A program made the translations under genes and the position numbers. Source: Maribacter polysiphoniae (GTDB lineage: Bacteria; Bacteroidota; Bacteroidia; Flavobacteriales; Flavobacteriaceae). From it: 64,000 nucleotides of DNA. The notes under the pieces were generated by a model. The model was given only the letters and a program-made list of their open reading frames with translations. It was not told the DNA's origin and ran no database searches. The stretch lies in contig NZ_QGGQ01000001.1 of the NCBI RefSeq assembly GCF_003148665.1, positions 637,762 through 701,761 of the forward strand. The letters run 5' to 3'. Each line of letters starts with the position of its first letter. Within the stretch, counting starts at the first letter, position 1. Shown one piece after another: positions 1 through 64,000 of the stretch.

Positions 1-53
1 GCGAGGGGTGTTTTCATAATAGCTTTTTATCATTTATACATTTTAATTTTCTT

Positions 54-101
54 AACTGCCTACTGCCTACTGCCTACTGTCTACTGCCTACTGCCTACTG
101 C
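54..101. repeat. Heptameric tandem repeat
   Basis: About seven consecutive 7-bp units of tactgcc run from 54 to 101; the first and fourth units each have one substitution and the last is truncated. The array ends two bases before the stop codon of the barrel protein gene at 103. Unit length and absence of spacers exclude CRISPR. It looks like a slippage-prone intergenic microsatellite. Confidence 0.9.
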
Positions 102-102
102 T

Positions 103-2556
103 TTAATTCTTATTGATATATTTCAATTGGAAATTATCTGGGTTCACGATTCCCAAGGATTTCTGGTAATAGAAGTCAATGATTTCCGTTTCCAGATAGT
201 ACTCCAACGCATCCAAATCCCCATTCGCCTCAAATTTTTTGAAAGCTTCCGCATTGGTTTGTTTCACAAACTGTTTTAAATATCCACTTGGGTTTTCAAT
301 TTCTTCAAGACTGTTGAAATTCTTGAAGCGTTGTTCCATCCAGCGGTGTCCTACGAGCTTCTGCAGTCGTTCTTCCTGTTCTGCAATAAGCTCCTTATAG
401 GTGGTCCATTCTTCCTCACTAACATCTTTCTTGTCAGGATTGGTCTTTAAAATATGCTTGTCTACATTTACTTTGGTTTGTACAAAGCTGTTTTCAAGTA
501 TCATATCTATTCTGCGCATATCGTACTTTACGCGCTTTATGACACTGAAAAGTGCGTTGTTATAGGTGCTTAGAAAGTCATCATAGGCGTAGAGTTCCTT
601 TAGAAATACCATGGCATTTTCCTTATAATCCGCTTCTTTTTTCTGCTCTTTGGTGATGGCCAAAAGAAGGGCAAGGTCATCTTTCTTAAATGGTGGAATG
701 GCAGCGAATTGAGAACTTTGGAATACATTCGTCAACTGTTCGTTCAGTTCAGGAATGGTTCCGCTATATGATACATTGCGATATCTGAAACTCAAGGTGC
801 CCATGCGGTTCCTAGGGTCACGCTCGTTGGGATATCGGTTGCCTTTTCTTATGTTCAGTTTAAAATTGTCAAAAGCATAACTGTATCCAAAGGTAATCGT
901 GAGGTCCCTACCGGTATTCAATGTGGAATTTCGGAATAACGCCAAAAAGTTTAGACTGAAATTGTGTTTCTGTAACCATAGATAATTACCCCCCAATCTA
1001 AAATTATAAACGTTGTTCTGTTGTTCCCCATTGGCGTAGGAAGTGTTATATGAGCTGGATAAATTGGTACGCAGCTGTTTGTCGAAAAACTGCTTACCGA
1101 TGGCCAAGGTAGGGCCCAGGGTTAAATTGTTGTCCTCGGCAACCGTATTGTACGATGCATTTGCAGCCAATGATATGCTCAATGCCTGCTCGGGATAGCC
1201 CAAGGTGTAGGCAGCAACCCCATTATAAAACGAGTTTTTTCCACCTTCGATGGTTTCACCCTCTTGTTGGTTGTTACTGTTTTGGTATACCAAGTTGAGG
1301 TTGGTGCTGTGCTGTTTGGTTTCTGTCTTTTTAAGGATATAGTTGATACCCAAATTGGCATTTTGTGATATTTGGCGATAATTCAGGGTATCCACATTGT
1401 CAAATTCCCCTACTTGGTTAATGTAATCAAATTGATCCCGGATATTGGTGTAGGATTGGAAGTTGGAATAGGAACCATTAAGACCCAATCGTTCCGAAGC
1501 CGTATAATTAAGGTTTACCGAACTTACGATACGTTGTTGGTCCGAAGTTTTGGCATTGTTAAGGTTATCTTGTTGAAGTCCGGCATTAACACTGATATTC
1601 AACGCATTGTTGAATAAGGTTTGATTGGCGTTAACCGTAATGTTCTCAAGGTCATTGTTGAAATAATAGGCGCCCAAGGTCTTGTAATCCGGGTCAATGC
1701 GTTCATAGCCTACACCAAGGGTACCGTTACCGGCAGGATAGTCCAAGGATACATTCAAGGCATTATAATAATCGGTGCTGATGTTCTCATCCAATAAGAA
1801 AGAAAGCAACCCGCTATCAGCTCTGGCATCGGTAAGCCTTGTATCTTCGGTTACCCCGGAAATGGCATACTCCATCCTCAATTGGGCTTTTTCGAATAAC
1901 TTGAATTGGGATTCAAAGGAAAGTACGGCATTGTCTTTGGGAGAAAGCCCCAATTCTATGGGAAAAGGGTTTTCCAATGATTCTTCTTCGTCGGAAGCCT
2001 TGAAGAGGATAACACCGAATTTAGCAAAATCAAAATCGTAACTGGCCTTAACACCATATCCCATTCTTTTATAGGAGGTAATGGCCCTGGGTTCTTCCCC
2101 ATTGTATTCCGTTGCCCTTAAAAACCGGCCATACATTCCGCTTATGCTGAATTTTCCTTCCGGTGCCAATTCAAAACCGGCACCTGTAAATTGGTGTCCA
2201 CTTAAGGTGTATGGGGAAAAGGTCATACTAACATCACCCAAATGCGCCGTTGCCCATTTATAGGAAGGGTGTAGGCTTAGCCTATTGAACTTAAAAGGAC
2301 TGGGAAAGTCGAAATTTTGATTGGAATAAGTGAATGATAAGGGTATGTTGTAAACCCCGGCAATATTGAAATTCAGGTTTCCCGTTAGGTAATAGGTCAA
2401 GTCTTGCCTGTTCGCCGTACCGTCATAGAAGACAGCATTGGCAGCGACACCACCATTATACCTAAGCCATTTCTCTTTACCCAATTGGTCAAAGTTTATA
2501 CTTTGGGAGAAACCTAGTGTACCACACATGAGGAACAGGAGTAAAATTTTATTCAA
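103..2556 (-). CDS. Outer-membrane beta-barrel protein, unknown function
   Basis: 817 residues. The N-terminus is a clear export signal (Met-Asn-Lys, a Leu/Phe core, then GFSQ as cleavage region). Residues of about 25-610 are rich in alternating aromatic/polar strands with repeated YSN, LNYT and FNNALN patterns, as in a large outer-membrane barrel. The last 180 residues or so are charged and helical, perhaps a periplasmic domain. The start is TTG (2554-2556); no in-frame ATG precedes the signal peptide and a stop lies about ten codons upstream. No enzymatic motif is visible and I do not recognise a named family. The barrel assignment is inference from composition. Confidence 0.75.
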   Translation of the reverse strand: MNKILLLFLMCGTLGFSQSINFDQLGKEKWLRYNGGVAANAVFYDGTANRQDLTYYLTGNLNFNIAGVYNIPLSFTYSNQNFDFPSPFKFNRLSLHPSYKWATAHLGDVSMTFSPYTLSGHQFTGAGFELAPEGKFSISGMYGRFLRATEYNGEEPRAITSYKRMGYGVKASYDFDFAKFGVILFKASDEEESLENPFPIELGLSPKDNAVLSFESQFKLFEKAQLRMEYAISGVTEDTRLTDARADSGLLSFLLDENISTDYYNALNVSLDYPAGNGTLGVGYERIDPDYKTLGAYYFNNDLENITVNANQTLFNNALNISVNAGLQQDNLNNAKTSDQQRIVSSVNLNYTASERLGLNGSYSNFQSYTNIRDQFDYINQVGEFDNVDTLNYRQISQNANLGINYILKKTETKQHSTNLNLVYQNSNNQQEGETIEGGKNSFYNGVAAYTLGYPEQALSISLAANASYNTVAEDNNLTLGPTLAIGKQFFDKQLRTNLSSSYNTSYANGEQQNNVYNFRLGGNYLWLQKHNFSLNFLALFRNSTLNTGRDLTITFGYSYAFDNFKLNIRKGNRYPNERDPRNRMGTLSFRYRNVSYSGTIPELNEQLTNVFQSSQFAAIPPFKKDDLALLLAITKEQKKEADYKENAMVFLKELYAYDDFLSTYNNALFSVIKRVKYDMRRIDMILENSFVQTKVNVDKHILKTNPDKKDVSEEEWTTYKELIAEQEERLQKLVGHRWMEQRFKNFNSLEEIENPSGYLKQFVKQTNAEAFKKFEANGDLDALEYYLETEIIDFYYQKSLGIVNPDNFQLKYINKN

Positions 2557-3100
2557 AAGAAATTCACTTAAAACTGTTAAAATACGTTAAAATTAACATT
2601 TCGTTATAATTTATTCGATGAGTTGCACATATTTTTTTAACATTTATATTGGTTAAGGGAGTAAATTAAATAGTATTTATGGTGTAGTTAAAGTCTTATT
2701 AATATATATGGTAAGTGGTTAATTACCGGATACTTGGGGGATTTGAATTTTTGTGTGATTATTTTTGGAAAGAATAATTGTGACATTCGAAGTGGGTTAA
2801 AACGATTTGGAGTTGTTGGGTAAAAGTCAAAGCGTTCCAAGCCTAATCATTTTCCATTCCTGCCATCTGAGGTGTGGGTATTTTTAAGTTCGAATCCGAC
2901 CGAGTAATGGACTAGTAATGAACGTTGGTTTTTTGCAGCTATTTCGATACTTACGGTAAGGCCGTGTGGTGTCGGTGCAGCCCATACTTTCCCTTACCGT
3001 GCCTGCGGGTTAGGAACGTTTACGTTTTGCCCAAATAATTACAATACACAGAAAGAAATAAAAATGGTTTTATAATTTTTGAAAAAGTACCTTTAACCCT
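2557..3100. other. 544-bp gene-free stretch with a large inverted repeat
   Basis: No convincing coding frame on either strand. The first 200 bases are very AT-rich and probably carry the promoter of the leftward barrel gene. Near the right end ACGGTAAGG (2953-2961) and its exact complement CCTTACCGT (2992-3000) enclose 30 bases of GC-richer sequence, able to form a 48-nt hairpin. Nothing else supported. Confidence 0.5.
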
Positions 3101-3493
3101 ATGGAGGAAAAGTTTTATATCCTGGCTTCTTTTGAATTCGTTGCCGATGTGCAAATATTGAAAGGAAAACTCGAGTCAGAGGGTATACCGGTTTTTTTGA
3201 AGGATGAAAATACTTTGAATTCGGACCCTTTGATCAGTCATGCTATAGGCGGAGTTAAATTGCAGGTATATGCCAAGGATAAGGAAAGGGCCCTTGAAAT
3301 CTATAACGAGGTACGGGCCTATGCCATCGATGATGACGGTAACCCCATTGTCTGCCCCAATTGCAAGGCCCAAAAATCGGAGGCCTATTTTGAACGAAAG
3401 ACCATTTTTTATAAACTTTTTCCTTTTTTCGAAGATAAAAAATACAAATGCTTAAATTGTGGCATCATTACTAAACCAGATAAGCATGTATAG
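3101..3493 (+). CDS. DUF2007 domain protein with zinc-ribbon tail
   Basis: 130 residues. Residues 1-75 match the DUF2007 (putative signal-transducing) pattern: FYILASFEF, a GKLESEGIPVFLKDE segment and GGVKLQVYAKD. The C-terminal 45 residues add two Cys pairs, CPNC and CLNC, about 35 residues apart, the arrangement of a zinc ribbon. The protein is probably cytoplasmic. The gene overlaps the downstream bioD start by 8 nt, implying co-transcription and translational coupling, but this does not prove a role in biotin synthesis. Function of the family is not established. Confidence 0.85.
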   Translation: MEEKFYILASFEFVADVQILKGKLESEGIPVFLKDENTLNSDPLISHAIGGVKLQVYAKDKERALEIYNEVRAYAIDDDGNPIVCPNCKAQKSEAYFERKTIFYKLFPFFEDKKYKCLNCGIITKPDKHV

Positions 3494-4103
3494 GATTTTT
3501 GTAACAGGGATTTCAACGAAAGTGGGTAAAACGATGGTTTCGGCCATTATAGCCGAGGCATTGGAAGCCGATTATTGGAAACCGGTACATGCAGGGGAAT
3601 TGGATAATACCGATAGTCATAAGGTGGCCCGATTGATTTCCAATAGTACATCGAAGATACACCCCTCCGATTATGAACTCAATACGCCGATGAGTCCACA
3701 TGCTGCTGCGGAAATCGATGGTATCACCATAGATGTCAATGGGATCTATGAACCTGGGACCGAAAACCATTTGGTGATTGAAGGGACAGGTGGGTTGTTA
3801 GTGCCGATGAACGATAATGATACGGTGCTCGATATGATATTGCCCAATTACAAGGTAATCGTGGTTTCCCGCCATTATTTGGGAAGTATAAACCATACCT
3901 TATTGACGGTAAATTGGCTTCAACTAAAAGGGTATGATGTGTCATTGATTTTCAGTGGTGATGAAAACCCCACTACGGAAAGCATCATACTAAAAAAGAC
4001 CGGGGTAAAATCCTTGGGTAGGATCAGTGAGGAAGAAACGTTTGACAAAGCCGTCATTAAAAAATATGCCGATCAATTACGTCCGGCTTTGCTATCGCTC
4101 TAA
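3486..4103 (+). CDS. bioD: Dethiobiotin synthetase
   Basis: 205 residues from the ATG at 3486. BioD performs the ATP-dependent carboxylation of 7,8-diaminononanoate to dethiobiotin, the penultimate step of biotin synthesis. The P-loop is GISTKVGKT (residues 8-16), followed by the substrate-binding segment KPVHAGELDNTDS from residue 32 and EGTGGLLVPMND near residue 106. The upstream TTG at 3459 would add nine residues before the conserved YRIFVTG start, so ATG 3486 is preferred. The gene overlaps the DUF2007 gene by 8 nt and its 3' end overlaps the convergent glycosyltransferase by 12 nt. No other bio gene is in the window. Confidence 0.93.
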   Translation: MYRIFVTGISTKVGKTMVSAIIAEALEADYWKPVHAGELDNTDSHKVARLISNSTSKIHPSDYELNTPMSPHAAAEIDGITIDVNGIYEPGTENHLVIEGTGGLLVPMNDNDTVLDMILPNYKVIVVSRHYLGSINHTLLTVNWLQLKGYDVSLIFSGDENPTTESIILKKTGVKSLGRISEEETFDKAVIKKYADQLRPALLSL

Positions 4104-5615
4104 GCGTTGCAAAATTTCTGCTTTTTCCACCGTAGCAACTACTTTATAATGTTTTACTAAATAGGCATCAATATAGCTGTTTTCGTCTTCTTCCTTTTTA
4201 TCGAAGACACGTCTGTTTTTTCTCGTAACTATGGTTTTGGGTTGAAGGGTTTCCATGATATACCGAAGTTCTTCCATCGAAGTGGTTCTTACGTTATTGT
4301 GGAAAGGAAATAATTCATCACGACAAATATTACTGGGGTGGGTAGCCGCTTTTGTGGGAGGCTTGGCATCCAACGCCCAATATCCTATATGGTATCCCAG
4401 AAACAGGATGTTTTTGGTGTCTAGATTGTTGTCTTGAATATATTTGGGCACCGATATCCCCTCACCATTGAAAAAAGTATCCCGCTCATACTTGTTTTTG
4501 GCAATATTGATATACTCCAGATAGGTTTCCATCGGAATCAATAAGAGTATAAAAAGGTAATAAGGTTTCCATTTGATCCTTTTGAAAACTTCCATTTTGT
4601 TTAGCGCTATAGCCACCAATACTAATAGCATGGGATGAAGTTGGATCAGGTAGTGCCCGTTGATTCGCCCTCCTTTGTAAAAAGCGAAAAGTACACCCAA
4701 TACTGCCACAAGTACGTATTGTATAGGTACTATCTTAAAATTGAGTAGTTGCTTTTTCCATGTATAAAAGAAAAAGCCGGCCAATACCACAAAAGTGGGC
4801 GCTAGTTTAAGAATGGAATATCTGCGTGCACCTATGTAGGCCATTGGAGCCTTGAATACCGATGACACCCATAATTCTGAAATTCCTTGTAAATAATAGG
4901 GTAATAATGTCAAGGCAATGATCAGGAGAATACCCAATCCAAATAACGAGGAATACCCTATTGCTTTGGTCCAATGCTGTTTTTTATTATGGTCATAAAA
5001 TATAAAGATCCCGAGGAATAAAAGGGCGTAGGCAATATTCATTTTGGTCATAACGGCTATACCCAAAAGCAATCCCGCTAGGAGTGTCGTTTTCCATTTT
5101 TTGTACTTTATCAAAAGATATAATCCTGGCATAAAAAAGGCCATACAAATATGTTCCGACATAACCCCTTGTAAGCTTCCAAATAAAGAAAGGAGTATCA
5201 CGGTGGAAAGAGCGGCCCAAAGACCTGTTTTTTTGGAATGGGCCTCTTGGCCGATCTTATAAGTGAAAAATGCGGTACTGGTTACCAGTAGTACCCCAAG
5301 CAAGCGAATGGCGATAAAACTCTTCCCGAAAACATAAATGATCCCTGCAAAAACAAGGAAAGTAATGGGTGGTTTTAAATCCCAAAGTTCGGTATAGGGC
5401 AAATGCCCTTCTACCCAGGATTGTCCCATGAGAATGAATGTGCTTTCGTCCCGGTCAATGTAATCCCTAAAGAAAAAGGGGAGGCGTATAAAGAGTGAAA
5501 CGCAGGATATAATCAAGAAAACCGTTCTATCCTTTAGTTCGGCATGGTTCTTCAAAATCGAATTTATAAGCGTGTAAGACATGTATTTTCTTGGGATTGT
5601 TTCCCATCCTTGCAA
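4092..5615 (-). CDS. GT39/ArnT-like membrane glycosyltransferase
   Basis: 507 residues, with 10-12 hydrophobic segments from residue 32 to about 380 and a soluble C-terminal domain of about 130 residues. The first external loop carries YIDRDESTFILMGQSW, the acidic motif typical of PMT_2/ArnT-like C-type glycosyltransferases that use polyprenyl-phosphate sugars, followed by ELWDLKPP. It probably transfers a sugar to a lipid or protein on the periplasmic face; donor and acceptor cannot be told. An in-frame ATG at 5580-5582 (MSYTL) is an equally good start. It converges on bioD with overlapping 3' ends, so it is a separate transcription unit. Confidence 0.82.
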   Translation of the reverse strand: MQGWETIPRKYMSYTLINSILKNHAELKDRTVFLIISCVSLFIRLPFFFRDYIDRDESTFILMGQSWVEGHLPYTELWDLKPPITFLVFAGIIYVFGKSFIAIRLLGVLLVTSTAFFTYKIGQEAHSKKTGLWAALSTVILLSLFGSLQGVMSEHICMAFFMPGLYLLIKYKKWKTTLLAGLLLGIAVMTKMNIAYALLFLGIFIFYDHNKKQHWTKAIGYSSLFGLGILLIIALTLLPYYLQGISELWVSSVFKAPMAYIGARRYSILKLAPTFVVLAGFFFYTWKKQLLNFKIVPIQYVLVAVLGVLFAFYKGGRINGHYLIQLHPMLLVLVAIALNKMEVFKRIKWKPYYLFILLLIPMETYLEYINIAKNKYERDTFFNGEGISVPKYIQDNNLDTKNILFLGYHIGYWALDAKPPTKAATHPSNICRDELFPFHNNVRTTSMEELRYIMETLQPKTIVTRKNRRVFDKKEEDENSYIDAYLVKHYKVVATVEKAEILQRLER

Positions 5616-5689
5616 GATATATATAATACCAAATGATTTGCAAAAGGACCGAAAAAAAATTGATTTATTTTTTGTTCAGATGGGATTGA

Positions 5690-6082
5690 AAATCTAAGTG
5701 TTGCCTAGGTTTGGGTGCTATGTGCATTGTTCGTTTCGAGAGAGGCTATGAGGAATTAGGCACTATGGATTCCAATGCTGTTGATATTGTCGTTGTGCAT
5801 GCTCCGGGAACCGTTCGTGGGGATTGATTGGAAAAAATGGCAATTGATAAAATATTCTACAACAAATTACCGTTGCTTACTACAGATAAGTGGAAAGTGG
5901 GTCGTACTTTTGGTGCTTCGGGAATGTTGAGTTTGGAATTTACCCTCCTCATGTTACGGCATAATGAATTTATTGATATTCCATTTGGTGTGGAAGATAA
6001 AAGACCCGGGAAAATTAGGAAAGTAATGGTGAATGCCGTTGGTTTTGGAGGAAATGCAATATCGGTTTTACTTTCCGTTTAA
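5690..6082 (+). pseudogene. Decayed C-terminal remnant of a beta-ketoacyl synthase
   Basis: One reading frame from 5690 to 6082 reads through a TGA at 5825-5827. Before the stop it gives VDIVVVHAPGTVRGD, the first catalytic-His region of ketoacyl synthases; after it come LTTDKWKVGRTFGASGMLSLE and VNAVGFGGNAISVLLS, the second-His and C-terminal glycine motifs. The second catalytic His (GHTFGAS in the family) is Arg here, the N-terminal two thirds including the active-site Cys are missing, and there is a premature stop. The HAPGT and DKWK wording resembles flexirubin/aryl-polyene KAS enzymes (family knowledge). No flexirubin cluster is nearby. Confidence 0.8.
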
Positions 6083-6142
6083 TGAATAGGATTATTCTTA
6101 TTAAATTCAGTATCTTTCTTATACCAACCTAAAATCAAGATT

Positions 6143-6721
6143 ATGGAACAATGGTTTGCCGCATTGACTTCGTTTGAAAAAATCTATTGGATTGTCGCTA
6201 TAGTATCATCAATTGTTTTATTGATCCTGCTGGCCATGACCTTTATAGGGGGCGATGTTGATGATTTGGGCGGAGATGTCGATACCGATATAGAATCGGA
6301 TACAGGTATTGATTTCCAGTTTTTATCCTTTAAGAATTTAATGGGGTTTTTCACCATTTTCGGATGGGTAGGTGTCTCATGTTTGGAAAGTGGGTATTCC
6401 AAAGCAACGACCATTGTGATTTCCGTTGTTTGCGGTTTATTGATGATGTTGGCCATGGCTTCGCTGTTCTACTATTTGAGTAAATTGCAAAGTAGTGGAA
6501 CCTTAAAACTTAAAAATGCCCTTAACCAAATCGGGGAGGTATATTTGACCATAGGGGCCAATAGGTCTACCATAGGTAAGGTGAGTATAAGTGTGCAAGG
6601 GACTTTACGTGAACTTGATGCGCTTACCGAGGAAGATAAAGACTTGCACCAAGGAGATGTGGTAAAGGTTACGGAGGTCACCGAAAACGGAATATTGATT
6701 GTTCAACTCTTAAATAAATAA
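6143..6721 (+). CDS. NfeD/YuaF-like membrane protein, flotillin partner
   Basis: 192 residues. A hydrophobic segment at about 17-37 is followed by an acidic loop rich in GGDVDD repeats, two more membrane segments (about 68-85 and 92-112), and a soluble C-terminal domain of about 70 residues ending in GDVVKVTEVTENGILIVQLL, the pattern of an NfeD-type OB fold. Family members sit beside flotillins and associate with them in membrane microdomains. The flotillin gene begins 5 bp downstream, so the two are almost certainly one operon. The family call rests on topology, the C-terminal pattern and this neighbourhood. Confidence 0.8.
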   Translation: MEQWFAALTSFEKIYWIVAIVSSIVLLILLAMTFIGGDVDDLGGDVDTDIESDTGIDFQFLSFKNLMGFFTIFGWVGVSCLESGYSKATTIVISVVCGLLMMLAMASLFYYLSKLQSSGTLKLKNALNQIGEVYLTIGANRSTIGKVSISVQGTLRELDALTEEDKDLHQGDVVKVTEVTENGILIVQLLNK

Positions 6722-6726
6722 CCAAA

Positions 6727-8169
6727 ATGTTCTTATTACCATTACAACTGGGCGCTGGCGCCTCATTGCTGGCCATTGGTTTTGCAATTCTTTTCTTTTT
6801 CATCATTATCATTTCATTTATACGTAGGTATAAGCGCTGTCCATCGGATCGTATTCTTGTCGTCTATGGTAAAGTTGGTGGTGGGAATTCTGCAAAATGT
6901 ATCCATGGTGGTGCTGCATTCATCTGGCCTGTGGTCCAAGATTACCAATTTTTGGATTTGACCCCTATTTCAATAGAAGTTAATTTGGTCAATGCCTTGA
7001 GTAAGCAGAATATCCGTGTGAATGTGCCTTCGCGATTTACCATTGGGGTTTCTACAGAACCCGGCATTATGCAAAATGCGGCAGAACGACTTTTGGGTCT
7101 TGGTCAAAATGAAATACAGGACCTAGCCCAGGAAATCATTTTCGGTCAGCTACGTTTGGTAGTCGCTTCTATGGATATTGAGGAAATCAACTCGGATAGG
7201 GATAAATTCCTGACCAATATTTCCCAGAGTGTAGAATCCGAATTAAAAAAAGTAGGTTTAAAGCTCATCAACGTGAATATTACCGATATTGTTGATGAGT
7301 CTGGTTATATAGAGGCTTTGGGTAAGGAAGCTGCGGCACATGCCATTAACGCAGCAAGAAAATCGGTAGCAGAGAAAACCAGGGATGGTTCTATTGGTGA
7401 GGCCAATGCCGTACAGGATGAACGGACACAAGTTGCTGCGGCAAACGCCAAAGCGGTAGAAGGGGAAAACATTGCCAAGATCAATGTGGCGAATTCCGAC
7501 TCCCTAAGAAGACAACGTGAGGCGGAGGCCGAACGTACCGCAATCGCTGCGGAAAAAGTTCAGGCAGCGAAAGCATTGGAAGAATCGTATGCTGCTGAAA
7601 AGGATGCGGAGATTGCCAGGGCGGAAAGGGAGCGTAGTTCCCAAATGGCGGATATTGTGGTCCCAGCGGAAATAGATAAGAAAAAAGTGGAGATCGATGC
7701 AGAAGCCGATGCGGAAAAAACCCGTAGAATAGCAAAAGGGGAGGCAGATGCCATACTTTTTAAAGCGCAGGCAGAAGCAAAAGGTATGTATGAAGTATTG
7801 ACCAAGCAAGCTGCAGGTTTAGAGCAGATTGTAAAAGCAGCAGGGGATAGTCCTAAAGATGCCGTACTGTTATTGGTGGCTGATAAACTTCCTGAGCTCG
7901 TTAGAACACAAGCAGAGGCCATCAAGAACATAAAAATAGATAAAGTCACGGTATGGGATTCAGGGGCTAAGACAGCCGATGGAAAAGGTTCTACTGCCAA
8001 TTTTATTTCTGGAATGTATAAATCTGTACCACCATTGCAGGAAATGTTCAATATGGCAGGAATGCAATTACCTGAATATCTAAAAGGAAAAGATGTTGTT
8101 GATGCGGCCATGGCAGAAGAAGATGAATCTAATAAAAAAGAAGAGTTAAAAGACGATTCGGAAAAATAG
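6727..8169 (+). CDS. Flotillin-family SPFH/band-7 protein
   Basis: 480 residues. An N-terminal membrane segment (about 10-37) is followed by an SPFH domain (about 45-215: SDRILVVYGKVGG, TPISIEVNLVNALSKQNIRVNVP), then a long Ala/Glu-rich coiled coil (about 215-345, with NAAR, EAEAERTAIAAEKVQAAKA, EADAEKTRRIAKGEADA repeats) and an acidic C-terminal tail. Flotillins oligomerise on the inner face of the membrane and organise microdomains. The size and EA-repeat coiled coil fit FloT/YqiK proteins rather than HflK/C or stomatin. Co-transcribed with the NfeD-like gene and ended by the hairpin at 8197. Confidence 0.93.
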   Translation: MFLLPLQLGAGASLLAIGFAILFFFIIIISFIRRYKRCPSDRILVVYGKVGGGNSAKCIHGGAAFIWPVVQDYQFLDLTPISIEVNLVNALSKQNIRVNVPSRFTIGVSTEPGIMQNAAERLLGLGQNEIQDLAQEIIFGQLRLVVASMDIEEINSDRDKFLTNISQSVESELKKVGLKLINVNITDIVDESGYIEALGKEAAAHAINAARKSVAEKTRDGSIGEANAVQDERTQVAAANAKAVEGENIAKINVANSDSLRRQREAEAERTAIAAEKVQAAKALEESYAAEKDAEIARAERERSSQMADIVVPAEIDKKKVEIDAEADAEKTRRIAKGEADAILFKAQAEAKGMYEVLTKQAAGLEQIVKAAGDSPKDAVLLLVADKLPELVRTQAEAIKNIKIDKVTVWDSGAKTADGKGSTANFISGMYKSVPPLQEMFNMAGMQLPEYLKGKDVVDAAMAEEDESNKKEELKDDSEK

Positions 8170-8196
8170 GTAAAGGATTGTCCTTTAAGTAGAAAT

Positions 8197-8232
8197 AAAC
8201 CTGGTTGCTGTGAAAAGCGACTAGGTTTTTTT
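8197..8232 (+). terminator. Rho-independent terminator of the flotillin operon
   Basis: A 13-bp stem (8197-8209 with 8216-8228, two G-T pairs) closed by loop GTGAAA and running into seven T's. Confidence 0.9.
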
Positions 8233-8409
8233 GTAAAATAAACGTATTCGCCAAAAAAACCAGTACTATGGGTAATGCCAGGGAAATGGCACCTTGAAAA
8301 ATTGAATAACTCTTTTTTATTCTAAACTACTAAGTCCCAATTATTTATATTGCGCTTTTGGCGCAGGTCTTCAATACAAATGTGATGATTGCAAAAACTG
8401 AATGTCCTA

Positions 8410-9906
8410 TCAAAGATCAATGACCTTATTATAGGCACTTTTCAGCTTCTTGATTACGATTTCCAGTTCTTCTTCATTTAAATGCCCAAAACCGAAACGG
8501 ATAGCACAGGTATTTTTATCTTGATATAAAATGGTTTTTGGCAGGAATAAATCTAATTTTTCGGCTTCCTCGGTAAGTTTCACCAATGATATTGTTTCTA
8601 CAAATTGCAGCCATATCGCCAAACCACCTAAGGGTATTTCCCAAGTGATGACACCTTCAAAATAATAGTTTAAAAAATGGCACAAACTATCACGACGCTG
8701 TTTGTAAGTGACTATATTTTTTTTCTTAAGTCTATATATTTCGCCTTCAGAAATCAATTCAGAAAGCATTTGTTCTTGTATTAAATCGCCTTGTTTATCC
8801 AGTAATTGCAGGTAATTTTTAGCTTCGGAAATTAAGTTTTCCGGTGCCACGACAAAGCCCGTGTGAAAACTTGGAAATAACGACTGTCCCAACTTGCCCA
8901 AATAAATAACCATTCCGTTGGCATCTGCACTGGCCATGGGTAACATTGCAGAACCTTCAAACTGAAAATCATAATCGTAATCATCTTCTATAATGGCAAA
9001 TCCATGTGTCTTTGCGAATTGCAATAATTGTAATCGTCGTTTTGCACTCAACGTTACGGTTGTAGGATAATCCCTATTGGCACAAACATACACACAGCGT
9101 ATACTTCCTTTAACAAAATGCTTTTTGATATACTCTATATTTAAACCTTCACTATCTACAGGAATCGTTCTAATGGTTGCGCCTGCTTGTTGAAAAATCA
9201 TGTTGGCTGCATAATTACTCAACTGCCCAACCAGCACCAAATCATCCTGTTTAATTAATAGTTGTGAGACTATATACAGACTCATTTCCGTGCTACGTGT
9301 ATTTACTAGATTATTTGGTTTTATATGAAATCCTCGTGTTGCGTTTAGATAATTACAAAGTTGTGTACTAAAAACCGAAGGAATCAACGCACTTGTCTTA
9401 TTCCATTTATTAATTAATGGTTTTCGTTTCATGGCAGCACTATACCATCTGGAAAATTGATGTACTGGATGCAAACGCAAATCGGGCTTACCATCGTTAA
9501 TGGAATATTTAGCCGTCGTTTCTTGTACTGTTGAAGCCAAATGAAATGATTGTTGAAACGGAAAACCAACCACTTTCGGATACGTATAAGCCTGATGGAT
9601 ATGTTGGGCTGTTGCCTTGATTTTTACAGTGGATTCCTCCGGCACCAAAACGAAAGTCCCTTTATTGGCTATAATATCTACCCAACCTTGTGAGGCCAAT
9701 TCTTCGTAAATAGCTACAGCTGTATTGCGATGGATGTTTAAAAATTGACTTAAAACACGTGTTCCAGGTAACTTACTGCCTTTTTCTAAATAGCCACGTT
9801 GTATCGCATTTATAACTTGTTGTGCTACTTGTATATAAACAGGTTGCGCAATCGCTTTGTCGAATGTGACAAGTTGTTTTAATATGTCAATAACCGGACT
9901 ATTCAT
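8410..9906 (-). CDS. MocR/GabR-type regulator (GntR HTH + aminotransferase-like domain)
   Basis: 498 residues. Residues 15-90 form a GntR winged helix (QVINAIQRGYLEKGSKLPGTRVLSQ, NTAVAIYEELASQGW). Residues of about 125-495 form a fold-type-I aminotransferase-like domain with YPTTVTLS and IIEDDYDYDF. In the usual YxGxxSKxLxPxxRxG motif the Schiff-base Lys aligns to Gln341 and the carboxylate-binding Arg to His348 (GKLGQSLFPSFHTG); a Lys sits three residues earlier at 338. PLP binding may therefore be lost or altered. It is transcribed divergently from the TonB receptor, which it probably regulates together with itself. Base composition is AT-richer than in flanking genes. Confidence 0.9.
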   Translation of the reverse strand: MNSPVIDILKQLVTFDKAIAQPVYIQVAQQVINAIQRGYLEKGSKLPGTRVLSQFLNIHRNTAVAIYEELASQGWVDIIANKGTFVLVPEESTVKIKATAQHIHQAYTYPKVVGFPFQQSFHLASTVQETTAKYSINDGKPDLRLHPVHQFSRWYSAAMKRKPLINKWNKTSALIPSVFSTQLCNYLNATRGFHIKPNNLVNTRSTEMSLYIVSQLLIKQDDLVLVGQLSNYAANMIFQQAGATIRTIPVDSEGLNIEYIKKHFVKGSIRCVYVCANRDYPTTVTLSAKRRLQLLQFAKTHGFAIIEDDYDYDFQFEGSAMLPMASADANGMVIYLGKLGQSLFPSFHTGFVVAPENLISEAKNYLQLLDKQGDLIQEQMLSELISEGEIYRLKKKNIVTYKQRRDSLCHFLNYYFEGVITWEIPLGGLAIWLQFVETISLVKLTEEAEKLDLFLPKTILYQDKNTCAIRFGFGHLNEEELEIVIKKLKSAYNKVIDL

Positions 9907-9972
9907 TGTTTTAAAACTGGACTAGTTTAATCGTCCGGAAAGTTACGACTTTTGCAGTATTAAATTAATTGA

Positions 9973-9991
9973 TGCAATGACGACCATTGCA
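9973..9991. promoter_or_regulatory. Inverted repeat between regulator and TonB receptor
   Basis: TGCAATG and CATTGCA form a perfect 7-bp inverted repeat around ACGAC, 12 nt before the receptor ATG and inside the only divergent region of this pair. It could be an operator for the MocR protein or a hairpin controlling translation of the receptor. No direct evidence separates the two. Confidence 0.45.
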
Positions 9992-10003
9992 AAATTCAAA
10001 TAG

Positions 10004-11836
10004 ATGAAAAATACAGTCTTACTTTATACATTTTTACTGATTTGTGCATTTCAATTACATGCTCAACAAGAACAGCCTATCATAAAAATCGATTCTTTAA
10101 GTGAAGTTGTGGTTACTTCAACACGAATTGATTTACCCTTCAAGGAGAATTCCAGGACCATAAATATTATTACGGCAACTGATATTAAAAATAGTTCTGC
10201 CGTTACCATTGCAGATTTATTACAACAAGTTGCTGGTATAGACATTAGAAGACGTGGCACTGGCGGAAGTCAGGCTGATTTATTTATTAGAGGTGGTGGT
10301 TTTGATCAAACACTCTTATTGATTGATGGTATAAAAATGGACGACGCACAAACAGGTCATCACACCATGAATGCTTCTTTGCCGCTAGAAGTTATAGCGC
10401 GCATAGAAATTATTAAGGGTCCTGCAGCTAGAGTTTTTGGGCAGAATGCTTTTACAGGTGCTATTAATATTGTCACGAAATCGAACTTAAACAATGCTGT
10501 TTCCGCAAATCTTGAAGCTGGTTCTTTTGGTCAGCTAAATGGTTCCGTAACCGTAGGTTCTGAATTGGAGAATTCAACACATATTTTTCATGCTGGAAAA
10601 ATGACGTCCGAAGGGTATAGAAACAATTCAGATTATAACAATTCCAACTATTTCTTAAAAAGCGTTTTCAATAAAAAAGATCAACCTATTGAAATGATTG
10701 CCACATTTTCTGAACGTAAGTTTGGTGCCGAAAATTTTTACACCACCAATCCAGCTTTTAATGAATACGAAGAAACCCAAAACAGTTTAATGGCATTGAC
10801 CACGAAATTTCAATCTGAAAAATTCAAAATCCAACCTCGTGTGTATTGGAAACGCAACCAAGATATGTTTCTGTTAAAACGTTTTGAACCTAATTTTTTC
10901 AGAAACTTCCATATTTCGAATAAAATTGGAGCAGAAGCCAATGCGTCTTATAAATCGGAATTAGGTGAAACTGGTTTTGGAATCGATATGTCTAAAACGT
11001 ATTTACGAAGTAATAATTTAGGCCAACGTAATCGTTTTATGACGACGCTATTCTTAGAACACAGATTTCAGTTTATAGATAACCGATTGGACATTACTCC
11101 TGGTGTTGCCGTAACGTATTTTTCAGATTTTAAATTTAATGGATTCCCTGGATTGGATGTAGGGTTCGATATTACCAATAACCTGAAAGCTTATGGAAAC
11201 ATTGGTTTCACCTATAGAATTCCAACCTACACCGATTTATATTACAGCGACCCAAGAACTAATGGAAATGAAAATTTAGAACCAGAAGAAGCCTTTGCCC
11301 AAGAAATTGGCATTAAATATAATTCACCAAGCATTAGAGCAAGTCTATCTGTATTTAATAGAGATGCAAATAATCTTATTGACTTTGTAAGACCCAATAC
11401 TATTGAAGAAATTTTTACAGCAACCAATATTGCAGAAGTGAATACCAAAGGTCTGGAAATTGATGTGGCCTATAATTTTAAGCTGAATAATTTCAATCAA
11501 ACTTTAGCAATCGGTTATGCTTTTTTGGATGATAATATTTTAGAGCAAAACGAGGAACTGTCGCGTTATGCTTTGAACACCTTAAAGCATCACTATACAA
11601 CCAGATTAAGCACACAGTTGTTTAAAAACATTAGTCAAAGCATCGTTTACAAATATGCTGAACGCACCACAGGGCAAACGTATAACGTTTGGGATGCTTC
11701 TATAATGCTTCAATTAAAACAGATGGAACTTTCTATATCGGCAAACAATATTTTTGATGCTGATTATATTGAATCGGGTTTTACACCAATGCCACCAAGT
11801 AACGTGTTATTTGGTTTGCGTTATAGTTTTAAATAG
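10004..11836 (+). CDS. TonB-dependent outer-membrane receptor, BtuB-like size class
   Basis: 610 residues with a signal peptide (MKNTVLLYTFLLICAFQLHAQ). The plug domain follows directly (SEVVVTSTR, TIADLLQQVAGIDIRRRG, DLFIRGGGFDQTLLLIDGIKMDD, RIEIIKGPAARVFGQNAFTGAINIVTK) with no carboxypeptidase-like N-terminal domain and no SusC features. The barrel ends in a typical LRYSF. Length and plug resemble BtuB-like cobalamin/siderophore receptors; the substrate cannot be read from sequence. Divergent from the MocR-type gene. Low-GC codon use distinguishes the pair from the genes on both sides, compatible with transfer as a unit. Confidence 0.9.
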   Translation: MKNTVLLYTFLLICAFQLHAQQEQPIIKIDSLSEVVVTSTRIDLPFKENSRTINIITATDIKNSSAVTIADLLQQVAGIDIRRRGTGGSQADLFIRGGGFDQTLLLIDGIKMDDAQTGHHTMNASLPLEVIARIEIIKGPAARVFGQNAFTGAINIVTKSNLNNAVSANLEAGSFGQLNGSVTVGSELENSTHIFHAGKMTSEGYRNNSDYNNSNYFLKSVFNKKDQPIEMIATFSERKFGAENFYTTNPAFNEYEETQNSLMALTTKFQSEKFKIQPRVYWKRNQDMFLLKRFEPNFFRNFHISNKIGAEANASYKSELGETGFGIDMSKTYLRSNNLGQRNRFMTTLFLEHRFQFIDNRLDITPGVAVTYFSDFKFNGFPGLDVGFDITNNLKAYGNIGFTYRIPTYTDLYYSDPRTNGNENLEPEEAFAQEIGIKYNSPSIRASLSVFNRDANNLIDFVRPNTIEEIFTATNIAEVNTKGLEIDVAYNFKLNNFNQTLAIGYAFLDDNILEQNEELSRYALNTLKHHYTTRLSTQLFKNISQSIVYKYAERTTGQTYNVWDASIMLQLKQMELSISANNIFDADYIESGFTPMPPSNVLFGLRYSFK

Positions 11837-11895
11837 CAATCATAATTTAGATACTTCTATAGATTATTATGAAGATGTGATTTCTACAAGGGCTT

Positions 11896-11929
11896 TTGAA
11901 TACCTATTTTAAGGGATTTCATACATTTG
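11896..11929 (+). promoter_or_regulatory. Possible flavobacterial promoter of the JmjC-like gene
   Basis: TTG (11896-11898) and TACATTTG (11922-11929) are 23 bp apart and match the TTG/TAnnTTTG pattern. The -7 box overlaps the first possible start codon at 11927, so if it is used translation must begin further downstream than the longest frame suggests. Confidence 0.35.
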
Positions 11930-12805
11930 TTGGATAATTCAACCCAATTGAACTTGAACTTAAACGAAATACCTAGGGTAAAAACCATTACCAAAGAGGC
12001 TTTTTTAAACACATATTTTAAGCCTCAAAAACCTGTTGTGATCGAACGGTTCATTGAGGATTGGCCTGCCTATTCCAAATGGGATTTGGAATATATGCGT
12101 AAAGTCGCTGGGGATAAGGTGGTTCCCTTGTACGATGACCGTCCCGTACATCACGAGGATGGGTTTAATGAACCCCACGCCAGGATGAAGATGTCCGATT
12201 ATATCGACCTGCTTCAAAAAGAGCCTACCAAATACCGCATTTTTCTTTGGAACATCTTAAAGGAGGTGCCCGAATTGCAAAAGGATTTTACCTATCCCGA
12301 TTTTGGACTTCGATTAATGAAAACCTTGCCCATGCTTTTCTTTGGAGGGCGTGATTCTTATACTTTTATGCATTTTGATATTGACCTGGCCAATATTTTC
12401 CATTTCCATTTTGAGGGTGAGAAGGAGTGTATCCTGTTTCCGCAATCCGAGAGTGATCATTTATACAAAGTACCTCATTCATTGATTACCCATGAGAGTA
12501 TCGATTTTGCCAATCCTGATTTTGACCAATGGCCTGCCTTAAAGAATGCCAAAGGGTATAAGACCCATTTAAATCACGGGGAGGTCTTATATATTCCCGA
12601 GGGTTATTGGCACTATATGCGGTATGTGACACCGGGGTTTTCCATGAGCTTGCGTTCCATTGCCAGGAGCCCAAAAAATCTATTTTCCGCTTTTTACAAT
12701 GTCATAGTAATGCGTAATTATGACGGATTGATGCGAAAATTACAGGGTCAAAAATGGATAGATTGGAAAAACAAACAGGCTATTGAAAGAACCAATAAGC
12801 TATAG
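11927..12805 (+). CDS. Cupin-like JmjC (cupin_8) oxygenase
   Basis: Up to 292 residues. The core FMHFDIDLANIFHFHFEGEK holds the HxD pair of an Fe(II)/2-oxoglutarate site, and HGEVLYIPEGYWHYM supplies the distal His; the N-terminal PVVIERFIEDWPAYSKW is the usual cupin_8 entry segment. Such proteins hydroxylate amino-acid side chains of proteins or small molecules; the substrate is unknown. The frame has no ATG near its start: TTG at 11927 or the next codon is the only upstream option, and a -7 box overlaps it, so the exact N-terminus is uncertain. GC content returns to about 45-50% here. Confidence 0.85.
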   Translation: MLDNSTQLNLNLNEIPRVKTITKEAFLNTYFKPQKPVVIERFIEDWPAYSKWDLEYMRKVAGDKVVPLYDDRPVHHEDGFNEPHARMKMSDYIDLLQKEPTKYRIFLWNILKEVPELQKDFTYPDFGLRLMKTLPMLFFGGRDSYTFMHFDIDLANIFHFHFEGEKECILFPQSESDHLYKVPHSLITHESIDFANPDFDQWPALKNAKGYKTHLNHGEVLYIPEGYWHYMRYVTPGFSMSLRSIARSPKNLFSAFYNVIVMRNYDGLMRKLQGQKWIDWKNKQAIERTNKL

Positions 12806-12979
12806 TGCTTTCCCTGATCGGGAATTCTGACTTTTGTCAGGCTGCGTTTTATATTCTAAATTGTTACTAATCTGATAAATAGTCATCAATTACTTCAGGC
12901 AGAGACGCTAAGTCAGAAATTATAAATGAAAAGGTCTCGAATTCGCTCGACCGGACATAGAGAGTGAAATGAACTTACA

Positions 12980-13456
12980 TCATTTAATGAGTTCCTGTAT
13001 TTTTGCATATACCAAATGGCTTTCCCAACCACGGTAAAGCAGGTAATCGGCAAGTTTTCGCCTTCGTTTTTGAATATCGGTGTCCTTTAGCGAATCCAAC
13101 CTTTTTTGGGCAAGGGCATCCAAGGTTTCCAGATAGCGGTTATCATCGATTTCCTTTAAGGCGGATTTGATATTATAGCTTGTTATATGTCGTTGTTTCA
13201 ACTCATTTACAATCCTATTTCTTCCCCATTTTTTTATATTGAATTTACCACGTGCAAAACTTTGGGCAAAGCGTTCCTCGTTCAAATAATTCTCTTGGAT
13301 CAAATGGGTCACTATTTGGTCTATCGCCTCTGGAATCATACGCATTTCCTTCAGTTTTGTAGTCACATCCTTGTGGCAACGTTCCTGATAGGCACAATAG
13401 CGTTCCAATTTTTTGGTCGCTTCTAATAATGTGTATGACTTTGATTTTTGGAACAA
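12980..13456 (-). CDS. recX: RecX-family regulator of RecA
   Basis: 158 residues, the normal RecX length. Three tandem three-helix repeats are visible: LERYCAYQERCHKDVTTKL, LIQENYLNEERFAQSFARGKF with the family's WGRNRI segment, and RRKLADYLLYRGWESHLVY. RecX binds RecA filaments and restrains recombinase activity. recA is not in the window, so regulation is separate from it here. The gene is isolated: about 175 bp without a gene lie downstream and 270 bp upstream, the latter holding the rng terminator. Confidence 0.9.
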   Translation of the reverse strand: MFQKSKSYTLLEATKKLERYCAYQERCHKDVTTKLKEMRMIPEAIDQIVTHLIQENYLNEERFAQSFARGKFNIKKWGRNRIVNELKQRHITSYNIKSALKEIDDNRYLETLDALAQKRLDSLKDTDIQKRRRKLADYLLYRGWESHLVYAKIQELIK

Positions 13457-13594
13457 GGTTCGGATTTAAGTTTTATAAGATTGAAAATGGGTCATACCAA
13501 GGCCAAATAGGATAATTTAAATGACAACGACAAAATAAGGTTATTTGGTATTAAGTTAAGAAAGATTGGATAAAACTTTGAAGTTGGTGTCAAC

Positions 13595-13626
13595 AAAAAA
13601 AGCGACTCCGTTTCCGAAGTCGCTTT
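13595..13626 (-). terminator. Terminator of rng
   Basis: Read on the minus strand, AAAGCGACT pairs with AGTCGCTTT (13599-13607 and 13618-13626) and the run of A's from 13595 becomes the T tract. It lies about 100 bp past the rng stop. Confidence 0.85.
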
Positions 13627-13725
13627 GTATTGGATATCTCTCTATTTAGAAATTTGAAAGACCCTGAAAATTAGGCTTCAGGGTTAGTTAAACTTACTAT
13701 TTTCCATTTGGAAAACAGGGTTTCA

Positions 13726-15273
13726 CTAATATATTGTTTTGCCGTTCTTGTCTTTAAAACGGTATTCGAGATACGTGTAGGCATCCCTAGGTTGGATCTT
13801 GATCCATTTCTTATGTTCCATAAACCATTTTGAACGGATTGATGGAAAACCTTTGGTAAGGTAAGCCGCAATAAAGGGATGTATGTTCAAAGTGATCTTA
13901 CTGTCCTTTTTAGGGCCTTTCAAAAGTTTTTCTAGGTCTACATTAATTTTGTCTATTAAAACAATCGGAGCTTCTACTTCTAGACCCGCACGATTAGGAT
14001 CTACTTCTGTTGTTTTAATATTCATTTCGGGTCGTACCCGTTGTCTGGTGATCTGTACAAGGCCAAATTTACTGGGCGGCAAGATCTTGTGCTTGGCGCG
14101 ATCATCTTTCATTTCATCACGAAGATGGTCAAAAAGTTTTTTTCTATGAGGGGCTTTTACCATATCGATAAAATCGATAACGATAATTCCACCCATATCG
14201 CGCAGGCGTAGTTGTCTTGCTATTTCCGAAGCTGCCAGCATATTTACCTCTAAAGCAGTATCTTCTTGATTTTTTGCTTTATTGGATCGGTTTCCGCTGT
14301 TCACATCAATAACATGTAAAGCTTCAGTGTGCTCTATGATCAAATAGGCTCCTTTACTCATAGTGGCCGTACGGCCGAAAGAAGTTTTGATCTGTCTCTC
14401 TATCCCAAATTTTTCAAATAAGGGAACAGGAGAGTTATAGAGTTTTACAATGGATTCCTTGCCTGGGGCAATTTCCTGTACATAATCCCTGACCTGGTTA
14501 TAAAGCGTTTCATCATCAACATGTATTCCAGTAAAGGAATCGTTGAAGACATCCCTTAATATACTGGAGGCCCTATTGAGCTCTACCAATACCTTTGATG
14601 GGGTGGGTGCTTTATACAATTTTTTACACATTGCTGACCATTTGTTCAGCAAATTTTCTAAATCTTTGTCCAGTTCGGCGACTTTCTTGCCTTCGGCGAC
14701 TGTTCGGATGATGACACCAAATCCTTTAGGTTTAATGCTTGTTACAAGCCTTTTTAACCTATCCTTTTCCTCCTTGCTGGCGATCTTTTGAGAGACCGAT
14801 ACGCGTTCGGAAAAAGGCACCATGACCAAATAACGTCCGGCTAACGATAGCTCAGAACTTATTCTTGGCCCTTTGGTGGAAATGGGTTCCTTAACAATCT
14901 GTACTAATAGGGATTGATTCGATTTTATGACATCATTGATGGTGCCATGCTTATCAATATCTTTTTCCAACGGAAAGTCCTTCAGGGAATAATCCTTGAG
15001 CTTTCCGGTGCTCACTTGTTTTATGAATTTTAACATCGTGGATAATTGCGGCCCTAGGTCATGATAATGCAGAAAGGCATCTTTTTCATAACCTACGTTT
15101 ACAAAAGCAGCATTAAGACCGGTAACGGGTTTTCTTACTTTGGCCAAAAATATATCGCCAACAGAAAAATCGTTATTGTCTTCCTCTTTGTGTAATTCAG
15201 TGAGTTTTCCTTCTTTTAGTAAGGCAAAATCGACGGCGTTGGAACTAGATCTTACGATTAATTCTCTATTCAC
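13726..15273 (-). CDS. rng: Ribonuclease E/G family endoribonuclease
   Basis: 515 residues, the RNase G size class without the long RNase E degradosome tail. An S1-like RNA-binding segment at about 35-130 (GDIFLAKVRKPVTGLNAAFVNVGYEKDAFLH) precedes the DNase-I-like catalytic domain. The metal-binding aspartates are Asp322 (VIDVNSG) and Asp366 (IVIDFIDM). No CPxCxGxG zinc-link motif follows; that position reads LPPSKFGLVQITRQR. The start is GTG at 15271-15273 (NRELIVRSS follows). Upstream lies the small basic protein gene and then HU, the usual flavobacterial order. Confidence 0.93.
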   Translation of the reverse strand: MNRELIVRSSSNAVDFALLKEGKLTELHKEEDNNDFSVGDIFLAKVRKPVTGLNAAFVNVGYEKDAFLHYHDLGPQLSTMLKFIKQVSTGKLKDYSLKDFPLEKDIDKHGTINDVIKSNQSLLVQIVKEPISTKGPRISSELSLAGRYLVMVPFSERVSVSQKIASKEEKDRLKRLVTSIKPKGFGVIIRTVAEGKKVAELDKDLENLLNKWSAMCKKLYKAPTPSKVLVELNRASSILRDVFNDSFTGIHVDDETLYNQVRDYVQEIAPGKESIVKLYNSPVPLFEKFGIERQIKTSFGRTATMSKGAYLIIEHTEALHVIDVNSGNRSNKAKNQEDTALEVNMLAASEIARQLRLRDMGGIIVIDFIDMVKAPHRKKLFDHLRDEMKDDRAKHKILPPSKFGLVQITRQRVRPEMNIKTTEVDPNRAGLEVEAPIVLIDKINVDLEKLLKGPKKDSKITLNIHPFIAAYLTKGFPSIRSKWFMEHKKWIKIQPRDAYTYLEYRFKDKNGKTIY

Positions 15274-15405
15274 CTGATTTTATTTATATCTGTCCACTAC
15301 AGCCAATTTGGCGTACGAACAAATAGATTAAACAATAGTAATTACAGGTTGTATAAACCCGTCGAAATTCGATTTCGAATTTCTATGTCAATGAACGTAT
15401 TAAAC

Positions 15406-15435
15406 GAAAAAGTAGTTGGTTACAACTACTTTTTC
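15406..15435 (-). terminator. Terminator overlapping the end of the small basic gene
   Basis: A 13-bp perfect stem (15406-15418 with 15423-15435) and GTTA loop. On the minus strand the upstream arm contains the last Lys codons and the TAG stop of the 29-aa gene, and the downstream arm ends in a T run. Confidence 0.85.
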
Positions 15436-15515
15436 TTGTGTCGGTTAGCTCTTCTACGCTTCTTGCGCTTATGGGTAGCTACCTTATGTCTCTTTCTTTT
15501 CTTACCACTCGGCAT
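15426..15515 (-). CDS. 29-residue Lys/Arg-rich small protein, probably ribosome-associated
   Basis: ATG at 15513-15515 opens a 29-codon frame: MPSGKKRKRHKVATHKRKK and then an Arg/Lys/His-rich tail ending in KKK before TAG. More than half of the residues are basic, as in the smallest ribosomal proteins. From memory, a near-identical short gene is conserved next to HU and rng across Bacteroidota. Whether it corresponds to a recently named extra ribosomal protein of this phylum I cannot confirm here. It lies 26 bp from the HU stop, so it may share the HU transcript. Confidence 0.8.
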   Translation of the reverse strand: MPSGKKRKRHKVATHKRKKRRRANRHKKK

Positions 15516-15541
15516 AAAGTTCTTATTTAAAGATTATTATA

Positions 15542-15832
15542 TTATTTTACTTGTACGTTACTTTTGACACCCTCTACAAAAACCTTGGCAGGTTTAAATG
15601 CCGGAATATTATGTGCCGGTATTTTTATAGTAGTGTTTTTTGAAATGTTTCTACCAGTTTTTTCCGCTCTGGTCTTTATGATAAAACTACCAAATCCTCT
15701 TAGGTATACATTATCGCCACTTTCCAAAGAAGTCTTTACTTCCTCCATAAAGGATTCAACCGTTGCTTGCACATCTCCTTTTTCAATTCCCAGTTTGTCT
15801 GAGATTTTCGATACAATTTCCGCTTTCGTCAT
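15542..15832 (-). CDS. hup: HU/IHF-family DNA-binding protein
   Basis: 96 residues: the full HU fold with an N-terminal helical pair (TKAEIVSKISDKLGIEKGDVQATVESFM), the body-arm junction NVYLRGFGSFIIKTRAEKTGRN and the C-terminal PAHNIPAFKPAKVFVEGV. The usual arm-tip Pro of RNP is replaced: the tip reads GRNISKNTTI, so intercalation may be weaker than in canonical HU. The protein compacts and bends chromosomal DNA as a dimer. A TATATTTG -7 box sits 38 bp upstream. Confidence 0.93.
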   Translation of the reverse strand: MTKAEIVSKISDKLGIEKGDVQATVESFMEEVKTSLESGDNVYLRGFGSFIIKTRAEKTGRNISKNTTIKIPAHNIPAFKPAKVFVEGVKSNVQVK

Positions 15833-15869
15833 TTTGTGTATTATATTATCTGTGTATTTTTTCGGCTTG

Positions 15870-15877
15870 CAAATATA
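15870..15877 (-). promoter_or_regulatory. -7 box of the HU gene
   Basis: Complement reads TATATTTG, an exact TAnnTTTG match, 38 bp before the HU ATG; predicted leader about 30 nt. A -33 TTG at normal spacing was not found. Confidence 0.6.
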
Positions 15878-15958
15878 TAAATTAAATTCATTCTTTTGCC
15901 CTAATCAACTAATTTTAAGTCTATAAACAGCTACTTTTATCATATAGTATTGACGTGC

Positions 15959-16996
15959 ATGATTTTTTCACATAAAATTCTTCTTTGGTATGCTCAGAAT
16001 AAACGGTCATTACCATGGCGGCAAAGTACGGATCCCTATAAGATCTGGCTTTCAGAGATTATCCTTCAGCAGACGAGGGTGGCACAGGGTTTGCCCTATT
16101 ATTTGAAGTTCATAAACCGGTTCCCGACCGTTGAGGATTTGGCACGTGCCTCAGAGGATCAGGTGTTGAAATTATGGCAGGGGTTGGGGTATTATTCCAG
16201 GGCAAGGAATTTACATGCAACCGCAAAAATGGTAGTCAATGAATATGGAGGGGTGTTCCCCGATACCTTTAAAGGACTTCTTGGTTTAAAAGGAGTGGGT
16301 GATTATACGGCCAGTGCCATTGCCTCTATCTGTTTTGATATTCCTGAGCCTGTGGTCGATGGCAATGTTTATAGGGTGCTTTCCAGGTATTTTGGTATCG
16401 GAACGCCGATCAACAGTTCTGAAGGTATTCGTTATTTTAAGCAAATGGCAAGGGAGGTCATGGATGTTGGGCAAATACGGGACTACAATCAGGCCATAAT
16501 GGAGTTTGGTGCCATACAGTGTGTTCCAAAAAATCCCGATTGCCAAGGTTGTCCACTGAATCAGGGTTGTGTGGCGCTTCAAAAGAAACGGGTTGATGAA
16601 CTTCCGGTAAAACAAAATAAGACGAAGGTCAGAAAAAGATATTTTAATTATTTGGTCGTTATCGATTCGGAAAATAGGACCTTGTTGCAACAGCGTAAAG
16701 GGAGGGGGATTTGGCAGAATCTTTGGGAGTTCCCCTTGTTGGAAACCAAAGGGAATATCAATTTGGCCGAAATGGAACAAAGGTATAACGAGGTAATTAC
16801 CATTGAGGACGCCCCGGAAATCCATCAATTTAATCAAGATGATATTGTGCATAAATTATCACATCAGCATTTATACACTAAATTCTGGATCGTAAAAACA
16901 GATTCCTATATGGGGAATGGAATTGATTTCGGAACTTTGGAGGCATATCCCGTACCGGTTTTGATAGCTGATTTTATTAAAACATTTAAAATTTAG
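15959..16996 (+). CDS. mutY: A/G-specific adenine DNA glycosylase
   Basis: 345 residues from ATG 15959; the longer TTG start adds only MTC. The catalytic Glu lies in WLSEIILQQTRV, the helix-hairpin-helix in LLGLKGVGDYTASAI and the catalytic Asp in PVVDGNVYRV. The [4Fe-4S] cluster has the canonical C-x6-C-x2-C-x5-C spacing (CVPKNPDCQGCPLNQGC). The C-terminal NUDIX-like domain that reads 8-oxoG follows (LLQQRKGRGIWQNLWEFP). MutY removes A mispaired with 8-oxoG. It heads the conserved order mutY-ssb-gldE-gldD. Confidence 0.96.
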   Translation: MIFSHKILLWYAQNKRSLPWRQSTDPYKIWLSEIILQQTRVAQGLPYYLKFINRFPTVEDLARASEDQVLKLWQGLGYYSRARNLHATAKMVVNEYGGVFPDTFKGLLGLKGVGDYTASAIASICFDIPEPVVDGNVYRVLSRYFGIGTPINSSEGIRYFKQMAREVMDVGQIRDYNQAIMEFGAIQCVPKNPDCQGCPLNQGCVALQKKRVDELPVKQNKTKVRKRYFNYLVVIDSENRTLLQQRKGRGIWQNLWEFPLLETKGNINLAEMEQRYNEVITIEDAPEIHQFNQDDIVHKLSHQHLYTKFWIVKTDSYMGNGIDFGTLEAYPVPVLIADFIKTFKI

Positions 16997-17004
16997 TACT
17001 TTTG
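16997..17004 (+). promoter_or_regulatory. -7 box before ssb
   Basis: TACTTTTG is an exact TAnnTTTG match 18 bp before the ssb ATG and overlaps the mutY stop, so ssb may have its own promoter inside the mutY-gldD cluster. Confidence 0.5.
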
Positions 17005-17021
17005 GACATTAGACGAAAATT

Positions 17022-17510
17022 ATGAGTGGAACATTGAATAAAGTAATGCTCATCGGGCATTTGGGTGACGAAGTGAAAATGCACTATTTTGAGGGTGGTG
17101 GTAGTATAGGGAGGTTTCCTATTGCAACCAATGAGTCCTATACCAATAAACAAACAGGTGAACGTGTGACCAATACCGATTGGCATAACATTGTTGTGCG
17201 CAATAAGGCCGCCGAAATTTGTGAAAAATACCTTAGTAAAGGGGATAAGATATACGTTGAGGGACGATTAAAGAATAGGCAATGGCAAGGTGAGGATGGC
17301 AATACGCGCTATACCACCGAAGTGCATGTGCAGGATTTCACTTTCTTAAGCACCAAAAAGGAAAGTATGGCCAATGCACAGGCAACCGGTCAACCATCGC
17401 AAACCACCCAATCATCGAAACCAGCACAACCGGTACAACATAACGAACCGACAAGGCCTGCTGAACCAACACCATCAGTTGAACCCGATGATGATGATTT
17501 GCCATTTTAG
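17022..17510 (+). CDS. ssb: Single-stranded DNA-binding protein
   Basis: 162 residues: OB fold in residues 1-110 (NKVMLIGHLGDEV, TDWHNIVVRNKAAEICEKYLSKGDKIYVEGRL), a Pro/Gln/Thr-rich linker (about 118-152) and the acidic protein-docking tip ending DDDDLPF. It coats single-stranded DNA as a tetramer and recruits replication and repair enzymes through the tip. It follows mutY by 25 bp and precedes gldE by 26 bp. The unrelated DUF3127 protein at 46300 ends in the same DDLPF. Confidence 0.97.
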   Translation: MSGTLNKVMLIGHLGDEVKMHYFEGGGSIGRFPIATNESYTNKQTGERVTNTDWHNIVVRNKAAEICEKYLSKGDKIYVEGRLKNRQWQGEDGNTRYTTEVHVQDFTFLSTKKESMANAQATGQPSQTTQSSKPAQPVQHNEPTRPAEPTPSVEPDDDDLPF

Positions 17511-17536
17511 ACCCTATAAAAATTAAAATTTGACTG

Positions 17537-18865
17537 TTGGACCCAGAACCCCTTAGTTTTTCCCTGAATTCTATAGCTATGGAGGGTGCTTTTGTACTCA
17601 ATGTTACCATGCTAATCATATTATTGTTTTGTTCAGCCCTTATTTCCGGTGCTGAGGTGGCCTTCTTCGGTTTGTCCCCAACAGACATTAACACCATAGA
17701 ACAGGATAAGACGGCCAAGGGCAATATTGTGGTGAAATTGCTCGAACGTCCCAAAAAATTATTGGCGACCATATTAATTGCCAACAATGCCATCAATATT
17801 GGAGTGGTACTTATTTTTAACTTGATTGGGGACACCTTGTTCTCAAACATCAATTATTTTCTGTTCAATTTTATTTCGGTACGTTTTCTTTTGGAGGTTG
17901 TTGTGGCAACTTTTTTGATTCTGATGTTTGGCGAGATTTTACCCAAGGTCTATGCTAATAGAAATAGAGTGAGTTTTTCCCATTTTATGGCGTATCCACT
18001 TAAAGTGCTCGATTTTCTTTTTTCCCCCTTGAGCTTGCCTATGCGCTCAAGTACGATATACCTAAACAAAAGATTGGGCACACATAAATCGAGTCTTAGT
18101 GTGGATCATTTGTCCCAAGCCTTGGAATTGACATCTGAGGGGGATACCACAAAGGAAGAGCAAAAATTATTGGAGGGTATTGTTTCCTTTGGTAATACCG
18201 ATACCAAACAGGTGATGCGCCCGCGCATCGATTTGTTCGCTTTAAGTGAGGATATGAAATTTCCCGATGTGCTCAGTGAGATAAAAAAACAAGGCTACTC
18301 CAGAATTCCCGTATTCTCTGAGAACATGGATAATGTCTTGGGTGTACTTTACGTAAAAGACCTTTTGCCCTTTATAGATCGAAAGTCCTTTAATTGGATT
18401 TCCTTGATCCGGGAACCCTATTTTGTTCCGGAAAACAAGAAGTTGGATGATCTTTTGTTGGAGTTCCAGGAAAAGAAAAACCATTTGGCCGTGGTGGTCG
18501 ACGAATATGGGGGTACTTCGGGTATCGTTACCCTTGAGGATATTATTGAGGAGATTGTGGGTGATATCAGTGACGAATTTGATGATGAGGATTTGGTATA
18601 TTCCAAATTGGATGATTATAATTATGTCTTTGATGGAAAGACGGCCTTAAAGGATTTTTATAGGGTGGTGAAGATGGATGACGATGGCGATTTCGAGGAA
18701 CAAAAAGGGGAATCCGAGACCATTGCCGGTTTTGTATTGGAGATAGCCGGAAGCTTTCCCAAAAAAGGCGATAAGGTAGAATTTAAGAATTACGAATTCA
18801 TCGTAGAAAGTCTGGATAAGAAAAGATTGAAACAAATTAAAGTGATTTTGCCACATGAGAATTAA
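17537..18865 (+). CDS. gldE: Gliding-motility protein GldE (CNNM/CBS family)
   Basis: 442 residues: an N-terminal CNNM (DUF21) membrane domain of three to four helices (about 20-190, with SGAEVAFFGLSP), a CBS pair (about 210-335, VMRPRIDLFAL and GYSRIPVF, AVVVDEYGGTSGIVTLEDIIEEIVGDI) and a C-terminal CorC/HlyC domain (about 350-435). In Flavobacterium GldE is needed for gliding and supports GldD; its biochemical activity is unsettled. The start is TTG at 17537, giving MDPEP, which fits the MDP beginning I recall for GldE better than any internal ATG. The gldD start overlaps its end by 11 nt. Confidence 0.94.
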   Translation: MDPEPLSFSLNSIAMEGAFVLNVTMLIILLFCSALISGAEVAFFGLSPTDINTIEQDKTAKGNIVVKLLERPKKLLATILIANNAINIGVVLIFNLIGDTLFSNINYFLFNFISVRFLLEVVVATFLILMFGEILPKVYANRNRVSFSHFMAYPLKVLDFLFSPLSLPMRSSTIYLNKRLGTHKSSLSVDHLSQALELTSEGDTTKEEQKLLEGIVSFGNTDTKQVMRPRIDLFALSEDMKFPDVLSEIKKQGYSRIPVFSENMDNVLGVLYVKDLLPFIDRKSFNWISLIREPYFVPENKKLDDLLLEFQEKKNHLAVVVDEYGGTSGIVTLEDIIEEIVGDISDEFDDEDLVYSKLDDYNYVFDGKTALKDFYRVVKMDDDGDFEEQKGESETIAGFVLEIAGSFPKKGDKVEFKNYEFIVESLDKKRLKQIKVILPHEN

Positions 18866-19409
18866 GCGTATCCTTTTTTTATTGTTTTTTATTGGTATTG
18901 TTATGGGTTGCCAAGATGAGGTGATTCCCAAGCCTAAGGCCAAATTGCGATTGGAATACCCTAAATCGGATTACGGAACCATTGAAACAGATCATTTTAA
19001 GTTTCTAAAGAACCAAACTAGCATTTTCAGTCAAAAGGATGCCAATTCAATGACCTTGGATTATCCGGCCTTGAAAGGCTCGCTGTTTGTGACCTATAAG
19101 GATGTCAATGGGGATATTGACAAATTATTGATGGACGCCCAAAAATTATCCATAGAACACTCCGCTAAAGCTGATGGTATTGTGCCACATCCCTTCGTGA
19201 ATGAAAAGGATCGGGTATACGGAATGTTCTTCGAGGTTGTAGGGAATGCCGCTTCACAAGCCCAGTTTTATGTTACCGACAGTACCGATCATTTTGTGAC
19301 CGGTTCCCTTTATTTCTATGTGAAGCCCAATTATGATTCCATATATCCCGCTGCTACTTATTTGCAGAACGATATAAAGAAGTTCATGGAAAGTGTCCGT
19401 TGGAAATAA
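18855..19409 (+). CDS. gldD: Gliding-motility lipoprotein GldD
   Basis: 184 residues with a lipoprotein signal (MRIKRILFLLFFIGIVMGC, lipobox Cys19). The mature part matches GldD: PKPKAKLRLEYPKSDY at the start, GIVPHPFVNEKDRVYGMFFEVVGN in the middle and HFVTGSLYFYVKPNYDS, then VRWK at the end. It is anchored in the envelope and required with GldE for gliding and for type IX secretion function in Flavobacterium (family knowledge). Translationally coupled to gldE through an 11-nt overlap. Other gld and spr genes are outside the window. Confidence 0.95.
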   Translation: MRIKRILFLLFFIGIVMGCQDEVIPKPKAKLRLEYPKSDYGTIETDHFKFLKNQTSIFSQKDANSMTLDYPALKGSLFVTYKDVNGDIDKLLMDAQKLSIEHSAKADGIVPHPFVNEKDRVYGMFFEVVGNAASQAQFYVTDSTDHFVTGSLYFYVKPNYDSIYPAATYLQNDIKKFMESVRWK

Positions 19410-19472
19410 GCGCACTAGAAACCTACCCCTATTTTTTTATAGGGGATAGCTAACCACAATAATTGTATGCCG

Positions 19473-19904
19473 TTATTCCGTGCCGAGTAGTTTTTCGGCA
19501 TTGGCGATGCTGGTATTGATCTGTTCGCGAAGGGCTTTTATCTTTACTTCCTCTTCATCCAGCCAACTTTGTTTTTGCGGCGTAAGTGCCTTTCCGTTCA
19601 AAATCTCATCGGAATCAAATCGGTTGCCAAAGCCTTGCATCCAATCCATCATGGCTTTATGGGCATCTTGCAAGCCCTTTCTGGCATTCTTGTATTGTAA
19701 CCCCAATTCAGTACTATCTTCCTTACTGCTCAATTCTCCGACCATTTTACCCATTACACTCATTTTGGGCATTACTTCATCATGAATGGCCATGACCTTT
19801 GCCATCTGGTTTTCAGAGGCATTTTCGTCAGCCTTTTTTTCATCTTTGCACGAGATGTTCGAAATAAGGAATACTACGGCTATAAGGCTTAAAAACTTTT
19901 TCAT
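19473..19904 (-). CDS. Small helical lipoprotein, unknown function
   Basis: 143 residues with lipobox ISNISC (Cys20) after MKKFLSLIAVVFL. The mature protein is helical, with a conserved-looking core of KVMAIHDEVMPKMSVMGKM, a QYKNARKGLQDAHKAMMDWM segment and a C-terminal coiled stretch. Flavobacterial homologues are often labelled viral A-type inclusion protein, a label without functional meaning. It is convergent with gldD. The inverted repeat CCCCTAT/ATAGGGG at 19426-19445 lies between the two stops but lacks a trailing T tract. Confidence 0.75.
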   Translation of the reverse strand: MKKFLSLIAVVFLISNISCKDEKKADENASENQMAKVMAIHDEVMPKMSVMGKMVGELSSKEDSTELGLQYKNARKGLQDAHKAMMDWMQGFGNRFDSDEILNGKALTPQKQSWLDEEEVKIKALREQINTSIANAEKLLGTE

Positions 19905-20441
19905 TCTATTGTTTTTTTAATTTTTACAAATTTAATTATAGTTCTTTATTCTGATGTTTGGGGTTGTTTCCGCAATATCATCGGTATTCCCTTCGGCAGG
20001 GGTCAGCGTTATGGTTCTACTTCCGTTTCCCAATAGGGACTGATCATCTTCCTTTTTCAAAAATACATAATACCTATTTGTTTTTATGACAAATCGTATC
20101 TGTTATTGCATCGAATCCATTTTTTTTGATGTTTGTTTATATAATCCGAATCCAGGTGGAACGACTATCAATCCAAAATTCATATAAAACCTGGGTATCC
20201 ATAGCAATTAGTATGTTTATGGGACACCTGGTAATACACTGTCTACGGCGACCAATGAAAACCGAAAGGCATCAATTTATTGTCTCAAAGGCTTTGCGCG
20301 TCCCCATCCGGGGTAGCGATGCCATTTTCAAGCAGGTATATTTTTTTATTTACCTGAAAGGGAATCTTTTATAGGATTAAAATTACATATTAATCACCTT
20401 TTAATTGGATCTAAAGTTTCACTTTTGTAAAAATTGAATCG
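19905..20441. other. 537-bp stretch without a confident gene
   Basis: On the minus strand 20102-19932 is one open frame of about 56 codons, without an ATG, whose translation (YYVFLKKEDDQ, SRTITLTPAEGN, NIRIKNYN) looks protein-like and ends 27 bp before the lipoprotein start. It may be a 3' remnant or a TTG-started peptide of about 42 residues. The plus-strand frame at 20126-20374 looks random. The right end should hold the promoter of the DMT gene; no exact TAnnTTTG box is present, cACTTTTG at 20421 being the closest. Confidence 0.35.
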
Positions 20442-21323
20442 GTGAACGAAGCAGTCAGAAAATGGATCTATCTCATTGTTCTTTCATTGGTATGGGGCTC
20501 TTCCTTCATATTGATTAAAAAGGCGTTGATCGGCCTTAGTGCCATTCAGTTGGGAGGGTTGCGTATTGTTCTTGCTTCTTCTTTCCTATTCGTTTTTGGT
20601 TATCGCAGTGTATGGGGATTGACTTTGAGGGATTGGAAGTGGATTTTTTTTGCTGGCTTATTGAGTTCGTTCTTTCCACCATTTCTGTTCGCTCTGGCAC
20701 AAACCCAACTGGATAGTGGGGTTACATCGATCTTTAATTCTGTGGTTCCTTTATTGACTACCATTGTTGGGGTTGTACTGTTTGGTGTGCTTGTCACCAA
20801 AAAACAGATTTTAGGAGTGGTTATTGGACTTTTGGGAACTTTGGTCCTGATTGTCACAGGAATGGAGTTTAGTCAAGATCAAAACTATTGGTATTCAATT
20901 TATATTATACTATCAGCTTTGGGCTATGCCTTGAATATAAATATCATAAAAAAACATTTGGCTCATTTGAGTCCATTGGCCGTAACCACGGGAAGTTTTG
21001 CAGTGGCATTTGTCCCTGCTTTGGCCATAGTCCATTATACGGGCTTTTTTGGTAGTATTGGTAGTGATGGGGAAATGCAGCGATCGATGTGGTTTTTATT
21101 GATTTTGGCCGTATTGGGCACGGCGGTGGCCAATATCTATTTTAATAAATTGATTCATTTGTCAAGTCCGGTTTTTGCGGCCTCGGTCACCTATGTAATT
21201 CCTATCGTGGCCGTACTTTGGGGTGTTTGGGATGGGGAGTCTATCAATGTATATCAACTGATGGGTGGTGTGGTCATACTTTTTGGAGTGTATTTGGTAA
21301 ACCGAAAAAAAAGACCGTCATAA
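20442..21323 (+). CDS. EamA/DMT-family membrane transporter
   Basis: 293 residues and ten membrane segments arranged as two EamA repeats of five helices. The first begins with LIVLSLVWGSSFILIKKAL and contains PFLFALAQTQLDSGVTSIFNSVVPLLTTI; the second contains SALGYALNINIIKK and SPVFAASVTYVIPIVAVLWG. DMT proteins usually export amino acids or other small metabolites; the substrate is not predictable. The start is GTG at 20442. The end of the gene overlaps a hairpin that serves as terminator for the opposite-strand protease operon. Confidence 0.9.
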   Translation: MNEAVRKWIYLIVLSLVWGSSFILIKKALIGLSAIQLGGLRIVLASSFLFVFGYRSVWGLTLRDWKWIFFAGLLSSFFPPFLFALAQTQLDSGVTSIFNSVVPLLTTIVGVVLFGVLVTKKQILGVVIGLLGTLVLIVTGMEFSQDQNYWYSIYIILSALGYALNINIIKKHLAHLSPLAVTTGSFAVAFVPALAIVHYTGFFGSIGSDGEMQRSMWFLLILAVLGTAVANIYFNKLIHLSSPVFAASVTYVIPIVAVLWGVWDGESINVYQLMGGVVILFGVYLVNRKKRPS

Positions 21324-21336
21324 AATAACGGTCTTT
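21305..21336 (-). terminator. Terminator of the M16 operon, inside the DMT 3' end
   Basis: On the minus strand AAAGACCGT/ACGGTCTTT (21310-21318 with 21328-21336, 9 bp) is followed by a run of T's. The hairpin spans the stop codon of the plus-strand DMT gene. Confidence 0.75.
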
Positions 21337-21348
21337 GTTCGATTTTTC

Positions 21349-21373
21349 ACCCCCATCAAGATTTGGGGTTTTT
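21349..21373 (+). terminator. Probable terminator of the DMT gene
   Basis: ACCCC (21349-21353) pairs with GGGGT (21365-21369) and is followed by TTTTT. The stem is short, so confidence is moderate. Confidence 0.5.
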
Positions 21374-21413
21374 ATTGTAAAAACAAGTCATAGGATCTTA
21401 AACGATGTCAGTC

Positions 21414-22850
21414 TCAAAACTTAGGTTTTTCTGTGTTTTTAGCGAATTTATCATAATATTTTACCGGGACCTTTTCACCATTGAAGGTGATCTTTTCCAA
21501 GTTTTCAATGACCTCGCTTCCTTTTCCCGTGACCACTACACGGGCATTATTGATGCTCATGTACTTTTGGGCGGCTTTTTGCACATCTTCCTTGGTAACG
21601 GCATTCAGGCGTTCCAAATATGTTCTGTAATAATCTTTTGGCAGTCCTTCAGTCTCAATATTCAAGGCATATCGGGCAATGGTTTCCGGCTTTTCCAAGG
21701 CCAGTACAAAACTCCCTACGTATTTGGCCTTCGCATCTTTTAATTCCTCATCGGTGACAGGTTGTTTCACGATGTTGTCAATCTCCTTTAAAATTTCAAC
21801 CACCGCACTATCGGTAACCACGTTACGGACTTTTGCACTGGCGGTAAAAGGAGAGGGTGCATATTTGTCATTTCCGATTTGCGAATAGGCACCATAGGTA
21901 TACGCCTTGTCTTCCCTTAGATTTAAAAATAGGCGGGCTTGTGCACCACCACCAAGGATTTTATTGGCCAGAAGAGCAGCTAAAAAGTCATCGTTCTTCA
22001 TTTGGAGGTCGGCTAAACTTTCAACGATGACTTCGGATTGTACGGCATTGGGAACATCGACAAAGTTGATTTGGGTATATTGGACATTGGAGGGTTTAGA
22101 GAAGGATAAGGAAGGTGGAGTTGCTTTTATCCAAGGGGTAAAATATTCATCGACCAAGCTTTTCACCTTGTTGAATTCAACATCCCCAACAACGACCAAA
22201 TAGGCATTGGCGGGCACAAAATAATCTTCATAAAATTGGACGACATCGAGCAAGGTTACATTCTTTACCGTTTCTTCGGTAACATATTCCCCGTAAGGGT
22301 GGCCGGTACCGTAGGCCAAGGCATTGGCCACGCGGTTGGAAATCGCGGAAACATCCTTTTCCATTGATTTTAGGGAAGTGAGTAATTTCTGTTTTTCCTT
22401 TTCAAATTCTTCCTCGGTAAAATTGGGGTTAATGGCAGCATCGGCCATAAGTTCGAAGATCCTTGGGAAATATTTTGATAATGAACTGGCATAGGCACTT
22501 TGGGAACCAAAATTGATACGTGCTCCTAGAAAATCCACCTCCTCGTTAAAATCATCTTTTGGGATGGACTTGGATCCATTGCCCAAAAGACTGGCGGTAA
22601 GGGCCGAAACCCCAGCTTTTTCACCTTCAAGTGTTGGCGGGTTGTCTATAAGCAATTGCATGGATACCCGTGGCAATTTGTGATTTTCGACCACTAAGAC
22701 CTTAAGTCCGTTTTTGAGTTCGTAATGTAGTGGTTCACTCAAATTGATTTCTGGGGCAGGGCCAGGTTCAGGCATCTTACTTCTGTCAATCTGGGCCTGT
22801 AAATTAAAGGCGATAAAACCAAGGATCAAGGTTATATATAACTTTTTCAT
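21414..22850 (-). CDS. M16-type periplasmic protein, non-catalytic partner
   Basis: 478 residues with a signal peptide (MKKLYITLILGFIAFNLQAQ). The two-lobed M16 fold is evident (LKNGLKVLVVENHKLPRVSMQLLI; the second half begins near PSNVQYTQINFVDVPNAVQSEVIVE and contains GGGAQARLFLNLREDKAYTYG, the R/Y substrate motif). The zinc HxxEH site is absent: the equivalent position reads GVSALTASLL. In paired M16 systems one subunit keeps the metal site and the other the R/Y motif, so this is the non-catalytic partner of the adjacent upstream gene, 6 bp away. Probable role: degradation of peptides in the periplasm. Confidence 0.92.
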   Translation of the reverse strand: MKKLYITLILGFIAFNLQAQIDRSKMPEPGPAPEINLSEPLHYELKNGLKVLVVENHKLPRVSMQLLIDNPPTLEGEKAGVSALTASLLGNGSKSIPKDDFNEEVDFLGARINFGSQSAYASSLSKYFPRIFELMADAAINPNFTEEEFEKEKQKLLTSLKSMEKDVSAISNRVANALAYGTGHPYGEYVTEETVKNVTLLDVVQFYEDYFVPANAYLVVVGDVEFNKVKSLVDEYFTPWIKATPPSLSFSKPSNVQYTQINFVDVPNAVQSEVIVESLADLQMKNDDFLAALLANKILGGGAQARLFLNLREDKAYTYGAYSQIGNDKYAPSPFTASAKVRNVVTDSAVVEILKEIDNIVKQPVTDEELKDAKAKYVGSFVLALEKPETIARYALNIETEGLPKDYYRTYLERLNAVTKEDVQKAAQKYMSINNARVVVTGKGSEVIENLEKITFNGEKVPVKYYDKFAKNTEKPKF

Positions 22851-22856
22851 TGTTTT

Positions 22857-24182
22857 TTAGTTTTCTGTTGCTTCTAGGGGTAAATATTCCAACGCTACTC
22901 GTTGATTCGGTTTAAGGTACTTATTGGATACTTCCAATATTTCCTCCCTTGTGATCGATCGGTAAATTTCGATTTCATTATTGATCAAGCCCGTGTTGTC
23001 GTATAGCATATAATATCTCGCCAGTGAATTCGCTATGCCCGAAATACTGCTATTTGAGTTTACGAACATATTCTCAAATTTATTCTGAAGTTTTTGATAA
23101 TCCTTTTCGGATATCAATTCGGATTGTAACTTCCCGATTTCCTCGTCGATATCTTTTTGAAGGTCTTCCAATGAGGTTTCCCCAACCGGGAGTGCACCAA
23201 CAACATAGGCTCCATAATCTTCCTGCGAACCATTGAAAGCAAACACCTGAAGGGCCTTTTTCTCTTCATCGACCAATTTCTTGTAAAGTTTGGAACTTTT
23301 GCCATCACTTAAATACGTAGAGACCATGTCTAACACATAGGCATCCCTATTGGTTTGTGCGGGAGTTCTGTAGCCGAGGAAAATAGCGGGGATCTGTATA
23401 TTCGGGTCACGGTATTCGGCCTTTATTGGGGTGGTAATGGGGTCTTCTACGAACGTTTGGCGCTGAATGTCCTTCCCTTTTGGGATGGGTCCAAAATAAT
23501 CCTGCACCATTTTTTTGGTCTTTTCCAAGGAAATGTCCCCCGCGACGACCAATACGGCATTGTTGGGTACATAATAAGTTTTGTTGAACGCTTTAAAATC
23601 ATCCAAAGAGGCATTGGCCAAATGCTCCAGGGAACCAATGGTCTGCCAGCGATATGGATGTTTTTTGAAAAGGTGTATGAACATTTGTTCGCGCCATCTT
23701 CCATAAGGGGAATTGTCATAACGCATCCTTCGTTCCTCTTGAACCACCTCGCTTTGGGTATCTACCCCGATTTGGTTGATTATAGGGTGCATCATTCGTT
23801 CCGATTCCAACCAAAGACCCAATTCTAAATTGTTTGAAGGGAATACCTCATAATAATAGGTACGGTCCTGGGTGGTGTTTGCATTGTTTTGGCCTCCGTT
23901 CGAGGACACGATCTTAAACCATTCCCCACGTTTTATGTTTTTCGTGCCTTCGAACAATAAATGTTCGAAAAAATGGGCAAAACCTGTTTTCTCTGGATTT
24001 TCATCCTTGGCACCTACATGGTACATGACCGATGTGGTTACCACAGGGGCGTTATTGTCTTGGTGTAAAATTACGTGAAGACCGTTGTCAAGGTCATATT
24101 CTTCGAAAGAAACCTCTTGGGCAGAGATGGTTGGCAAAAAGAATAGGGCCAGCACACCTAGTAGCGATGTTTTTATTCTCAT
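22857..24182 (-). CDS. M16 zinc metallopeptidase, catalytic subunit
   Basis: 441 residues from the ATG at 24180-24182, giving the signal peptide MRIKTSLLGVLALFFLPTISAQ; an ATG 27 nt further upstream is less likely. The inverted zinc motif HxxEH is present as HFFEHLLFEGTKN, with the downstream Glu ligand expected in the TQSEVVQEERR stretch about 70 residues later. The second domain is M16C-like (NIQIPAIFLGYRTP). Together with the next gene it should form a two-subunit periplasmic peptidase of the PqqL/MPP type. Confidence 0.92.
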   Translation of the reverse strand: MRIKTSLLGVLALFFLPTISAQEVSFEEYDLDNGLHVILHQDNNAPVVTTSVMYHVGAKDENPEKTGFAHFFEHLLFEGTKNIKRGEWFKIVSSNGGQNNANTTQDRTYYYEVFPSNNLELGLWLESERMMHPIINQIGVDTQSEVVQEERRMRYDNSPYGRWREQMFIHLFKKHPYRWQTIGSLEHLANASLDDFKAFNKTYYVPNNAVLVVAGDISLEKTKKMVQDYFGPIPKGKDIQRQTFVEDPITTPIKAEYRDPNIQIPAIFLGYRTPAQTNRDAYVLDMVSTYLSDGKSSKLYKKLVDEEKKALQVFAFNGSQEDYGAYVVGALPVGETSLEDLQKDIDEEIGKLQSELISEKDYQKLQNKFENMFVNSNSSISGIANSLARYYMLYDNTGLINNEIEIYRSITREEILEVSNKYLKPNQRVALEYLPLEATEN

Positions 24183-24348
24183 AGGATTATGGGTTATTAT
24201 ATTGGACAATGAGCTTTTATTATTGGATATGCTAATATATATTTTTAAGGATAAGCATCCGATTGTTCCTTGGTCTTTAACAAGATTTTAAGCCGAATTG
24301 AATATATAATGCTTATTTTAAGGGAATTAACCAAAAATAACCAGTTCA

Positions 24349-24783
24349 ATGAAGCATTTTTCCCTACCCATTCGATTCGGAATAGCCACTAGCGGATGCC
24401 TGATTGCCTATTTTTTGATTTTGTCCTTGTTCGGTGTGCATACGAATGTGTTTTATAGTATTTTTAATGGAGTTATCACAGGATTTGGTATTTATGAGGC
24501 CATAAAGTTCTTTAAGATCAAAGAGGCCGAACGGTTTAATTACGGTAAAGGATTTAAGGCCGGTATGGTAACCGGAAGCGTCGCCACGATAATATTCACC
24601 TTTTTCTTTGCGCTCTACGCAACAGAACTCAATACCGAATTTCTGATTGAGTTGTCCAAAGCTTGGTCGGGGGAGTTCAAGAATTTTGAGGCTATCGTAT
24701 TTTTTACGGTGGGTATAATGGGTTTTGCCACCACCTTGGTAATTACATTGACCATTATGCAACTATTCAAGTCGAACAAATAA
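24349..24783 (+). CDS. DUF4199 four-helix membrane protein
   Basis: 144 residues and four hydrophobic segments (about 8-28, 33-50, 72-92, 110-136). The second loop has the KFFKIKEAERFNYGKGFKAGMVTGSVATI segment typical of DUF4199, a Bacteroidota-specific family without a known function. It starts 166 bp from the divergent peptidase gene and is followed by the rplU promoter, so it is probably monocistronic. Confidence 0.82.
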   Translation: MKHFSLPIRFGIATSGCLIAYFLILSLFGVHTNVFYSIFNGVITGFGIYEAIKFFKIKEAERFNYGKGFKAGMVTGSVATIIFTFFFALYATELNTEFLIELSKAWSGEFKNFEAIVFFTVGIMGFATTLVITLTIMQLFKSNK

Positions 24784-24854
24784 CCCGGAAAGCAAGAATA
24801 TTATAAGACGTTGGACAGCCGTGGTTTTTAGGTCATTTTTTATTTGTAAATCGC

Positions 24855-24884
24855 TTGTACATTAATGAATTAGCAGTATATTTG
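24855..24884 (+). promoter_or_regulatory. rplU-rpmA promoter
   Basis: TTG at 24855-24857 and TATATTTG at 24877-24884 are separated by 19 bp, an exact match to the Bacteroidota housekeeping promoter. Transcription should start near 24891. Confidence 0.85.
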
Positions 24885-24889
24885 CACCC

Positions 24890-24909
24890 GCCTATCCAAA
24901 AAGGTAGGC
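24890..24909 (+). promoter_or_regulatory. 5'-end hairpin in the rplU leader
   Basis: GCCTATCC (24890-24897) pairs with GGTAGGC (24903-24909) with one bulged T and loop AAAAA. Given the predicted start near 24891, the mRNA would begin with this hairpin, a plausible target for autogenous control by L21 or for mRNA stability. Confidence 0.5.
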
Positions 24910-24934
24910 TTAAAATTTAACTAATATATACGCT

Positions 24935-25618
24935 ATGTATGCAATTGTAGAGATGGCAGGGCAGCAATTTAAAGTTGCGAAAGACCAGAAAGTATATGTT
25001 CACCGTTTGCAAGCGGAAGAAGGGAAAAAGGTAACTTTTGACAATGTACTTCTTTTGGATGATGGTAAGAACGTTACTGTTGGCGCCCCAGCTATAGACG
25101 GAGCCGCTGTTGAGGCTAAAGTCGTTAAACACCTAAGAGGTGACAAAGTTATTGTCTTTAAAAAGAAAAGACGTAAAGGTTATGCTGTAAAGAATGGCCA
25201 TCGTCAATCTTTTACTGAAATCGTTGTTGAGAGCATTGTTGCTTCCGGAGCGAAAAAAGCAGCTCCAGCAAAAGCCGCGGCAGCACCAAAAGCTAAAGCA
25301 GCACCAAAAAAGGCAGCTGTAAAGGCAGAAGCGCCCAAAGCTAAAGCAGCACCAAAAAAAGCGGCTCCCAAGAAAGCCGATGATTTGAAAAAAGTTGAAG
25401 GTATTGGACCTAAAATTGCAGAGACCTTAATCGCTGCAGGAATATCAACTTTTGCTGAATTGGCAAATACCAAGGCGGATAAGATCGCTGAAATCATTGC
25501 AGATGTTCGTGGCAACCACGTAACAGACACTTGGCCGGCACAAGCTAAATTGGCTGCTGAGGGTAAATGGGATGAGTTGAAAAAATGGCAAGACGAATTA
25601 GACGGTGGCAAGGCATAA
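24935..25618 (+). CDS. rplU: Ribosomal protein L21 with C-terminal helix-hairpin-helix extension
   Basis: 227 residues, about twice the usual L21. Residues 1-103 are the L21 core (MYAIVEMAGQQFKV, VGAPAIDGAAVEAKVV, KKRRKGYAVKNGHRQSFTEI). Residues 106-149 are an Ala/Lys/Pro linker of PKAKAAPKKAA repeats. Residues 150-190 form a helix-hairpin-helix (DLKKVEGIGPKIAETLIAAGI) with a short helical tail. L21 binds 23S rRNA in the large subunit; the extension would protrude from it and might bind nucleic acid. It is co-transcribed with rpmA, 39 bp downstream. Confidence 0.96.
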   Translation: MYAIVEMAGQQFKVAKDQKVYVHRLQAEEGKKVTFDNVLLLDDGKNVTVGAPAIDGAAVEAKVVKHLRGDKVIVFKKKRRKGYAVKNGHRQSFTEIVVESIVASGAKKAAPAKAAAAPKAKAAPKKAAVKAEAPKAKAAPKKAAPKKADDLKKVEGIGPKIAETLIAAGISTFAELANTKADKIAEIIADVRGNHVTDTWPAQAKLAAEGKWDELKKWQDELDGGKA

Positions 25619-25657
25619 TAGCCAAACCATTAAGTATAACAATAAAAACCGAAAAAA

Positions 25658-25918
25658 ATGGCTCACAAGAAAGGTGTAGGTAGTTCGAAAAACGGTAGGG
25701 AATCAGAATCGAAACGCTTAGGGGTTAAGATTTTTGGTGGCCAGGCGGCCATCGCTGGTAATATCATCGTTAGACAACGAGGTACTAGACACAATCCAGG
25801 AGAGAATGTCTATGCAGGTAAGGATCATACCTTACATGCAAGAGTAGACGGAATCGTAAAATTTCAAAAGAAAGCAGGAGGGAAATCCTATGTTTCCATA
25901 GAGCCTTTTGAGGCCTAA
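25658..25918 (+). CDS. rpmA: Ribosomal protein L27
   Basis: 86 residues. The sequence begins directly with [24 protein letters not shown], without the cleavable N-terminal extension of Firmicutes, and continues with [28 protein letters not shown], the L27 core. The N-terminal tail reaches the peptidyl-transferase centre. Second gene of the rplU operon, closed by a strong terminator. Confidence 0.97.
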
Positions 25919-25941
25919 TATCTTGTATTTTCAAGAAATAG

Positions 25942-25972
25942 AAAACCCTTTCCAGAAATGGAAGGGGTTTTT
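25942..25972 (+). terminator. Terminator of rplU-rpmA
   Basis: 13-bp stem (25942-25954 with 25959-25971, one G-T pair), GAAA tetraloop, T tract at 25968-25972. Confidence 0.92.
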
Positions 25973-25987
25973 CTGTTTGTATATCAT

Positions 25988-26509
25988 CTAGAGTAACTTT
26001 TCCCCGATCTCTTCCCATGTATCGGCCCTTTCGAAACCATTGGTGTAGGCATTGTGTGGGGATGAATACAAGATTGATCTACCGTTGAACATTTCAAGGT
26101 TGTAGCTTCGGTCATCAATTAATACGTCCCCTTTTAAGATGTGTTTGTGTCCGCATAAGATCCTGTTTTGCCATGGGATAAAAGGGAAATGTTCATCCAG
26201 CCACTCGCTTTTTTCCTCTAGCGAATTCGGAAATTGCATGGCTGCCGAAGCGATATATACATTATACTTTTCAGCAAGTTCCTTTAAAATATCCTTACTG
26301 CCTTCAATAGGGTTGAGATTTTTAAAGAAACCCCTTCGGGTTGCGTGTTTCCGTATACTTTCCTGATGGGCTTTGGGGACCATTTTCCAAACTTCGGATC
26401 CCTTACAGGCTTCTGGGGTAAGGTTTCCATTGAATTCAGTATTGTAAATTTCAATATGTGCGCCAAACGTATCGGCAATCACCTCATCCATGTCCACAAA
26501 AATTGTCAT
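25988..26509 (-). CDS. 5'(3')-deoxyribonucleotidase (NT5C-type HAD phosphatase)
   Basis: 173 residues. The HAD nucleophile motif is FVDMDEVIAD (Asp6 nucleophile, Asp8 acid/base), motif II lies at YIASAAM, and motif III/IV at KGDVLIDDRSYNLEMF. The protein is short with a small cap, as in mammalian-type cytosolic deoxyribonucleotidase homologues of bacteria. It would dephosphorylate pyrimidine deoxynucleoside monophosphates in the cytoplasm. Monocistronic on the minus strand, convergent with rpmA. Confidence 0.85.
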   Translation of the reverse strand: MTIFVDMDEVIADTFGAHIEIYNTEFNGNLTPEACKGSEVWKMVPKAHQESIRKHATRRGFFKNLNPIEGSKDILKELAEKYNVYIASAAMQFPNSLEEKSEWLDEHFPFIPWQNRILCGHKHILKGDVLIDDRSYNLEMFNGRSILYSSPHNAYTNGFERADTWEEIGEKLL

Positions 26510-26699
26510 ATCGTTGAATTTTGTACGAAGTACCGAAAAAATGATTTGACCCGAAAATGATTCTTAAAACTAAATCGTTAAGCTGGGCTTTTTCTTTAAA
26601 CGGTAGGCTTTTGGAATACCAAAAGGTTGCTAGGTTTTCTACTGTGCTTATTAACATATTCTTATGTGTCTGGGAATATGGATTCCCCATATTGCGTTT

Positions 26700-26707
26700 T
26701 ATCTTTG
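26700..26707 (+). promoter_or_regulatory. -7 box of the SYLF gene
   Basis: TATCTTTG is an exact TAnnTTTG match 26 bp before the preferred ATG at 26734; it supports the short start over the longer frame beginning at 26557. Confidence 0.5.
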
Positions 26708-26733
26708 ATGTAATAATTCTAAAAGTTAATACT

Positions 26734-27264
26734 ATGAAAATGTTCAGGTTAATGGCCGTGATGTCTATGATATTGATGATGAGTGTTGCTACAGGACAGA
26801 CACGGAGTGAGAAGAAGTTAATGCAGGATGCCACAAAGGCTAAAAAAACCATGTTGAAGACAGATGCGGGCATAGAAAAGTTTTTTGATACATCTGCAGG
26901 GTTTGTGATTTTCCCTAATGTGGGTAAAGGTGGATTTATTATCGGTGGTGCTTCCGGAAAGGGAGTCGTCTATGAGAAGGGGGATGTCGTGGGAATGGCT
27001 GACCTAAAGAAACTGAATATTGGATTGCAGGCTGGCGGACAGGCGATTATCGAAGTGATCTTTTTTGAAACCCCGACAGACTTAGCCCGGTTTAAGGAAG
27101 GGAAGTTCCAGTTTGCAGCGGAAGCTTCGGCTGTTGCCTTGAAGTCCGGAATTGCCGTTAATGCCAAATACAAAGACGGTGTAGCCGTGTTTGCCCTACC
27201 AAAGGCTGGTTTAATGGCCGATGCATCGGTTGGTGGCCAGAAATTTGGTTATGATCCTTTTTAA
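26734..27264 (+). CDS. Secreted SYLF/YSC84-domain lipid-binding protein
   Basis: 176 residues from ATG 26734: signal peptide MKMFRLMAVMSMILMMSVATGQ, then a complete SYLF domain (TRSEKKLMQDATKAKKTM, AGFVIFPNVGKGGFIIGGASGKGVVY, NIGLQAGGQAIIEVIFF, GVAVFALPKAGLMADASVGGQKFGYDP). SYLF domains bind phospholipids; here the signal places it in the periplasm. The frame stays open 59 codons further upstream, but that part crosses the promoter and lacks a signal at its start. Ended by a perfect bidirectional terminator. Confidence 0.9.
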   Translation: MKMFRLMAVMSMILMMSVATGQTRSEKKLMQDATKAKKTMLKTDAGIEKFFDTSAGFVIFPNVGKGGFIIGGASGKGVVYEKGDVVGMADLKKLNIGLQAGGQAIIEVIFFETPTDLARFKEGKFQFAAEASAVALKSGIAVNAKYKDGVAVFALPKAGLMADASVGGQKFGYDPF

Positions 27265-27283
27265 GGGTTTATGGGTAAAACGA

Positions 27284-27319
27284 AAAAAAACCTTGTTCTA
27301 TGTAGAACAAGGTTTTTTT
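27284..27319. terminator. Bidirectional terminator between SYLF gene and ahcY
   Basis: A near-perfect 36-bp palindrome: seven A's, CCTTGTTCTA, two bases, TAGAACAAGG, seven T's. Both convergent genes can use it. Confidence 0.95.
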
Positions 27320-27358
27320 GTATCCAATACCTGTGCTTTGTGAAGCACGTGGCTTATT

Positions 27359-28675
27359 CTAGTACCTGTAATAATCGGGTTTAAAAGGACCTTCTACGGT
27401 TACCCCGATATATTTTGCTTGGTCTTCACGGAGCTCTGTAAGCTCGGCACCCAATCTTGATAAATGCAATTTAGCAACTTTTTCGTCCAGATGTTTGGGT
27501 AGCATATATACCTTGTTTTCATAGGCGTCACTATTTTTCCAAAGCTCTATCTGGGCCAAGGTCTGATTGGTGAACGAGTTGCTCATTACAAAACTTGGGT
27601 GGCCAGTGGCACATCCAAGGTTGACCAAACGCCCTTCTGCCAAAACGATAATGTCTTTGCCGTCAATGGTGTATTTGTCTACCTGTGGTTTTATTTCATC
27701 CTTGGTATTGCCATAGTTGGTGTTCAACCAAGCCATATCGATTTCATTGTCGAAATGTCCGATATTACACACGATTACTTTGTCCCGCATGGCTTTAAAA
27801 TGCTCTTCCCTAATAATATCTTTATTTCCTGTGGTTGTGATTACAATATCAGCATTGCCGACCACATTCTCTAATTTCTTCACTTCAAAACCGTCCATAC
27901 AGGCTTGTAAGGCACAGATAGGATCGATCTCGGTAACGGTTACAATAGCGCCTGCACCCTTAAATGAAGCGGCTGTGCCCTTACCTACGTCGCCATACCC
28001 GGCGACTACGACGCGTTTACCGGCCAACATGGTGTCGGTTGCCCTACGAATGGCATCTACGGCACTTTCACGACAACCGTATTTATTATCGAATTTAGAT
28101 TTGGTTACCGAATCGTTTACATTGATGGCGGGCATTGGCAAGGTGCCATTCTTAACCCTTTCGTATAAACGATGGACTCCAGTTGTGGTTTCTTCCGATA
28201 ATCCTTTTACCGCAGAAGCGAGTTCAGGATATTTGTCCAAAACCATATTTGTAAGATCCCCACCATCATCCAAGATCATATTCAACGGTTTGCGGTCTTT
28301 ACCAAAGAATAAAGTTTGCTCTATGCACCAGTCAAATTCCTCTTCGTTCATCCCTTTCCAGGCATACACAGGAACACCAGTGGCAGCAATGGCAGCGGCG
28401 GCATGGTCTTGAGTTGAGAAAATATTACAGGAACTCCAGGTGACATCGGCACCAAGCGCAACCAAGGTTTCGATTAAAACCGCAGTTTGTATGGTCATAT
28501 GCAAGCAACCCGCAATTCGGGCCCCTTTAAGGGGTTGTTCATCCTTGTATTCTTCCCGAAGTGCCATAAGCCCTGGCATTTCTGCTTCGGCCAAGGTAAT
28601 CTCTTTTCTTCCCCAATCCGCTAGGGTAATATCTTTAACCTTATTGGGCACATATGAAACGGTTTTGGTAGCCAT
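27359..28675 (-). CDS. ahcY: Adenosylhomocysteinase
   Basis: 438 residues. Hydrolyses S-adenosylhomocysteine to adenosine and homocysteine in the activated-methyl cycle, using tightly bound NAD. Visible motifs: [32 protein letters not shown] (catalytic Asp), [16 protein letters not shown] (catalytic Lys/Asp), the NAD fold [26 protein letters not shown], and the C-terminal PFKPDYYRY whose Lys and Tyr reach the neighbouring NAD site. The length fits the bacterial enzyme with the 40-residue insertion. A TAACTTTG box precedes it. Confidence 0.97.
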
Positions 28676-28729
28676 ATCCTTTTTTCTTTTTACTTTCGTT
28701 GTTAACTATTGCTCTTTTTTTAAGAATTG

Positions 28730-28756
28730 CAAAGTTACGAATATCCTAAATAACAA
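28730..28756 (-). promoter_or_regulatory. ahcY promoter
   Basis: On the minus strand TTG (28754-28756) and TAACTTTG (28730-28737) are 16 bp apart, one base shorter than the usual range. It overlaps the start of the divergent phosphopantetheinyl transferase gene. Confidence 0.55.
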
Positions 28757-28757
28757 C

Positions 28758-29390
28758 ATGCCTCTTTACAAGACAATAGAAGTTACCCCGTCGATCAAAG
28801 TATATATTTGGAAGATAGAAGAAACCGAAAAGGAACTATCGAAGGCCGTTGAGCTTACCGAACACTGTCAAAACCGTATGGATGGCATGAAGTCCGAATT
28901 GCACCGCAAGGGCTTTTTAAGTATCCGCCATTTAATGGCCGAGGCCGGCTACGAGGACAAGGATTTATACTATGACAAGGTTGGCAAACCACATTTATAT
29001 GATGGTAACCACATCAGTATTACCCATTCGCATCAATTTACCGGGATTATTATAAGTACGGATCAGGAGGTCGGCATCGATATTGAGATGCAACGCGATT
29101 TGATTACCCGTATAGCACATAAATTCACTCCGACCGAGGCCTATGCCCACATTAAGGACAGGAAAGACCTCGTTCGTAAATATACCGTAATCTGGGGCTG
29201 TAAGGAATCGCTGTATAAGATCTATGCTACGGTGGGACTTAGTTTCCTAAGCCATATTTACATCAATGATTTTGAATTTTCGGACGAAATATTGGAAGGA
29301 GAGATCAATTATAAAGGGGATACAACCTATTACAGGCTTAAATTTCTGGAATTTGAAGGCTTCACCTGTGTTTATGCCGTTAAAAAATAA
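28758..29390 (+). CDS. 4'-phosphopantetheinyl transferase, Sfp-like
   Basis: 210 residues from ATG 28758; the frame is open further upstream but that part is antisense to ahcY. The Mg/CoA-binding motifs are VGIDIE and WGCKESLYK, preceded by HISITHSHQFTGIII. It attaches phosphopantetheine from CoA to acyl or peptidyl carrier proteins. Size and WxxKES-YK place it with Sfp-like rather than AcpS enzymes. First gene of an operon followed at 15 bp by the thiamine-binding gene. Confidence 0.93.
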   Translation: MPLYKTIEVTPSIKVYIWKIEETEKELSKAVELTEHCQNRMDGMKSELHRKGFLSIRHLMAEAGYEDKDLYYDKVGKPHLYDGNHISITHSHQFTGIIISTDQEVGIDIEMQRDLITRIAHKFTPTEAYAHIKDRKDLVRKYTVIWGCKESLYKIYATVGLSFLSHIYINDFEFSDEILEGEINYKGDTTYYRLKFLEFEGFTCVYAVKK

Positions 29391-29405
29391 ATTTATATTA
29401 CAATC

Positions 29406-29666
29406 ATGGAAATATCAGTAGAACTTACTTTTTCACCACTACAGGATGATTTTGAACAGCATATCATCAACTTTATTAAAAAATTAAGGGCATCCGGACT
29501 AACGATTTTGGAGAATCCGTTAAGCACCCAAGTATACGGGCCTTATGATGAGGTGATGAAGGTGTTGAACACCGAGATCAAAACGGCTTTTGAATTGATG
29601 GATCGCGGTCTGCTCTATATGAAATTGGTAAAATCTGACCGTAGCGCGTATGAGCCCCATTTTTGA
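29406..29666 (+). CDS. Thiamine-binding (YkoF/MTH1187-like) protein
   Basis: 86 residues. The single ferredoxin-like domain matches the MTH1187/YkoF family: ISVELTFSPLQDDFEQHIINFIKKLRASG, then ENPLSTQVYGPYDEVMKVL. Members bind thiamine or its phosphates in the cytoplasm. The stop overlaps the transporter start by 17 nt. Being coupled to a PnuC-type transporter supports a vitamin-handling role, although no TPP riboswitch lies in front of this operon. Confidence 0.8.
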   Translation: MEISVELTFSPLQDDFEQHIINFIKKLRASGLTILENPLSTQVYGPYDEVMKVLNTEIKTAFELMDRGLLYMKLVKSDRSAYEPHF

Positions 29667-30288
29667 GTTTTTGTTCGGGCAATATGCCGACTATGAAACT
29701 TATTATATTGTTTTAGAGATTGTTGCGGTTATTTTTGGACTGCTATCTGTCTGGTATTCAAAACAAAACAACATTCTGGTTTATCCCACGGGATTGATCA
29801 GTACCTCCATTTACGTCTACCTTCTTTTTAAATGGGGATTGATCGGGGATATGATGATCAACGGCTATTATTTTATAATGAGTCTCTATGGGTGGTATGT
29901 TTGGACACGAAAAGTCGACGATTCACATTTTACACCAATAACAAGAACAACTAGTAAAGAGCATAAAATATCAATCTTGATTTTTATGGCCACCTTGGTC
30001 TTTGTTTTTGTCGTCTATCAAATGTTCGATAAATGGACAAGCTGGACCGCCTATGTAGATACCGTAACAACAGCGGTTTTCTTTGTGGGGATGTGGCTTA
30101 TGGCCAAACGGAAGGTTGAAAATTGGTTGTATTGGATCGTGGGGGATATAATTTCGGTTCCCCTATATTTTTATAAAGGATTTACGTTTACAAGTTTTCA
30201 GTATCTTATATTTACAATAATAGCTATATTCGGATACCTCGCATGGAAGAGAAATTTAGACAGCAACCCGCTGACATTGTCAAAATAG
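29650..30288 (+). CDS. PnuC-family vitamin transporter (NR or thiamine)
   Basis: 212 residues, seven hydrophobic segments (about 19-36, 42-58, 62-82, 108-125, 134-152, 157-173, 178-196). PnuC-type hallmarks are EIVAVIFGLLSVWYSKQNNILVYPTGLIS, NGYYFIMSLYGWYVW and the second-half WLYWIVGDIISVPLYFYKG. PnuC proteins carry nicotinamide riboside and PnuT thiamine by facilitated diffusion, with trapping by a kinase. The upstream neighbour is a thiamine-binding protein, the downstream one a NadR-like kinase, so the substrate is ambiguous. Genes overlap on both sides (17 and 46 nt). Confidence 0.88.
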   Translation: MSPIFEFLFGQYADYETYYIVLEIVAVIFGLLSVWYSKQNNILVYPTGLISTSIYVYLLFKWGLIGDMMINGYYFIMSLYGWYVWTRKVDDSHFTPITRTTSKEHKISILIFMATLVFVFVVYQMFDKWTSWTAYVDTVTTAVFFVGMWLMAKRKVENWLYWIVGDIISVPLYFYKGFTFTSFQYLIFTIIAIFGYLAWKRNLDSNPLTLSK

Positions 30289-30806
30289 TATTATTCGGTC
30301 CGGAATCTACGGGGAAAACCACCCTTTCGGAACAACTGGCACGACATTACCACTCTGTTTGGGTACCAGAATATGCAAGGGAATATCTTCAGGATAAATG
30401 GAATAACGAACGAAAGACCTGTGAGCCCGAAGATCTATTGCCAATTGCCGAAGGGCAAATGCTTCTTGAGAATGATTTGGCCAAAAAAGCATCGAAAGTC
30501 CTAATTTGCGATACCGATTTATTGGAGACCAAAGTGTATTCCGAAGCGTATTATCTTGGGTACTGTGATCCACTTCTGGAAAAGTATGCCTTGGAAAACC
30601 AATATGATCTTTATTTACTTACATACATTGATATCCCTTGGGAGAAAGACGATTTAAGGGACAAGCCCAATGAACGTGAACGGATGTTTTTGTATTTTAA
30701 AGACACATTGGAGAAGTATAACAGGAAATTCATTATCTTAAAAGGGGATAAAAAAACCCGTTTAAAAACCGCAGTCGAACATATAGATAACCTATTGGAA
30801 AAATGA
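30243..30806 (+). CDS. NadR-like P-loop kinase
   Basis: 187 residues. Walker A is FGPESTGKTTLSEQLA; then VPEYAREYL, ICDTDLLETKVYSEAYYG-like segment, and DDLRDKPNERERMF, which align with the ribosylnicotinamide kinase domain of NadR. The NMN adenylyltransferase domain is absent. It would phosphorylate the vitamin entering through the adjacent PnuC protein and so trap it; nicotinamide riboside is the expected substrate by family, but thiamine cannot be excluded from context. It overlaps the transporter gene by 46 nt and DUF4301 by 4 nt (ATGA). Confidence 0.85.
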   Translation: MEEKFRQQPADIVKIVLFGPESTGKTTLSEQLARHYHSVWVPEYAREYLQDKWNNERKTCEPEDLLPIAEGQMLLENDLAKKASKVLICDTDLLETKVYSEAYYLGYCDPLLEKYALENQYDLYLLTYIDIPWEKDDLRDKPNERERMFLYFKDTLEKYNRKFIILKGDKKTRLKTAVEHIDNLLEK

Positions 30807-32344
30807 TTCAATTTACCGAAAACGATTTAAAACAATTGGCCGAAAAAGGCATTGATAAAGAAAAAGTCAGAAATCAAATTCAGATTTTCGAGGAAGGGAT
30901 TCCCTTTGTGAATTTAGTTAAGGCGGCCGTTGTCGGTGATGGTATTCTTAAATTTACGGTACGTGAACAGAAAGAGTTGGCCAATAAGTTCGAAGAGGCC
31001 AAAAAAGGCTTGTCACTTCTGAAATTCGTACCTGCTTCGGGGGCTGCGTCCAGGATGTTCAAGGCTTTGTTTAATTTCTTGGAAGCCTATGATCCCGCAA
31101 AGGAAAGTTTGGAACAATATTTCGAGCGAACCCATGATTCTGATTTACGGGTTTTTAGGGATGGATTGAAAAAATTCCCCTTTTATGAAACCATCATGGA
31201 ACGGATAAAAGGAAAGACAACCAATCCCGATGAGGAGCTCTATCTTTTTGTAAAGGAAATGATGTCTGAGGAAGCTTTGAATTACGGCTTCTATCCTAAA
31301 GGACTTTTACCTTTTCACAACTACGGGGAACATACGGCAACGCCTTTCGAGAAACATTTGAAGGAGGCGTCGAATTATGCCATGGTCGATGGGGAGGCGC
31401 ATTTGCATTTTACGATTTCCGAACAGCATATCGATATGTTTACGAAGGAATATGCCAAAATCAACGAGCGATTGCGCAAAGCCACAAATACGGTTTTCCA
31501 TGTCACTTATTCCTATCAAAAAAGCTCAACGGATACCATTGCGGTTGATATGGATAATAAACCTTTCCGCAATGCTGACGGATCGCTTCTTTTTAGACCT
31601 GGAGGTCATGGGGCCTTGATCGAGAACCTAGATGAGGAGGATGCCGATATCATATTCATTAAAAATATCGACAATGTGGTTGTGCCCAATGCCCAGGAAG
31701 AACTTACAAAGAGTAAAAAAATGTTGGCAGGCCTATTGTTGAAAGTACAGGAGAAAGCATTTGCCTATGCCAAAAGAATCGATGACAATAATTTGACGGC
31801 AAATATCATGTCGGAAATCAAGGAATTCCTAGAGAACGAACTCAATGTGCGTTTTGTGGATAAATACTCGAGTTTCAGTATCGGGGAGCAGATTGAAATA
31901 TTGAAAGACAAGATAAATAGACCGATCCGCATTTGCGGTATGGTCAAAAATGAAGGGGAGCCCGGTGGCGGTCCTTTCTGGATCAAGAATTCGCATAATC
32001 ATGTGTCCTTACAGATTATTGAATCTGCCCAGATCGATATGTCCAATACAAAGCAGGTTGATATTCTTAAAAATGCCACACATTTCAATCCTGTGGATTT
32101 GGTCTGTGGTGTGAAGAACTATAAAGGTGAAAAATATAGTCTATTGAATTATATTGATCATAAGCAAGGCTTTATCACTGAAAAAACAAAAGAGGGCCGT
32201 CCTCTAAAAGCTTTGGAATTACCAGGTCTTTGGAATGGGGCCATGGCATATTGGAACACGATTTTTGTTGAGGTGCCACTGGCAACATTCAATCCTGTGA
32301 AAACAGTGAATGACTTATTGAAACCCACACATCAGGTTTCCTAA
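30803..32344 (+). CDS. DUF4301 protein, nucleotidyltransferase-like
   Basis: 513 residues, the usual DUF4301 length, no membrane segment. LLKFVPASGAASRMFKAL at about residue 75 resembles the glycine-rich nucleotide loop of sugar-nucleotide pyrophosphorylases, and FRPGGHGALIENLDEEDADIIFIKNIDNVV (about 265-295) resembles the PGGHGxx and KNIDN segments of UTP-sugar uridylyltransferases. The domain's activity is not established; a GT-A-like nucleotidyl transfer is inference. Last gene of the vitamin operon, 4-nt overlap with the kinase, terminated at 32370. Confidence 0.88.
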   Translation: MIQFTENDLKQLAEKGIDKEKVRNQIQIFEEGIPFVNLVKAAVVGDGILKFTVREQKELANKFEEAKKGLSLLKFVPASGAASRMFKALFNFLEAYDPAKESLEQYFERTHDSDLRVFRDGLKKFPFYETIMERIKGKTTNPDEELYLFVKEMMSEEALNYGFYPKGLLPFHNYGEHTATPFEKHLKEASNYAMVDGEAHLHFTISEQHIDMFTKEYAKINERLRKATNTVFHVTYSYQKSSTDTIAVDMDNKPFRNADGSLLFRPGGHGALIENLDEEDADIIFIKNIDNVVVPNAQEELTKSKKMLAGLLLKVQEKAFAYAKRIDDNNLTANIMSEIKEFLENELNVRFVDKYSSFSIGEQIEILKDKINRPIRICGMVKNEGEPGGGPFWIKNSHNHVSLQIIESAQIDMSNTKQVDILKNATHFNPVDLVCGVKNYKGEKYSLLNYIDHKQGFITEKTKEGRPLKALELPGLWNGAMAYWNTIFVEVPLATFNPVKTVNDLLKPTHQVS

Positions 32345-32369
32345 GGCCGAACCAAGTTCGATATTCTTC

Positions 32370-32400
32370 AAAAGTGTATAATTTTTATACACTTTTTTTT
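32370..32400 (+). terminator. Terminator after DUF4301
   Basis: 12-bp stem AAAAGTGTATAA/TTATACACTTTT (32370-32381 with 32385-32396), TTT loop, T tract to 32400. Confidence 0.9.
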
Positions 32401-32552
32401 ATTTAAACACATTTTTATACAGTTTGCCATTTTTAATGATTTCGTGTAAAAAACTAGGAATCAATCGATTAAAAAGGAATAACACCCTTGATGGGTTTTG
32501 GCATTGTTTTGTCATAACGTTAATCAAGAATGTTTAATTAAAATCTATAAAA

Positions 32553-32852
32553 ATGAAAAAATTAGTTTTTGCAACAGCATTGGTTTTAGGAGGTTTAACC
32601 GTTAGTACTGCCGCTTCCCCTATTTTCCACGATGGAATAATGGAAGAGGTTCTTGTGCAGGATTTTACTGAAATAGAAATTTCAGAAGTCCCTGAGGCCA
32701 TAACCAGCGCTTTGGAAGAAGCATATCCTGGCGTAACGTTGGTCAAAGCATATAAAAATGGCGAGGAGCAATTTAAATTGGAAGTTTCTTCCGAAGATGG
32801 TAGTACAACGGAATTGTACGCCGATGCCGAAGGGAACTGGATCGAGATGTAA
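32553..32852 (+). CDS. Small secreted PepSY-like protein
   Basis: 99 residues: signal peptide MKKLVFATALVLGGLTVSTAA, then a single acidic domain with VPEAITSALEEAYPGVTLVKAYKNGEEQFKLEV and TTELYADAEGNWIEM, the helix-strand pattern of PepSY-like / beta-lactamase-inhibitor-like repeats in Bacteroidota. Probably periplasmic; function unknown. Monocistronic, with a terminator on each side. Confidence 0.82.
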   Translation: MKKLVFATALVLGGLTVSTAASPIFHDGIMEEVLVQDFTEIEISEVPEAITSALEEAYPGVTLVKAYKNGEEQFKLEVSSEDGSTTELYADAEGNWIEM

Positions 32853-32876
32853 GACGTATTTGGGTTTCGAATCTTA

Positions 32877-32899
32877 AAGCTGCCTTCGGGCAGTTTTTT
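32877..32899 (+). terminator. Terminator of the PepSY-like gene
   Basis: AAGCTGCC-TTCG-GGCAGTTT hairpin with a stable TTCG loop and six T's. Confidence 0.92.
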
Positions 32900-33072
32900 G
32901 TGATCGACATTCGATTTATATGATGAATAGGTTTTTAGCAAGTGCACCGATCAACGACCTTAAAAAAATGCACGGCAATTAAAATTCTATTTATCACCAT
33001 TTAAATCTTACCTATATTTTTTTACGGTGGCTTTACAACCACACCCCACTTTTGTTTCGTTGGTTTGGTCGT

Positions 33073-33101
33073 AAAAAGGGTAGCATTTTGCTACCCTTTT
33101 T
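33073..33101. terminator. Orphan perfect terminator
   Basis: AAAAAGGGTAGCA/TGCTACCCTTTTT, 13 bp, TTT loop. Usable in both directions; no annotated gene ends just before it on either strand. Confidence 0.88.
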
Positions 33102-33211
33102 CATTTTAACAGGATTGTATATCGTTTCAATATTTACGGCAATGACATTTTAGGTTTAGAATAATTTTAGATACCATATAGCTTACTTGTGGTAATTTTA
33201 CGTACATACCT

Positions 33212-34582
33212 ATGATGAATAACGCTATGCCTAAAATCTTGATTATTGAGGACGATACCACGTTTGCCCAGATGTTGCAAAAGTTTTTGATTAAAAAGGG
33301 ATATGGGGTGGAAATCGGTTTTACGGTGAAGGAAGGAAGACAGAAATTAAAACAAAACGCGTTTGATCTAGTGTTGACCGATTTAAGATTGCCCGATGCC
33401 GAAGGAATAGAGTTGATCACGGACATGCAACAGAAGGTGCCTGTGATTATAATGACAGGTTATGCCGAGGTAAGTTCCGCAGTCACGGCCATGAAAAAAG
33501 GGGCTTATGACTATATATCAAAACCTTTTACCCCCGAGGCCGTATTAAAAATTATCGGTTCTGCCTTAAGTACAACCCCGAAAACGGAAACATCACAAAA
33601 AGGACAAGTTGCCCCTAGGGAAAATTTGGAACCCCAACAGCCTTCCTCGAAAATTATCGGTAGTCTCAATTTAGTGAGCCCAGCATCTAAAAAGTTGGAA
33701 GAATATATTGGCCTCGTCGCGCCAACCGACATGTCAGTGTTGATTACAGGGGAGAGTGGCACAGGTAAGGAGGTTACGGCAAAGTCTATCCACGACCGTA
33801 GTGAAAGAAGTGGTAGACCCTTTATCGCCGTGGATTGTGGGGCCATTCCCAAAGAATTGGCCTCTAGTGAGTTCTTTGGACATTTAAAGGGAAGTTTTAC
33901 AGGTGCGATAAATGATAAGGTAGGGACATTCGAGGCGGCAAATGGGGGCACGCTCTTCTTGGATGAAGTAGGCAATCTGCCTTATGACAACCAGATACAA
34001 CTTTTGCGGGCATTGCAAGAACGTAGGATTAGGCGTATCGGAAGCACTAAGGAAATTGATGTGGATGTTAGGATACTTACGGCAACCAACGAGGATTTGA
34101 AGGTTGCGGTAAAGGAGGGAAGGTTTCGGGAGGATTTGTACCACAGGCTGAATGAATTTTCACTTCAGATACCTTCCTTGATAGATAGGCAGGGAGATTT
34201 GGTGGTTCTTGTGGAACATTTTCTGGAAGTTTCCAATAAGCGCTTGAATAAAGGGATTACCGGATTCACGAAGGAAGTTTGGGATATTTTTGAATCCTAT
34301 GGCTGGCCGGGAAATATTCGGGAACTGCAGAATGTTATACAACGTGCCGTACTGTTGACTGGGGACGGTGAAATAACATTAGAAGCCTTGCCCACCGAAA
34401 TTATCGAAACACCTACTGTAAACAACGATAATGGGGATATCTCCAAATCCGAATTTGAAAAGGAGCAAATTATAAAGGCGCTTAAACGTACCAATTATAA
34501 TAAGTCCAAGGCAGCCAAGCTTCTTCAGGTTACAAGAAAGACCTTGTACAATAGAATCAGTCACTATGATCTGGATGTGTAG
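33212..34582 (+). CDS. Sigma-54-dependent response regulator (NtrC family)
   Basis: 456 residues. Receiver domain 8-118 with phospho-acceptor Asp57 (LVLTDLRLPD) and Lys104; AAA+ domain about 150-385 with Walker A GESGTGKE (180-187), Walker B GGTLFLDE (245-252) and the sigma-54-contact loop GSFTGA at 227-232, where the canonical GAFTGA has Ser for Ala; a C-terminal Fis-type HTH (KSKAAKLLQVTRKTLYNRI). It activates RpoN promoters after phosphorylation. Start may also be Met6 (MPKILIIEDD). The 3' end overlaps the convergent hybrid kinase by 26 nt; that kinase is the likely partner. Confidence 0.95.
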   Translation: MMNNAMPKILIIEDDTTFAQMLQKFLIKKGYGVEIGFTVKEGRQKLKQNAFDLVLTDLRLPDAEGIELITDMQQKVPVIIMTGYAEVSSAVTAMKKGAYDYISKPFTPEAVLKIIGSALSTTPKTETSQKGQVAPRENLEPQQPSSKIIGSLNLVSPASKKLEEYIGLVAPTDMSVLITGESGTGKEVTAKSIHDRSERSGRPFIAVDCGAIPKELASSEFFGHLKGSFTGAINDKVGTFEAANGGTLFLDEVGNLPYDNQIQLLRALQERRIRRIGSTKEIDVDVRILTATNEDLKVAVKEGRFREDLYHRLNEFSLQIPSLIDRQGDLVVLVEHFLEVSNKRLNKGITGFTKEVWDIFESYGWPGNIRELQNVIQRAVLLTGDGEITLEALPTEIIETPTVNNDNGDISKSEFEKEQIIKALKRTNYNKSKAAKLLQVTRKTLYNRISHYDLDV

Positions 34583-37025
34583 CCACACGTTTCCTTAGTT
34601 CTTCTAGCAACGGGGTAATATGGTTCATTAGGCTATCATAGGTTTGAAGTAAATCCATGGAACCGGATGCCGTACTTTCCAATTTACACAGTAAATCAAT
34701 ACAGGAGGGGTCAACTTCCAATTGCCTGAACATTGGTAACATTCTATGGGCTGTATTTTTGCTTTTCTGATAATTATTTTGGGTAGCGGCCTCTTTTAAT
34801 GTTTCCATGCTCTTAGAGGTGTCCTTTATAAATGTTTGCAATACTTCGTTAATTGATTTATCGTCATCACCCAAGAATGAACGAAGGATCCTTAGGCTAT
34901 AGGTCGTACCTTCCTCTTCGGTTGGCAAAGGTTTGGCCGAGGTCATTTTATAGCTGTTTATTTCCAAAGAAAGAAAGGGTTGTAGGGTGTGGAATAGTTG
35001 GGTGTTGGAAAATGGTTTTTGTAGTACGGTTGTAAATCCGTGGGACAGAAAAAGATGTTCGTTTAAATCCCGTCTTCCGGTCATGGCTATAATGGGCTGG
35101 TCCGAATAATGGCCGTATTTACCCGACTTCAATTGGGTCAGTACCTCAAATCCGGTAATCGAAGGCATTTCAATATCGGTCAGTACTACTCCATATTCCA
35201 AACCTTCTTTTTGTAGGGTGCTGAAATCGGTGCACAATATGGGTTCAATATTCTTCGATTTTAAAAACTCACCCACCATTTGTATAAATGATGCATCATC
35301 ATCAATGATAAGTATGGTCGATTTATGGTGTAGGGTTTTTTCATGGCTAGGGATTTTGGGCTGGGTAGGTGCTGTTGTAAAATCGAACGGCAGGGTTATG
35401 GTAAAGGTACTGCCAACCCCCAAAGTACTCTCCAAGGTCATTCTACCTCCTAGTAAATCCACAAGTTTTTTGGAAATGGTAAGTCCTAGGCCGTATCCGC
35501 CGTATTTTTTCTCCGTATCGATTTCTGCCTGCGTAAATTCCTTAAAGATCAGTTGCTGTTTTTCTTTATTGATACCAATACCCGTATCCGAGATTTGAAT
35601 TTGGATCAGGTTATCTGAAAAACGGTTTTTCAATCGATGGGCTTTAATGGTAATGCTTCCTTCTTCCGTGAATTTAAAGGCGTTACCCAAGAGGTTGTTT
35701 ATAATTTGACGTAATCGGATGGGGTCGCCCAGGATGTCCCGGTCCAATTCATCATCAATATCCAATATAACGAAGATATCCTTGTCCTTATATTGTACCG
35801 AAAGGTCATGTGAAGATTCCTTGATGAGCTGCGAAAGGTTTAAGGGTACTTTTTTGATGTTGATTTTCCCCGTTTCCAATCTTGTGAAATCGAGGAGGTC
35901 ATTTACCAGATTATTGACATAACCCGCCGCCGACTTAATATGGGTCAGGTATTCGTTTTGGTTTGGGGATAGTTTTGATTTCTCTATGATTTCTGAATAC
36001 CCCATGATGGTATTCAAGGGGGTTCTAAGGTCATGGCTAACGGTTTTGATAAGCTGCTCCCGGCTTTTTAACAAGGATTCGGAGAACCTTTTTTCCTTTT
36101 CCAGTTTTTGTCGGTATACATTGGCCTTCCAGAAATCCCGGTTAATGATGAAAGTGAATATCCCAACCACAAGAAAGCTCAATATAGCGGCAATTACGGC
36201 CAATTGAATGCTTCGTTTTAAGGCGGCTTCCCTATTGATGTTGTCATTGATGCTACTTACCAGTACCTCTTTTTCCAATGAAGTGATGATATTGCGCAAT
36301 TGTTGGGAAAGCTCTAGGTCGGTTTGGTTGATTTTCGATTCTTGATAGGTTTGGGAGTTTTCATTGATGGTATTGTCCGCTTTGATTCCTTTTATAAGCT
36401 GCTTTGAAACCTGTAGTATGGAGTCTGTTTTTTTTGACCTGTTGATTTCCGTTTCATCCGAGGGGATGTTTTCATTCAAATAATTGGCCATTTTACGAAT
36501 GGATTCTTGGGCTTTGGGAGGTAGTTCATTAAAATTTGGGGCCAGGTTTTCGGCAGTAATGATCCCTAGGGAAGCCTCCATTTTGTTGAGCTCGTCAAGG
36601 GCGTTGTTTATAGATTCTCCGGTTTTGTTCTCGGTTTTTAATTTTCGTAAAGCGTTGTTGTTGGTTACCTTTTTCTCCAATAAGTAACATAAACTATCCA
36701 ATAGCGCGGCTTGGTTCTTGCTTTGTGATAGGTTTTTAAGGCTTTCAATATCGGTGAATATGGAATCTATTTTTTTTGAGTAGGCAAGGATGTTTTTCTT
36801 TTCACGATGTTGAATGGCTCGTTTCGATAAACTTTCCGCTTCATAGATATCGGTAAGTAATGCACTGGTCTTTAGTAATTTGGTCTCATTATTGTCGAAA
36901 GTGTCGTTGGAGATATAATTCCGTATTTCCAAAAAAATGTAGAATGAGGCAATGGACGCTAGCAAGATCAGCAGTAGATAACTGAGGGCGATCTTAATAG
37001 TGAATTTATTTTTGGACTTTTCCAT
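34557..37025 (-). CDS. Hybrid sensor kinase with receiver and HPt domain
   Basis: 822 residues. Two membrane helices (about 13-32 and 275-295) enclose a long helical periplasmic sensor region. A HisKA domain follows with phospho-His331 (VSHDLRTPLNTIMGYSE), then HATPase (NNLLGNAFKFTEEG, DTGIGI, GYGLGLTISKKLV), a receiver about 571-690 with Asp617 (VVLTDIEMP), and a C-terminal HPt-like helical domain with His760 (NTAHRMLPMFRQLEV). A full His-Asp-His relay is therefore contained in one protein and would end on the receiver of the neighbouring sigma-54 regulator. The signal is unknown. Confidence 0.93.
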   Translation of the reverse strand: MEKSKNKFTIKIALSYLLLILLASIASFYIFLEIRNYISNDTFDNNETKLLKTSALLTDIYEAESLSKRAIQHREKKNILAYSKKIDSIFTDIESLKNLSQSKNQAALLDSLCYLLEKKVTNNNALRKLKTENKTGESINNALDELNKMEASLGIITAENLAPNFNELPPKAQESIRKMANYLNENIPSDETEINRSKKTDSILQVSKQLIKGIKADNTINENSQTYQESKINQTDLELSQQLRNIITSLEKEVLVSSINDNINREAALKRSIQLAVIAAILSFLVVGIFTFIINRDFWKANVYRQKLEKEKRFSESLLKSREQLIKTVSHDLRTPLNTIMGYSEIIEKSKLSPNQNEYLTHIKSAAGYVNNLVNDLLDFTRLETGKINIKKVPLNLSQLIKESSHDLSVQYKDKDIFVILDIDDELDRDILGDPIRLRQIINNLLGNAFKFTEEGSITIKAHRLKNRFSDNLIQIQISDTGIGINKEKQQLIFKEFTQAEIDTEKKYGGYGLGLTISKKLVDLLGGRMTLESTLGVGSTFTITLPFDFTTAPTQPKIPSHEKTLHHKSTILIIDDDASFIQMVGEFLKSKNIEPILCTDFSTLQKEGLEYGVVLTDIEMPSITGFEVLTQLKSGKYGHYSDQPIIAMTGRRDLNEHLFLSHGFTTVLQKPFSNTQLFHTLQPFLSLEINSYKMTSAKPLPTEEEGTTYSLRILRSFLGDDDKSINEVLQTFIKDTSKSMETLKEAATQNNYQKSKNTAHRMLPMFRQLEVDPSCIDLLCKLESTASGSMDLLQTYDSLMNHITPLLEELRKRVATHPDHSD

Positions 37026-37164
37026 AGCGTCTTTTTCTTATCTTAGATACGTACGAATCCGATATACAGGATCGAATGGTAGCAATAATTTGTAACCTTT
37101 CCCCTCTTGTGGATTGACGTGAAATATTTTTGCTTTTTTTTATGAAAGATTAAAAAGGCTGTAT

Positions 37165-37172
37165 TACATTTG
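37165..37172 (+). promoter_or_regulatory. -7 box ahead of the TPP riboswitch
   Basis: TACATTTG matches TAnnTTTG exactly; the predicted start near 37179 places the riboswitch at the very 5' end of the mRNA. Confidence 0.65.
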
Positions 37173-37178
37173 CACCAT

Positions 37179-37290
37179 CTCAAAGGGGTGCTTAACCCTC
37201 GAACTTTAAACAGGACTTTTCTTAAGAAGATCGGGATAAGCTGAGATTATACCCAACGAACCTGGGCAGGTAATGCTGCCAAGGGAGGCA
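37179..37290 (+). ncRNA. TPP (THI-box) riboswitch
   Basis: All conserved blocks of the thiamine-pyrophosphate aptamer occur in order: GGGGTGC (37185-37191), GCTGAGA (37240-37246), ACCC (37251-37254), GAACCTG (37258-37264), then GGCAG-gtaatg-CTGCC (37265-37280) and AGGGA (37282-37286). The variable P3 arm is about 45 nt long. The riboswitch senses intracellular TPP and would repress the TonB receptor 100 nt downstream. Confidence 0.96.
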
Positions 37291-37366
37291 AAGGTTGCCA
37301 TTTGGATTATCATAACGTTTCCATTGGAAACAAAAATCATTTTTAACCAAGAATAACGCCCCTTTT

Positions 37367-37390
37367 ATTCGTAATAAACCTATTACGAAT
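37367..37390 (+). promoter_or_regulatory. Hairpin covering the receptor start codon
   Basis: ATTCGTAATA and TATTACGAAT (10 bp, loop AACC) form a perfect hairpin whose 3' arm includes the first two bases of the ATG at 37389. It has no T tract, so it would act on translation, not termination. It probably belongs to the expression platform of the TPP riboswitch. Confidence 0.7.
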
Positions 37391-39644
37391 GAAATTGCTC
37401 TATTCCTTTTCTAATGCAAGAACTGCAAATTCGAAGTGCGGTTCAATGCGATCGGCAACGATTGAAAAAAGCCATCGCATTAAATTTTTATCCATCTCAT
37501 TGGGCCTTATGGCCTTGGGGCTTACAGCCCAAGAAACCAAAACCGATTCTTTGGAAGGCAAAAAAATTGCCTTGGATGAGGTCTTTGTATCTGCCGTGAG
37601 GGCTACAAAGGAATCGCCTGTCACCTTTACCAATCTTACTAAGGAAGATTTAAAACCGAGGAACTTGGGACAGGATATTCCGATTTTATTGAATTTTATG
37701 CCTGCCGTGGTCACTACGTCCGATGCCGGGGCCGGTGTTGGCTATACGGGAATCAGGGTTCGTGGTAGTGATGCCACTAGGGTGAACGTAACCATAAACG
37801 GTATACCCTATAACGATTCTGAATCGCATGGAACATTCTGGGTGAACATGCCCGATTTTGCCTCCTCTACCGAAAGTTTGCAATTACAGCGTGGCGTAGG
37901 TACATCAACCAATGGGGCTGGGGCCTTTGGGGCAAGTCTTAACATTGCGACTGACGGGGTGTCCGAAGAGGCCTTTGGTCGTATTTCTTCCTCAGTAGGG
38001 AGTTATAATACCTTACGGAATAACTTAAAGTTCAGTACCGGCCTATTGAACGATCATATGGAGATTTCCGGGCGATTGTCCAGAATCACTTCGGATGGTT
38101 ATATCGATAGGGCCTCCTCAGAACTCGATTCCTACTTTTTGCAGGGGGCGTTTAAAAACGGGAATACCATTTTAAAGGCTGTTCTTTTTGGAGGACATGA
38201 AGTTACCTATCAGGCATGGAATGGTATTGATGCCACCACGTTAAAAAGTGATAGAACCTTTAATCCCGCTGGGATATACACAGATGGCAATGGGAATACC
38301 CAATTTTATGATAATGAGGTCGACGATTATAAACAAAACCATGCCCAGCTCCTTTGGAATCAAAAATTGAACGATAATTGGAATACGAACTTAGCATTGC
38401 ATTATACCCGTGGTAGGGGCTTTTTTGAGCAGTTTAAAGAGGATGATGATTTTGAGACCTATGGTTTTGAACCTTTATTGGTCAATGGGGAAGAGGTGAA
38501 TTCGACAGACCTAGTGCGAAGAAGATGGTTGGATAACGATTTCTTCGGAACCGTTTTTTCGGCCCATTACAATAAAGGAAATTTAGACCTTATCTTAGGG
38601 GGTGGCTGGAATACCTATGAGGGCGATCATTATGGGGAAGTAATTTGGGCCGAATACGCCCCAAATAGTTTTATACGTGATCGCTATTATGACGATTCCT
38701 CGAAAAAGACCGATTTTAATGTTTTCACCAAGGCCAATTATAATTTAGGTGATCATTGGAGTCTCTTCGGAGATCTACAATATAGAACAGTAGGGTACAC
38801 GGCAAATGGCGATGATACCGGATTGGTCGATGATACCTTCAATTTCTTTAACCCGAAATTCGGGGCATCCTATGACCTGAACCAAAACAACAATTTCTAT
38901 CTTTCTTTCGCCGTAGCAAATCGGGAGCCCAATAGAAATGATTATGAGAATGGGAGTCCTAAACCAGAGAAGCTAAATGACCTGGAATTGGGTTGGAGGT
39001 ATGTTTCACCGAATGTGCAGGTAAGTACCAATGTGTATTACATGAAATACAAGGACCAATTGGTACTCACTGGTGAGCTGAATGATGTGGGGGCACCGCT
39101 ACGGGCCAATGTTGGTGATAGTTATCGATTTGGATTGGAGATTGATGCCCATCTTGCCTTAGGCGATAAATTCAGTCTAAATCCGAATGTTGCATTGAGC
39201 TCCAATAAGAATAAGGATTTTGTTTTTCAACGCGATGGGGTTCTTGAGGATTTAGGAAATACCGATATTGCCTTTTCCCCTGATGTTATTGTGGGGAATG
39301 CCATTTCATACATGCCCAATGAAAACTTGCAACTTTCACTCTTGAGCAAATATGTGGGTAAACAGTATATGGGAAATATCGATTCTGACCGATCTGTATT
39401 GGATGACTATTCACAAACCGATTTCAATGCCCAATATACGATTGAGACCAATTCCTTTGTAAAACGGCTGACCCTTTCTTTGTTGGTGAACAATATCTTT
39501 GATGCCAAATATGTTTCCAACGGTTATTTCTATACCTATGACGACACTTGGTCAAACCCAGGACAAACGGCAACCATAGAAGGTGCGGGCTATTATCCAC
39601 AGGCAGGTACTAATTTTTTACTCGGTGTCACCTTTGATTTTTAA
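37389..39644 (+). CDS. TonB-dependent receptor under TPP control (thiamine uptake)
   Basis: 751 residues. The plug is complete (LDEVFVSAVRATKESPVTFTNLTKEDL, GYTGIRVRGSDATRVNVTINGIPYND, SLQLQRGVGTSTNGAGAFGASLNIATDG) and the barrel ends in LGVTFDF. No CarboxypepD-like SusC domain. Regulation by a TPP riboswitch implies import of thiamine or a precursor across the outer membrane (established role of such Bacteroidota receptors). The N-terminus is odd: from ATG 37389 a charged 30-residue stretch precedes the hydrophobic FLSISLGLMALGLTAQ; ATG 37446 gives a more ordinary signal peptide, with the hairpin then wholly in the leader. Confidence 0.93.
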   Translation: MKLLYSFSNARTANSKCGSMRSATIEKSHRIKFLSISLGLMALGLTAQETKTDSLEGKKIALDEVFVSAVRATKESPVTFTNLTKEDLKPRNLGQDIPILLNFMPAVVTTSDAGAGVGYTGIRVRGSDATRVNVTINGIPYNDSESHGTFWVNMPDFASSTESLQLQRGVGTSTNGAGAFGASLNIATDGVSEEAFGRISSSVGSYNTLRNNLKFSTGLLNDHMEISGRLSRITSDGYIDRASSELDSYFLQGAFKNGNTILKAVLFGGHEVTYQAWNGIDATTLKSDRTFNPAGIYTDGNGNTQFYDNEVDDYKQNHAQLLWNQKLNDNWNTNLALHYTRGRGFFEQFKEDDDFETYGFEPLLVNGEEVNSTDLVRRRWLDNDFFGTVFSAHYNKGNLDLILGGGWNTYEGDHYGEVIWAEYAPNSFIRDRYYDDSSKKTDFNVFTKANYNLGDHWSLFGDLQYRTVGYTANGDDTGLVDDTFNFFNPKFGASYDLNQNNNFYLSFAVANREPNRNDYENGSPKPEKLNDLELGWRYVSPNVQVSTNVYYMKYKDQLVLTGELNDVGAPLRANVGDSYRFGLEIDAHLALGDKFSLNPNVALSSNKNKDFVFQRDGVLEDLGNTDIAFSPDVIVGNAISYMPNENLQLSLLSKYVGKQYMGNIDSDRSVLDDYSQTDFNAQYTIETNSFVKRLTLSLLVNNIFDAKYVSNGYFYTYDDTWSNPGQTATIEGAGYYPQAGTNFLLGVTFDF

Positions 39645-39738
39645 TAGCATTCGCGTTTAAGGCGATTCACAATAATAACATGGCACTTAACCTCGGTTTT
39701 GTGCCATGCTCGTTTATTTGTAGTTTTATCATCCAATC

Positions 39739-39855
39739 ATGGATACTATGGATGTAGGTTTTGGTATTTGGCAAATCTTGTTTTTAAATCCATTGGGTAC
39801 CATGCTTTATTTTTTAATGGGAAAAGATCAGAAAATCAGTAAGGACGATAATTGA
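39739..39855 (+). CDS. 38-residue PLDc_N-like small membrane protein
   Basis: ATG 39739 to TGA 39855. The peptide has one hydrophobic helix, FGIWQILFLNPLGTMLYFLMGK, and a charged tail (DQKISKDDN). The order Trp, helix, NPLG, YFLMGK is that of the short PLDc_N membrane domain found alone in many Bacteroidota. A GC-rich inverted repeat (39679-39686 with 39701-39708) lies upstream, perhaps ending the receptor mRNA. Coding status rests on the motif alone. Confidence 0.55.
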   Translation: MDTMDVGFGIWQILFLNPLGTMLYFLMGKDQKISKDDN

Positions 39856-39890
39856 TTTTTTCATAACGATATACTGAAATACAGAGAGTA

Positions 39891-40871
39891 ATGAAAGAGG
39901 ATAAGAATATAAGATGGGGCATAATCGGTTGCGGGGCAGTGACAGAAGTGAAGAGTGGGCCAGCTTATCAGAATACAGAGGGGTTTGAGGTTCGTGCCGT
40001 AATGCGGCGCAACAAGGAAAAAGCCGCAGATTATGCAAAGAGACATGGTATAGCTAAATTTTATACCAACGCAGATGATTTGATAGCCGATGAGGAAATA
40101 GATGCCGTTTATATCGCCACACCACCGGATTCCCATAAAGCCTATGCATTGAAAGTGGCAGCGGCGGGTAAGCCGTGTTGTATCGAAAAGCCAATGGCAC
40201 CCAACTATTCCGATAGTCTAGAAATCCACAAGGCCTTCAATGATAAGAAATTGCCGTTGTTCATTGCCTATTACAGGCGTTCTTTACCTCGTTTTGATAA
40301 AGTAAAAGAATGGTTGAACGATGGAAAAATCGGGGAGGTAAGGCAGATCTGTTGGCAATTGTCCAAACAGCCCAATGATTCGGATCTTAGTGGGGAGTAC
40401 AATTGGCGAACCGATGCCAAAATCGCGCCAGGTGGTTATTTTGATGACTTGGCAAGTCATGGGCTCGATCTATTTGTTCATCTATTAGGTGATATTTCGG
40501 AGGCCAGTGGTATTGCCACCAATCAAATGGGATTGTACACGGCAAAAGATGCGATTATGGGCCAATGGAAACATGAAAGTGGGGTCTTGGGTTCCGGTAG
40601 CTGGAATTTTGGCTGTTATGAGCGGGAAGACAAGGTTGAAATATACGGGAGTAAAGGCAAAATCATATTTTCTGTTTTTGATGAAGCCCCGATTATCCTG
40701 ATAAATCCAAACGGAGAAGAAAAACTCGAAATCGAAAATCCGAAACATATTCAACAGTTTCATGTGGCGAACATCAAAAATCACTTATTGGGTGTTAAAG
40801 AACATCCTTCCTTGGGGAAATCAGGATTGCATGCCAGTTGGGTCATGGACAGGATTTTAGGGAATATTTAA
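39891..40871 (+). CDS. Gfo/Idh/MocA-family NAD(P) oxidoreductase
   Basis: 326 residues. Rossmann motif WGIIGCGAVTEVKSGPA, then VYIATPPDSHKAYALKVAAAGKPCCIEKPMA with the family's EKP catalytic Lys, and the C-terminal domain with WRTDAKIAPGGYFDDLASHGLDL (the expected His/Asp region). Such enzymes oxidise or reduce sugars, inositols or related polyols; the substrate is unknown. Convergent with the aldo/keto reductase, 6 bp between stops, so both could serve carbohydrate metabolism without being co-transcribed. Confidence 0.92.
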   Translation: MKEDKNIRWGIIGCGAVTEVKSGPAYQNTEGFEVRAVMRRNKEKAADYAKRHGIAKFYTNADDLIADEEIDAVYIATPPDSHKAYALKVAAAGKPCCIEKPMAPNYSDSLEIHKAFNDKKLPLFIAYYRRSLPRFDKVKEWLNDGKIGEVRQICWQLSKQPNDSDLSGEYNWRTDAKIAPGGYFDDLASHGLDLFVHLLGDISEASGIATNQMGLYTAKDAIMGQWKHESGVLGSGSWNFGCYEREDKVEIYGSKGKIIFSVFDEAPIILINPNGEEKLEIENPKHIQQFHVANIKNHLLGVKEHPSLGKSGLHASWVMDRILGNI

Positions 40872-40877
40872 AATCCC

Positions 40878-41864
40878 TTACCATGAATGGTGTACATGTT
40901 TACGAATCAATCGGTCGTAAATGGCATCTACTTGCTGGTGTTGCCCTTCGGTTAGTGGCGGTAGGTCACTTGCGGTAATATTCGATAGTAAATGTGCCTC
41001 TTTTGATGCCCCTGGAATAATACATCCTACTTCCGGGTGATCCAAAATCCATCGTAAGGCGATAGGAGCTAAATTCGTGTGGTTCGGAAATAGTGCTTTT
41101 AGCCCTTCCACAGCTTTAAGGCCTAAATCATAAGGAATTCCGGAAAATGTTTCACCTTTATCGAAGAAGGCACCATCCCTATTGAAATTTCGATGGTCAT
41201 CCGCATCAAAGGTGCTTGCTGCACTGAATTTGCCTGTTAATAGACCACTGGCCAAAGGTACGCGAACGATCACCCCGACATCCCTTTTTTTTACCTGTTC
41301 AAAAAACAGTTCTTTGGGGCGTTGCCGAAACATATTGAAGATAATCTGTACGGTAGCGACGTTTTCATATTCGATTCCTTTTAAGGCTTCCTCAATTTTT
41401 TCAACACTTATGCCAAGGTGCTTTATTTTCCCTTCATCCTTTAAGCGATCGAATAATTCAAAAATCTCAGGTCGGTAGAATACTTCGGTAGGCGGACAAT
41501 GGAGTTGTATGAGGTCCAAACATTCCAATCCCATATTCTTCAAGCTGTCCTCAACATATTTACGAAGTACTTTGGGTTGGTAGTTTTCGTTGGTATGGGG
41601 GTTGATTTGCCGCCCGCATTTTGTAGCCACATAGACTTCTTCCTTTCTGGATCTTACGACCCTTCCAACAGCGGCTTCACTCAATCCTGCTTCATAAACA
41701 TCCGCAGTGTCGATAAAATTGATTCCGTTGTCAATGGCGGTATTGATGATTTTATCCGCGGAGGAATTGTCGAATCCACTTCCCCATGAACCTCCTACCT
41801 GCCAAGTTCCCAATGATATTTCCGAAACGCTGAAATCGGTTTTTCCAAGTCTTCTGTATTTCAT
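40878..41864 (-). CDS. Aldo/keto reductase
   Basis: 328 residues, TIM-barrel AKR. The catalytic Asp and Tyr lie in FIDTADVYEAGLSEAAVG, the Lys in YVATKCGRQ and the His in LIQLHCPP; the NADPH-binding end reads GCIIPGASKEAHL. Closest in pattern to the YajO/IolS-type group (LGTWQVGGSWG at the start). Substrate unknown. Confidence 0.92.
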   Translation of the reverse strand: MKYRRLGKTDFSVSEISLGTWQVGGSWGSGFDNSSADKIINTAIDNGINFIDTADVYEAGLSEAAVGRVVRSRKEEVYVATKCGRQINPHTNENYQPKVLRKYVEDSLKNMGLECLDLIQLHCPPTEVFYRPEIFELFDRLKDEGKIKHLGISVEKIEEALKGIEYENVATVQIIFNMFRQRPKELFFEQVKKRDVGVIVRVPLASGLLTGKFSAASTFDADDHRNFNRDGAFFDKGETFSGIPYDLGLKAVEGLKALFPNHTNLAPIALRWILDHPEVGCIIPGASKEAHLLSNITASDLPPLTEGQHQQVDAIYDRLIRKHVHHSW

Positions 41865-41901
41865 TTTGGCTACTTTTAGTTATGTGGATGAACCATAAGT
41901 G

Positions 41902-42339
41902 TTAATTATAAACCCTAACTATGTTATTGTTATAGGTGTTATTGTAAATCAGCATATCGTAATAACGACCACCATCATCCGGTCTGTTGAGCATTTGCCC
42001 TGTAAACAAACTGTATTCATAATCATCGCAAGGACATGTGGCCGTCTGGCCATTAAGAATCATTGTTGAACAATCGTTGGGAGCATGGTTAGGGCAGCTG
42101 GCTTCTGATGCGACGAATTGGTTGAACCCTGAGTTAATGACAAAAATGCCTGCAGTACCTACACCCTTCGCTCCTACATATACCGAGGATCCAGTATTTG
42201 TCAAAGGGCTATATAAAGGTAAGTTCAAATTCATTTCGTAGCTAAACGAGATTTCTTGTAAGTATGGATTTCTATTGGTACCGCTACTGCTGCAACCCAA
42301 AATCAAGAACAATAAAAATAGGGGATAAATACGATTCAT
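41902..42339 (-). CDS. Rieske-like lipoprotein with an altered cluster site
   Basis: 145 residues with lipobox LILGCSS (Cys16). The Rieske layout is recognisable: SCPNHAPNDCS as first ligand pair, then ATCPCDDYEYSLFTGQ where the second motif CPCHGxxF is expected. The second His ligand is Asp here, and the first motif has CPNH in place of CxH, so a normal [2Fe-2S] Rieske cluster is doubtful. A metal-free or differently liganded structural domain is possible. Exported and lipid-anchored; isolated gene 37 bp from the aldo/keto reductase. Confidence 0.78.
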   Translation of the reverse strand: MNRIYPLFLLFLILGCSSSGTNRNPYLQEISFSYEMNLNLPLYSPLTNTGSSVYVGAKGVGTAGIFVINSGFNQFVASEASCPNHAPNDCSTMILNGQTATCPCDDYEYSLFTGQMLNRPDDGGRYYDMLIYNNTYNNNIVRVYN

Positions 42340-42389
42340 ATTTCAATTTCTATATAATAGAACAAATACAAAATTGAACAAAAAATATG

Positions 42390-42567
42390 TATATTTGCGT
42401 TAAATCCTCTTTAAAATAAGGGGATTTTCCTATTAATGAAACCCTGTGATGGGAAAAGTGCTTTCTAAGGCATTCATCGTAGCTGGGTGGATTAATCCCG
42501 CGACATGGCGGATTGTTTTAGAGTACTGAGGGAAATTCTTCGAGTATGACTTAAAAATGGATAAATT
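42390..42567 (+). promoter_or_regulatory. greA promoter and long structured leader
   Basis: TATATTTG at 42390-42397 is an exact -7 box, giving a leader of about 164 nt before greA. It begins with a hairpin (AAATCCTC 42402-42409 with GGGGATTT 42420-42427), contains a palindrome GGATTAATCC and a 14-codon upstream frame at 42505-42549 that ends 19 nt before the greA ATG. Confidence 0.55.
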
Positions 42568-43041
42568 ATGAGTAACGTATCATATTATACTGCTGAAGGT
42601 TTAAAAAAATTAAGGGACGAATTGAATTATCTTAAAGACGTTGAACGTCCAAAGGCTTCACAGGCTATTGCCGAAGCTAGGGATAAGGGTGATTTGTCAG
42701 AGAATGCCGAGTATGACGCTGCCAAGGAAGCCCAGGGACTTTTAGAGCTTAAGATTTCAAAAATGGAAGCCACTTTGGCCAATGCACGATTGATTGACGA
42801 ATCACAATTGGATACGTCCAAGGTCTTGGTGCTGTCTACGGTAAAATTGAAAAACCAAACCAATGGTATGGAAATGAAATATACCTTGGTGGCAGAGAGC
42901 GAGGCGGATTTGAAATCGGGAAAAATTTCAGTGAGCTCACCAATAGGTAAAGGGCTATTGGGCAAGAAAGTGGGGGATACCGCGGAAATTTCTGTGCCAA
43001 ATGGCAAAATAACCTTTGAGATTTTAGAGATATCGAGGTAA
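42568..43041 (+). CDS. greA: Transcription elongation factor GreA
   Basis: 157 residues. The N-terminal coiled coil carries the catalytic acidic tip at DLSENAEYDAAKEAQG, inserted into the RNA-polymerase secondary channel to stimulate cleavage of backtracked RNA. The C-terminal FKBP-like domain ends in GKKVGDTAEISVPNGKITFEIL. Followed by its own terminator and then the HIT gene. A long leader precedes it. Confidence 0.96.
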   Translation: MSNVSYYTAEGLKKLRDELNYLKDVERPKASQAIAEARDKGDLSENAEYDAAKEAQGLLELKISKMEATLANARLIDESQLDTSKVLVLSTVKLKNQTNGMEMKYTLVAESEADLKSGKISVSSPIGKGLLGKKVGDTAEISVPNGKITFEILEISR

Positions 43042-43066
43042 TAAAAATCAATAATTCTTTATCTTT

Positions 43067-43094
43067 AAACCTATCATTAACGATAGGTTTTTTT
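43067..43094 (+). terminator. Terminator of greA
   Basis: AAACCTATC/GATAGGTTT (9 bp, loop ATTAAC), seven T's. Confidence 0.9.
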
Positions 43095-43118
43095 GTACTT
43101 ATTTTAAATGAATTGACC

Positions 43119-43511
43119 ATGGCAAGTATCTTTACAAAAATCATCAAAGGGGAAATCCCATGTTATAAAATAGCCGAGGACGAGAATTTCTTTGCCTTTT
43201 TGGATATTAATCCGAATGCTAAAGGACATACGTTATGTGTGCCTAAAAAAGAGGTCGATAAGATTATGGACTTGGATGAGGAGACCTATATGGGATTAAT
43301 GGCTTTTTCAAGAAAGGTGGGTAAAGCCATTGAGGCAGCTATCGATTGTAACCGGGTGGGTATGACGGTAATTGGGCTCGAAGTGCCCCATGTGCATGTG
43401 CATTTGATTCCCTTGAACCAAATGAAGGAAGCTACCTTTCAGCACAAAGTGGCATTGACACAGGATGAATTTGTTGCGATAGCCAAAAGCATTTCCTCTA
43501 AAATTGAATAA
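43119..43511 (+). CDS. HIT-family hydrolase
   Basis: 130 residues from ATG 43119 (a TTG two codons earlier is possible). The histidine triad is HVHVHLIP, with NPNAKGHTLCVPKKEVDKI as the nucleotide-binding N-terminal half. HIT proteins of this size (Hint-like) hydrolyse purine nucleotide phosphoramidates or dinucleotides. Its end overlaps the convergent zinc-ribbon gene by 14 nt. Confidence 0.95.
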   Translation: MASIFTKIIKGEIPCYKIAEDENFFAFLDINPNAKGHTLCVPKKEVDKIMDLDEETYMGLMAFSRKVGKAIEAAIDCNRVGMTVIGLEVPHVHVHLIPLNQMKEATFQHKVALTQDEFVAIAKSISSKIE

Positions 43512-43854
43512 TTCCGGATAGCCAAAGATAAAGGCCCAGTCCAATTACTGCCAATAGGGAAACCAAAAGAATATAGAATAGGGGTGTAAACCGGATTATC
43601 GACTTTTCAGGTGTGACCATTTTTTGATAATAATTGAAAATGCGTTCTATATCCTCCGTCCAATTCACCGGATAGATAATGGAGTCGCATTTATTGCACC
43701 TAATGGTGTGTGTGACCTCACTGGTTGTTCTATCGTAAAGCTTCCCGTATTTATGTTTCTGTTTAAAGGTTATCTTCATGTCCTGATTAAAACACTCGGG
43801 ACAATTATTGGTGATATTGGCTTCCTTTATGACAACTAACTTTTCCTTTGACAT
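43498..43854 (-). CDS. Zinc-ribbon protein with C-terminal membrane anchor
   Basis: 118 residues. CPEC at residue 18 and CNKC at about 53 form a zinc-ribbon ligand set; residues 90-115 are a single strong membrane helix (FTPLFYILLVSLLAVIGLGLYLWL). I do not know a named family. It follows the histidine kinase by 3 bp on the same strand, so the two are probably one operon. Confidence 0.75.
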   Translation of the reverse strand: MSKEKLVVIKEANITNNCPECFNQDMKITFKQKHKYGKLYDRTTSEVTHTIRCNKCDSIIYPVNWTEDIERIFNYYQKMVTPEKSIIRFTPLFYILLVSLLAVIGLGLYLWLSGIIQF

Positions 43855-43857
43855 GGT

Positions 43858-45006
43858 TTACTTATTTACTTTTAAGGAGATTTGCATGATGGTACCTTCC
43901 TTACCGGAAGAAAGCACCCTTACCTTTCCCTTATGATATTCTTCCACGATTCTTTTTACTAATGACAGTCCTAAACCCCATCCGCGTTTTTTGGAGGTAA
44001 CCCCTGGGTTAAATATATTCTGGTAATTACTTTTCGGGATACCGCCACCCGTATCGGCGATCAGGATGTTCACATACTTTCCAGCAGGGATAATATCGAT
44101 GGCGATACTTCCTTTGCCTTTCATGGCATCAATACCGTTTTTGACCAGATTTTCAATGGTCCAATTGTACAAGGCATGGTTTAGGAGTACGGGTAATTTT
44201 TCAACTCTTGAATTAAACGAAAAATGGATCAATTTGGAACTCCGTAATTTCAGGTATTCGTAGGCTTCCTTTGTTTCTTGGACGATATCAACCTCCTTTA
44301 ACTCGGGCAAAGACCCGATTTTGGAGAATCGTTCGGTAATGGTTTCCAAGCGACCGATATCCTTGGCGATTTCCTTGGTGATCTCTGGATTTATTTTTTC
44401 GGACCTCAATAGTTCGTTCCACCCTAGAAGGGAGGATAATGGGGTGCCGATTTGGTGTGCGGTCTCTTTGGCCATACCTGCCCACAACTTGTTTTGTTCC
44501 GAAGCCTTGTTCGTTTTGAAGAAAAAGAAGATGACAGCCGCAAAAAGTAAAATGATCAACAAAAGGGCTATGGGGTAATATTTTAATTTATTCAACACCT
44601 CCGAATTCCCGTAGTAAAGGGTGGCAAGGTGTTCTCCTTGTTGGTCAATGAATATGGGGGTGTTCTCACTTTCGAATTTCTGGATGTTTCGTTGCACGTA
44701 CAAAGAATCCTTTGCACTTTCCTCAGGCATGTTATTGGTCTTGACCGAGCCATCCTTGTTTACCAATATCATTGGGGTTGAGGTGTTGTTTTGCAATACC
44801 TTTATGGTGAGGTTGCCCATGTCCATATCTTCCGAATATTGCAATAATTCAGATTGGGCGGTAGCCCATATTTCCATTTTTAAACGTTCTTCCTCTTTGA
44901 ACTTTTTAAAGAAACTATTGGTGTTCCACAGAATCAAACTCACAATGGCAAAGGCTATGGCCAATAAAATAAAGTTCGAGGTCTTCTTTTTTGGGTTAAA
45001 TTCCAT
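43858..45006 (-). CDS. Membrane sensor histidine kinase
   Basis: 382 residues. Membrane helices at about 12-28 and 143-164 enclose a periplasmic sensor domain of roughly 115 residues. The H-box is ETAHQIGTPLSSLLGW (His184), and the HATPase domain follows with NLVKNGIDAMKGKG, DTGGGIP and GWGLGLSLVKRIV. The HQIGTPLSS form of the H-box is common in Bacteroidota kinases. No HAMP domain and no response regulator are adjacent, so the partner is unknown. Confidence 0.92.
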   Translation of the reverse strand: MEFNPKKKTSNFILLAIAFAIVSLILWNTNSFFKKFKEEERLKMEIWATAQSELLQYSEDMDMGNLTIKVLQNNTSTPMILVNKDGSVKTNNMPEESAKDSLYVQRNIQKFESENTPIFIDQQGEHLATLYYGNSEVLNKLKYYPIALLLIILLFAAVIFFFFKTNKASEQNKLWAGMAKETAHQIGTPLSSLLGWNELLRSEKINPEITKEIAKDIGRLETITERFSKIGSLPELKEVDIVQETKEAYEYLKLRSSKLIHFSFNSRVEKLPVLLNHALYNWTIENLVKNGIDAMKGKGSIAIDIIPAGKYVNILIADTGGGIPKSNYQNIFNPGVTSKKRGWGLGLSLVKRIVEEYHKGKVRVLSSGKEGTIMQISLKVNK

Positions 45007-45099
45007 CCAACCGGTTTAATGCTTTAAAGATAACGTAAAATGAGCATAAATGGTGTGTGGGGTAGATGGCTATCTGTTTTTAGTCGCAGTCAAATTGAC

Positions 45100-45107
45100 T
45101 ACATTTG
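45100..45107 (+). promoter_or_regulatory. -7 box of the flavin-reductase gene
   Basis: TACATTTG, exact TAnnTTTG match. Predicted transcript start near 45114 makes ATG 45115 leaderless and ATG 45124 a start with about ten leader bases, and excludes the longer frame from 45040. Confidence 0.55.
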
Positions 45108-45123
45108 TTATACTATGGATGAT

Positions 45124-46002
45124 ATGATCTCGATAATTCCAAAGGATATCACGACCCAAGAATTGCATGGATACCTTTTAGGTGCCATTGGGCCCAGACC
45201 TATCGCTTTTGTCAGTACCATTGACGAAAAGGGAAGACCTAATCTTTCGCCATTTAGTTTTTTCAATGTATTTAGCGCCAACCCGCCCATATTGATTTTT
45301 TCTCCTGCGCGTAGGGTTCGCGACAATACCACAAAACACACCCTGGATAATGTTGAAAAAGTGGGTGAGGCCGTCATTAATGTAGTTACGTATGAAATCG
45401 TTCAACAAATGTCGCTCTCAAGTACCGAATATCCTGAAGGGGAAAATGAGTTTATAAAGGCAGGTCTTACCATGTTGGCGTCCGATTTGGTCAAACCCTT
45501 TAGGGTAGCCGAATCACCCGTTCAGTTTGAATGTAAGGTGACCAAGATCGAACCGTTGGGAAAAGAAGGTGGCGCCGGGAATCTGATTTTTTCCGAAGTG
45601 GTCAAAATACATTTGAACCCTAACGTATTGGACGAAAATGGTAGTATAGACCAATATAAGATCGATCAAGTTGCCCGAATGGGTGGCAATTGGTACTCAC
45701 GGGCCAATAAAGGGATGTTCGAAGTGCCCAAACCACTGTCCAGTTTGGGAATTGGTGTTGATGCCATTCCGGAAGGAATCAGGAACAGTACGGTTTTAAC
45801 AGGCAATGACCTTGGAAAATTGGGTAATGTGGAAAAATTGCCTTCAAGAATCGAAATTGGGGAATTTATCGGTTCACAGGAAGGGATATCTTCTTTGGCA
45901 GCTAACAAAGACCTTCAATCCATACATCGTAAAGCCAAGGAATATCTTGACCGGAACGATGTACTTTCAGCGTGGAAACTACTTTTGGCAAACGAATTGT
46001 AA
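45124..46002 (+). CDS. Flavin-reductase-like FMN-binding protein
   Basis: 292 residues from ATG 45124 (MISIIPKDITTQELHGYLLGAIGPRP). The split-barrel FMN domain is evident: RPIAFVSTIDEKGRPNLSPFSFFNVFSANPP, then VINVVTYEIVQQM, and a longer C-terminal part with ARMGGNWYSRA. Such proteins reduce FMN or act as flavin-dependent oxidoreductases; the 300-residue class is widespread in Bacteroidota and its substrate unknown. ATG 45115 is an alternative start. The frame from 45040 is rejected because it includes the promoter. Confidence 0.9.
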   Translation: MISIIPKDITTQELHGYLLGAIGPRPIAFVSTIDEKGRPNLSPFSFFNVFSANPPILIFSPARRVRDNTTKHTLDNVEKVGEAVINVVTYEIVQQMSLSSTEYPEGENEFIKAGLTMLASDLVKPFRVAESPVQFECKVTKIEPLGKEGGAGNLIFSEVVKIHLNPNVLDENGSIDQYKIDQVARMGGNWYSRANKGMFEVPKPLSSLGIGVDAIPEGIRNSTVLTGNDLGKLGNVEKLPSRIEIGEFIGSQEGISSLAANKDLQSIHRKAKEYLDRNDVLSAWKLLLANEL

Positions 46003-46299
46003 ATAACTATTTGGTCAGTTTTTATGAAGCCAATGGTAAAACCCTTAACTTGGCAGCGAATTGTTTTTACCTGATTTAATCCGATACTTCCGATCTGAGG
46101 TGTGGTATGGACAGGTTTTGTGACCTGGATTGTACACCGTGCATGATTTGGTTTTTCTCCTTAACGGAGTGGGGTCGGAAAGGTATTCATGAATAAGGGA
46201 CAAGCAATTCAAAAAAATGGAAAGAATCAATGAATTTGTCTCTTGGGACTTTCGAAATGAATACATTAACACTAATCGCGATTACATAATTATCAAAAG
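46003..46299. other. 297-bp gene-free stretch with clustered hairpins
   Basis: GGTGT (46099-46103) pairs with ACACC (46134-46138) around an inner CAGGT/ACCTG hairpin (46112-46116 with 46123-46127), and CTCC/GGAG forms another small hairpin shortly after. No coding frame is convincing. It may be a structured leader of the downstream DUF3127 gene or a small RNA. Confidence 0.4.
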
Positions 46300-46677
46300 A
46301 TGGAAATACAAGGAAAAATCAAAAAGATAGAAGAGACCAAAACCTTTGGAAATAATGGTTTTAGAAAAAGGGAAGTGGTAATAACCACCGAGGAGCAATA
46401 CCCACAACAAATCCTGGTCGAGTTTGTACAGGATAAATGTGATTTATTGAACAGCTATCAAGTAGGGCAGGATGTAAAGATCAGTATAAACATCAGGGGA
46501 CGTGAATGGACAAACCCACAGGGTGAGGTAAAATACTTCAACTCTATTCAAGGTTGGCGTATCGAGAATCTTCAGGCAGCGGAAAGCAATGCCGATATTC
46601 CACCAGTACCGCCTATGGATGCTTTTGAACCAGCCGATAACATCAATGAGGAAGATCATGACGATCTGCCTTTTTAA
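46300..46677 (+). CDS. DUF3127 protein with SSB-like acidic tip
   Basis: 125 residues. Residues 1-98 are an OB-like domain of the DUF3127 family (MEIQGKIKKIEETKTFGNNGFRKREVVI, NIRGREWTNPQGEVKYFNSIQGWRI). A Pro-rich linker then leads to a tail ending EEDHDDLPF, the same final five residues as the ssb product at 17510. In SSB this tip recruits replication and repair enzymes, so a nucleic-acid role is likely. Ended by a strong terminator. Confidence 0.9.
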   Translation: MEIQGKIKKIEETKTFGNNGFRKREVVITTEEQYPQQILVEFVQDKCDLLNSYQVGQDVKISINIRGREWTNPQGEVKYFNSIQGWRIENLQAAESNADIPPVPPMDAFEPADNINEEDHDDLPF

Positions 46678-46700
46678 TGGGTATTGGACCAACAAAATAG

Positions 46701-46727
46701 AAAAGACCCTTTTTGGGTCTTTTTTTT
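46701..46727 (+). terminator. Terminator after DUF3127
   Basis: AAAAGACCC/GGGTCTTTT (46701-46709 with 46715-46723), TTTTT loop, T tract to 46727. Confidence 0.92.
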
Positions 46728-46764
46728 ATCCTTGTTTTTGGATAACTTTCGGTATTGAATCAAT

Positions 46765-47451
46765 TTGAATTTTAAAAACCCTGAGGTGAAAAAGAATGGT
46801 AATCGTAAACCATTGATATTCCTGACCGATGAAATAGACTTTCCTCCGGTAGCGGATGCCCATATCGACGGATTGGTGGCTGTTGGTGGGGACCTTTCCC
46901 CAGAACGTTTGTTACTGGCCTATAAGCGGGGAATTTTTCCTTGGTTCAACGAAGGCTCAATGGTAATGTGGTGGAGTCCCGACCCTAGAATGGTATTGTA
47001 CCCGAACCAAGTGAGGATTTCGAAAAGTATGCGTAAGGTCTTGAAGGGGGGGCAATTTCAATTGACCAAGAACACATCGTTTGAACAAGTGATCGATCAA
47101 TGTGCAACGATAAAACGCAAGGGTCAAGACGGTACGTGGATTACCCAGGATATGAAGAAGGCATATCTGAAATTGCATGCTATGGGGGTTGCACAATCGT
47201 ATGAGGTTTGGGAAGAAGGTCGTTTGGTTGGCGGACTTTATGGGATTGACCTAGGCCATGTATTCTGTGGGGAAAGCATGTTCAGTACTGTGAGCAATGC
47301 GTCAAAGTTTGCCTTTATCAATTTGGCTAGGGAACTAGATCAAAAAGGATGTCGCCTTATCGATTGTCAATTATATACCAGCCATTTGGAAAGTCTCGGG
47401 GCCAAGGAAATCCCAAGAGAGGATTTTATGGGAATTTTAAAGAATGAATAA
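46765..47451 (+). CDS. aat: Leucyl/phenylalanyl-tRNA-protein transferase
   Basis: 228 residues at most. Aat adds Leu or Phe from tRNA to N-terminal Arg/Lys of proteins, marking them for ClpS/ClpAP. Conserved segments: LIFLTDEIDFPPV, DGLVAVGGDLSPERLLLAYKRGIFPWF, MWWSPDPRMVL, GTWITQDMKKAYLKLHAMG, GGLYGIDLGHVFCGESMFS and FINLAREL. No ATG is available: the frame opens with TTG 46765, and TTG 46813 would start just before LIFLTDE where homologues usually begin. Last gene of the higher-GC part of the window. Confidence 0.93.
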   Translation: MNFKNPEVKKNGNRKPLIFLTDEIDFPPVADAHIDGLVAVGGDLSPERLLLAYKRGIFPWFNEGSMVMWWSPDPRMVLYPNQVRISKSMRKVLKGGQFQLTKNTSFEQVIDQCATIKRKGQDGTWITQDMKKAYLKLHAMGVAQSYEVWEEGRLVGGLYGIDLGHVFCGESMFSTVSNASKFAFINLARELDQKGCRLIDCQLYTSHLESLGAKEIPREDFMGILKNE

Positions 47452-47486
47452 GGGTTTTTATGGGAGGTTTTGTTACCTGTAGTCCT

Positions 47487-48239
47487 TTATTTTTTATTTT
47501 CTGTTTGATTTATTATTTCTAAAGCCAAAGAGTCCATTTCTTTATAATGATTTATCATAACAATATTCCATAATAATTTTCCTTGATATAAATTCTCGAA
47601 TTTCAAATCGTGGAACACTTTATAATAATCAGCAGCATTAAAAAGTTCCGTTTTTTTATCAATTCCAACATTCTCATAAATGTTCAAGTTTTTCATCGAT
47701 ATGTTCCTGTCCAAATATGGAATTAACTGAGTGGAAGTTTGCAAATCTTGATTCTTGAAATCCTCATCAGCGTCTTCAATTGATTGCAACCAATTAAATA
47801 GATTTTCTTTCAGGGAACTGTCTGGGATTAGACCAAGTTTTCCTGAACTTATTAACTCCTGTATTGTGCTATTTGCTGGGTTGTAATTTCCATATTTCAA
47901 AGACTCGTTGATTATACTGTCAACGCTTATTAATTCAAATTCGGTTTCACTTTTATTTATTAAACTCAATACAGAGCGAACATAATTGTTGGCAGCCTTT
48001 AAATCTTTGATTCTTTTTTTTAATATTATTCTGTTATTTAAAAATTCAGCGTTTAATTCGTAATTGATTTTATTTGTTTCAGCGTTGTCTTTTCTTATTT
48101 CATTCCAATTGTTTATTTGTAATGCAATTAAAATTCCAATAACAACAAGAACAATTTCTCCGATTGCGTAAAGTAAATATTTGCTAAACTTGTTTTCGGT
48201 TAAAACTTGTTGCCTTATTCGTCTAAAGAATTTTATCAT
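47487..48239 (-). CDS. DUF6090 membrane protein
   Basis: 250 residues. N-terminal MIKFFRRIRQQVLTENKFSKYLLYA, a membrane helix IGEIVLVVIGILIALQINNWNE (about 27-46), then a helical soluble domain, presumably periplasmic. This start is the hallmark of DUF6090, a multi-copy flavobacterial family without assigned function. Strongly AT-rich codon use compared with aat just downstream on the other strand. Not tightly linked to the lipid-kinase gene, 158 bp away. Confidence 0.88.
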   Translation of the reverse strand: MIKFFRRIRQQVLTENKFSKYLLYAIGEIVLVVIGILIALQINNWNEIRKDNAETNKINYELNAEFLNNRIILKKRIKDLKAANNYVRSVLSLINKSETEFELISVDSIINESLKYGNYNPANSTIQELISSGKLGLIPDSSLKENLFNWLQSIEDADEDFKNQDLQTSTQLIPYLDRNISMKNLNIYENVGIDKKTELFNAADYYKVFHDLKFENLYQGKLLWNIVMINHYKEMDSLALEIINQTENKK

Positions 48240-48301
48240 AGGTTATTGGTTGGTCATAATGAGGCACAATGGTTCGTCTAAGCGTAGTTGCGTGGGTAAG
48301 C

Positions 48302-48361
48302 ACTAAATTTAGTAAATAAATCACAGATTGAAAGTCCGCGAGCCCTGACGCTTCGGGGTTC
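48302..48361. repeat. Palindrome and hairpin between DUF6090 and lipid-kinase genes
   Basis: ACTAAATTTAGT (48302-48313) is a 12-bp perfect palindrome; GAGCCCTGA (48340-48348) pairs with TCGGGGTTC (48353-48361) over a CGCT loop with two G-T pairs. The hairpin is GC-rich in AT-rich surroundings. It lacks a T tract and does not resemble a terminator. Confidence 0.55.
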
Positions 48362-48397
48362 GTAGTAGGCTCTAACTAGCAATGGATTATACACATC

Positions 48398-49282
48398 TTA
48401 AGCTATCACCTTTAGACTTTCTTTTAAAACCTCTAAATGCAGTACTACAGGGTTTGTTCTCCTCAATTCGCCATCCAACTCAAAAATGATTTCTATGTCC
48501 TGATTTTCTATTTTCATTGTAGCATTTTCAACCCTATGATAAGAATATTCCTTGATCTTATGTTCGGATCTGAGTAGAAATAAAAATGTGAGATAAAGGA
48601 TTTTAAATTTATTCAATCGATCGATTATCACAACATCCAGAAAACCGTCATTTAAAATTGCCTTTCTTGTAATGGAGAAATTATAGCCCATGATATTGGT
48701 GTTCGATACGAAAACTAAAAAAGGGTGTAAGACCGCTTCTTTCCCATTAATTTCAATTGTGTATTTCGCATCATTTTTAAATGACCTGATTGATTGTAAA
48801 GTTGCTCTTAGATACGTGATCAATCTTCTGTTCGAAGAACTTTCAAAATTTGAAATCGTATTGGCGGCAAATCCAAAACCAATGTTGCTGAAAAAATATT
48901 CCCCATTGATTCTACCTACATCAATAGAGGTAGCTTTTTGCCCTTTGATGCGTTGAATGGCTTTATTTATGTTTTTCGGGATTTTAAGGTTTCTTGCCAA
49001 CCCATTACCTGAACCTATAGGGATAATCCCCAGTAATATCTTAGAATTGACCAAACAGGATGCTACTTCGTTGATCGTACCATCACCCCCACAGGCAACG
49101 ATGATTTCAGCTTTTTCGTTTATGGACTGTTGTACTAAAAGTGTCGCATGTCCTTTATAGGAGGAATGTTTTACAACAATTGAATAATAGTTCTTTTCAA
49201 AGTATGCCGATAGATATTGCTTTGTAATTTGGGATTTCCCTTTACCGGCAATTGGATTTACTATGAAGTGGACAATTTTCAT
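48398..49282 (-). CDS. Diacylglycerol-kinase-family lipid kinase
   Basis: 294 residues, soluble YegS/DgkB type. Nucleotide-binding motif CGGDGTINEVASCL (GGDGT at 65-69), start IVNPIAGKGKS, and IPIGSGNGLARNL; the C-terminal beta domain follows (YFFSNIGFGFAAN). It phosphorylates diacylglycerol or a related lipid with ATP. Its start overlaps the end of the phosphoglycerol-transferase gene by 4 nt (ATGA), so the two are translationally coupled; DAG is the by-product of such transferases, which makes DAG recycling the most economical role. Confidence 0.92.
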   Translation of the reverse strand: MKIVHFIVNPIAGKGKSQITKQYLSAYFEKNYYSIVVKHSSYKGHATLLVQQSINEKAEIIVACGGDGTINEVASCLVNSKILLGIIPIGSGNGLARNLKIPKNINKAIQRIKGQKATSIDVGRINGEYFFSNIGFGFAANTISNFESSSNRRLITYLRATLQSIRSFKNDAKYTIEINGKEAVLHPFLVFVSNTNIMGYNFSITRKAILNDGFLDVVIIDRLNKFKILYLTFLFLLRSEHKIKEYSYHRVENATMKIENQDIEIIFELDGELRRTNPVVLHLEVLKESLKVIA

Positions 49283-51246
49283 TCGTTCACTTTTAAGGAT
49301 AGTCCGTTATTATTGTAAAGATGGTCGGCCACTTGGAAATAGGAAATGGTTTCTTTAAGAAAATCCTGGTTCATAGGCTTTGCAACCAAACTATTGTCAT
49401 CTCTTTTCCAATTATAGAAATTAGCCTGTTTTTGATCCCCTAAGACCATAAGTTCATGACCCTTTAATAGTCCTAATTTTCTATAGTTGCCAATAAAGGC
49501 ACGTTCATCAGTCTCTTCCATTTTTAGAATGTCCTGTCCAAAAAGGTTACTTTCATAAGTCCAACCCAATTGTGCAAATAATGTGGGGAAGATATCGACT
49601 TGGGAACAAAGTCTGTCAATATGCTGTTTTTCTACACCATCAAGATTTAATATCATTGCCGGAATATGATAATTGGCTACATCGAGTTCCCAACGACCAG
49701 CACTGCTGGCACAATGGTCGGCCATTAATACGAAAACGGTATTTTTAAACCAAGGTTTTTGTTTTGCATTTCTTAAAAATTCTTGAATTGCGAAATCGGT
49801 ATACTTAATGGCTCCGTATCTTCCTGTACCTGATGGAATACCAATCTTATTGGCAGGATAGGTGTATGGCTTATGGTTCGAAGTCGTCATTATAAAATCA
49901 AGGAAAGGCCGTCCTATGGCAAAAGCCGAATCGGCTTCTTTTAGCACCTTTTTATAAATATCCTCATCACAAACCCCCCAGGCATTTTCAAAAGTCACTT
50001 CTTCATCCGCGATATTCTTACGATTGGTCACAATATCCGCAGATGGCAGAAATCCTCTTCCCCTGTCCACAATGTCAAATCCATTACCACTGAAATATTT
50101 GTCCATATTGTCAAAATATCCGTCGCCCCCATAAAAGAACGTCCTTGTGTATCCTTTACCCCTGAATATCTCGCCAATGGTAAAGAGATTATTGTTTTTC
50201 TCTCGTTTAACAATACTTCTCCCAGGCGTTGGGGGAATTGAAAGTGTAATGGCTTCCATTCCGCGAACTGTCCTAGTGCCAGTTGCCATTAAATTGTCGA
50301 ACGATAGTCCCACTTGCGATAAGGAATCCAATGTTGGGGTCAACATATTATCATTGCCAAAAGCTCCCAAATATTTTGCGCTTAAACTCTCAATGCATAT
50401 AAAAATAATGTTAGGTTTCTTCTCTTTACCATCATTCCTAATATACCTCCGTATGCCCGTAGATGGCGTATAGATGCTGTCTTGAAAGGTCTTTATGTTT
50501 CCATTTACCTTTAAGAACGCTTCTTCGATCGGCTCGGTTTTGTAAAACTCAGGATAGCTAAGTTCATTATTCCGAAAAGCTGCAAAAAAAGAATAAATAC
50601 CTGCTTTTGAAAGCTCATTGTTATAGCGATTATCTGAAATCTCGGCATTTTCATTTTTGATAAACAAAGTAAAAATCAACGCAATACCCAATATGATTAC
50701 ACTTGGTAGCAAGCGGATTTTAAATGGATCCGTACTTTCAAAAGTTCTTTTGAATATCCGTAATCTTATAAAGAGTAAAACCGTAAGCATTACAAGTATT
50801 CCAATACTTCCAACCAAAATAGGTATAGGGTATGATTCATTTATATTCTTAACTACCTCGTAAGTGTATATTAAATAGTCAACTGCAATAAAATTGAATC
50901 TTCTCTGAAATTCGTCCCAAAAAGTGATTTCTGCAAAGAATGAAAAGAAGATTATTAGCACGCCCACTATAAAGCCTGAATAACAAATAACCCTATCGGC
51001 CATAGTACCAATAAGACCTTTGGGTACTATCAAAAAATATAAAGTAGCGATTAGGGCAAAAAATGAAACGGTTCCGATATCGTAAAAAAGCCCAATAAGG
51101 AATGTGGTAAACACGGTAATAACACCATGGTCGATTTCCGAAAAATTCCAAATAAGAAAAATGACTCTCAATAACAAGGAAATTCCTAGGAACAAAAGGA
51201 TGAAGCCTTTTAACAATTCGAACCGTTTTGTAAATGCTATTTTCAT
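49279..51246 (-). CDS. LTA-synthase-like phosphoglycerol transferase (sulfatase fold)
   Basis: 655 residues: five N-terminal membrane helices (about 12-30, 42-60, 62-80, 88-106, 142-160, with another near 180-197) and an extracytoplasmic alkaline-phosphatase/sulfatase-like domain from about 275. Catalytic features: NIIFICIESLSAKYLG (metal Glu286), GTRTVRGMEA with Thr326 as likely nucleophile, and FVLMADHCASSAGR as the distal metal site. LtaS/OpgB enzymes move glycerol phosphate from phosphatidylglycerol to an envelope acceptor and release diacylglycerol. Overlaps both neighbours by 4 nt. Confidence 0.92.
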   Translation of the reverse strand: MKIAFTKRFELLKGFILLFLGISLLLRVIFLIWNFSEIDHGVITVFTTFLIGLFYDIGTVSFFALIATLYFLIVPKGLIGTMADRVICYSGFIVGVLIIFFSFFAEITFWDEFQRRFNFIAVDYLIYTYEVVKNINESYPIPILVGSIGILVMLTVLLFIRLRIFKRTFESTDPFKIRLLPSVIILGIALIFTLFIKNENAEISDNRYNNELSKAGIYSFFAAFRNNELSYPEFYKTEPIEEAFLKVNGNIKTFQDSIYTPSTGIRRYIRNDGKEKKPNIIFICIESLSAKYLGAFGNDNMLTPTLDSLSQVGLSFDNLMATGTRTVRGMEAITLSIPPTPGRSIVKREKNNNLFTIGEIFRGKGYTRTFFYGGDGYFDNMDKYFSGNGFDIVDRGRGFLPSADIVTNRKNIADEEVTFENAWGVCDEDIYKKVLKEADSAFAIGRPFLDFIMTTSNHKPYTYPANKIGIPSGTGRYGAIKYTDFAIQEFLRNAKQKPWFKNTVFVLMADHCASSAGRWELDVANYHIPAMILNLDGVEKQHIDRLCSQVDIFPTLFAQLGWTYESNLFGQDILKMEETDERAFIGNYRKLGLLKGHELMVLGDQKQANFYNWKRDDNSLVAKPMNQDFLKETISYFQVADHLYNNNGLSLKVNE

Positions 51247-51848
51247 CTTATTCGTATTAATTGTTTTAGTTTGTTTAAATTTTCTTGTTTCCCTTTTTCC
51301 AAGACCTCTTTGCCATATGCGGTCTTAAACCGATACTCCTCCAGAAATTTAATATTGAGGAGATGCCATTCTTTATCGGTCATAACGGTGTCACAAAATA
51401 GTTCCCATTCCTTTCGCAAGAGCATATTCCTGTACATGTAATTAGTTGTTCCCAAATGGAACAAATCGGCATCGCAAAGTACTTTGTCATATACATTCAA
51501 AGGGTTTTGGGGCATCTTTGTGGCATCGATACAAGAAAGCACCCTTTCAATTTCGGTTTGTGAACAATTGGTTTTTGAAAGATATTGAGCAGCCAATCGT
51601 TTACTTACTTCTTCGTGTCCTTCATAGGTTTCCGAGAAACCTGTATCATGAAAGCAAGCCGCAATAGCTATGAAATCCACTTCTTTTGGTTGTAATCCTA
51701 TGGCATTGGAAATCAGAAAAACGTTGTCGATTACTTCTTGCGTATGGGCAAAGTTGTGGAAGGGGAGATTCTTGCATTTGTCATTTTGAAGAATCTCCGA
51801 ACAATACCTCGTAATGCTTTTAATTGTCATCGCTGTCATTGTCCGCAT
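51243..51848 (-). CDS. HD-domain phosphohydrolase-like protein
   Basis: 201 residues. HNFAHTQEVIDNV gives the first His, ACFHDTGFSETYEGHEEVSKRLA the HD pair and a further His, and CDADLFHLG the distal Asp, a complete HD metal site. Substrate (nucleotide or cyclic dinucleotide) unknown. The N-terminus overlaps the upstream DUF2231 gene by 29 nt; Met7 (51830) is an alternative start with 11-nt overlap. It sits between the metal efflux and lipid genes in one run of overlapping genes. Confidence 0.88.
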   Translation of the reverse strand: MRTMTAMTIKSITRYCSEILQNDKCKNLPFHNFAHTQEVIDNVFLISNAIGLQPKEVDFIAIAACFHDTGFSETYEGHEEVSKRLAAQYLSKTNCSQTEIERVLSCIDATKMPQNPLNVYDKVLCDADLFHLGTTNYMYRNMLLRKEWELFCDTVMTDKEWHLLNIKFLEEYRFKTAYGKEVLEKGKQENLNKLKQLIRIR

Positions 51849-52311
51849 CTAAATGAATCATATCAGCATCATGTCTAATTTCGGTATGGCGAATCACACC
51901 TCCGCTCAATCCTACATATTTGGAAATTATTGTCGAGGCCATAGCGAATAGCAAAACAATTGAAAAACCATATTTAGTGTATTTCGATTTTTTGTAGTGT
52001 AAAAACAAAGCGGCAAGGGACACCCCACCTAAAATCACAATAGTTGTAAAAAACAATTCTGCATATTCTTCATGGTTATGTAAAAGTGTTTCGCTTACTC
52101 CAGAAAAATCCCCAACAATTTCCGCTGCCCCTTCACCTGTATTAAAGGAAGCAATGGATGTCAAAGCACTGAATACAAAAATACCCAGTGATGTATTTTT
52201 TACTTGGTGGTTCTTTATGATATAGCCTGAAATCAATACCAGAAAACCAACCAAAACACCAACAATGGGTAGATGGTTTGCCACTAAATGTAAATGTGAG
52301 TCGTTCATCAT
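51820..52311 (-). CDS. DUF2231-like four-helix membrane protein
   Basis: 163 residues, four membrane segments (about 10-30, 40-58, 84-104, 112-131). His-rich spots at both membrane faces: HLHLVANHLPI at the start, LLHNHEEYAEL after helix two, and GGVIRHTEIRHDADMIHLDAD at the end. The same scaffold (H-x-H-x3-H-x-PI, HEE, GG near the last helix) recurs in the DUF2231 protein at 58810-59277. Conserved membrane His pairs suggest heme or metal binding, but that is inference. It follows the adaptor gene by 27 bp. Confidence 0.8.
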   Translation of the reverse strand: MMNDSHLHLVANHLPIVGVLVGFLVLISGYIIKNHQVKNTSLGIFVFSALTSIASFNTGEGAAEIVGDFSGVSETLLHNHEEYAELFFTTIVILGGVSLAALFLHYKKSKYTKYGFSIVLLFAMASTIISKYVGLSGGVIRHTEIRHDADMIHLDADNDSDDN

Positions 52312-52338
52312 ATTGTTTTTATTATTTAGGTTCCTGTT

Positions 52339-53508
52339 TTACTCTGTTATCAAGTTAAATGCTCCATTGGTTAGAAATTCCGTATTTGGTTTAAAATCAG
52401 CTGCATTAAGGATTTGGGTAAATCCATTGTTTGTAGCACCTATTTTGACCAATACCCTTTTGAAGTTTGTATTATCTTTTTTTACAAGTACAAAAAAGTC
52501 ATTATCAATGTTGGCAACAGCTTCGGATGGTAATGCAGGATGTTCTGCTGAAGTGGTCAGGATTTCAGCCTCAATGTACATTCCAGGGGCAAATAGTTGT
52601 ACTTCCTCATCATTTACAAGATCCCCATGTATCTCCACGGTTCTACTTTGGGCATTTATCGACTTGTTGACTAAATGAACCACACCTTTATATACATTGT
52701 TCATGTCATTTTGCAACCTTACATTGATTTGCTGACCTTTTTTAACCATAGGTAGGTCCTTTTCAAAAATCTTCAATTCTATGTGAAGGTCGTCGGTATT
52801 GGTGACGGTTAAAGCAACATCAGAAGGGTTTAGGTACATTCCTTTACCTGCGTTTATTGTAGTTGAATAACCTGATAATGGCGAAACCACACTAATGACT
52901 GATTGAATATTTTCGCCCGTAAGGGTATTCGGATTGATGTTCATAAGGCTCAACTTCTTTTTAAGGGATTGGTATTGTGCCATGGTCACGGTATATTCCG
53001 ATTCGGCCTTTAAGAAATTCTTTTTTGAAGTCACATTATCGGCCATCAATTCTTTTTGGCGTTCATAATCGGATTTTAAATAGCTCAAACGTCCTTTGGC
53101 TTCCAAGAAATCTTGTTGCACCTGAACATATTCCGGGTTTTCAATGGTGAACAATACTTGACCTTTTTCAACCTTATTCCCAGGCAATAGACTGATGTCC
53201 TTTACGTAGCCGGCAAAATAGGCGCTAACATCGGCTTGGTTCTGTGGAGGCACTGCGAACATACCGTTCGCTTTCACAACAGTATTAAACTCCTGCATCG
53301 ATATTTTCCCCAAAGCCATTCCACCCGATTTAAATTGATTTTCGGTAATTATTATTGCATCTTGGTCTTTAATCCCCGTCGTTACATCTGTGTTGGCCGT
53401 TTCTGGTTTTGCTTTTGGGTTACAGGAAGCCAATGTTAGTGTCAGTAGTAAAAGAATGCTTGTTAAACTTATAACATGGGTAAAATTGTTGACTATATTT
53501 TTCATCAT
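52339..53508 (-). CDS. RND metal-efflux periplasmic adaptor lipoprotein
   Basis: 389 residues with lipoprotein signal ending LTLASCNP (Cys about 29). The membrane-fusion-protein layout is clear: barrel-sandwich half (AYFAGYVKDISLLPGNKVEKGQVLFTIENPEY), alpha-helical hairpin (QQDFLEAKGRLSYLKSDYERQKELM, KAESEYTVTMAQYQSLKKKL), second lipoyl half (VVSPLSGYSTTINAGKGMYLNPSD), beta-barrel and membrane-proximal domain. It bridges the pump and the channel of the fused upstream protein. The pump's TAA and this ATG share one base (TAATG), a strong sign of coupling. Confidence 0.94.
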   Translation of the reverse strand: MMKNIVNNFTHVISLTSILLLLTLTLASCNPKAKPETANTDVTTGIKDQDAIIITENQFKSGGMALGKISMQEFNTVVKANGMFAVPPQNQADVSAYFAGYVKDISLLPGNKVEKGQVLFTIENPEYVQVQQDFLEAKGRLSYLKSDYERQKELMADNVTSKKNFLKAESEYTVTMAQYQSLKKKLSLMNINPNTLTGENIQSVISVVSPLSGYSTTINAGKGMYLNPSDVALTVTNTDDLHIELKIFEKDLPMVKKGQQINVRLQNDMNNVYKGVVHLVNKSINAQSRTVEIHGDLVNDEEVQLFAPGMYIEAEILTTSAEHPALPSEAVANIDNDFFVLVKKDNTNFKRVLVKIGATNNGFTQILNAADFKPNTEFLTNGAFNLITE

Positions 53509-56500
53509 TAATTGATTAGATAATTTAATTCTAAAACTGTGGCGTTATACTCATTAAGGTTCTGTAAATAGGTGATTTGAATATTTTTGGCACTTTCCAA
53601 TAGCTGTACATACTGTAAGAAATCTATCTCTCCGTTTAGAAATGATTTTGATGCACTTGTCGTTAATTCTTCTGCAAGTTTGCCGTCAGAGGTTTCATAA
53701 TAATCAACGGCTTCTTGGAATTTCTTTAAATCGGATAGCAAGCCTTGATACTTTGATTCCAGTTGTATTTTGTAATTTTCAGACTCATCGGCTATTATCT
53801 TAGTCTCTGTTTTTGCCGCATTGATTTTTGCCTTGTTCGCCCCGAACCATAACGGAATCGACACACCCGCCTGAAAACCATTGTATCGCTTGGCATTAAC
53901 ACCATTATTAGTGCCCTGGAAGACTGACATATGTAAATCTGGAAGTAATCTTTGCCTTTCCAAAGAGAGAGAGGATCGACTCAATTTTTGAGCGGAATCG
54001 TAATACAGTATTCCAGGATGATTAACAAAATTCGGTTGTTGTAATTCCAGTTTGGGTAAGCTGTTCTCTTCTACGATAATCAACGAATCTGTCTGCATCC
54101 ATTGATATAGCATCGTAAATGCTTTTGCCAAGCCTGCTTTGGTTTGTGCAAGCAAAATGGATATTTCTTTTTGCTTGGCCTCTGCGGTAAGTTTTTCCAA
54201 TAAATTGGTTGCCCCTACAGCATATCGCTTATTGGCAGCTTTGGAAAATTGACCATAGAGACTATCTAAAAATTTGTATTGTTCTACAAGACTATTATTG
54301 TATACCACATTGTAATAGGCTTTATAAACCTCTTTGGTCAAGGTTCTTTCATTTAATCGGTACTGTTGGTTTGATAACTCAACCTTATATTTTTCCACCT
54401 TGCGTTGAGCACCGTAAATCGTTGGGAACTGTAAGGACTGGCTAATCCCGAAAACATCCAATGGAAGCCCGTTATCCGCAATATTATTTTGGTCGGAACT
54501 ATAATAAACCTGGGTTTTATCCAAGTTAAAGGCACTTCCAACCAATTGTTCGGATTGCTGCACTCTTTTGGCAGAAGCTTTAAGTCCATAATTGTTCTCA
54601 ATCGCAATCTGAACTGCTTGTTCTGCATTGATAGTACTCTGTTGGGCACTTCCTACAACCGGGAGGAATATTAAGGCTATGATGCCAAGTACTTTTAAAT
54701 TTATTTTTTTCTTGATCTTAGGATGATGCCCCTTCCTATCGAACATTGCATATAGGATAGGTAGTACGATTAGGGTCAAAGCTGTTGCCGTAATCAGTCC
54801 ACCCACAACAACTGTTGCCAATGGTCTCTGTACCTCTGCCCCTGCTGAGGTCGAAATTGCCATAGGCAGAAAGCCTAAAGCTGCTGCTGCTGCTGTTAAC
54901 AATACAGGCCGCAATCTATTGTTCGTGCCCATTAAAATCCGTTTATTGATGTTGTTGACACCGTGTGCCTTCAACTCTTTAAATTCTTCAATCAATACAA
55001 TACCGTTCAATACGGCAATACCGAATAGAGCAATAAAGCCAACACCTGCCGAAATACTAAAAGGCAAACCGCGTATGTAAAGTAACATTACACCACCAAT
55101 GGCCGATAAAGGAATTGCACTATAAATCATTAAGGCTTCCTTTACGGAATCGAAAGCAAAATAGAGTAGGACAAAAATCAGAACCAGTGCGATAGGTACG
55201 GCGATTTTTAATCGGGCCGTTGCGGTACGTAGATTTTCAAATTGCCCCCCATAGCTTATAGAATAGCCGGTTGGTAGTTTAACGTCCTTTTCTATTATAG
55301 ACTGTACATCCTTAACCACAGATTCTAAATCGCGATTACGAACATTCACGCCTACCACGATGCGCCGTTTGGTATTATCGCGCGAAATTTTAGCTGGTCC
55401 CTTGGTATAGCTTATTTTTGCGAATTCACTTAATGGTAATTTCATTCCATTGGGTAATGATACCGAGGCTGTTTCAATATTTTCAATATCCCTTCTGTGG
55501 GCATCATCATAACGAATCACCATATCGAATTGCTTTTCACCTTCGAAAACAGTTCCTGCGGGCATACCTGCAAAACCCATGGTGACAACTTTATTCAAGT
55601 CTTCGATATTCAAGTTGTACTTAGCGATTTTTTGCCTGTTATATTTTACGGTCATTTGAGGTAACCCAGCGGTTTTCTCTACGGAAATATCTGCGGCCCC
55701 CTCCACGTTTTGGATTGCTTTTTCTATTTCTAAGGCTTTAGTATAGAGAACATCCAGATTCTCACCGAAAACCTTAATGGCCAAATCTGCACGTACTCCT
55801 GTAATCAACTCATTGAATCGCATTTCGATGGGTTGTGTAAATTCAAAATCAACACCTGCTATCTCCGATAAGGCTTCCTTGAATTTATCGGCTAATTCAT
55901 CCTTCGTTGCTGCAGAAACCCATTCCTTTTTTGGTCTTAGTTTTATAATAACATCACTTTCTTCCATTGACATTGGGTCTGTTGGAACTTCAGCAGCGCC
56001 TATTCGACTTACAACCTGCTCCACTTCGGGGAATTTCTTCAATATTTTTTCCATTCGAGTAGTAGCTTCAATGGTTTTACTTAAGGATGTTCCCGTTTTC
56101 AATACAGGTTGAATCACAAAATCACCTTCGTCCAATGTAGGCACGAATTCGCCTCCCATTCTAGTGTATAGGAATGCAGTAATTGCCAATAAACCTATGG
56201 CCATACCCAATACCAGTTTCTTTTTACGTAATGCCCAAGAAATAGTGGGTTGGTATTTTTCTTCAAGAAATGCGATTAGTTTGGATGAAATCGTTGGTTT
56301 TTCGGTATTTGAAGGTTTGATAAATAAAGAAGCCATTACTGGAATGTATGTGAAACACAGTACCATGGCACCTGTGAGTGCAAAACTGAATACCAAAGCC
56401 ATTGGGCGGAACATTTTACCTTCTACATTTACCAAAGAAAGAATAGGAATGAATACGATGATAATGATCAACTGCCCAAAAACTGCAGAGTTCATCATTT

Positions 56501-57842
56501 TAGACGCCCCTTGATATGTGATTTGATCTATTAAACCTTGCCTCTGGTTTTTTGGAAGAGCCAATAATTTAGTTCGTTGATTGGTGATTTTAAAGGCAAT
56601 AAACTCAACAATGATTACTGCACCATCGATGATTATTCCAAAGTCTATCGCCCCTAAACTCATCAAGTTGGCATCTACCCCAAAAATGTACATTAAGGAG
56701 AGGGCAAAAAGCAAGCTCATTGGAATAACCGATGCTACCACTAAACCAGAGCGTAGGTTGCCCAAAAGAAGTACTACTACGAAAATTACGATTAAACATC
56801 CCAAAATCAGGTTTTCGGCAATAGTAGCTGTGGTTTTTGCAATAAGTTCGCTCCGCTCAAGAAAAGGATTAATAGAAATACCAGGAGGCAATGATGATTG
56901 TATTTCGGCCACACGTTGTTTAACTGCTTCTATAACGGCATTGGAGTTGGCATCCTTCAGCATCATTACCTGTCCCAATACTTTTTCTCCTTCGCCGTTT
57001 CCTGTAATTGCACCAAAACGGTTGGCATGACCAAAGCCTACTTTAGCAATATCCCTTACAAAGACGGGTATATTTCCCGTACTTGTGACTACAATGTCTT
57101 CAATATCCTGTATGGAACCCACAAGTCCTTCACCTCTAATGAAGTAGCTTTCATTTGCTTTTTCAATATAACCGCCCCCGGCAACGCTATTGTTTTTTTC
57201 CAAAGCACTGAATACATCAAAGATGGATACGTTCATGGCGCGAAGTCGTTCAGGGTTAATAGCAACTTCATAGGTCTTTAAATAGCCTCCCCAAGTATTT
57301 ACTTCTACTACACCTGGAATACCGGAAAGTTGACGTTTTACCAACCAATCCTGAATGGTACGCACATCCGATAATGAATATTGTTCCTTATGTTTTGCAT
57401 CAACATCTATTACATATTGATAAATTTCACCCAAACCTGTGGAAACAGGGCCCATAAATGGTTTGCCAAAACCCGCGGGGATTTTTTCTTCGGCACTTTT
57501 TATTTTCTCTGCGATTAGCTGACGGGGTAAATATGTGCCTAAATTATCATTGAAGACGACTGTAACAACCGATAGACCAAACTTGGAAACGGAACGTATT
57601 TCTTTTACCCCCGGTAAGTTTGCCATTTCTAACTCTACAGGGTAAGTCAAAAACTTTTCTACATCTTCAGTAGCCAGATTTCTCGAGGTTGTGATGACCT
57701 GTACCTGATTGTTGGTTACATCGGGTACCGCACCTATAGGAATATTGGATAAGGAATATAAACCAAAGCCAATAATACCCGCAGTAAACAAGAGAACTAT
57801 GAGTTTGTGGTGTATACTGTATTGGATAATACGTTCTAACAT
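53508..57842 (-). CDS. HME-RND metal pump fused to its outer-membrane channel (CzcA-CzcC-like)
   Basis: 1444 residues. Residues 1 to about 1035 form a complete heavy-metal RND pump. The fourth helix carries the proton-relay pattern AIDFGIIIDGAVIIVE (Asp400, Asp406, Glu413), the form seen in divalent-cation CzcA-type pumps rather than Cu/Ag CusA pumps. Residues 1042-1068 look like a new signal peptide (KIKKKINLKVLGIIALIFLPVVGSAQ), and 1069-1444 are a TolC/CzcC-like outer-membrane factor with long helical hairpins. Fusion of the two is known in Bacteroidota; cleavage at the internal signal would release the channel. First gene of a six-gene run; its promoter carries the CTTAAG box. Confidence 0.95.
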   Translation of the reverse strand: MLERIIQYSIHHKLIVLLFTAGIIGFGLYSLSNIPIGAVPDVTNNQVQVITTSRNLATEDVEKFLTYPVELEMANLPGVKEIRSVSKFGLSVVTVVFNDNLGTYLPRQLIAEKIKSAEEKIPAGFGKPFMGPVSTGLGEIYQYVIDVDAKHKEQYSLSDVRTIQDWLVKRQLSGIPGVVEVNTWGGYLKTYEVAINPERLRAMNVSIFDVFSALEKNNSVAGGGYIEKANESYFIRGEGLVGSIQDIEDIVVTSTGNIPVFVRDIAKVGFGHANRFGAITGNGEGEKVLGQVMMLKDANSNAVIEAVKQRVAEIQSSLPPGISINPFLERSELIAKTTATIAENLILGCLIVIFVVVLLLGNLRSGLVVASVIPMSLLFALSLMYIFGVDANLMSLGAIDFGIIIDGAVIIVEFIAFKITNQRTKLLALPKNQRQGLIDQITYQGASKMMNSAVFGQLIIIIVFIPILSLVNVEGKMFRPMALVFSFALTGAMVLCFTYIPVMASLFIKPSNTEKPTISSKLIAFLEEKYQPTISWALRKKKLVLGMAIGLLAITAFLYTRMGGEFVPTLDEGDFVIQPVLKTGTSLSKTIEATTRMEKILKKFPEVEQVVSRIGAAEVPTDPMSMEESDVIIKLRPKKEWVSAATKDELADKFKEALSEIAGVDFEFTQPIEMRFNELITGVRADLAIKVFGENLDVLYTKALEIEKAIQNVEGAADISVEKTAGLPQMTVKYNRQKIAKYNLNIEDLNKVVTMGFAGMPAGTVFEGEKQFDMVIRYDDAHRRDIENIETASVSLPNGMKLPLSEFAKISYTKGPAKISRDNTKRRIVVGVNVRNRDLESVVKDVQSIIEKDVKLPTGYSISYGGQFENLRTATARLKIAVPIALVLIFVLLYFAFDSVKEALMIYSAIPLSAIGGVMLLYIRGLPFSISAGVGFIALFGIAVLNGIVLIEEFKELKAHGVNNINKRILMGTNNRLRPVLLTAAAAALGFLPMAISTSAGAEVQRPLATVVVGGLITATALTLIVLPILYAMFDRKGHHPKIKKKINLKVLGIIALIFLPVVGSAQQSTINAEQAVQIAIENNYGLKASAKRVQQSEQLVGSAFNLDKTQVYYSSDQNNIADNGLPLDVFGISQSLQFPTIYGAQRKVEKYKVELSNQQYRLNERTLTKEVYKAYYNVVYNNSLVEQYKFLDSLYGQFSKAANKRYAVGATNLLEKLTAEAKQKEISILLAQTKAGLAKAFTMLYQWMQTDSLIIVEENSLPKLELQQPNFVNHPGILYYDSAQKLSRSSLSLERQRLLPDLHMSVFQGTNNGVNAKRYNGFQAGVSIPLWFGANKAKINAAKTETKIIADESENYKIQLESKYQGLLSDLKKFQEAVDYYETSDGKLAEELTTSASKSFLNGEIDFLQYVQLLESAKNIQITYLQNLNEYNATVLELNYLIN

Positions 57843-57868
57843 TTTTACTGGATTATTAATTTATATCC

Positions 57869-57927
57869 CAAATGTATTTGGTGTACCTAAGAGCCATCTA
57901 AATGGTTTCTTAAGATTTGCTTAAGAA
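57869..57927 (-). promoter_or_regulatory. Promoter and response-regulator box of the metal-efflux operon
   Basis: Complement of 57869-57876 is TACATTTG, a -7 box 27 bp before the pump ATG. Upstream, CTTAAG direct repeats start at 57909 and 57920 (11-bp spacing), 33 and 44 bp beyond the far end of the -7 box. The 18-bp string TTCTTAAGATTTGCTTAA is identical to the one before the response-regulator gene. Confidence 0.8.
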
Positions 57928-57950
57928 TGGTTTCCCTTTGGTAAATGATA

Positions 57951-57981
57951 AAAAACAAAAGCCCTGAAAATTATTCAGGGC
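57951..57981 (-). terminator. Terminator of the DUF2231-rubrerythrin operon
   Basis: On the minus strand GCCCTGAA/TTCAGGGC (57961-57968 with 57974-57981) is followed by TTTTGTTTTT. It separates this operon from the pump promoter. Confidence 0.88.
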
Positions 57982-58024
57982 CTTTGCCAATCGCTACTAA
58001 ACACTAACCATCAATCAAAAATCT

Positions 58025-58732
58025 TTATAGCGCGTCTATTTTAATAAATAATTTTGCATCGGTCATGGAAATTTCACAGCGCGATGGTGCTGTGGTCGCA
58101 TAGGTGTTTCCGCAAGTTGGGCATAGATAATACACTGAAGGCAATGATTTTACATTTCCTTCTTCCAAAACTTTTAAAGCATTTATATAAAAATCCCTGT
58201 GCTTTTGTTCTACTTTGTATGCATAAGTCAAACTTATTTGTGCCATATAATTACCTGCTGCATTGGCATCCTTGATGAAGTTTGGGTACATTGTATTAAA
58301 CTCATAGCTTTCGCCTTCAATGGCATTCTTTAAATTCTCCTTGGTTGTTCCTACACTAAATTCTGGAGTAACGGTTGGTATTTCCTCTCCCATTCTTTGA
58401 ATAACGACTTTATGATTATTGGCGTGTATCAATTCCGCCCCGGATGCCGCCTTGAAAAGCAGCGCTATTTCCGGGTAGCCTTCTTCAGCCGCTTTTTTAC
58501 TGAAAGCGGCATATTTAGCATGTGCGGTCGTTTCACCTTTAAATGCATCTTTCATATTTTGAATGGTTGATTTTTGAGGGTCCTCTTTTTCTTTAACTAC
58601 CGCCATGGCTGTTTCAGCCACTTCTTTTGACGGTTTGATTTCAATTTTGTCTACTGTATTATTCTTACAAGATTGAAAAAGCATACTTGTGAATACCATT
58701 CCAATTGCTAATACCACTACTGATTTTTTCAT
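58025..58732 (-). CDS. Exported rubrerythrin lipoprotein
   Basis: 235 residues from ATG 58730-58732. Signal MKKSVVVLAIGMVFTSMLFQSC is a lipoprotein signal (Cys22). The ferritin-like diiron domain has FKGETTAHAKYAAF, ASGAELIHANNH, EGESYEF and YKVEQKHRDFY, supplying the four Glu and ExxH ligands. The rubredoxin-like tail has YLCPTCGNTYATTAPSRCEIS: the fourth Cys is Ser. Rubrerythrins reduce peroxide; an envelope location is unusual and the altered rubredoxin site may need another electron donor. The frame is open upstream to 58948, but that part overlaps the DUF2231 gene and lacks a signal. Confidence 0.92.
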   Translation of the reverse strand: MKKSVVVLAIGMVFTSMLFQSCKNNTVDKIEIKPSKEVAETAMAVVKEKEDPQKSTIQNMKDAFKGETTAHAKYAAFSKKAAEEGYPEIALLFKAASGAELIHANNHKVVIQRMGEEIPTVTPEFSVGTTKENLKNAIEGESYEFNTMYPNFIKDANAAGNYMAQISLTYAYKVEQKHRDFYINALKVLEEGNVKSLPSVYYLCPTCGNTYATTAPSRCEISMTDAKLFIKIDAL

Positions 58733-58809
58733 TTTATTTATTTTAAATATTTGACTAAGTGTATGCCCACATTTTCGTGGATTTTCTATGTCTTTTTTAA
58801 GATTCGATT

Positions 58810-59277
58810 TTAGTTGGTTGATTGATCTCCAAAATCGGGTAGTGCCAATTCTATACCTGCCCCGTGTTGAAAAACCAATTGTCCACCTAAATATCCTGTT
58901 CGTGCCACTGAACCAACTAAGGCCGTAAATAGGATGACCCCTACCCATTTAGACCATGTTCTTTCATATTTGAAATAGTACAATGACACACGAAATAATG
59001 CCGTTATACTAGCAAGCCATAACGTTATGGTTGCAGCTTCCTCGTGTAGTTCCATGGGTTTTTGTAGAATACCATCCATCATACCGTCCCCAGCATAACT
59101 TCCGCTTATATAAGCTACTATTGCCCCCAAAGCACCTAATAGCAAAAGATAAAATGAGGTATTTTTTAAAAACTGTTTTTTACTGATAAGAGCTATGATT
59201 TCTGAGAAAAATCCAACTAGGATCAGGGCAATTGGAAAGTGGATAACCATTGCGTGAATGTGTGGTGATGTTAACAT
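58810..59277 (-). CDS. DUF2231 four-helix membrane protein
   Basis: 155 residues, four membrane helices (about 10-28, 38-60, 82-98, 112-130). Conserved-looking His: HIHAMVIHFPIALI at the start, MELHEEAATI after helix two, and GGQLVFQHGAG after the last helix. It is a paralogue in layout of the protein at 51820-52311. It leads into the rubrerythrin gene 77 bp downstream, and its promoter carries four 11-bp-spaced TTAAG repeats. Co-regulation with an exported peroxide-reducing protein makes a heme- or redox-linked role plausible. Confidence 0.85.
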   Translation of the reverse strand: MLTSPHIHAMVIHFPIALILVGFFSEIIALISKKQFLKNTSFYLLLLGALGAIVAYISGSYAGDGMMDGILQKPMELHEEAATITLWLASITALFRVSLYYFKYERTWSKWVGVILFTALVGSVARTGYLGGQLVFQHGAGIELALPDFGDQSTN

Positions 59278-59302
59278 TTTAATGTGATTTTGAATTACAC
59301 AT

Positions 59303-59359
59303 CAAATGTATAGGCACCAACTTAAGGCTGAATTAAGTGAAACTTAAGTTTGGCTTAAA
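59303..59359 (-). promoter_or_regulatory. Promoter and fourfold regulator box of the DUF2231-rubrerythrin operon
   Basis: Complement of 59303-59310 is TACATTTG. Repeats start at 59321, 59332, 59343 and 59354, exactly 11 bp apart (cttaag, attaag, cttaag, cttaaa). The last two are 33 and 44 bp beyond the -7 box, as at the pump promoter. The outermost repeat contains the stop codon of the sensor kinase. Confidence 0.8.
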
Positions 59360-60728
59360 ATGAGATGGTGAACGTTGTACCTACACCAAATTCACTATCT
59401 ACATAAATTTTGGCGTTTATGGCATCGGCGGCCTTTTTGGCTATGGATAGACCTAAACCGTTTCCCGGGATGTTTTTATGGTTTAGGGCATCGGATCTAA
59501 AAAAGCGTTTGAACACATTATTTAGATCCTCTTTTTTAATACCGATACCTTCATCTTGGATTTTACAGATTATTTTTGAATCCATACGTGCGATTTCGAT
59601 ATGTATTGTGGAAGCCTCCTTAGCATATTTTATGGCATTTCCTATAATATTTTCCATGATCAATGTGGTGTAATATTGAGGTGCCATTTCTTCCAATAAA
59701 ACCCCTTTCTGGAAAGCTATTGTAAGTTTCTTTTGTAAGATAGGAGTCTTGTGCCTAGAAAGAATTTCGTCTATTATGTGAGGTAAAGGGACCAAAGAAC
59801 GGTCAACTGTTCTTGAATTGACATCTAACCTGGCAAGCAGTAAAAGTTGTTCAATCGTGGCGGTCATCCGATCTATTTCCGTAAGACTACATTTGATTTT
59901 ATCCTCATATTCCGATCGCTCTCTGGGCTTTCGAATCAATACCTCAAGCGTACCTTTTAATGTTGATAAAGGTGTTCGTAATTCGTGGGAAGCGTCAGAG
60001 GTAAATTGCCGCTTTCTTTCGATAGTATTTTCAATACGCTGTAATAGCTCGTTAATGCTAAACGACAAATCGTAGAGCTCATCTTTGTTATGTGGAAGAA
60101 TAACCCTTTCATTCAAACTATTCTGCGTAATTCTTTTTGTTGTTTCGGTTATAACCTTTACAGGTATAATCCCTCGCCCTGCCAAGTATCTGGACATGAA
60201 ATATAGTCCCGCTAAAAGAAATAAATAAGAAACAATCAAAACATTTCTTAGATTAAGCAATACCATTTTTGAGGATTCCAAGGACATGGCCGCTAGAATA
60301 AAGCCTTTGATCTTTCCATTCTGCTCGATAGGGATTTGAACTTGTCGGATAGCCCTATTGTTGAGGGTTTCGTTAAAGTGACCGCCAAATTTTTGCTCAG
60401 GATTGTAAGCGAGGACATGATTTTTCAGGTTTGGGGAATTATCCATAAATTTCCCGTTTTTATCCAATATTTGGATAAAAACAGGGTTTATCTGTACTTC
60501 TAGGTGTTCCCTTTCTTCCCACTCCTTTTTGTTCTTTATCTTAATACTATCCCCGACAATCCTTATTTCGTCGGTATGTTTTTCAGCCTCGAAAGATAGG
60601 TCATTGTCAAGATTTTGGTATACCGTTCCCTGTACTACAAAATAAACAACTGTAAAAGCCACGGCCATGGTCACGGCGGTGGCAATCATATAATGTAATG
60701 CTATTCTGTTTTTAAAACTTAATCTCAT
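59355..60728 (-). CDS. CusS/CopS-like sensor histidine kinase
   Basis: 457 residues. Helices at about 10-32 and 163-180 enclose a periplasmic sensor domain of 130 residues; then HAMP (about 183-236), HisKA with His248 (FTSDASHELRTPLSTLKGTLEVLIRKPRE) and HATPase (ENIIGNAIKYAKEA, DEGIGIKKED, NGLGLSIAKKAADAI). The H-box followed by a long RKPR segment is typical of metal-responsive CusS/CopS kinases. The signal is probably a metal ion, given the pump. Its start overlaps the response-regulator stop by 4 nt. Confidence 0.95.
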   Translation of the reverse strand: MRLSFKNRIALHYMIATAVTMAVAFTVVYFVVQGTVYQNLDNDLSFEAEKHTDEIRIVGDSIKIKNKKEWEEREHLEVQINPVFIQILDKNGKFMDNSPNLKNHVLAYNPEQKFGGHFNETLNNRAIRQVQIPIEQNGKIKGFILAAMSLESSKMVLLNLRNVLIVSYLFLLAGLYFMSRYLAGRGIIPVKVITETTKRITQNSLNERVILPHNKDELYDLSFSINELLQRIENTIERKRQFTSDASHELRTPLSTLKGTLEVLIRKPRERSEYEDKIKCSLTEIDRMTATIEQLLLLARLDVNSRTVDRSLVPLPHIIDEILSRHKTPILQKKLTIAFQKGVLLEEMAPQYYTTLIMENIIGNAIKYAKEASTIHIEIARMDSKIICKIQDEGIGIKKEDLNNVFKRFFRSDALNHKNIPGNGLGLSIAKKAADAINAKIYVDSEFGVGTTFTISF

Positions 60729-61393
60729 ATTTCTTTAGCTACATAGCCTACCCCACGGACGGTTTGAATATAGTTTTCATCTTCACTTAACTTTAATTTT
60801 TTTCGAAGTGCATTAATATATACGTCAATCACTCCAGTATTGTATTCGAAATGGATATCCCAAACACTTTCAATGATTCGGGTTCTTCGGCAAACGATAC
60901 CCTTGTTCCGCATTAGATATTCCAACAAGGCAAATTCTTTTTGGGTAAGACTAATTTCTTCTTCAGATTTAAAGACTTGATGGGTTGCAGTGTTCAAGGT
61001 AATGTTCCCAAGTTTAAAAATGGAATGTTCCCCGGATTTAGGTCTTAGTTGGACCTTTATCCGTTCCAAAAGTTCTTCAAAATGAAAAGGCTTTTTGATA
61101 TAATCGTTAGCGCCGGATTGAAGACCGAAAATGGTTTCATCAACGGTGTCTTTTGCTGTTAAAAAAATAACTGGCGTTTCTTTATACTCCTTTCTGAATA
61201 AACGACAGATTTCAATACCACTGACACCAGGTAACATCCAATCCAATAGCAACAAATCATATTCCCCGGAAAGAGCCAGTTGAAGACCTTTATTGCCCTC
61301 ATCGGCAATATCCACTGCATACGATTCTTCTTCCAATCCTTGTTTTAGGAAGTTGAATATACCTGGCTCATCTTCTACGATTAATATTCTCAT
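60725..61393 (-). CDS. OmpR-family response regulator of the metal regulon
   Basis: 222 residues. Receiver domain with Asp51 (LLLLDWMLPG), Thr/Lys switch residues (FLTAKD, IKKPF), then an OmpR winged helix (LTQKEFALLEYLMRNKGIVCRRTRIIESVWD, VDVYINALRKKL, IQTVRGVGYVAK). OmpR-type proteins bind as head-to-tail dimers to direct repeats 10-11 bp apart, exactly what is found before its own gene, the pump operon and the DUF2231 operon. Operon with the sensor kinase (4-nt overlap). Confidence 0.96.
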   Translation of the reverse strand: MRILIVEDEPGIFNFLKQGLEEESYAVDIADEGNKGLQLALSGEYDLLLLDWMLPGVSGIEICRLFRKEYKETPVIFLTAKDTVDETIFGLQSGANDYIKKPFHFEELLERIKVQLRPKSGEHSIFKLGNITLNTATHQVFKSEEEISLTQKEFALLEYLMRNKGIVCRRTRIIESVWDIHFEYNTGVIDVYINALRKKLKLSEDENYIQTVRGVGYVAKEI

Positions 61394-61819
61394 ACTACAA
61401 AAGTTACGTATTTAAATTAAAGCGACATTAGACTTTTCTTAAGATTTGCTTAAAAAGGTTTTGCAATAATCCATGGGTATTGAAAATGAATCGACTTGGT
61501 GTAAACTGAAGGTATTACAATTAACTGGGGGGGAATTCACTTGTTAATTAAAACAAAGAAGTTTCCGGTCTAAATTATTAGATATATTGTTACCGAATAA
61601 TGTCGTTTTGTAACCTTACGCTTTTTGAAGCATACCCTAAAACTTTATAACATCAGAATTTCGTAATTCATCCTTAATTTGATCCTATATAAAAATAAGA
61701 ATTCCATATTATGAATTATTTGCGAATTCGGTAAGGCAACAAAGGGTAGGGTAAAACCACCATATCTGAAAATGGGGGATTCAATCGCTTAGATGCCATT
61801 TTATAGTATGTAAACCAAA
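61394..61819. other. 426-bp gene-free stretch upstream of the response regulator
   Basis: The left 60 bases hold the autoregulated promoter (separate entry). The remaining 360 bases are AT-rich (many short A/T runs) with no coding frame and no strong hairpin. I see nothing else I can support, nor a T-rich terminator after the leftward OM protein gene ending at 61820. Confidence 0.5.
61399..61454 (-). promoter_or_regulatory. Autoregulatory promoter of the two-component genes
   Basis: CTTAAG/CTTAAA repeats start at 61438 and 61449 (11 bp apart). The 18-bp TTCTTAAGATTTGCTTAA (61436-61453) is identical to the pump operator. The -7 box is imperfect (complement of 61399-61406 is TAACTTTT); the repeats lie 32 and 43 bp beyond it. 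Confidence 0.72.
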
Positions 61820-62734
61820 CTAAAGGGTTTTCTTGTCCAAATCAAGTAAATAACCCACGGATAGGTTAAAAAAACCGGTTGTTTTTAAATCAGTTTCTGA
61901 TTTTACGGGAGAAGGAAGGTTAATGTTATACCCAGCCTCAAAATCCCAAGATTTGGTAGATATCGAAAAAGGCAAGTTAATTTGGGTGTTCAGCAAATCG
62001 AAAATATCATCATAAATAATTTCGGTTGACGGTTCAGTGACTTGAGCGTTTAATTGCTCCAATGCAATGGTTTGTTGTGCGATAAGAAAATTGATTTTAG
62101 GTCTAAATTTCACTACTGACTTTTTTTGTCTTGCAATGGTTATGTTGGCATATGTTCGGGATGATATTTGAAAAGATCCATCAGTACCGAACAAATAGGA
62201 AATACCGAGTGTAGTTCCTAGGTTTCGTTTTTTGGTTCGTAAACCGACACCTAAACTTAACGAGTTTGTAAAGGTGTCCCAACCATCGGCATAAAAAAAT
62301 CGGGTATATTCAGCATTATAGGTCACCCGTTTATCCTTTCCCATAGTGTTGAAATAACCCACTGACACATTGGTATAATCCCAGTTTGGTTCAAAGGTTT
62401 CGTACAAAATACCGGAAACACTTACATTGAATCCCGAAGAATTATAATAGGATACTTGTGGAACGATACTGAATTGGTCAATGCCGGAATCGCGACCAGA
62501 GAAAAACGTATTATTATAAAACGATGTGTTTACGTAAATGAAATTATAGGTATTGAATGCGTTTAAAATATCATCTATAAATTGTTGTTCGTTAAAGAAA
62601 AGTTCATCCAAAAGTAAATCTATTTCATCCTCTTCCGGTTCTTGGGCATATAAATCAACAGAGGTTGCCACTGTAAACAGTAGCAACCAAACTGCGAGTA
62701 ACCTTTTGTTCAATATGGCACGATGGGGTTTCAT
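61820..62734 (-). CDS. Predicted outer-membrane barrel protein
   Basis: 304 residues with signal peptide (about 28 residues, ending VDLYAQ) and an acidic start EPEEDEIDLLLDELFFNEQQ. The rest has alternating aromatic/polar strands (FIYVNTSFYNNTFFSGRD, VSYYNSSGFNVSVSG, LSLGVGLRTKKRNLGTTLGISYLFG) ending FFNLSVGYLLDLDKKTL. No family recognised. It is 13 bp after the Spy-like gene, so it is probably the last gene of the sigma-factor operon. Role unknown. Confidence 0.75.
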   Translation of the reverse strand: MKPHRAILNKRLLAVWLLLFTVATSVDLYAQEPEEDEIDLLLDELFFNEQQFIDDILNAFNTYNFIYVNTSFYNNTFFSGRDSGIDQFSIVPQVSYYNSSGFNVSVSGILYETFEPNWDYTNVSVGYFNTMGKDKRVTYNAEYTRFFYADGWDTFTNSLSLGVGLRTKKRNLGTTLGISYLFGTDGSFQISSRTYANITIARQKKSVVKFRPKINFLIAQQTIALEQLNAQVTEPSTEIIYDDIFDLLNTQINLPFSISTKSWDFEAGYNINLPSPVKSETDLKTTGFFNLSVGYLLDLDKKTL

Positions 62735-62747
62735 CTTCTAGTGGATA

Positions 62748-63263
62748 TTAATTTCCTCCTCCATTTCCGTTCCCGTTTCCACTACCGGAACCTTGTCCGT
62801 TTCTACCGCGTTCACCATCACCTCCAAAACCATTTTGATTTCTCATTTCACCTTGACCGCTAGATTGCCTGTTTTGTTGTACGCGTTCACGTAACATTTG
62901 GCGTTGCTCTTGAGTCAAGGATTGTCTGAATTGGTTTCTTACTTGACGCAACTGACCTTCTTGATTTTCACATAATTGGTTTTGTTGATCGGAGAAAGAT
63001 TCCCTTAATCGTAATCTTATTTGTTCCCTTGTTTGGGTTTTGTCCTGTAAAATGGCCAACTGTTCATCGGTCAACGTGGCTCTCAGTTGTTCCCGATTCT
63101 GTAACATCAATTTGCGTTGTGTTTGTAGCATTTCTTGTTGTTCCGTTGACAACTGGTTCATGATCGGGGAAAGATCGGTTTCTTGTGCAAAAAGAAAACT
63201 ACTTGAAGTTAAAAGCATGACAAAACCGAAAAGTGCGATTAATGTTTTTACTGTTGTTTTCAT
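62748..63263 (-). CDS. Spy/CpxP-like Gln/Arg-rich periplasmic protein
   Basis: 171 residues: signal MKTTVKTLIALFGFVMLLTSSSFLFAQ, then a helical domain with LSTEQQEMLQ, LTDEQLAILQ, FSDQQNQL and LTQEQRQML, LTxxQ-like repeats of Spy/CpxP and periplasmic metal-sensor families. Residues of about 135-171 are a disordered Gly/Asn/Arg tail (GSGSGNGNGNGGGN). Spy-like proteins chaperone unfolded or metal-stressed envelope proteins; CnrX-like members sense metals. One Cys only (CENQ). Position after a sigma factor and an anti-sigma-like gene favours a sensing role. Confidence 0.8.
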   Translation of the reverse strand: MKTTVKTLIALFGFVMLLTSSSFLFAQETDLSPIMNQLSTEQQEMLQTQRKLMLQNREQLRATLTDEQLAILQDKTQTREQIRLRLRESFSDQQNQLCENQEGQLRQVRNQFRQSLTQEQRQMLRERVQQNRQSSGQGEMRNQNGFGGDGERGRNGQGSGSGNGNGNGGGN

Positions 63264-63335
63264 GATTATGATTTTATATTGTTAAGTGCTTTTAATTATT
63301 AGAACCTGAAAGTTTGAAAAAGTTTGTTTTAAATT

Positions 63336-63887
63336 TTATAAAACGACATTTTCAATAAGGCTTTTGTCGATGTAACTATTTATTAATGAATCTTCTATAA
63401 GAAGGGAATTGATAAATATATTTTCCAGTTGTTGTTCTGATAATTCCGCATCAACGATAATTTCATTCAAAATAATTTCATCTATGAATTCATCCATATC
63501 GGCATCTTCGACAAGCAATGAGGATACTAGAAAATCATCGGAATATACATCCATTGAATTTATTTGCTCAACATTTGCATTTTGTTGTTCAATGGTTGTT
63601 GGGTCATTTTGCAGCCAAATAGTAAAACCTATCAGTAAAACAATTGAAGCTGCAATCGGATAGGCTATCATTGGTTTTAGCCCAAACACGGTTCGTTTTT
63701 GTTCTTTTTCCATGGGTAAACTTTTTAAAATATTGTTATTGGATATAGAGAAATAGTTATCCGGAACATCCATTCCTAGATACTCTTTATGCTTTTGGGC
63801 AAGTTCTTTTTTATCGAAATTATCTTTTAAAAAGCCATTTCCGTCCTGCCCAATATGGTTCTTACTGTTTTTATTCTTCTTTGCCAT
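63336..63887 (-). CDS. Single-pass membrane protein, probable anti-sigma partner
   Basis: 183 residues. Cytoplasmic N-terminus of about 70 residues rich in Lys/Asn/Asp, one membrane helix (about 74-91, IAYPIAASIVLLIGFTIW) and a very acidic extracytoplasmic tail. The tail has an imperfect internal repeat, SSLLVEDADMDEFID and NSLLIEDSLINSYID. No anti-sigma family domain is recognisable by eye, but its place 24 bp after a sigma-factor gene and its topology suggest that function. Confidence 0.65.
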   Translation of the reverse strand: MAKKNKNSKNHIGQDGNGFLKDNFDKKELAQKHKEYLGMDVPDNYFSISNNNILKSLPMEKEQKRTVFGLKPMIAYPIAASIVLLIGFTIWLQNDPTTIEQQNANVEQINSMDVYSDDFLVSSLLVEDADMDEFIDEIILNEIIVDAELSEQQLENIFINSLLIEDSLINSYIDKSLIENVVL

Positions 63888-63911
63888 GGTATATATTAGA
63901 CCTTTTGATTT

Positions 63912-64000
63912 TCAATTAGTTTGTATCGTATCGCAAACAATTTCCTTTTCGATTGTTTTTACTGCGCTATAATAAGACGATTTTAAGGTGTTCTCGCTCA
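63912..64000 (-). CDS. C-terminal end of an ECF sigma factor (cut by the window edge)
   Basis: Only the last 29 codons are present, ending at TGA 63912-63914. They read SENTLKSSYYSAVKTIEKEIV and a short tail. This is the recognition-helix end of sigma-70 region 4.2 as found in ECF sigma factors of Bacteroidota (ENTLK-YYSAVK). The gene continues beyond base 64000. It heads an operon with the membrane protein, the Spy-like protein and the OM protein. Confidence 0.72.
   Translation of the reverse strand, partial: SENTLKSSYYSAVKTIEKEIVCDTIQTN

Follow-up and report, generated by a model that had tools for sequence, protein, structure and literature searches.

To our knowledge, the geometry with which activators are placed on promoters of the Bacteroidota has been little studied. 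The locus described here raises the question of whether CTTAAG repeats ahead of three promoters are the operators of the two-component pair encoded beside them. The window (the whole 64-kb stretch of DNA that was analyzed) comes from a marine bacterium, and the same regulon layout appears to be present in many of its relatives.

The string TTCTTAAGATTTGCTTAA is present in the window at 57907-57924, ahead of an efflux-pump operon, and at 61436-61453, ahead of the response-regulator (RR) gene, and the related repeat CTTAAG-N5-CTTAAA occupies 59343-59359, ahead of a DUF2231-rubrerythrin operon; each of the three promoters carries CTTAAG-type half-sites at an 11-bp step. These positions and this step, given in the initial annotation, were all confirmed. 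It had also counted two half-sites per promoter, both of which are present, but the array consists of four units: two additional, weaker half-sites lie in the same 11-bp register across the -33 region of each promoter (Table 1), where no TTG consensus was visible by eye. The distal half-site of the DUF2231 promoter reaches into the kinase gene at its 3' end. The distances of 33 and 44 reported earlier (32 and 43 for the RR gene) are correct if the count begins at the TA of the -7 element; those of the RR gene are one shorter, with an equal distance to TTTG, because its element is TA-N3-TTTG rather than the TA-N2-TTTG of the other two promoters. The constant geometry is in fact tighter than had been claimed, with 53 nt from the start of the box to TTTG at all three promoters.

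In F. psychrophilum, the -7 box is located at -12 to -5 (PMC9723704, excerpt). The G of TTTG ahead of the RR gene is situated 5 nt before the A of the ATG, and the transcription start is therefore predicted to be the start codon, i.e. the RR mRNA is predicted to be leaderless. A conserved gene of this kind would be a natural case of a start codon coinciding with the transcription start.

Table 1. Genes, half-site arrays and promoter elements of the locus (window positions; half-sites listed from distal to proximal)
Feature	Position	Strand	Remarks
RR promoter, four half-sites	61449-61454, 61438-61443, 61427-61432, 61416-61421	-	TTTAAG/CTTAAG/TCTAAT/TTTAAT; kept in relatives
RR gene -7 element	61398..61406	-	TA-N3-TTTG
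OmpR/PhoB-family response regulator (RR), 222 aa	60725..61393	-	Pfam Response_reg PF00072 + Trans_reg_C PF00486
Sensor histidine kinase, 457 aa	59355..60728	-	HATPase_c, HisKA, HAMP
DUF2231-rubrerythrin promoter, four half-sites	59354-59359, 59343-59348, 59332-59337, 59321-59326	-	TTTAAG/CTTAAG/CTTAAT/CTTAAG
DUF2231 operon -7 element	59303..59310	-	TACATTTG
DUF2231 membrane protein, 155 aa	58810..59277	-	PF09990
Rubrerythrin-family protein, 238 aa	58025..58741	-	PF02915
Terminator-like hairpin, gap between rubrerythrin gene and pump promoter	57954..57988	-	consensus scan alone
Pump promoter, four half-sites	57920-57925, 57909-57914, 57898-57903, 57887-57892	-	CTTAAG/CTTAAG/ATTTAG/TCTTAG
Pump operon -7 element	57869..57876	-	TACATTTG
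Fusion of RND efflux permease and TolC-like outer-membrane channel, 1444 aa	53508..57842	-	ACR_tran + OEP
Membrane-fusion protein (CusB/HlyD type)	52339..53508	-	PF16576; adjoins pump gene, same operon
Co-directional gene, 163 aa	51820-52311	-	no Pfam match
Co-directional gene, HD-domain-like	51243-51848	-	20.5 bits, under cut-off 22

The RR has the receiver and winged-helix domains of the OmpR/PhoB family, and the repeats stand at offsets 0, 11, 22 and 33. Among the NCBIfam models listed, its best is TIGR01387 cztR_silR_copR (225.2 bits, under the cut-off of 279.2), and that of the kinase is TIGR01386 cztS_silS_copS (207 bits, under the cut-off of 292.55). The kinase gene and the end of the RR gene overlap. 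The RR scores 159.2 bits on the PmrA model (cut-off 330) and is 42% identical to E. coli CusR and 37% identical to E. coli BasR. The pump belongs to the CusA/CzcA family (HME-RND) with 1144.3 bits on TIGR00914, over the cut-off of 701.45. It lacks the methionine triad of CusA, M573/M623/M672, which aligns to Q578/E628/E678; this triad is characteristic of Cu(I)/Ag(I)-type pumps. At residue 400 it carries the motif DFGIIIDGAVIIVE, which we take to be of the divalent-metal type. The two co-directional genes that follow the membrane-fusion gene perhaps belong to the same operon. The hairpin ahead of the pump promoter, from a consensus scan that returned five sites in the region against a shuffle mean of 2.8, suggests separate transcription of the pump operon. 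Nigerythrin and rubrerythrin models match the rubrerythrin-family protein under their cut-offs.

The repeats are not distinguished by number. Exact CTTAAG-N5-CTTAA has five matches on both strands of the window, confined to the three promoters; with up to two mismatches there are 32 matches against a shuffle mean of 27.5, and the bare motif is unenriched. The whole genome holds eight exact matches on both strands, as does the reversed control, and a related pattern with one mismatch gave 39+37 (76) real matches, fewer than the 102+106 (208) of the control. Bare-motif enrichment was consequently dropped as evidence, the counts being at or below control. A sigma-70-type promoter scan (15 matches against 12.6 by chance) was likewise uninformative here. 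When overlapping two-strand matches are joined, the eight genomic matches amount to five places, namely the three promoters and two sites within open reading frames, and the composite of box-N35-37-TTTG occurs three times in the 5.13-Mb genome, always at these promoters, and not at all in the reversed control. The significance of the repeats thus resides in location and geometry. The initial annotation had held that many copies away from promoters would speak against the regulon; two of the five places are within genes, and the composite is found only at the three promoters.

Conservation in relatives was considered at the RR gene itself and at other promoters. The box, in the form (T/A/C)TTAAG-N5-CTTAAG, stands at -60, -61 or -62 from the RR ATG at 66 of 79 related loci, as autoregulation predicts. 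The other 13 comprise six loci with a one-mismatch box at -102 to -123, locus L039 with a two-mismatch box at -105 and six with no box within 200 bp upstream. When a PSSM built from 41 boxes of RR genes was run over the window and 80 loci, 216 sites reached a score of at least 16, compared with one in reversed sequence; 154 of the 216 were labelled as outside the RR class (18 of them nonetheless precede an RR open reading frame), and TTTG follows at 53 or 54 in 99. A pump-type gene lies 3' of the box in 61 of 81 scanned sequences. At pump promoters the half-site signal peaks at offsets 0, 11, 22 and 33 and does not rise above background at -22, -11 or 44. For RR promoters the signal is weak at offset 22 (z 2.0) and clear at 33 (z 3.5).

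The search for the motif upstream of the -7 box in this and related genomes, which had been suggested as a check, bore out the proposal, with three composites in the genome itself and a close association elsewhere. Among 249 family genomes, the composite is present in 10/10 that encode the RR at 65% identity or more and in 9/239 others (Fisher p 4e-13), and among 395 phylum genomes in 10/11 and 12/384, respectively (Fisher p 3e-13); the two sets overlap, carriers G000 and G125 being in both, and the Fisher tests, like the column counts, take related genomes as independent. In the ten family carriers, 21 of the 25 composite sites are no more than 5 kb away from the RR gene. The exact composite is absent from one genome with an RR of 65% identity (G475). 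In 120 phylum genomes with a best RR match of at most 64% identity (at E 1e-60 or better), it was present in four, two of which have it next to the RR; a single family (f18) accounts for 79 of the 120, and it was found in none of these. Three family genomes lacking the RR (L089, L090 and L105) have a similar composite site in common, with a differing spacer in L090; in two of them the following gene resembles riboflavin ribB by eye. This site was regarded as an inherited chance match.

The box might instead be read by a different RR of the OmpR family or by a one-component factor, with the two-component pair a mere target or neighbour. The genome indeed contains at least four further near-full-length matches to the PmrA model, the nearest box lies 102-123 bp before the ATG in seven relatives (five Dyadobacter, one Algoriphagus and L039) and the six loci without a box add to this. 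We nevertheless regard such a reader as unlikely, given the co-occurrence with the RR in the family genomes, the clustering of composites near its gene and the binding of tandem direct repeats by PhoB- and PmrA-type dimers (PMC3973317, excerpt).

A second alternative is that the RR represses, its arrays over -61 to -23 blocking polymerase until metal arrives, with two downstream half-sites that do cover the -33 region. The strongest half-sites are, however, upstream of that region and in constant phase to the -7 box. Such upstream, fixed-phase placement is the usual arrangement of activators. Furthermore, AgrR is described as a metal RR that activates its own gene from a Type II position (PMC7380067, excerpt), and repression appears very improbable. 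Chance or low-complexity AT-rich repeats, which the palindromic CTTAAG, the AT-rich DNA and the counts of the bare motif might suggest, are contradicted by the geometry, the conservation over 79 RR loci and the composite and PSSM statistics, and can practically be dismissed.

Direct activation by the RR of its own gene, the pump operon and the DUF2231-rubrerythrin operon is thus well supported, as the initial annotation had proposed for the neighbouring OmpR-type regulator, by the uniqueness of the composite, the co-occurrence with the RR and the autoregulatory placement at 66/79 loci, with binding itself deduced from sequence. We consider it very probable that the regulon is that of a Bacteroidota metal-type two-component system, and we infer binding, phosphorylation, activation, the order of binding and the identity of the metal as follows. 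Excess metal, probably divalent, would be sensed by the kinase, which would phosphorylate the RR. Two head-to-tail RR dimers would fill the four half-sites, at approximately -61 to -23 from the transcription start, the strong upstream pair being bound first and then the weak downstream pair over the -33 region. Bound RR would bring sigma-A polymerase to the TAnnTTTG box in a class II, PhoB-like manner and so activate all three promoters, driving its own predicted leaderless gene with that of the kinase, the RND-MFP efflux operon and the DUF2231-rubrerythrin operon. The regulon is of a familiar general type, with a switch that probably senses metal and appears to activate itself. The sequence makes nearly the whole regulon legible, from the regulator and its box to the rule of spacing and the targets. 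With the 53/54-nt spacing to the Bacteroidota -7 element, class II activation by an RR becomes testable in this phylum.

Among the matches listed for titles and abstract openings of open-licence PMC articles, the box or regulon is not described in Bacteroidota. The box resembles that of PmrA, whereas the protein is nearer to CusR/CzcR. PmrA boxes consist of head-to-tail half-sites of 6 bp, separated by 5 bp, such as CTTAAG/XTTAAT in Salmonella and CTTAAT/CCTAAG in Klebsiella (PMC3973317, excerpt), and TTTAAGNNNNNTTTAAG in A. baumannii (PMC10927774, excerpt); E. coli K-12 has an exact match to YTTAAD-N5-YTTAAD, CTTAAGGTTGGCTTAAT, upstream of its eptA gene. The hexamer and the 6-5-6 spacing are shared with PmrA/BasR, but here there are a four-unit array, metal-efflux targets and a different core promoter. 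The DNA-contact residues of PmrA are K153, T187, N188, H193 and H195, of which H193 and H195 have been proposed for specificity (PMC3973317, excerpt); at these positions in the RR, K153 is kept in 80/80 and T187 in 79/80 sequences, and N188 is replaced by G/S, H193 by Y/F and H195 by N (80/80). Membership of PmrA was rejected on the model score and these residues. Read as its reverse complement, CTTAAGATTGGCTTAAA, the Bacteroidota box is close to the eptA site; a flipped polarity of the RR relative to PmrA was noted on this ground, but, the half-sites being quasi-palindromic, no such conclusion was drawn. One hexamer code with differing recognition residues offers a test case for the evolution of DNA specificity in the OmpR family. 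We somewhat favour a phylum-wide metal circuit, in which a CusR/CzcR-like RR would read a PmrA-like CTTAAG code with other recognition residues, a four-unit array would replace the -33 element and the RR would have its own leaderless mRNA with the start codon as transcription start.

Both RR and kinase match the models of the CusR/CzcR/CopR/AgrR group best and are encoded beside a CusA/CzcA-family pump, but both proteins fall under the curated cut-offs. AgrR is reported to show positive autoregulation and Type II activation, and the boxes of AgrR (ATKACANNNNTGTMAT), CopR and PcoR are inverted repeats, with extra direct repeats at some AgrR operators (PMC7380067, excerpt). Here, in contrast, the repeats are direct at 11 bp, the quasi-palindromic CTTAAG being compatible with either protomer orientation. 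Tandem boxes of the PhoB/PhoP type, as for PhoB at pstS and B. subtilis PhoP, span the -35 region with several direct repeats of 11 bp. The half-site sequence and the Bacteroidota -7 box differ from those of PhoB/PhoP, but the arrays here likewise have four half-sites in steps of 11 bp, the last of them close to the core promoter.

The genome studied (5.13 Mb) contains exactly three matches to the composite site, in which the box, a pair of CTTAAG-type half-sites 11 bp apart, is followed after 35–37 bp by the TTTG of a TA-N2/N3-TTTG −7 element. These are the three promoters for which the initial annotation had proposed direct activation by the neighboring response regulator, and the reversed control gave 0. 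The bare motif was not enriched (counts versus controls); its remaining two exact occurrences, on contigs C2 and C13, both lie within open reading frames. The repeat strings described for these promoters were confirmed at their positions. On the transcribed strand, with the distal half-site's first base as offset 0, the half-sites start at 0, 11, 22 and 33 and TTTG lies at 53 in all three, the ATG following at 83 (pump), 82 (DUF2231) and 61 (regulator). A one-base difference in distance had been reported for the regulator promoter; it is present because the −7 element there is TA-N3-TTTG, but the geometry is identical when measured to TTTG. The genes of the locus are listed below; a terminator-like hairpin, found by a consensus scan only, separates the rubrerythrin gene and the pump promoter. 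Upstream of the regulator gene, on the same strand, are three adjacent genes (61820–63887; 304, 171 and 183 aa), for which Pfam and NCBIfam searches at 0.001 gave no match.

Genes and promoter half-site arrays of the locus
Feature	Coordinates	Strand	Remark
Response regulator	60725–61393	minus	
Histidine kinase	59355–60728	minus	partnered with the response regulator
DUF2231 protein	58810–59277	minus	grouped with the rubrerythrin-family gene
Rubrerythrin-family protein	58025–58741	minus	
RND permease and TolC-like outer-membrane channel	53508–57842	minus	fused, 1444 aa
Membrane-fusion protein		minus	next after the RND–TolC-like fusion gene
Half-sites, regulator promoter	61416–61454		
Half-sites, DUF2231–rubrerythrin promoter	59321–59359		
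Half-sites, pump promoter	57887–57925		

The four-unit array was also seen in related loci, where the half-site signal was taken as the mean agreement of unique rows with a TT(A/T)AG core. Across the 75 rows of pump promoters it peaked at offsets 0 (z 6.1), 11 (z 6.0), 22 (z 4.4) and 33 (z 4.1), and fell to background at −22, −11 and 44. The 57 rows of the regulator class gave a clear signal at offset 33 (z 3.5) and a weak one at 22 (z 2.0), and DUF2231 promoters (10 rows) gave z 2.7 at 22 and z 3.5 at 33. PMC9723704 places the F. psychrophilum −7 box at −12 to −5, and the array would therefore span about −61 to −23.

Conservation was assessed in the best 80 of 227 loci found to encode relatives of the regulator, 79 of which had usable upstream DNA (L077, with 3 bases, was left out), allowing up to two mismatches of 12 to CTTAAG-N5-CTTAAG. 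The box starts at −60 to −62 from the regulator ATG in 66/79 loci (−61 in 42, −62 in 18 and −60 in 6), with no mismatch in 8, one in 52 and two in 6. Among the other 13, six have a one-mismatch box at −102 to −123 and L039 a two-mismatch box at −105; six of the 79 loci showed no box within 200 bp upstream of the ATG. Furthermore, 58/79 loci have a TTTG that begins at −8 relative to the ATG, versus 5/489 other ORFs: this holds in 34/42 loci with the box at −61, 18/18 at −62 and 6/6 at −60, i.e. 58/66, versus 0/13 without such a box. In the window (61391–61406) TTTG ends with its G at −5 from the A of the regulator ATG, so that +1 would be this A if the F. psychrophilum position applies. A constant TTTG–ATG distance with a variable box–ATG distance is the pattern expected of a leaderless transcript, and the regulator mRNA is predicted to be leaderless, a class that makes up only 5.5% of F. 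psychrophilum mRNAs according to PMC9723704.

Scanning the window plus the 80 loci with a PSSM built from 41 unique regulator boxes gave 216 sites scoring at least 16 versus 1 in reversed sequence, the regulator boxes among them matching by construction and some sites possibly being counted twice through 11-bp register shifts. By labelling, 62 belong to the regulator class and 154 lie elsewhere; of the latter, 18 still precede regulator ORFs called with a longer start, for 17 no ORF begins within 300 bp (including the DUF2231 site of the window, whose gene was uncalled) and 119 precede other ORFs, which were grouped by BLAST linkage. The TTTG offset is 53 or 54 in 99/154 of the sites outside the regulator class and 52–54 in 57/62 of those within it. 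Pump-type ORFs lie behind 80 sites (61 sequences) and DUF2231 ORFs behind 13 (10 sequences), followed by rubrerythrin (6), thioredoxin-like (5), Rieske (4) and VIT-family (3) proteins; HD-like, glycosyltransferase-like, haem-binding and DUF302 proteins are among the targets in pairs or singles. The VIT-family protein has, by eye, a ferritin-like N-terminal part, with the box 153–214 bp ahead in L034, L037 and a third locus. VIT-family targets in three loci hint at iron or manganese handling within the regulon, and a link to iron or redox stress could be read from the rubrerythrin, VIT and haem-binding targets.

The regulator and the composite site occur together. A regulator of at least 65% identity was found in 10 of 249 family genomes, and the composite site in 10/10 of these versus 9/239 without it (Fisher p 4e-13). 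The 10 matches in these nine genomes are no more than chance, since the reversed control gave 26 across the 249. Within the ten carriers, 21 of 25 composite sites lie within 5 kb of the regulator gene. In a phylum set of 395 genomes, which overlaps the family set (G000 and G125 are carriers in both), the composite occurs in 10/11 genomes with the regulator versus 12/384 others, the single carrier missing the exact form being G475 (65%). Where the best match is at most 64% identical (120 phylum genomes), the exact composite was found in four: within about 1.5 kb of a 59–62% regulator in G338 and G494, and on a different contig from the regulator in the other two. It was found in 0 of 79 family f18 genomes carrying a distant regulator. 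Stretches around 18 chosen regulators, 16 at about 55–65% identity and two (G196 and G317) at 68–70%, were scored with the PSSM; box-like sites at +2024 to +2185 relative to the regulator's start codon, about the kinase end in the window, appeared in 11/18 at a permissive score of at least 9 and in 6/18 at 16 or more. L148–L151 had no box-like sites throughout the scored stretches, and L154, L155 and L164 had them upstream only, on the opposite strand. At a score of at least 9, sites near the kinase end in distant members are suggestive only. A similar box–TTTG arrangement stands ahead of a ribB-like gene in L089 and L105 (and L090), which lack the regulator; as a regulon site it was taken for chance, though common to three genomes.

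By their record titles, the loci encoding relatives of the regulator include Flavobacteriaceae, Cyclobacterium, Dyadobacter, Algoriphagus, Fulvivirga, Saprospiraceae and a Calditrichota bin. Identity is 86–100% inside Maribacter (L009, L010, L022 and L046), the Maribacter aquimaris protein (L009) being 100% identical to that of the window, and 88% in one Fulvivirga (L036). The full identity to the L009 protein makes Maribacter, or a genus near it, the most likely host. This patchy distribution, together with the 10/249 family genomes at 65% or more, suggests horizontal spread.

The three-promoter regulon is well supported by the uniqueness of the three sites, their fixed geometry, conservation and co-occurrence with the regulator, and so is its place in a conserved Bacteroidota metal-type response system. 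The general mechanism is familiar; among the matches listed in the open-licence literature, no paper described, for Bacteroidota, this box–protein pairing, the four-unit array or a leaderless autoactivated regulator. The box is like that of PmrA described in PMC3973317 and PMC10927774, and resembles the PmrA-type match upstream of E. coli eptA. Read as its reverse complement, CTTAAGATTGGCTTAAA, the consensus box is similar to this eptA box with part of the spacer included, a likeness that could point to a flipped dimer polarity relative to the promoter. The regulator as PmrA is ruled out by 37% identity to E. coli BasR, a PmrA model score of 159 versus a cut-off of 330, and the replacement of His193 by Tyr/Phe and of His195 by Asn (Asn in 80/80), the two residues proposed for PmrA specificity in PMC3973317. 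CusR/CzcR is nearer, with 42% identity to E. coli CusR and the best model, though scoring below the cut-off; the CusR/CzcR relatives AgrR, CopR and PcoR use inverted repeats (PMC7380067). Because the pump of the window lacks the methionines of CusA, divalent metals appear to be better candidates than Cu(I)/Ag(I).
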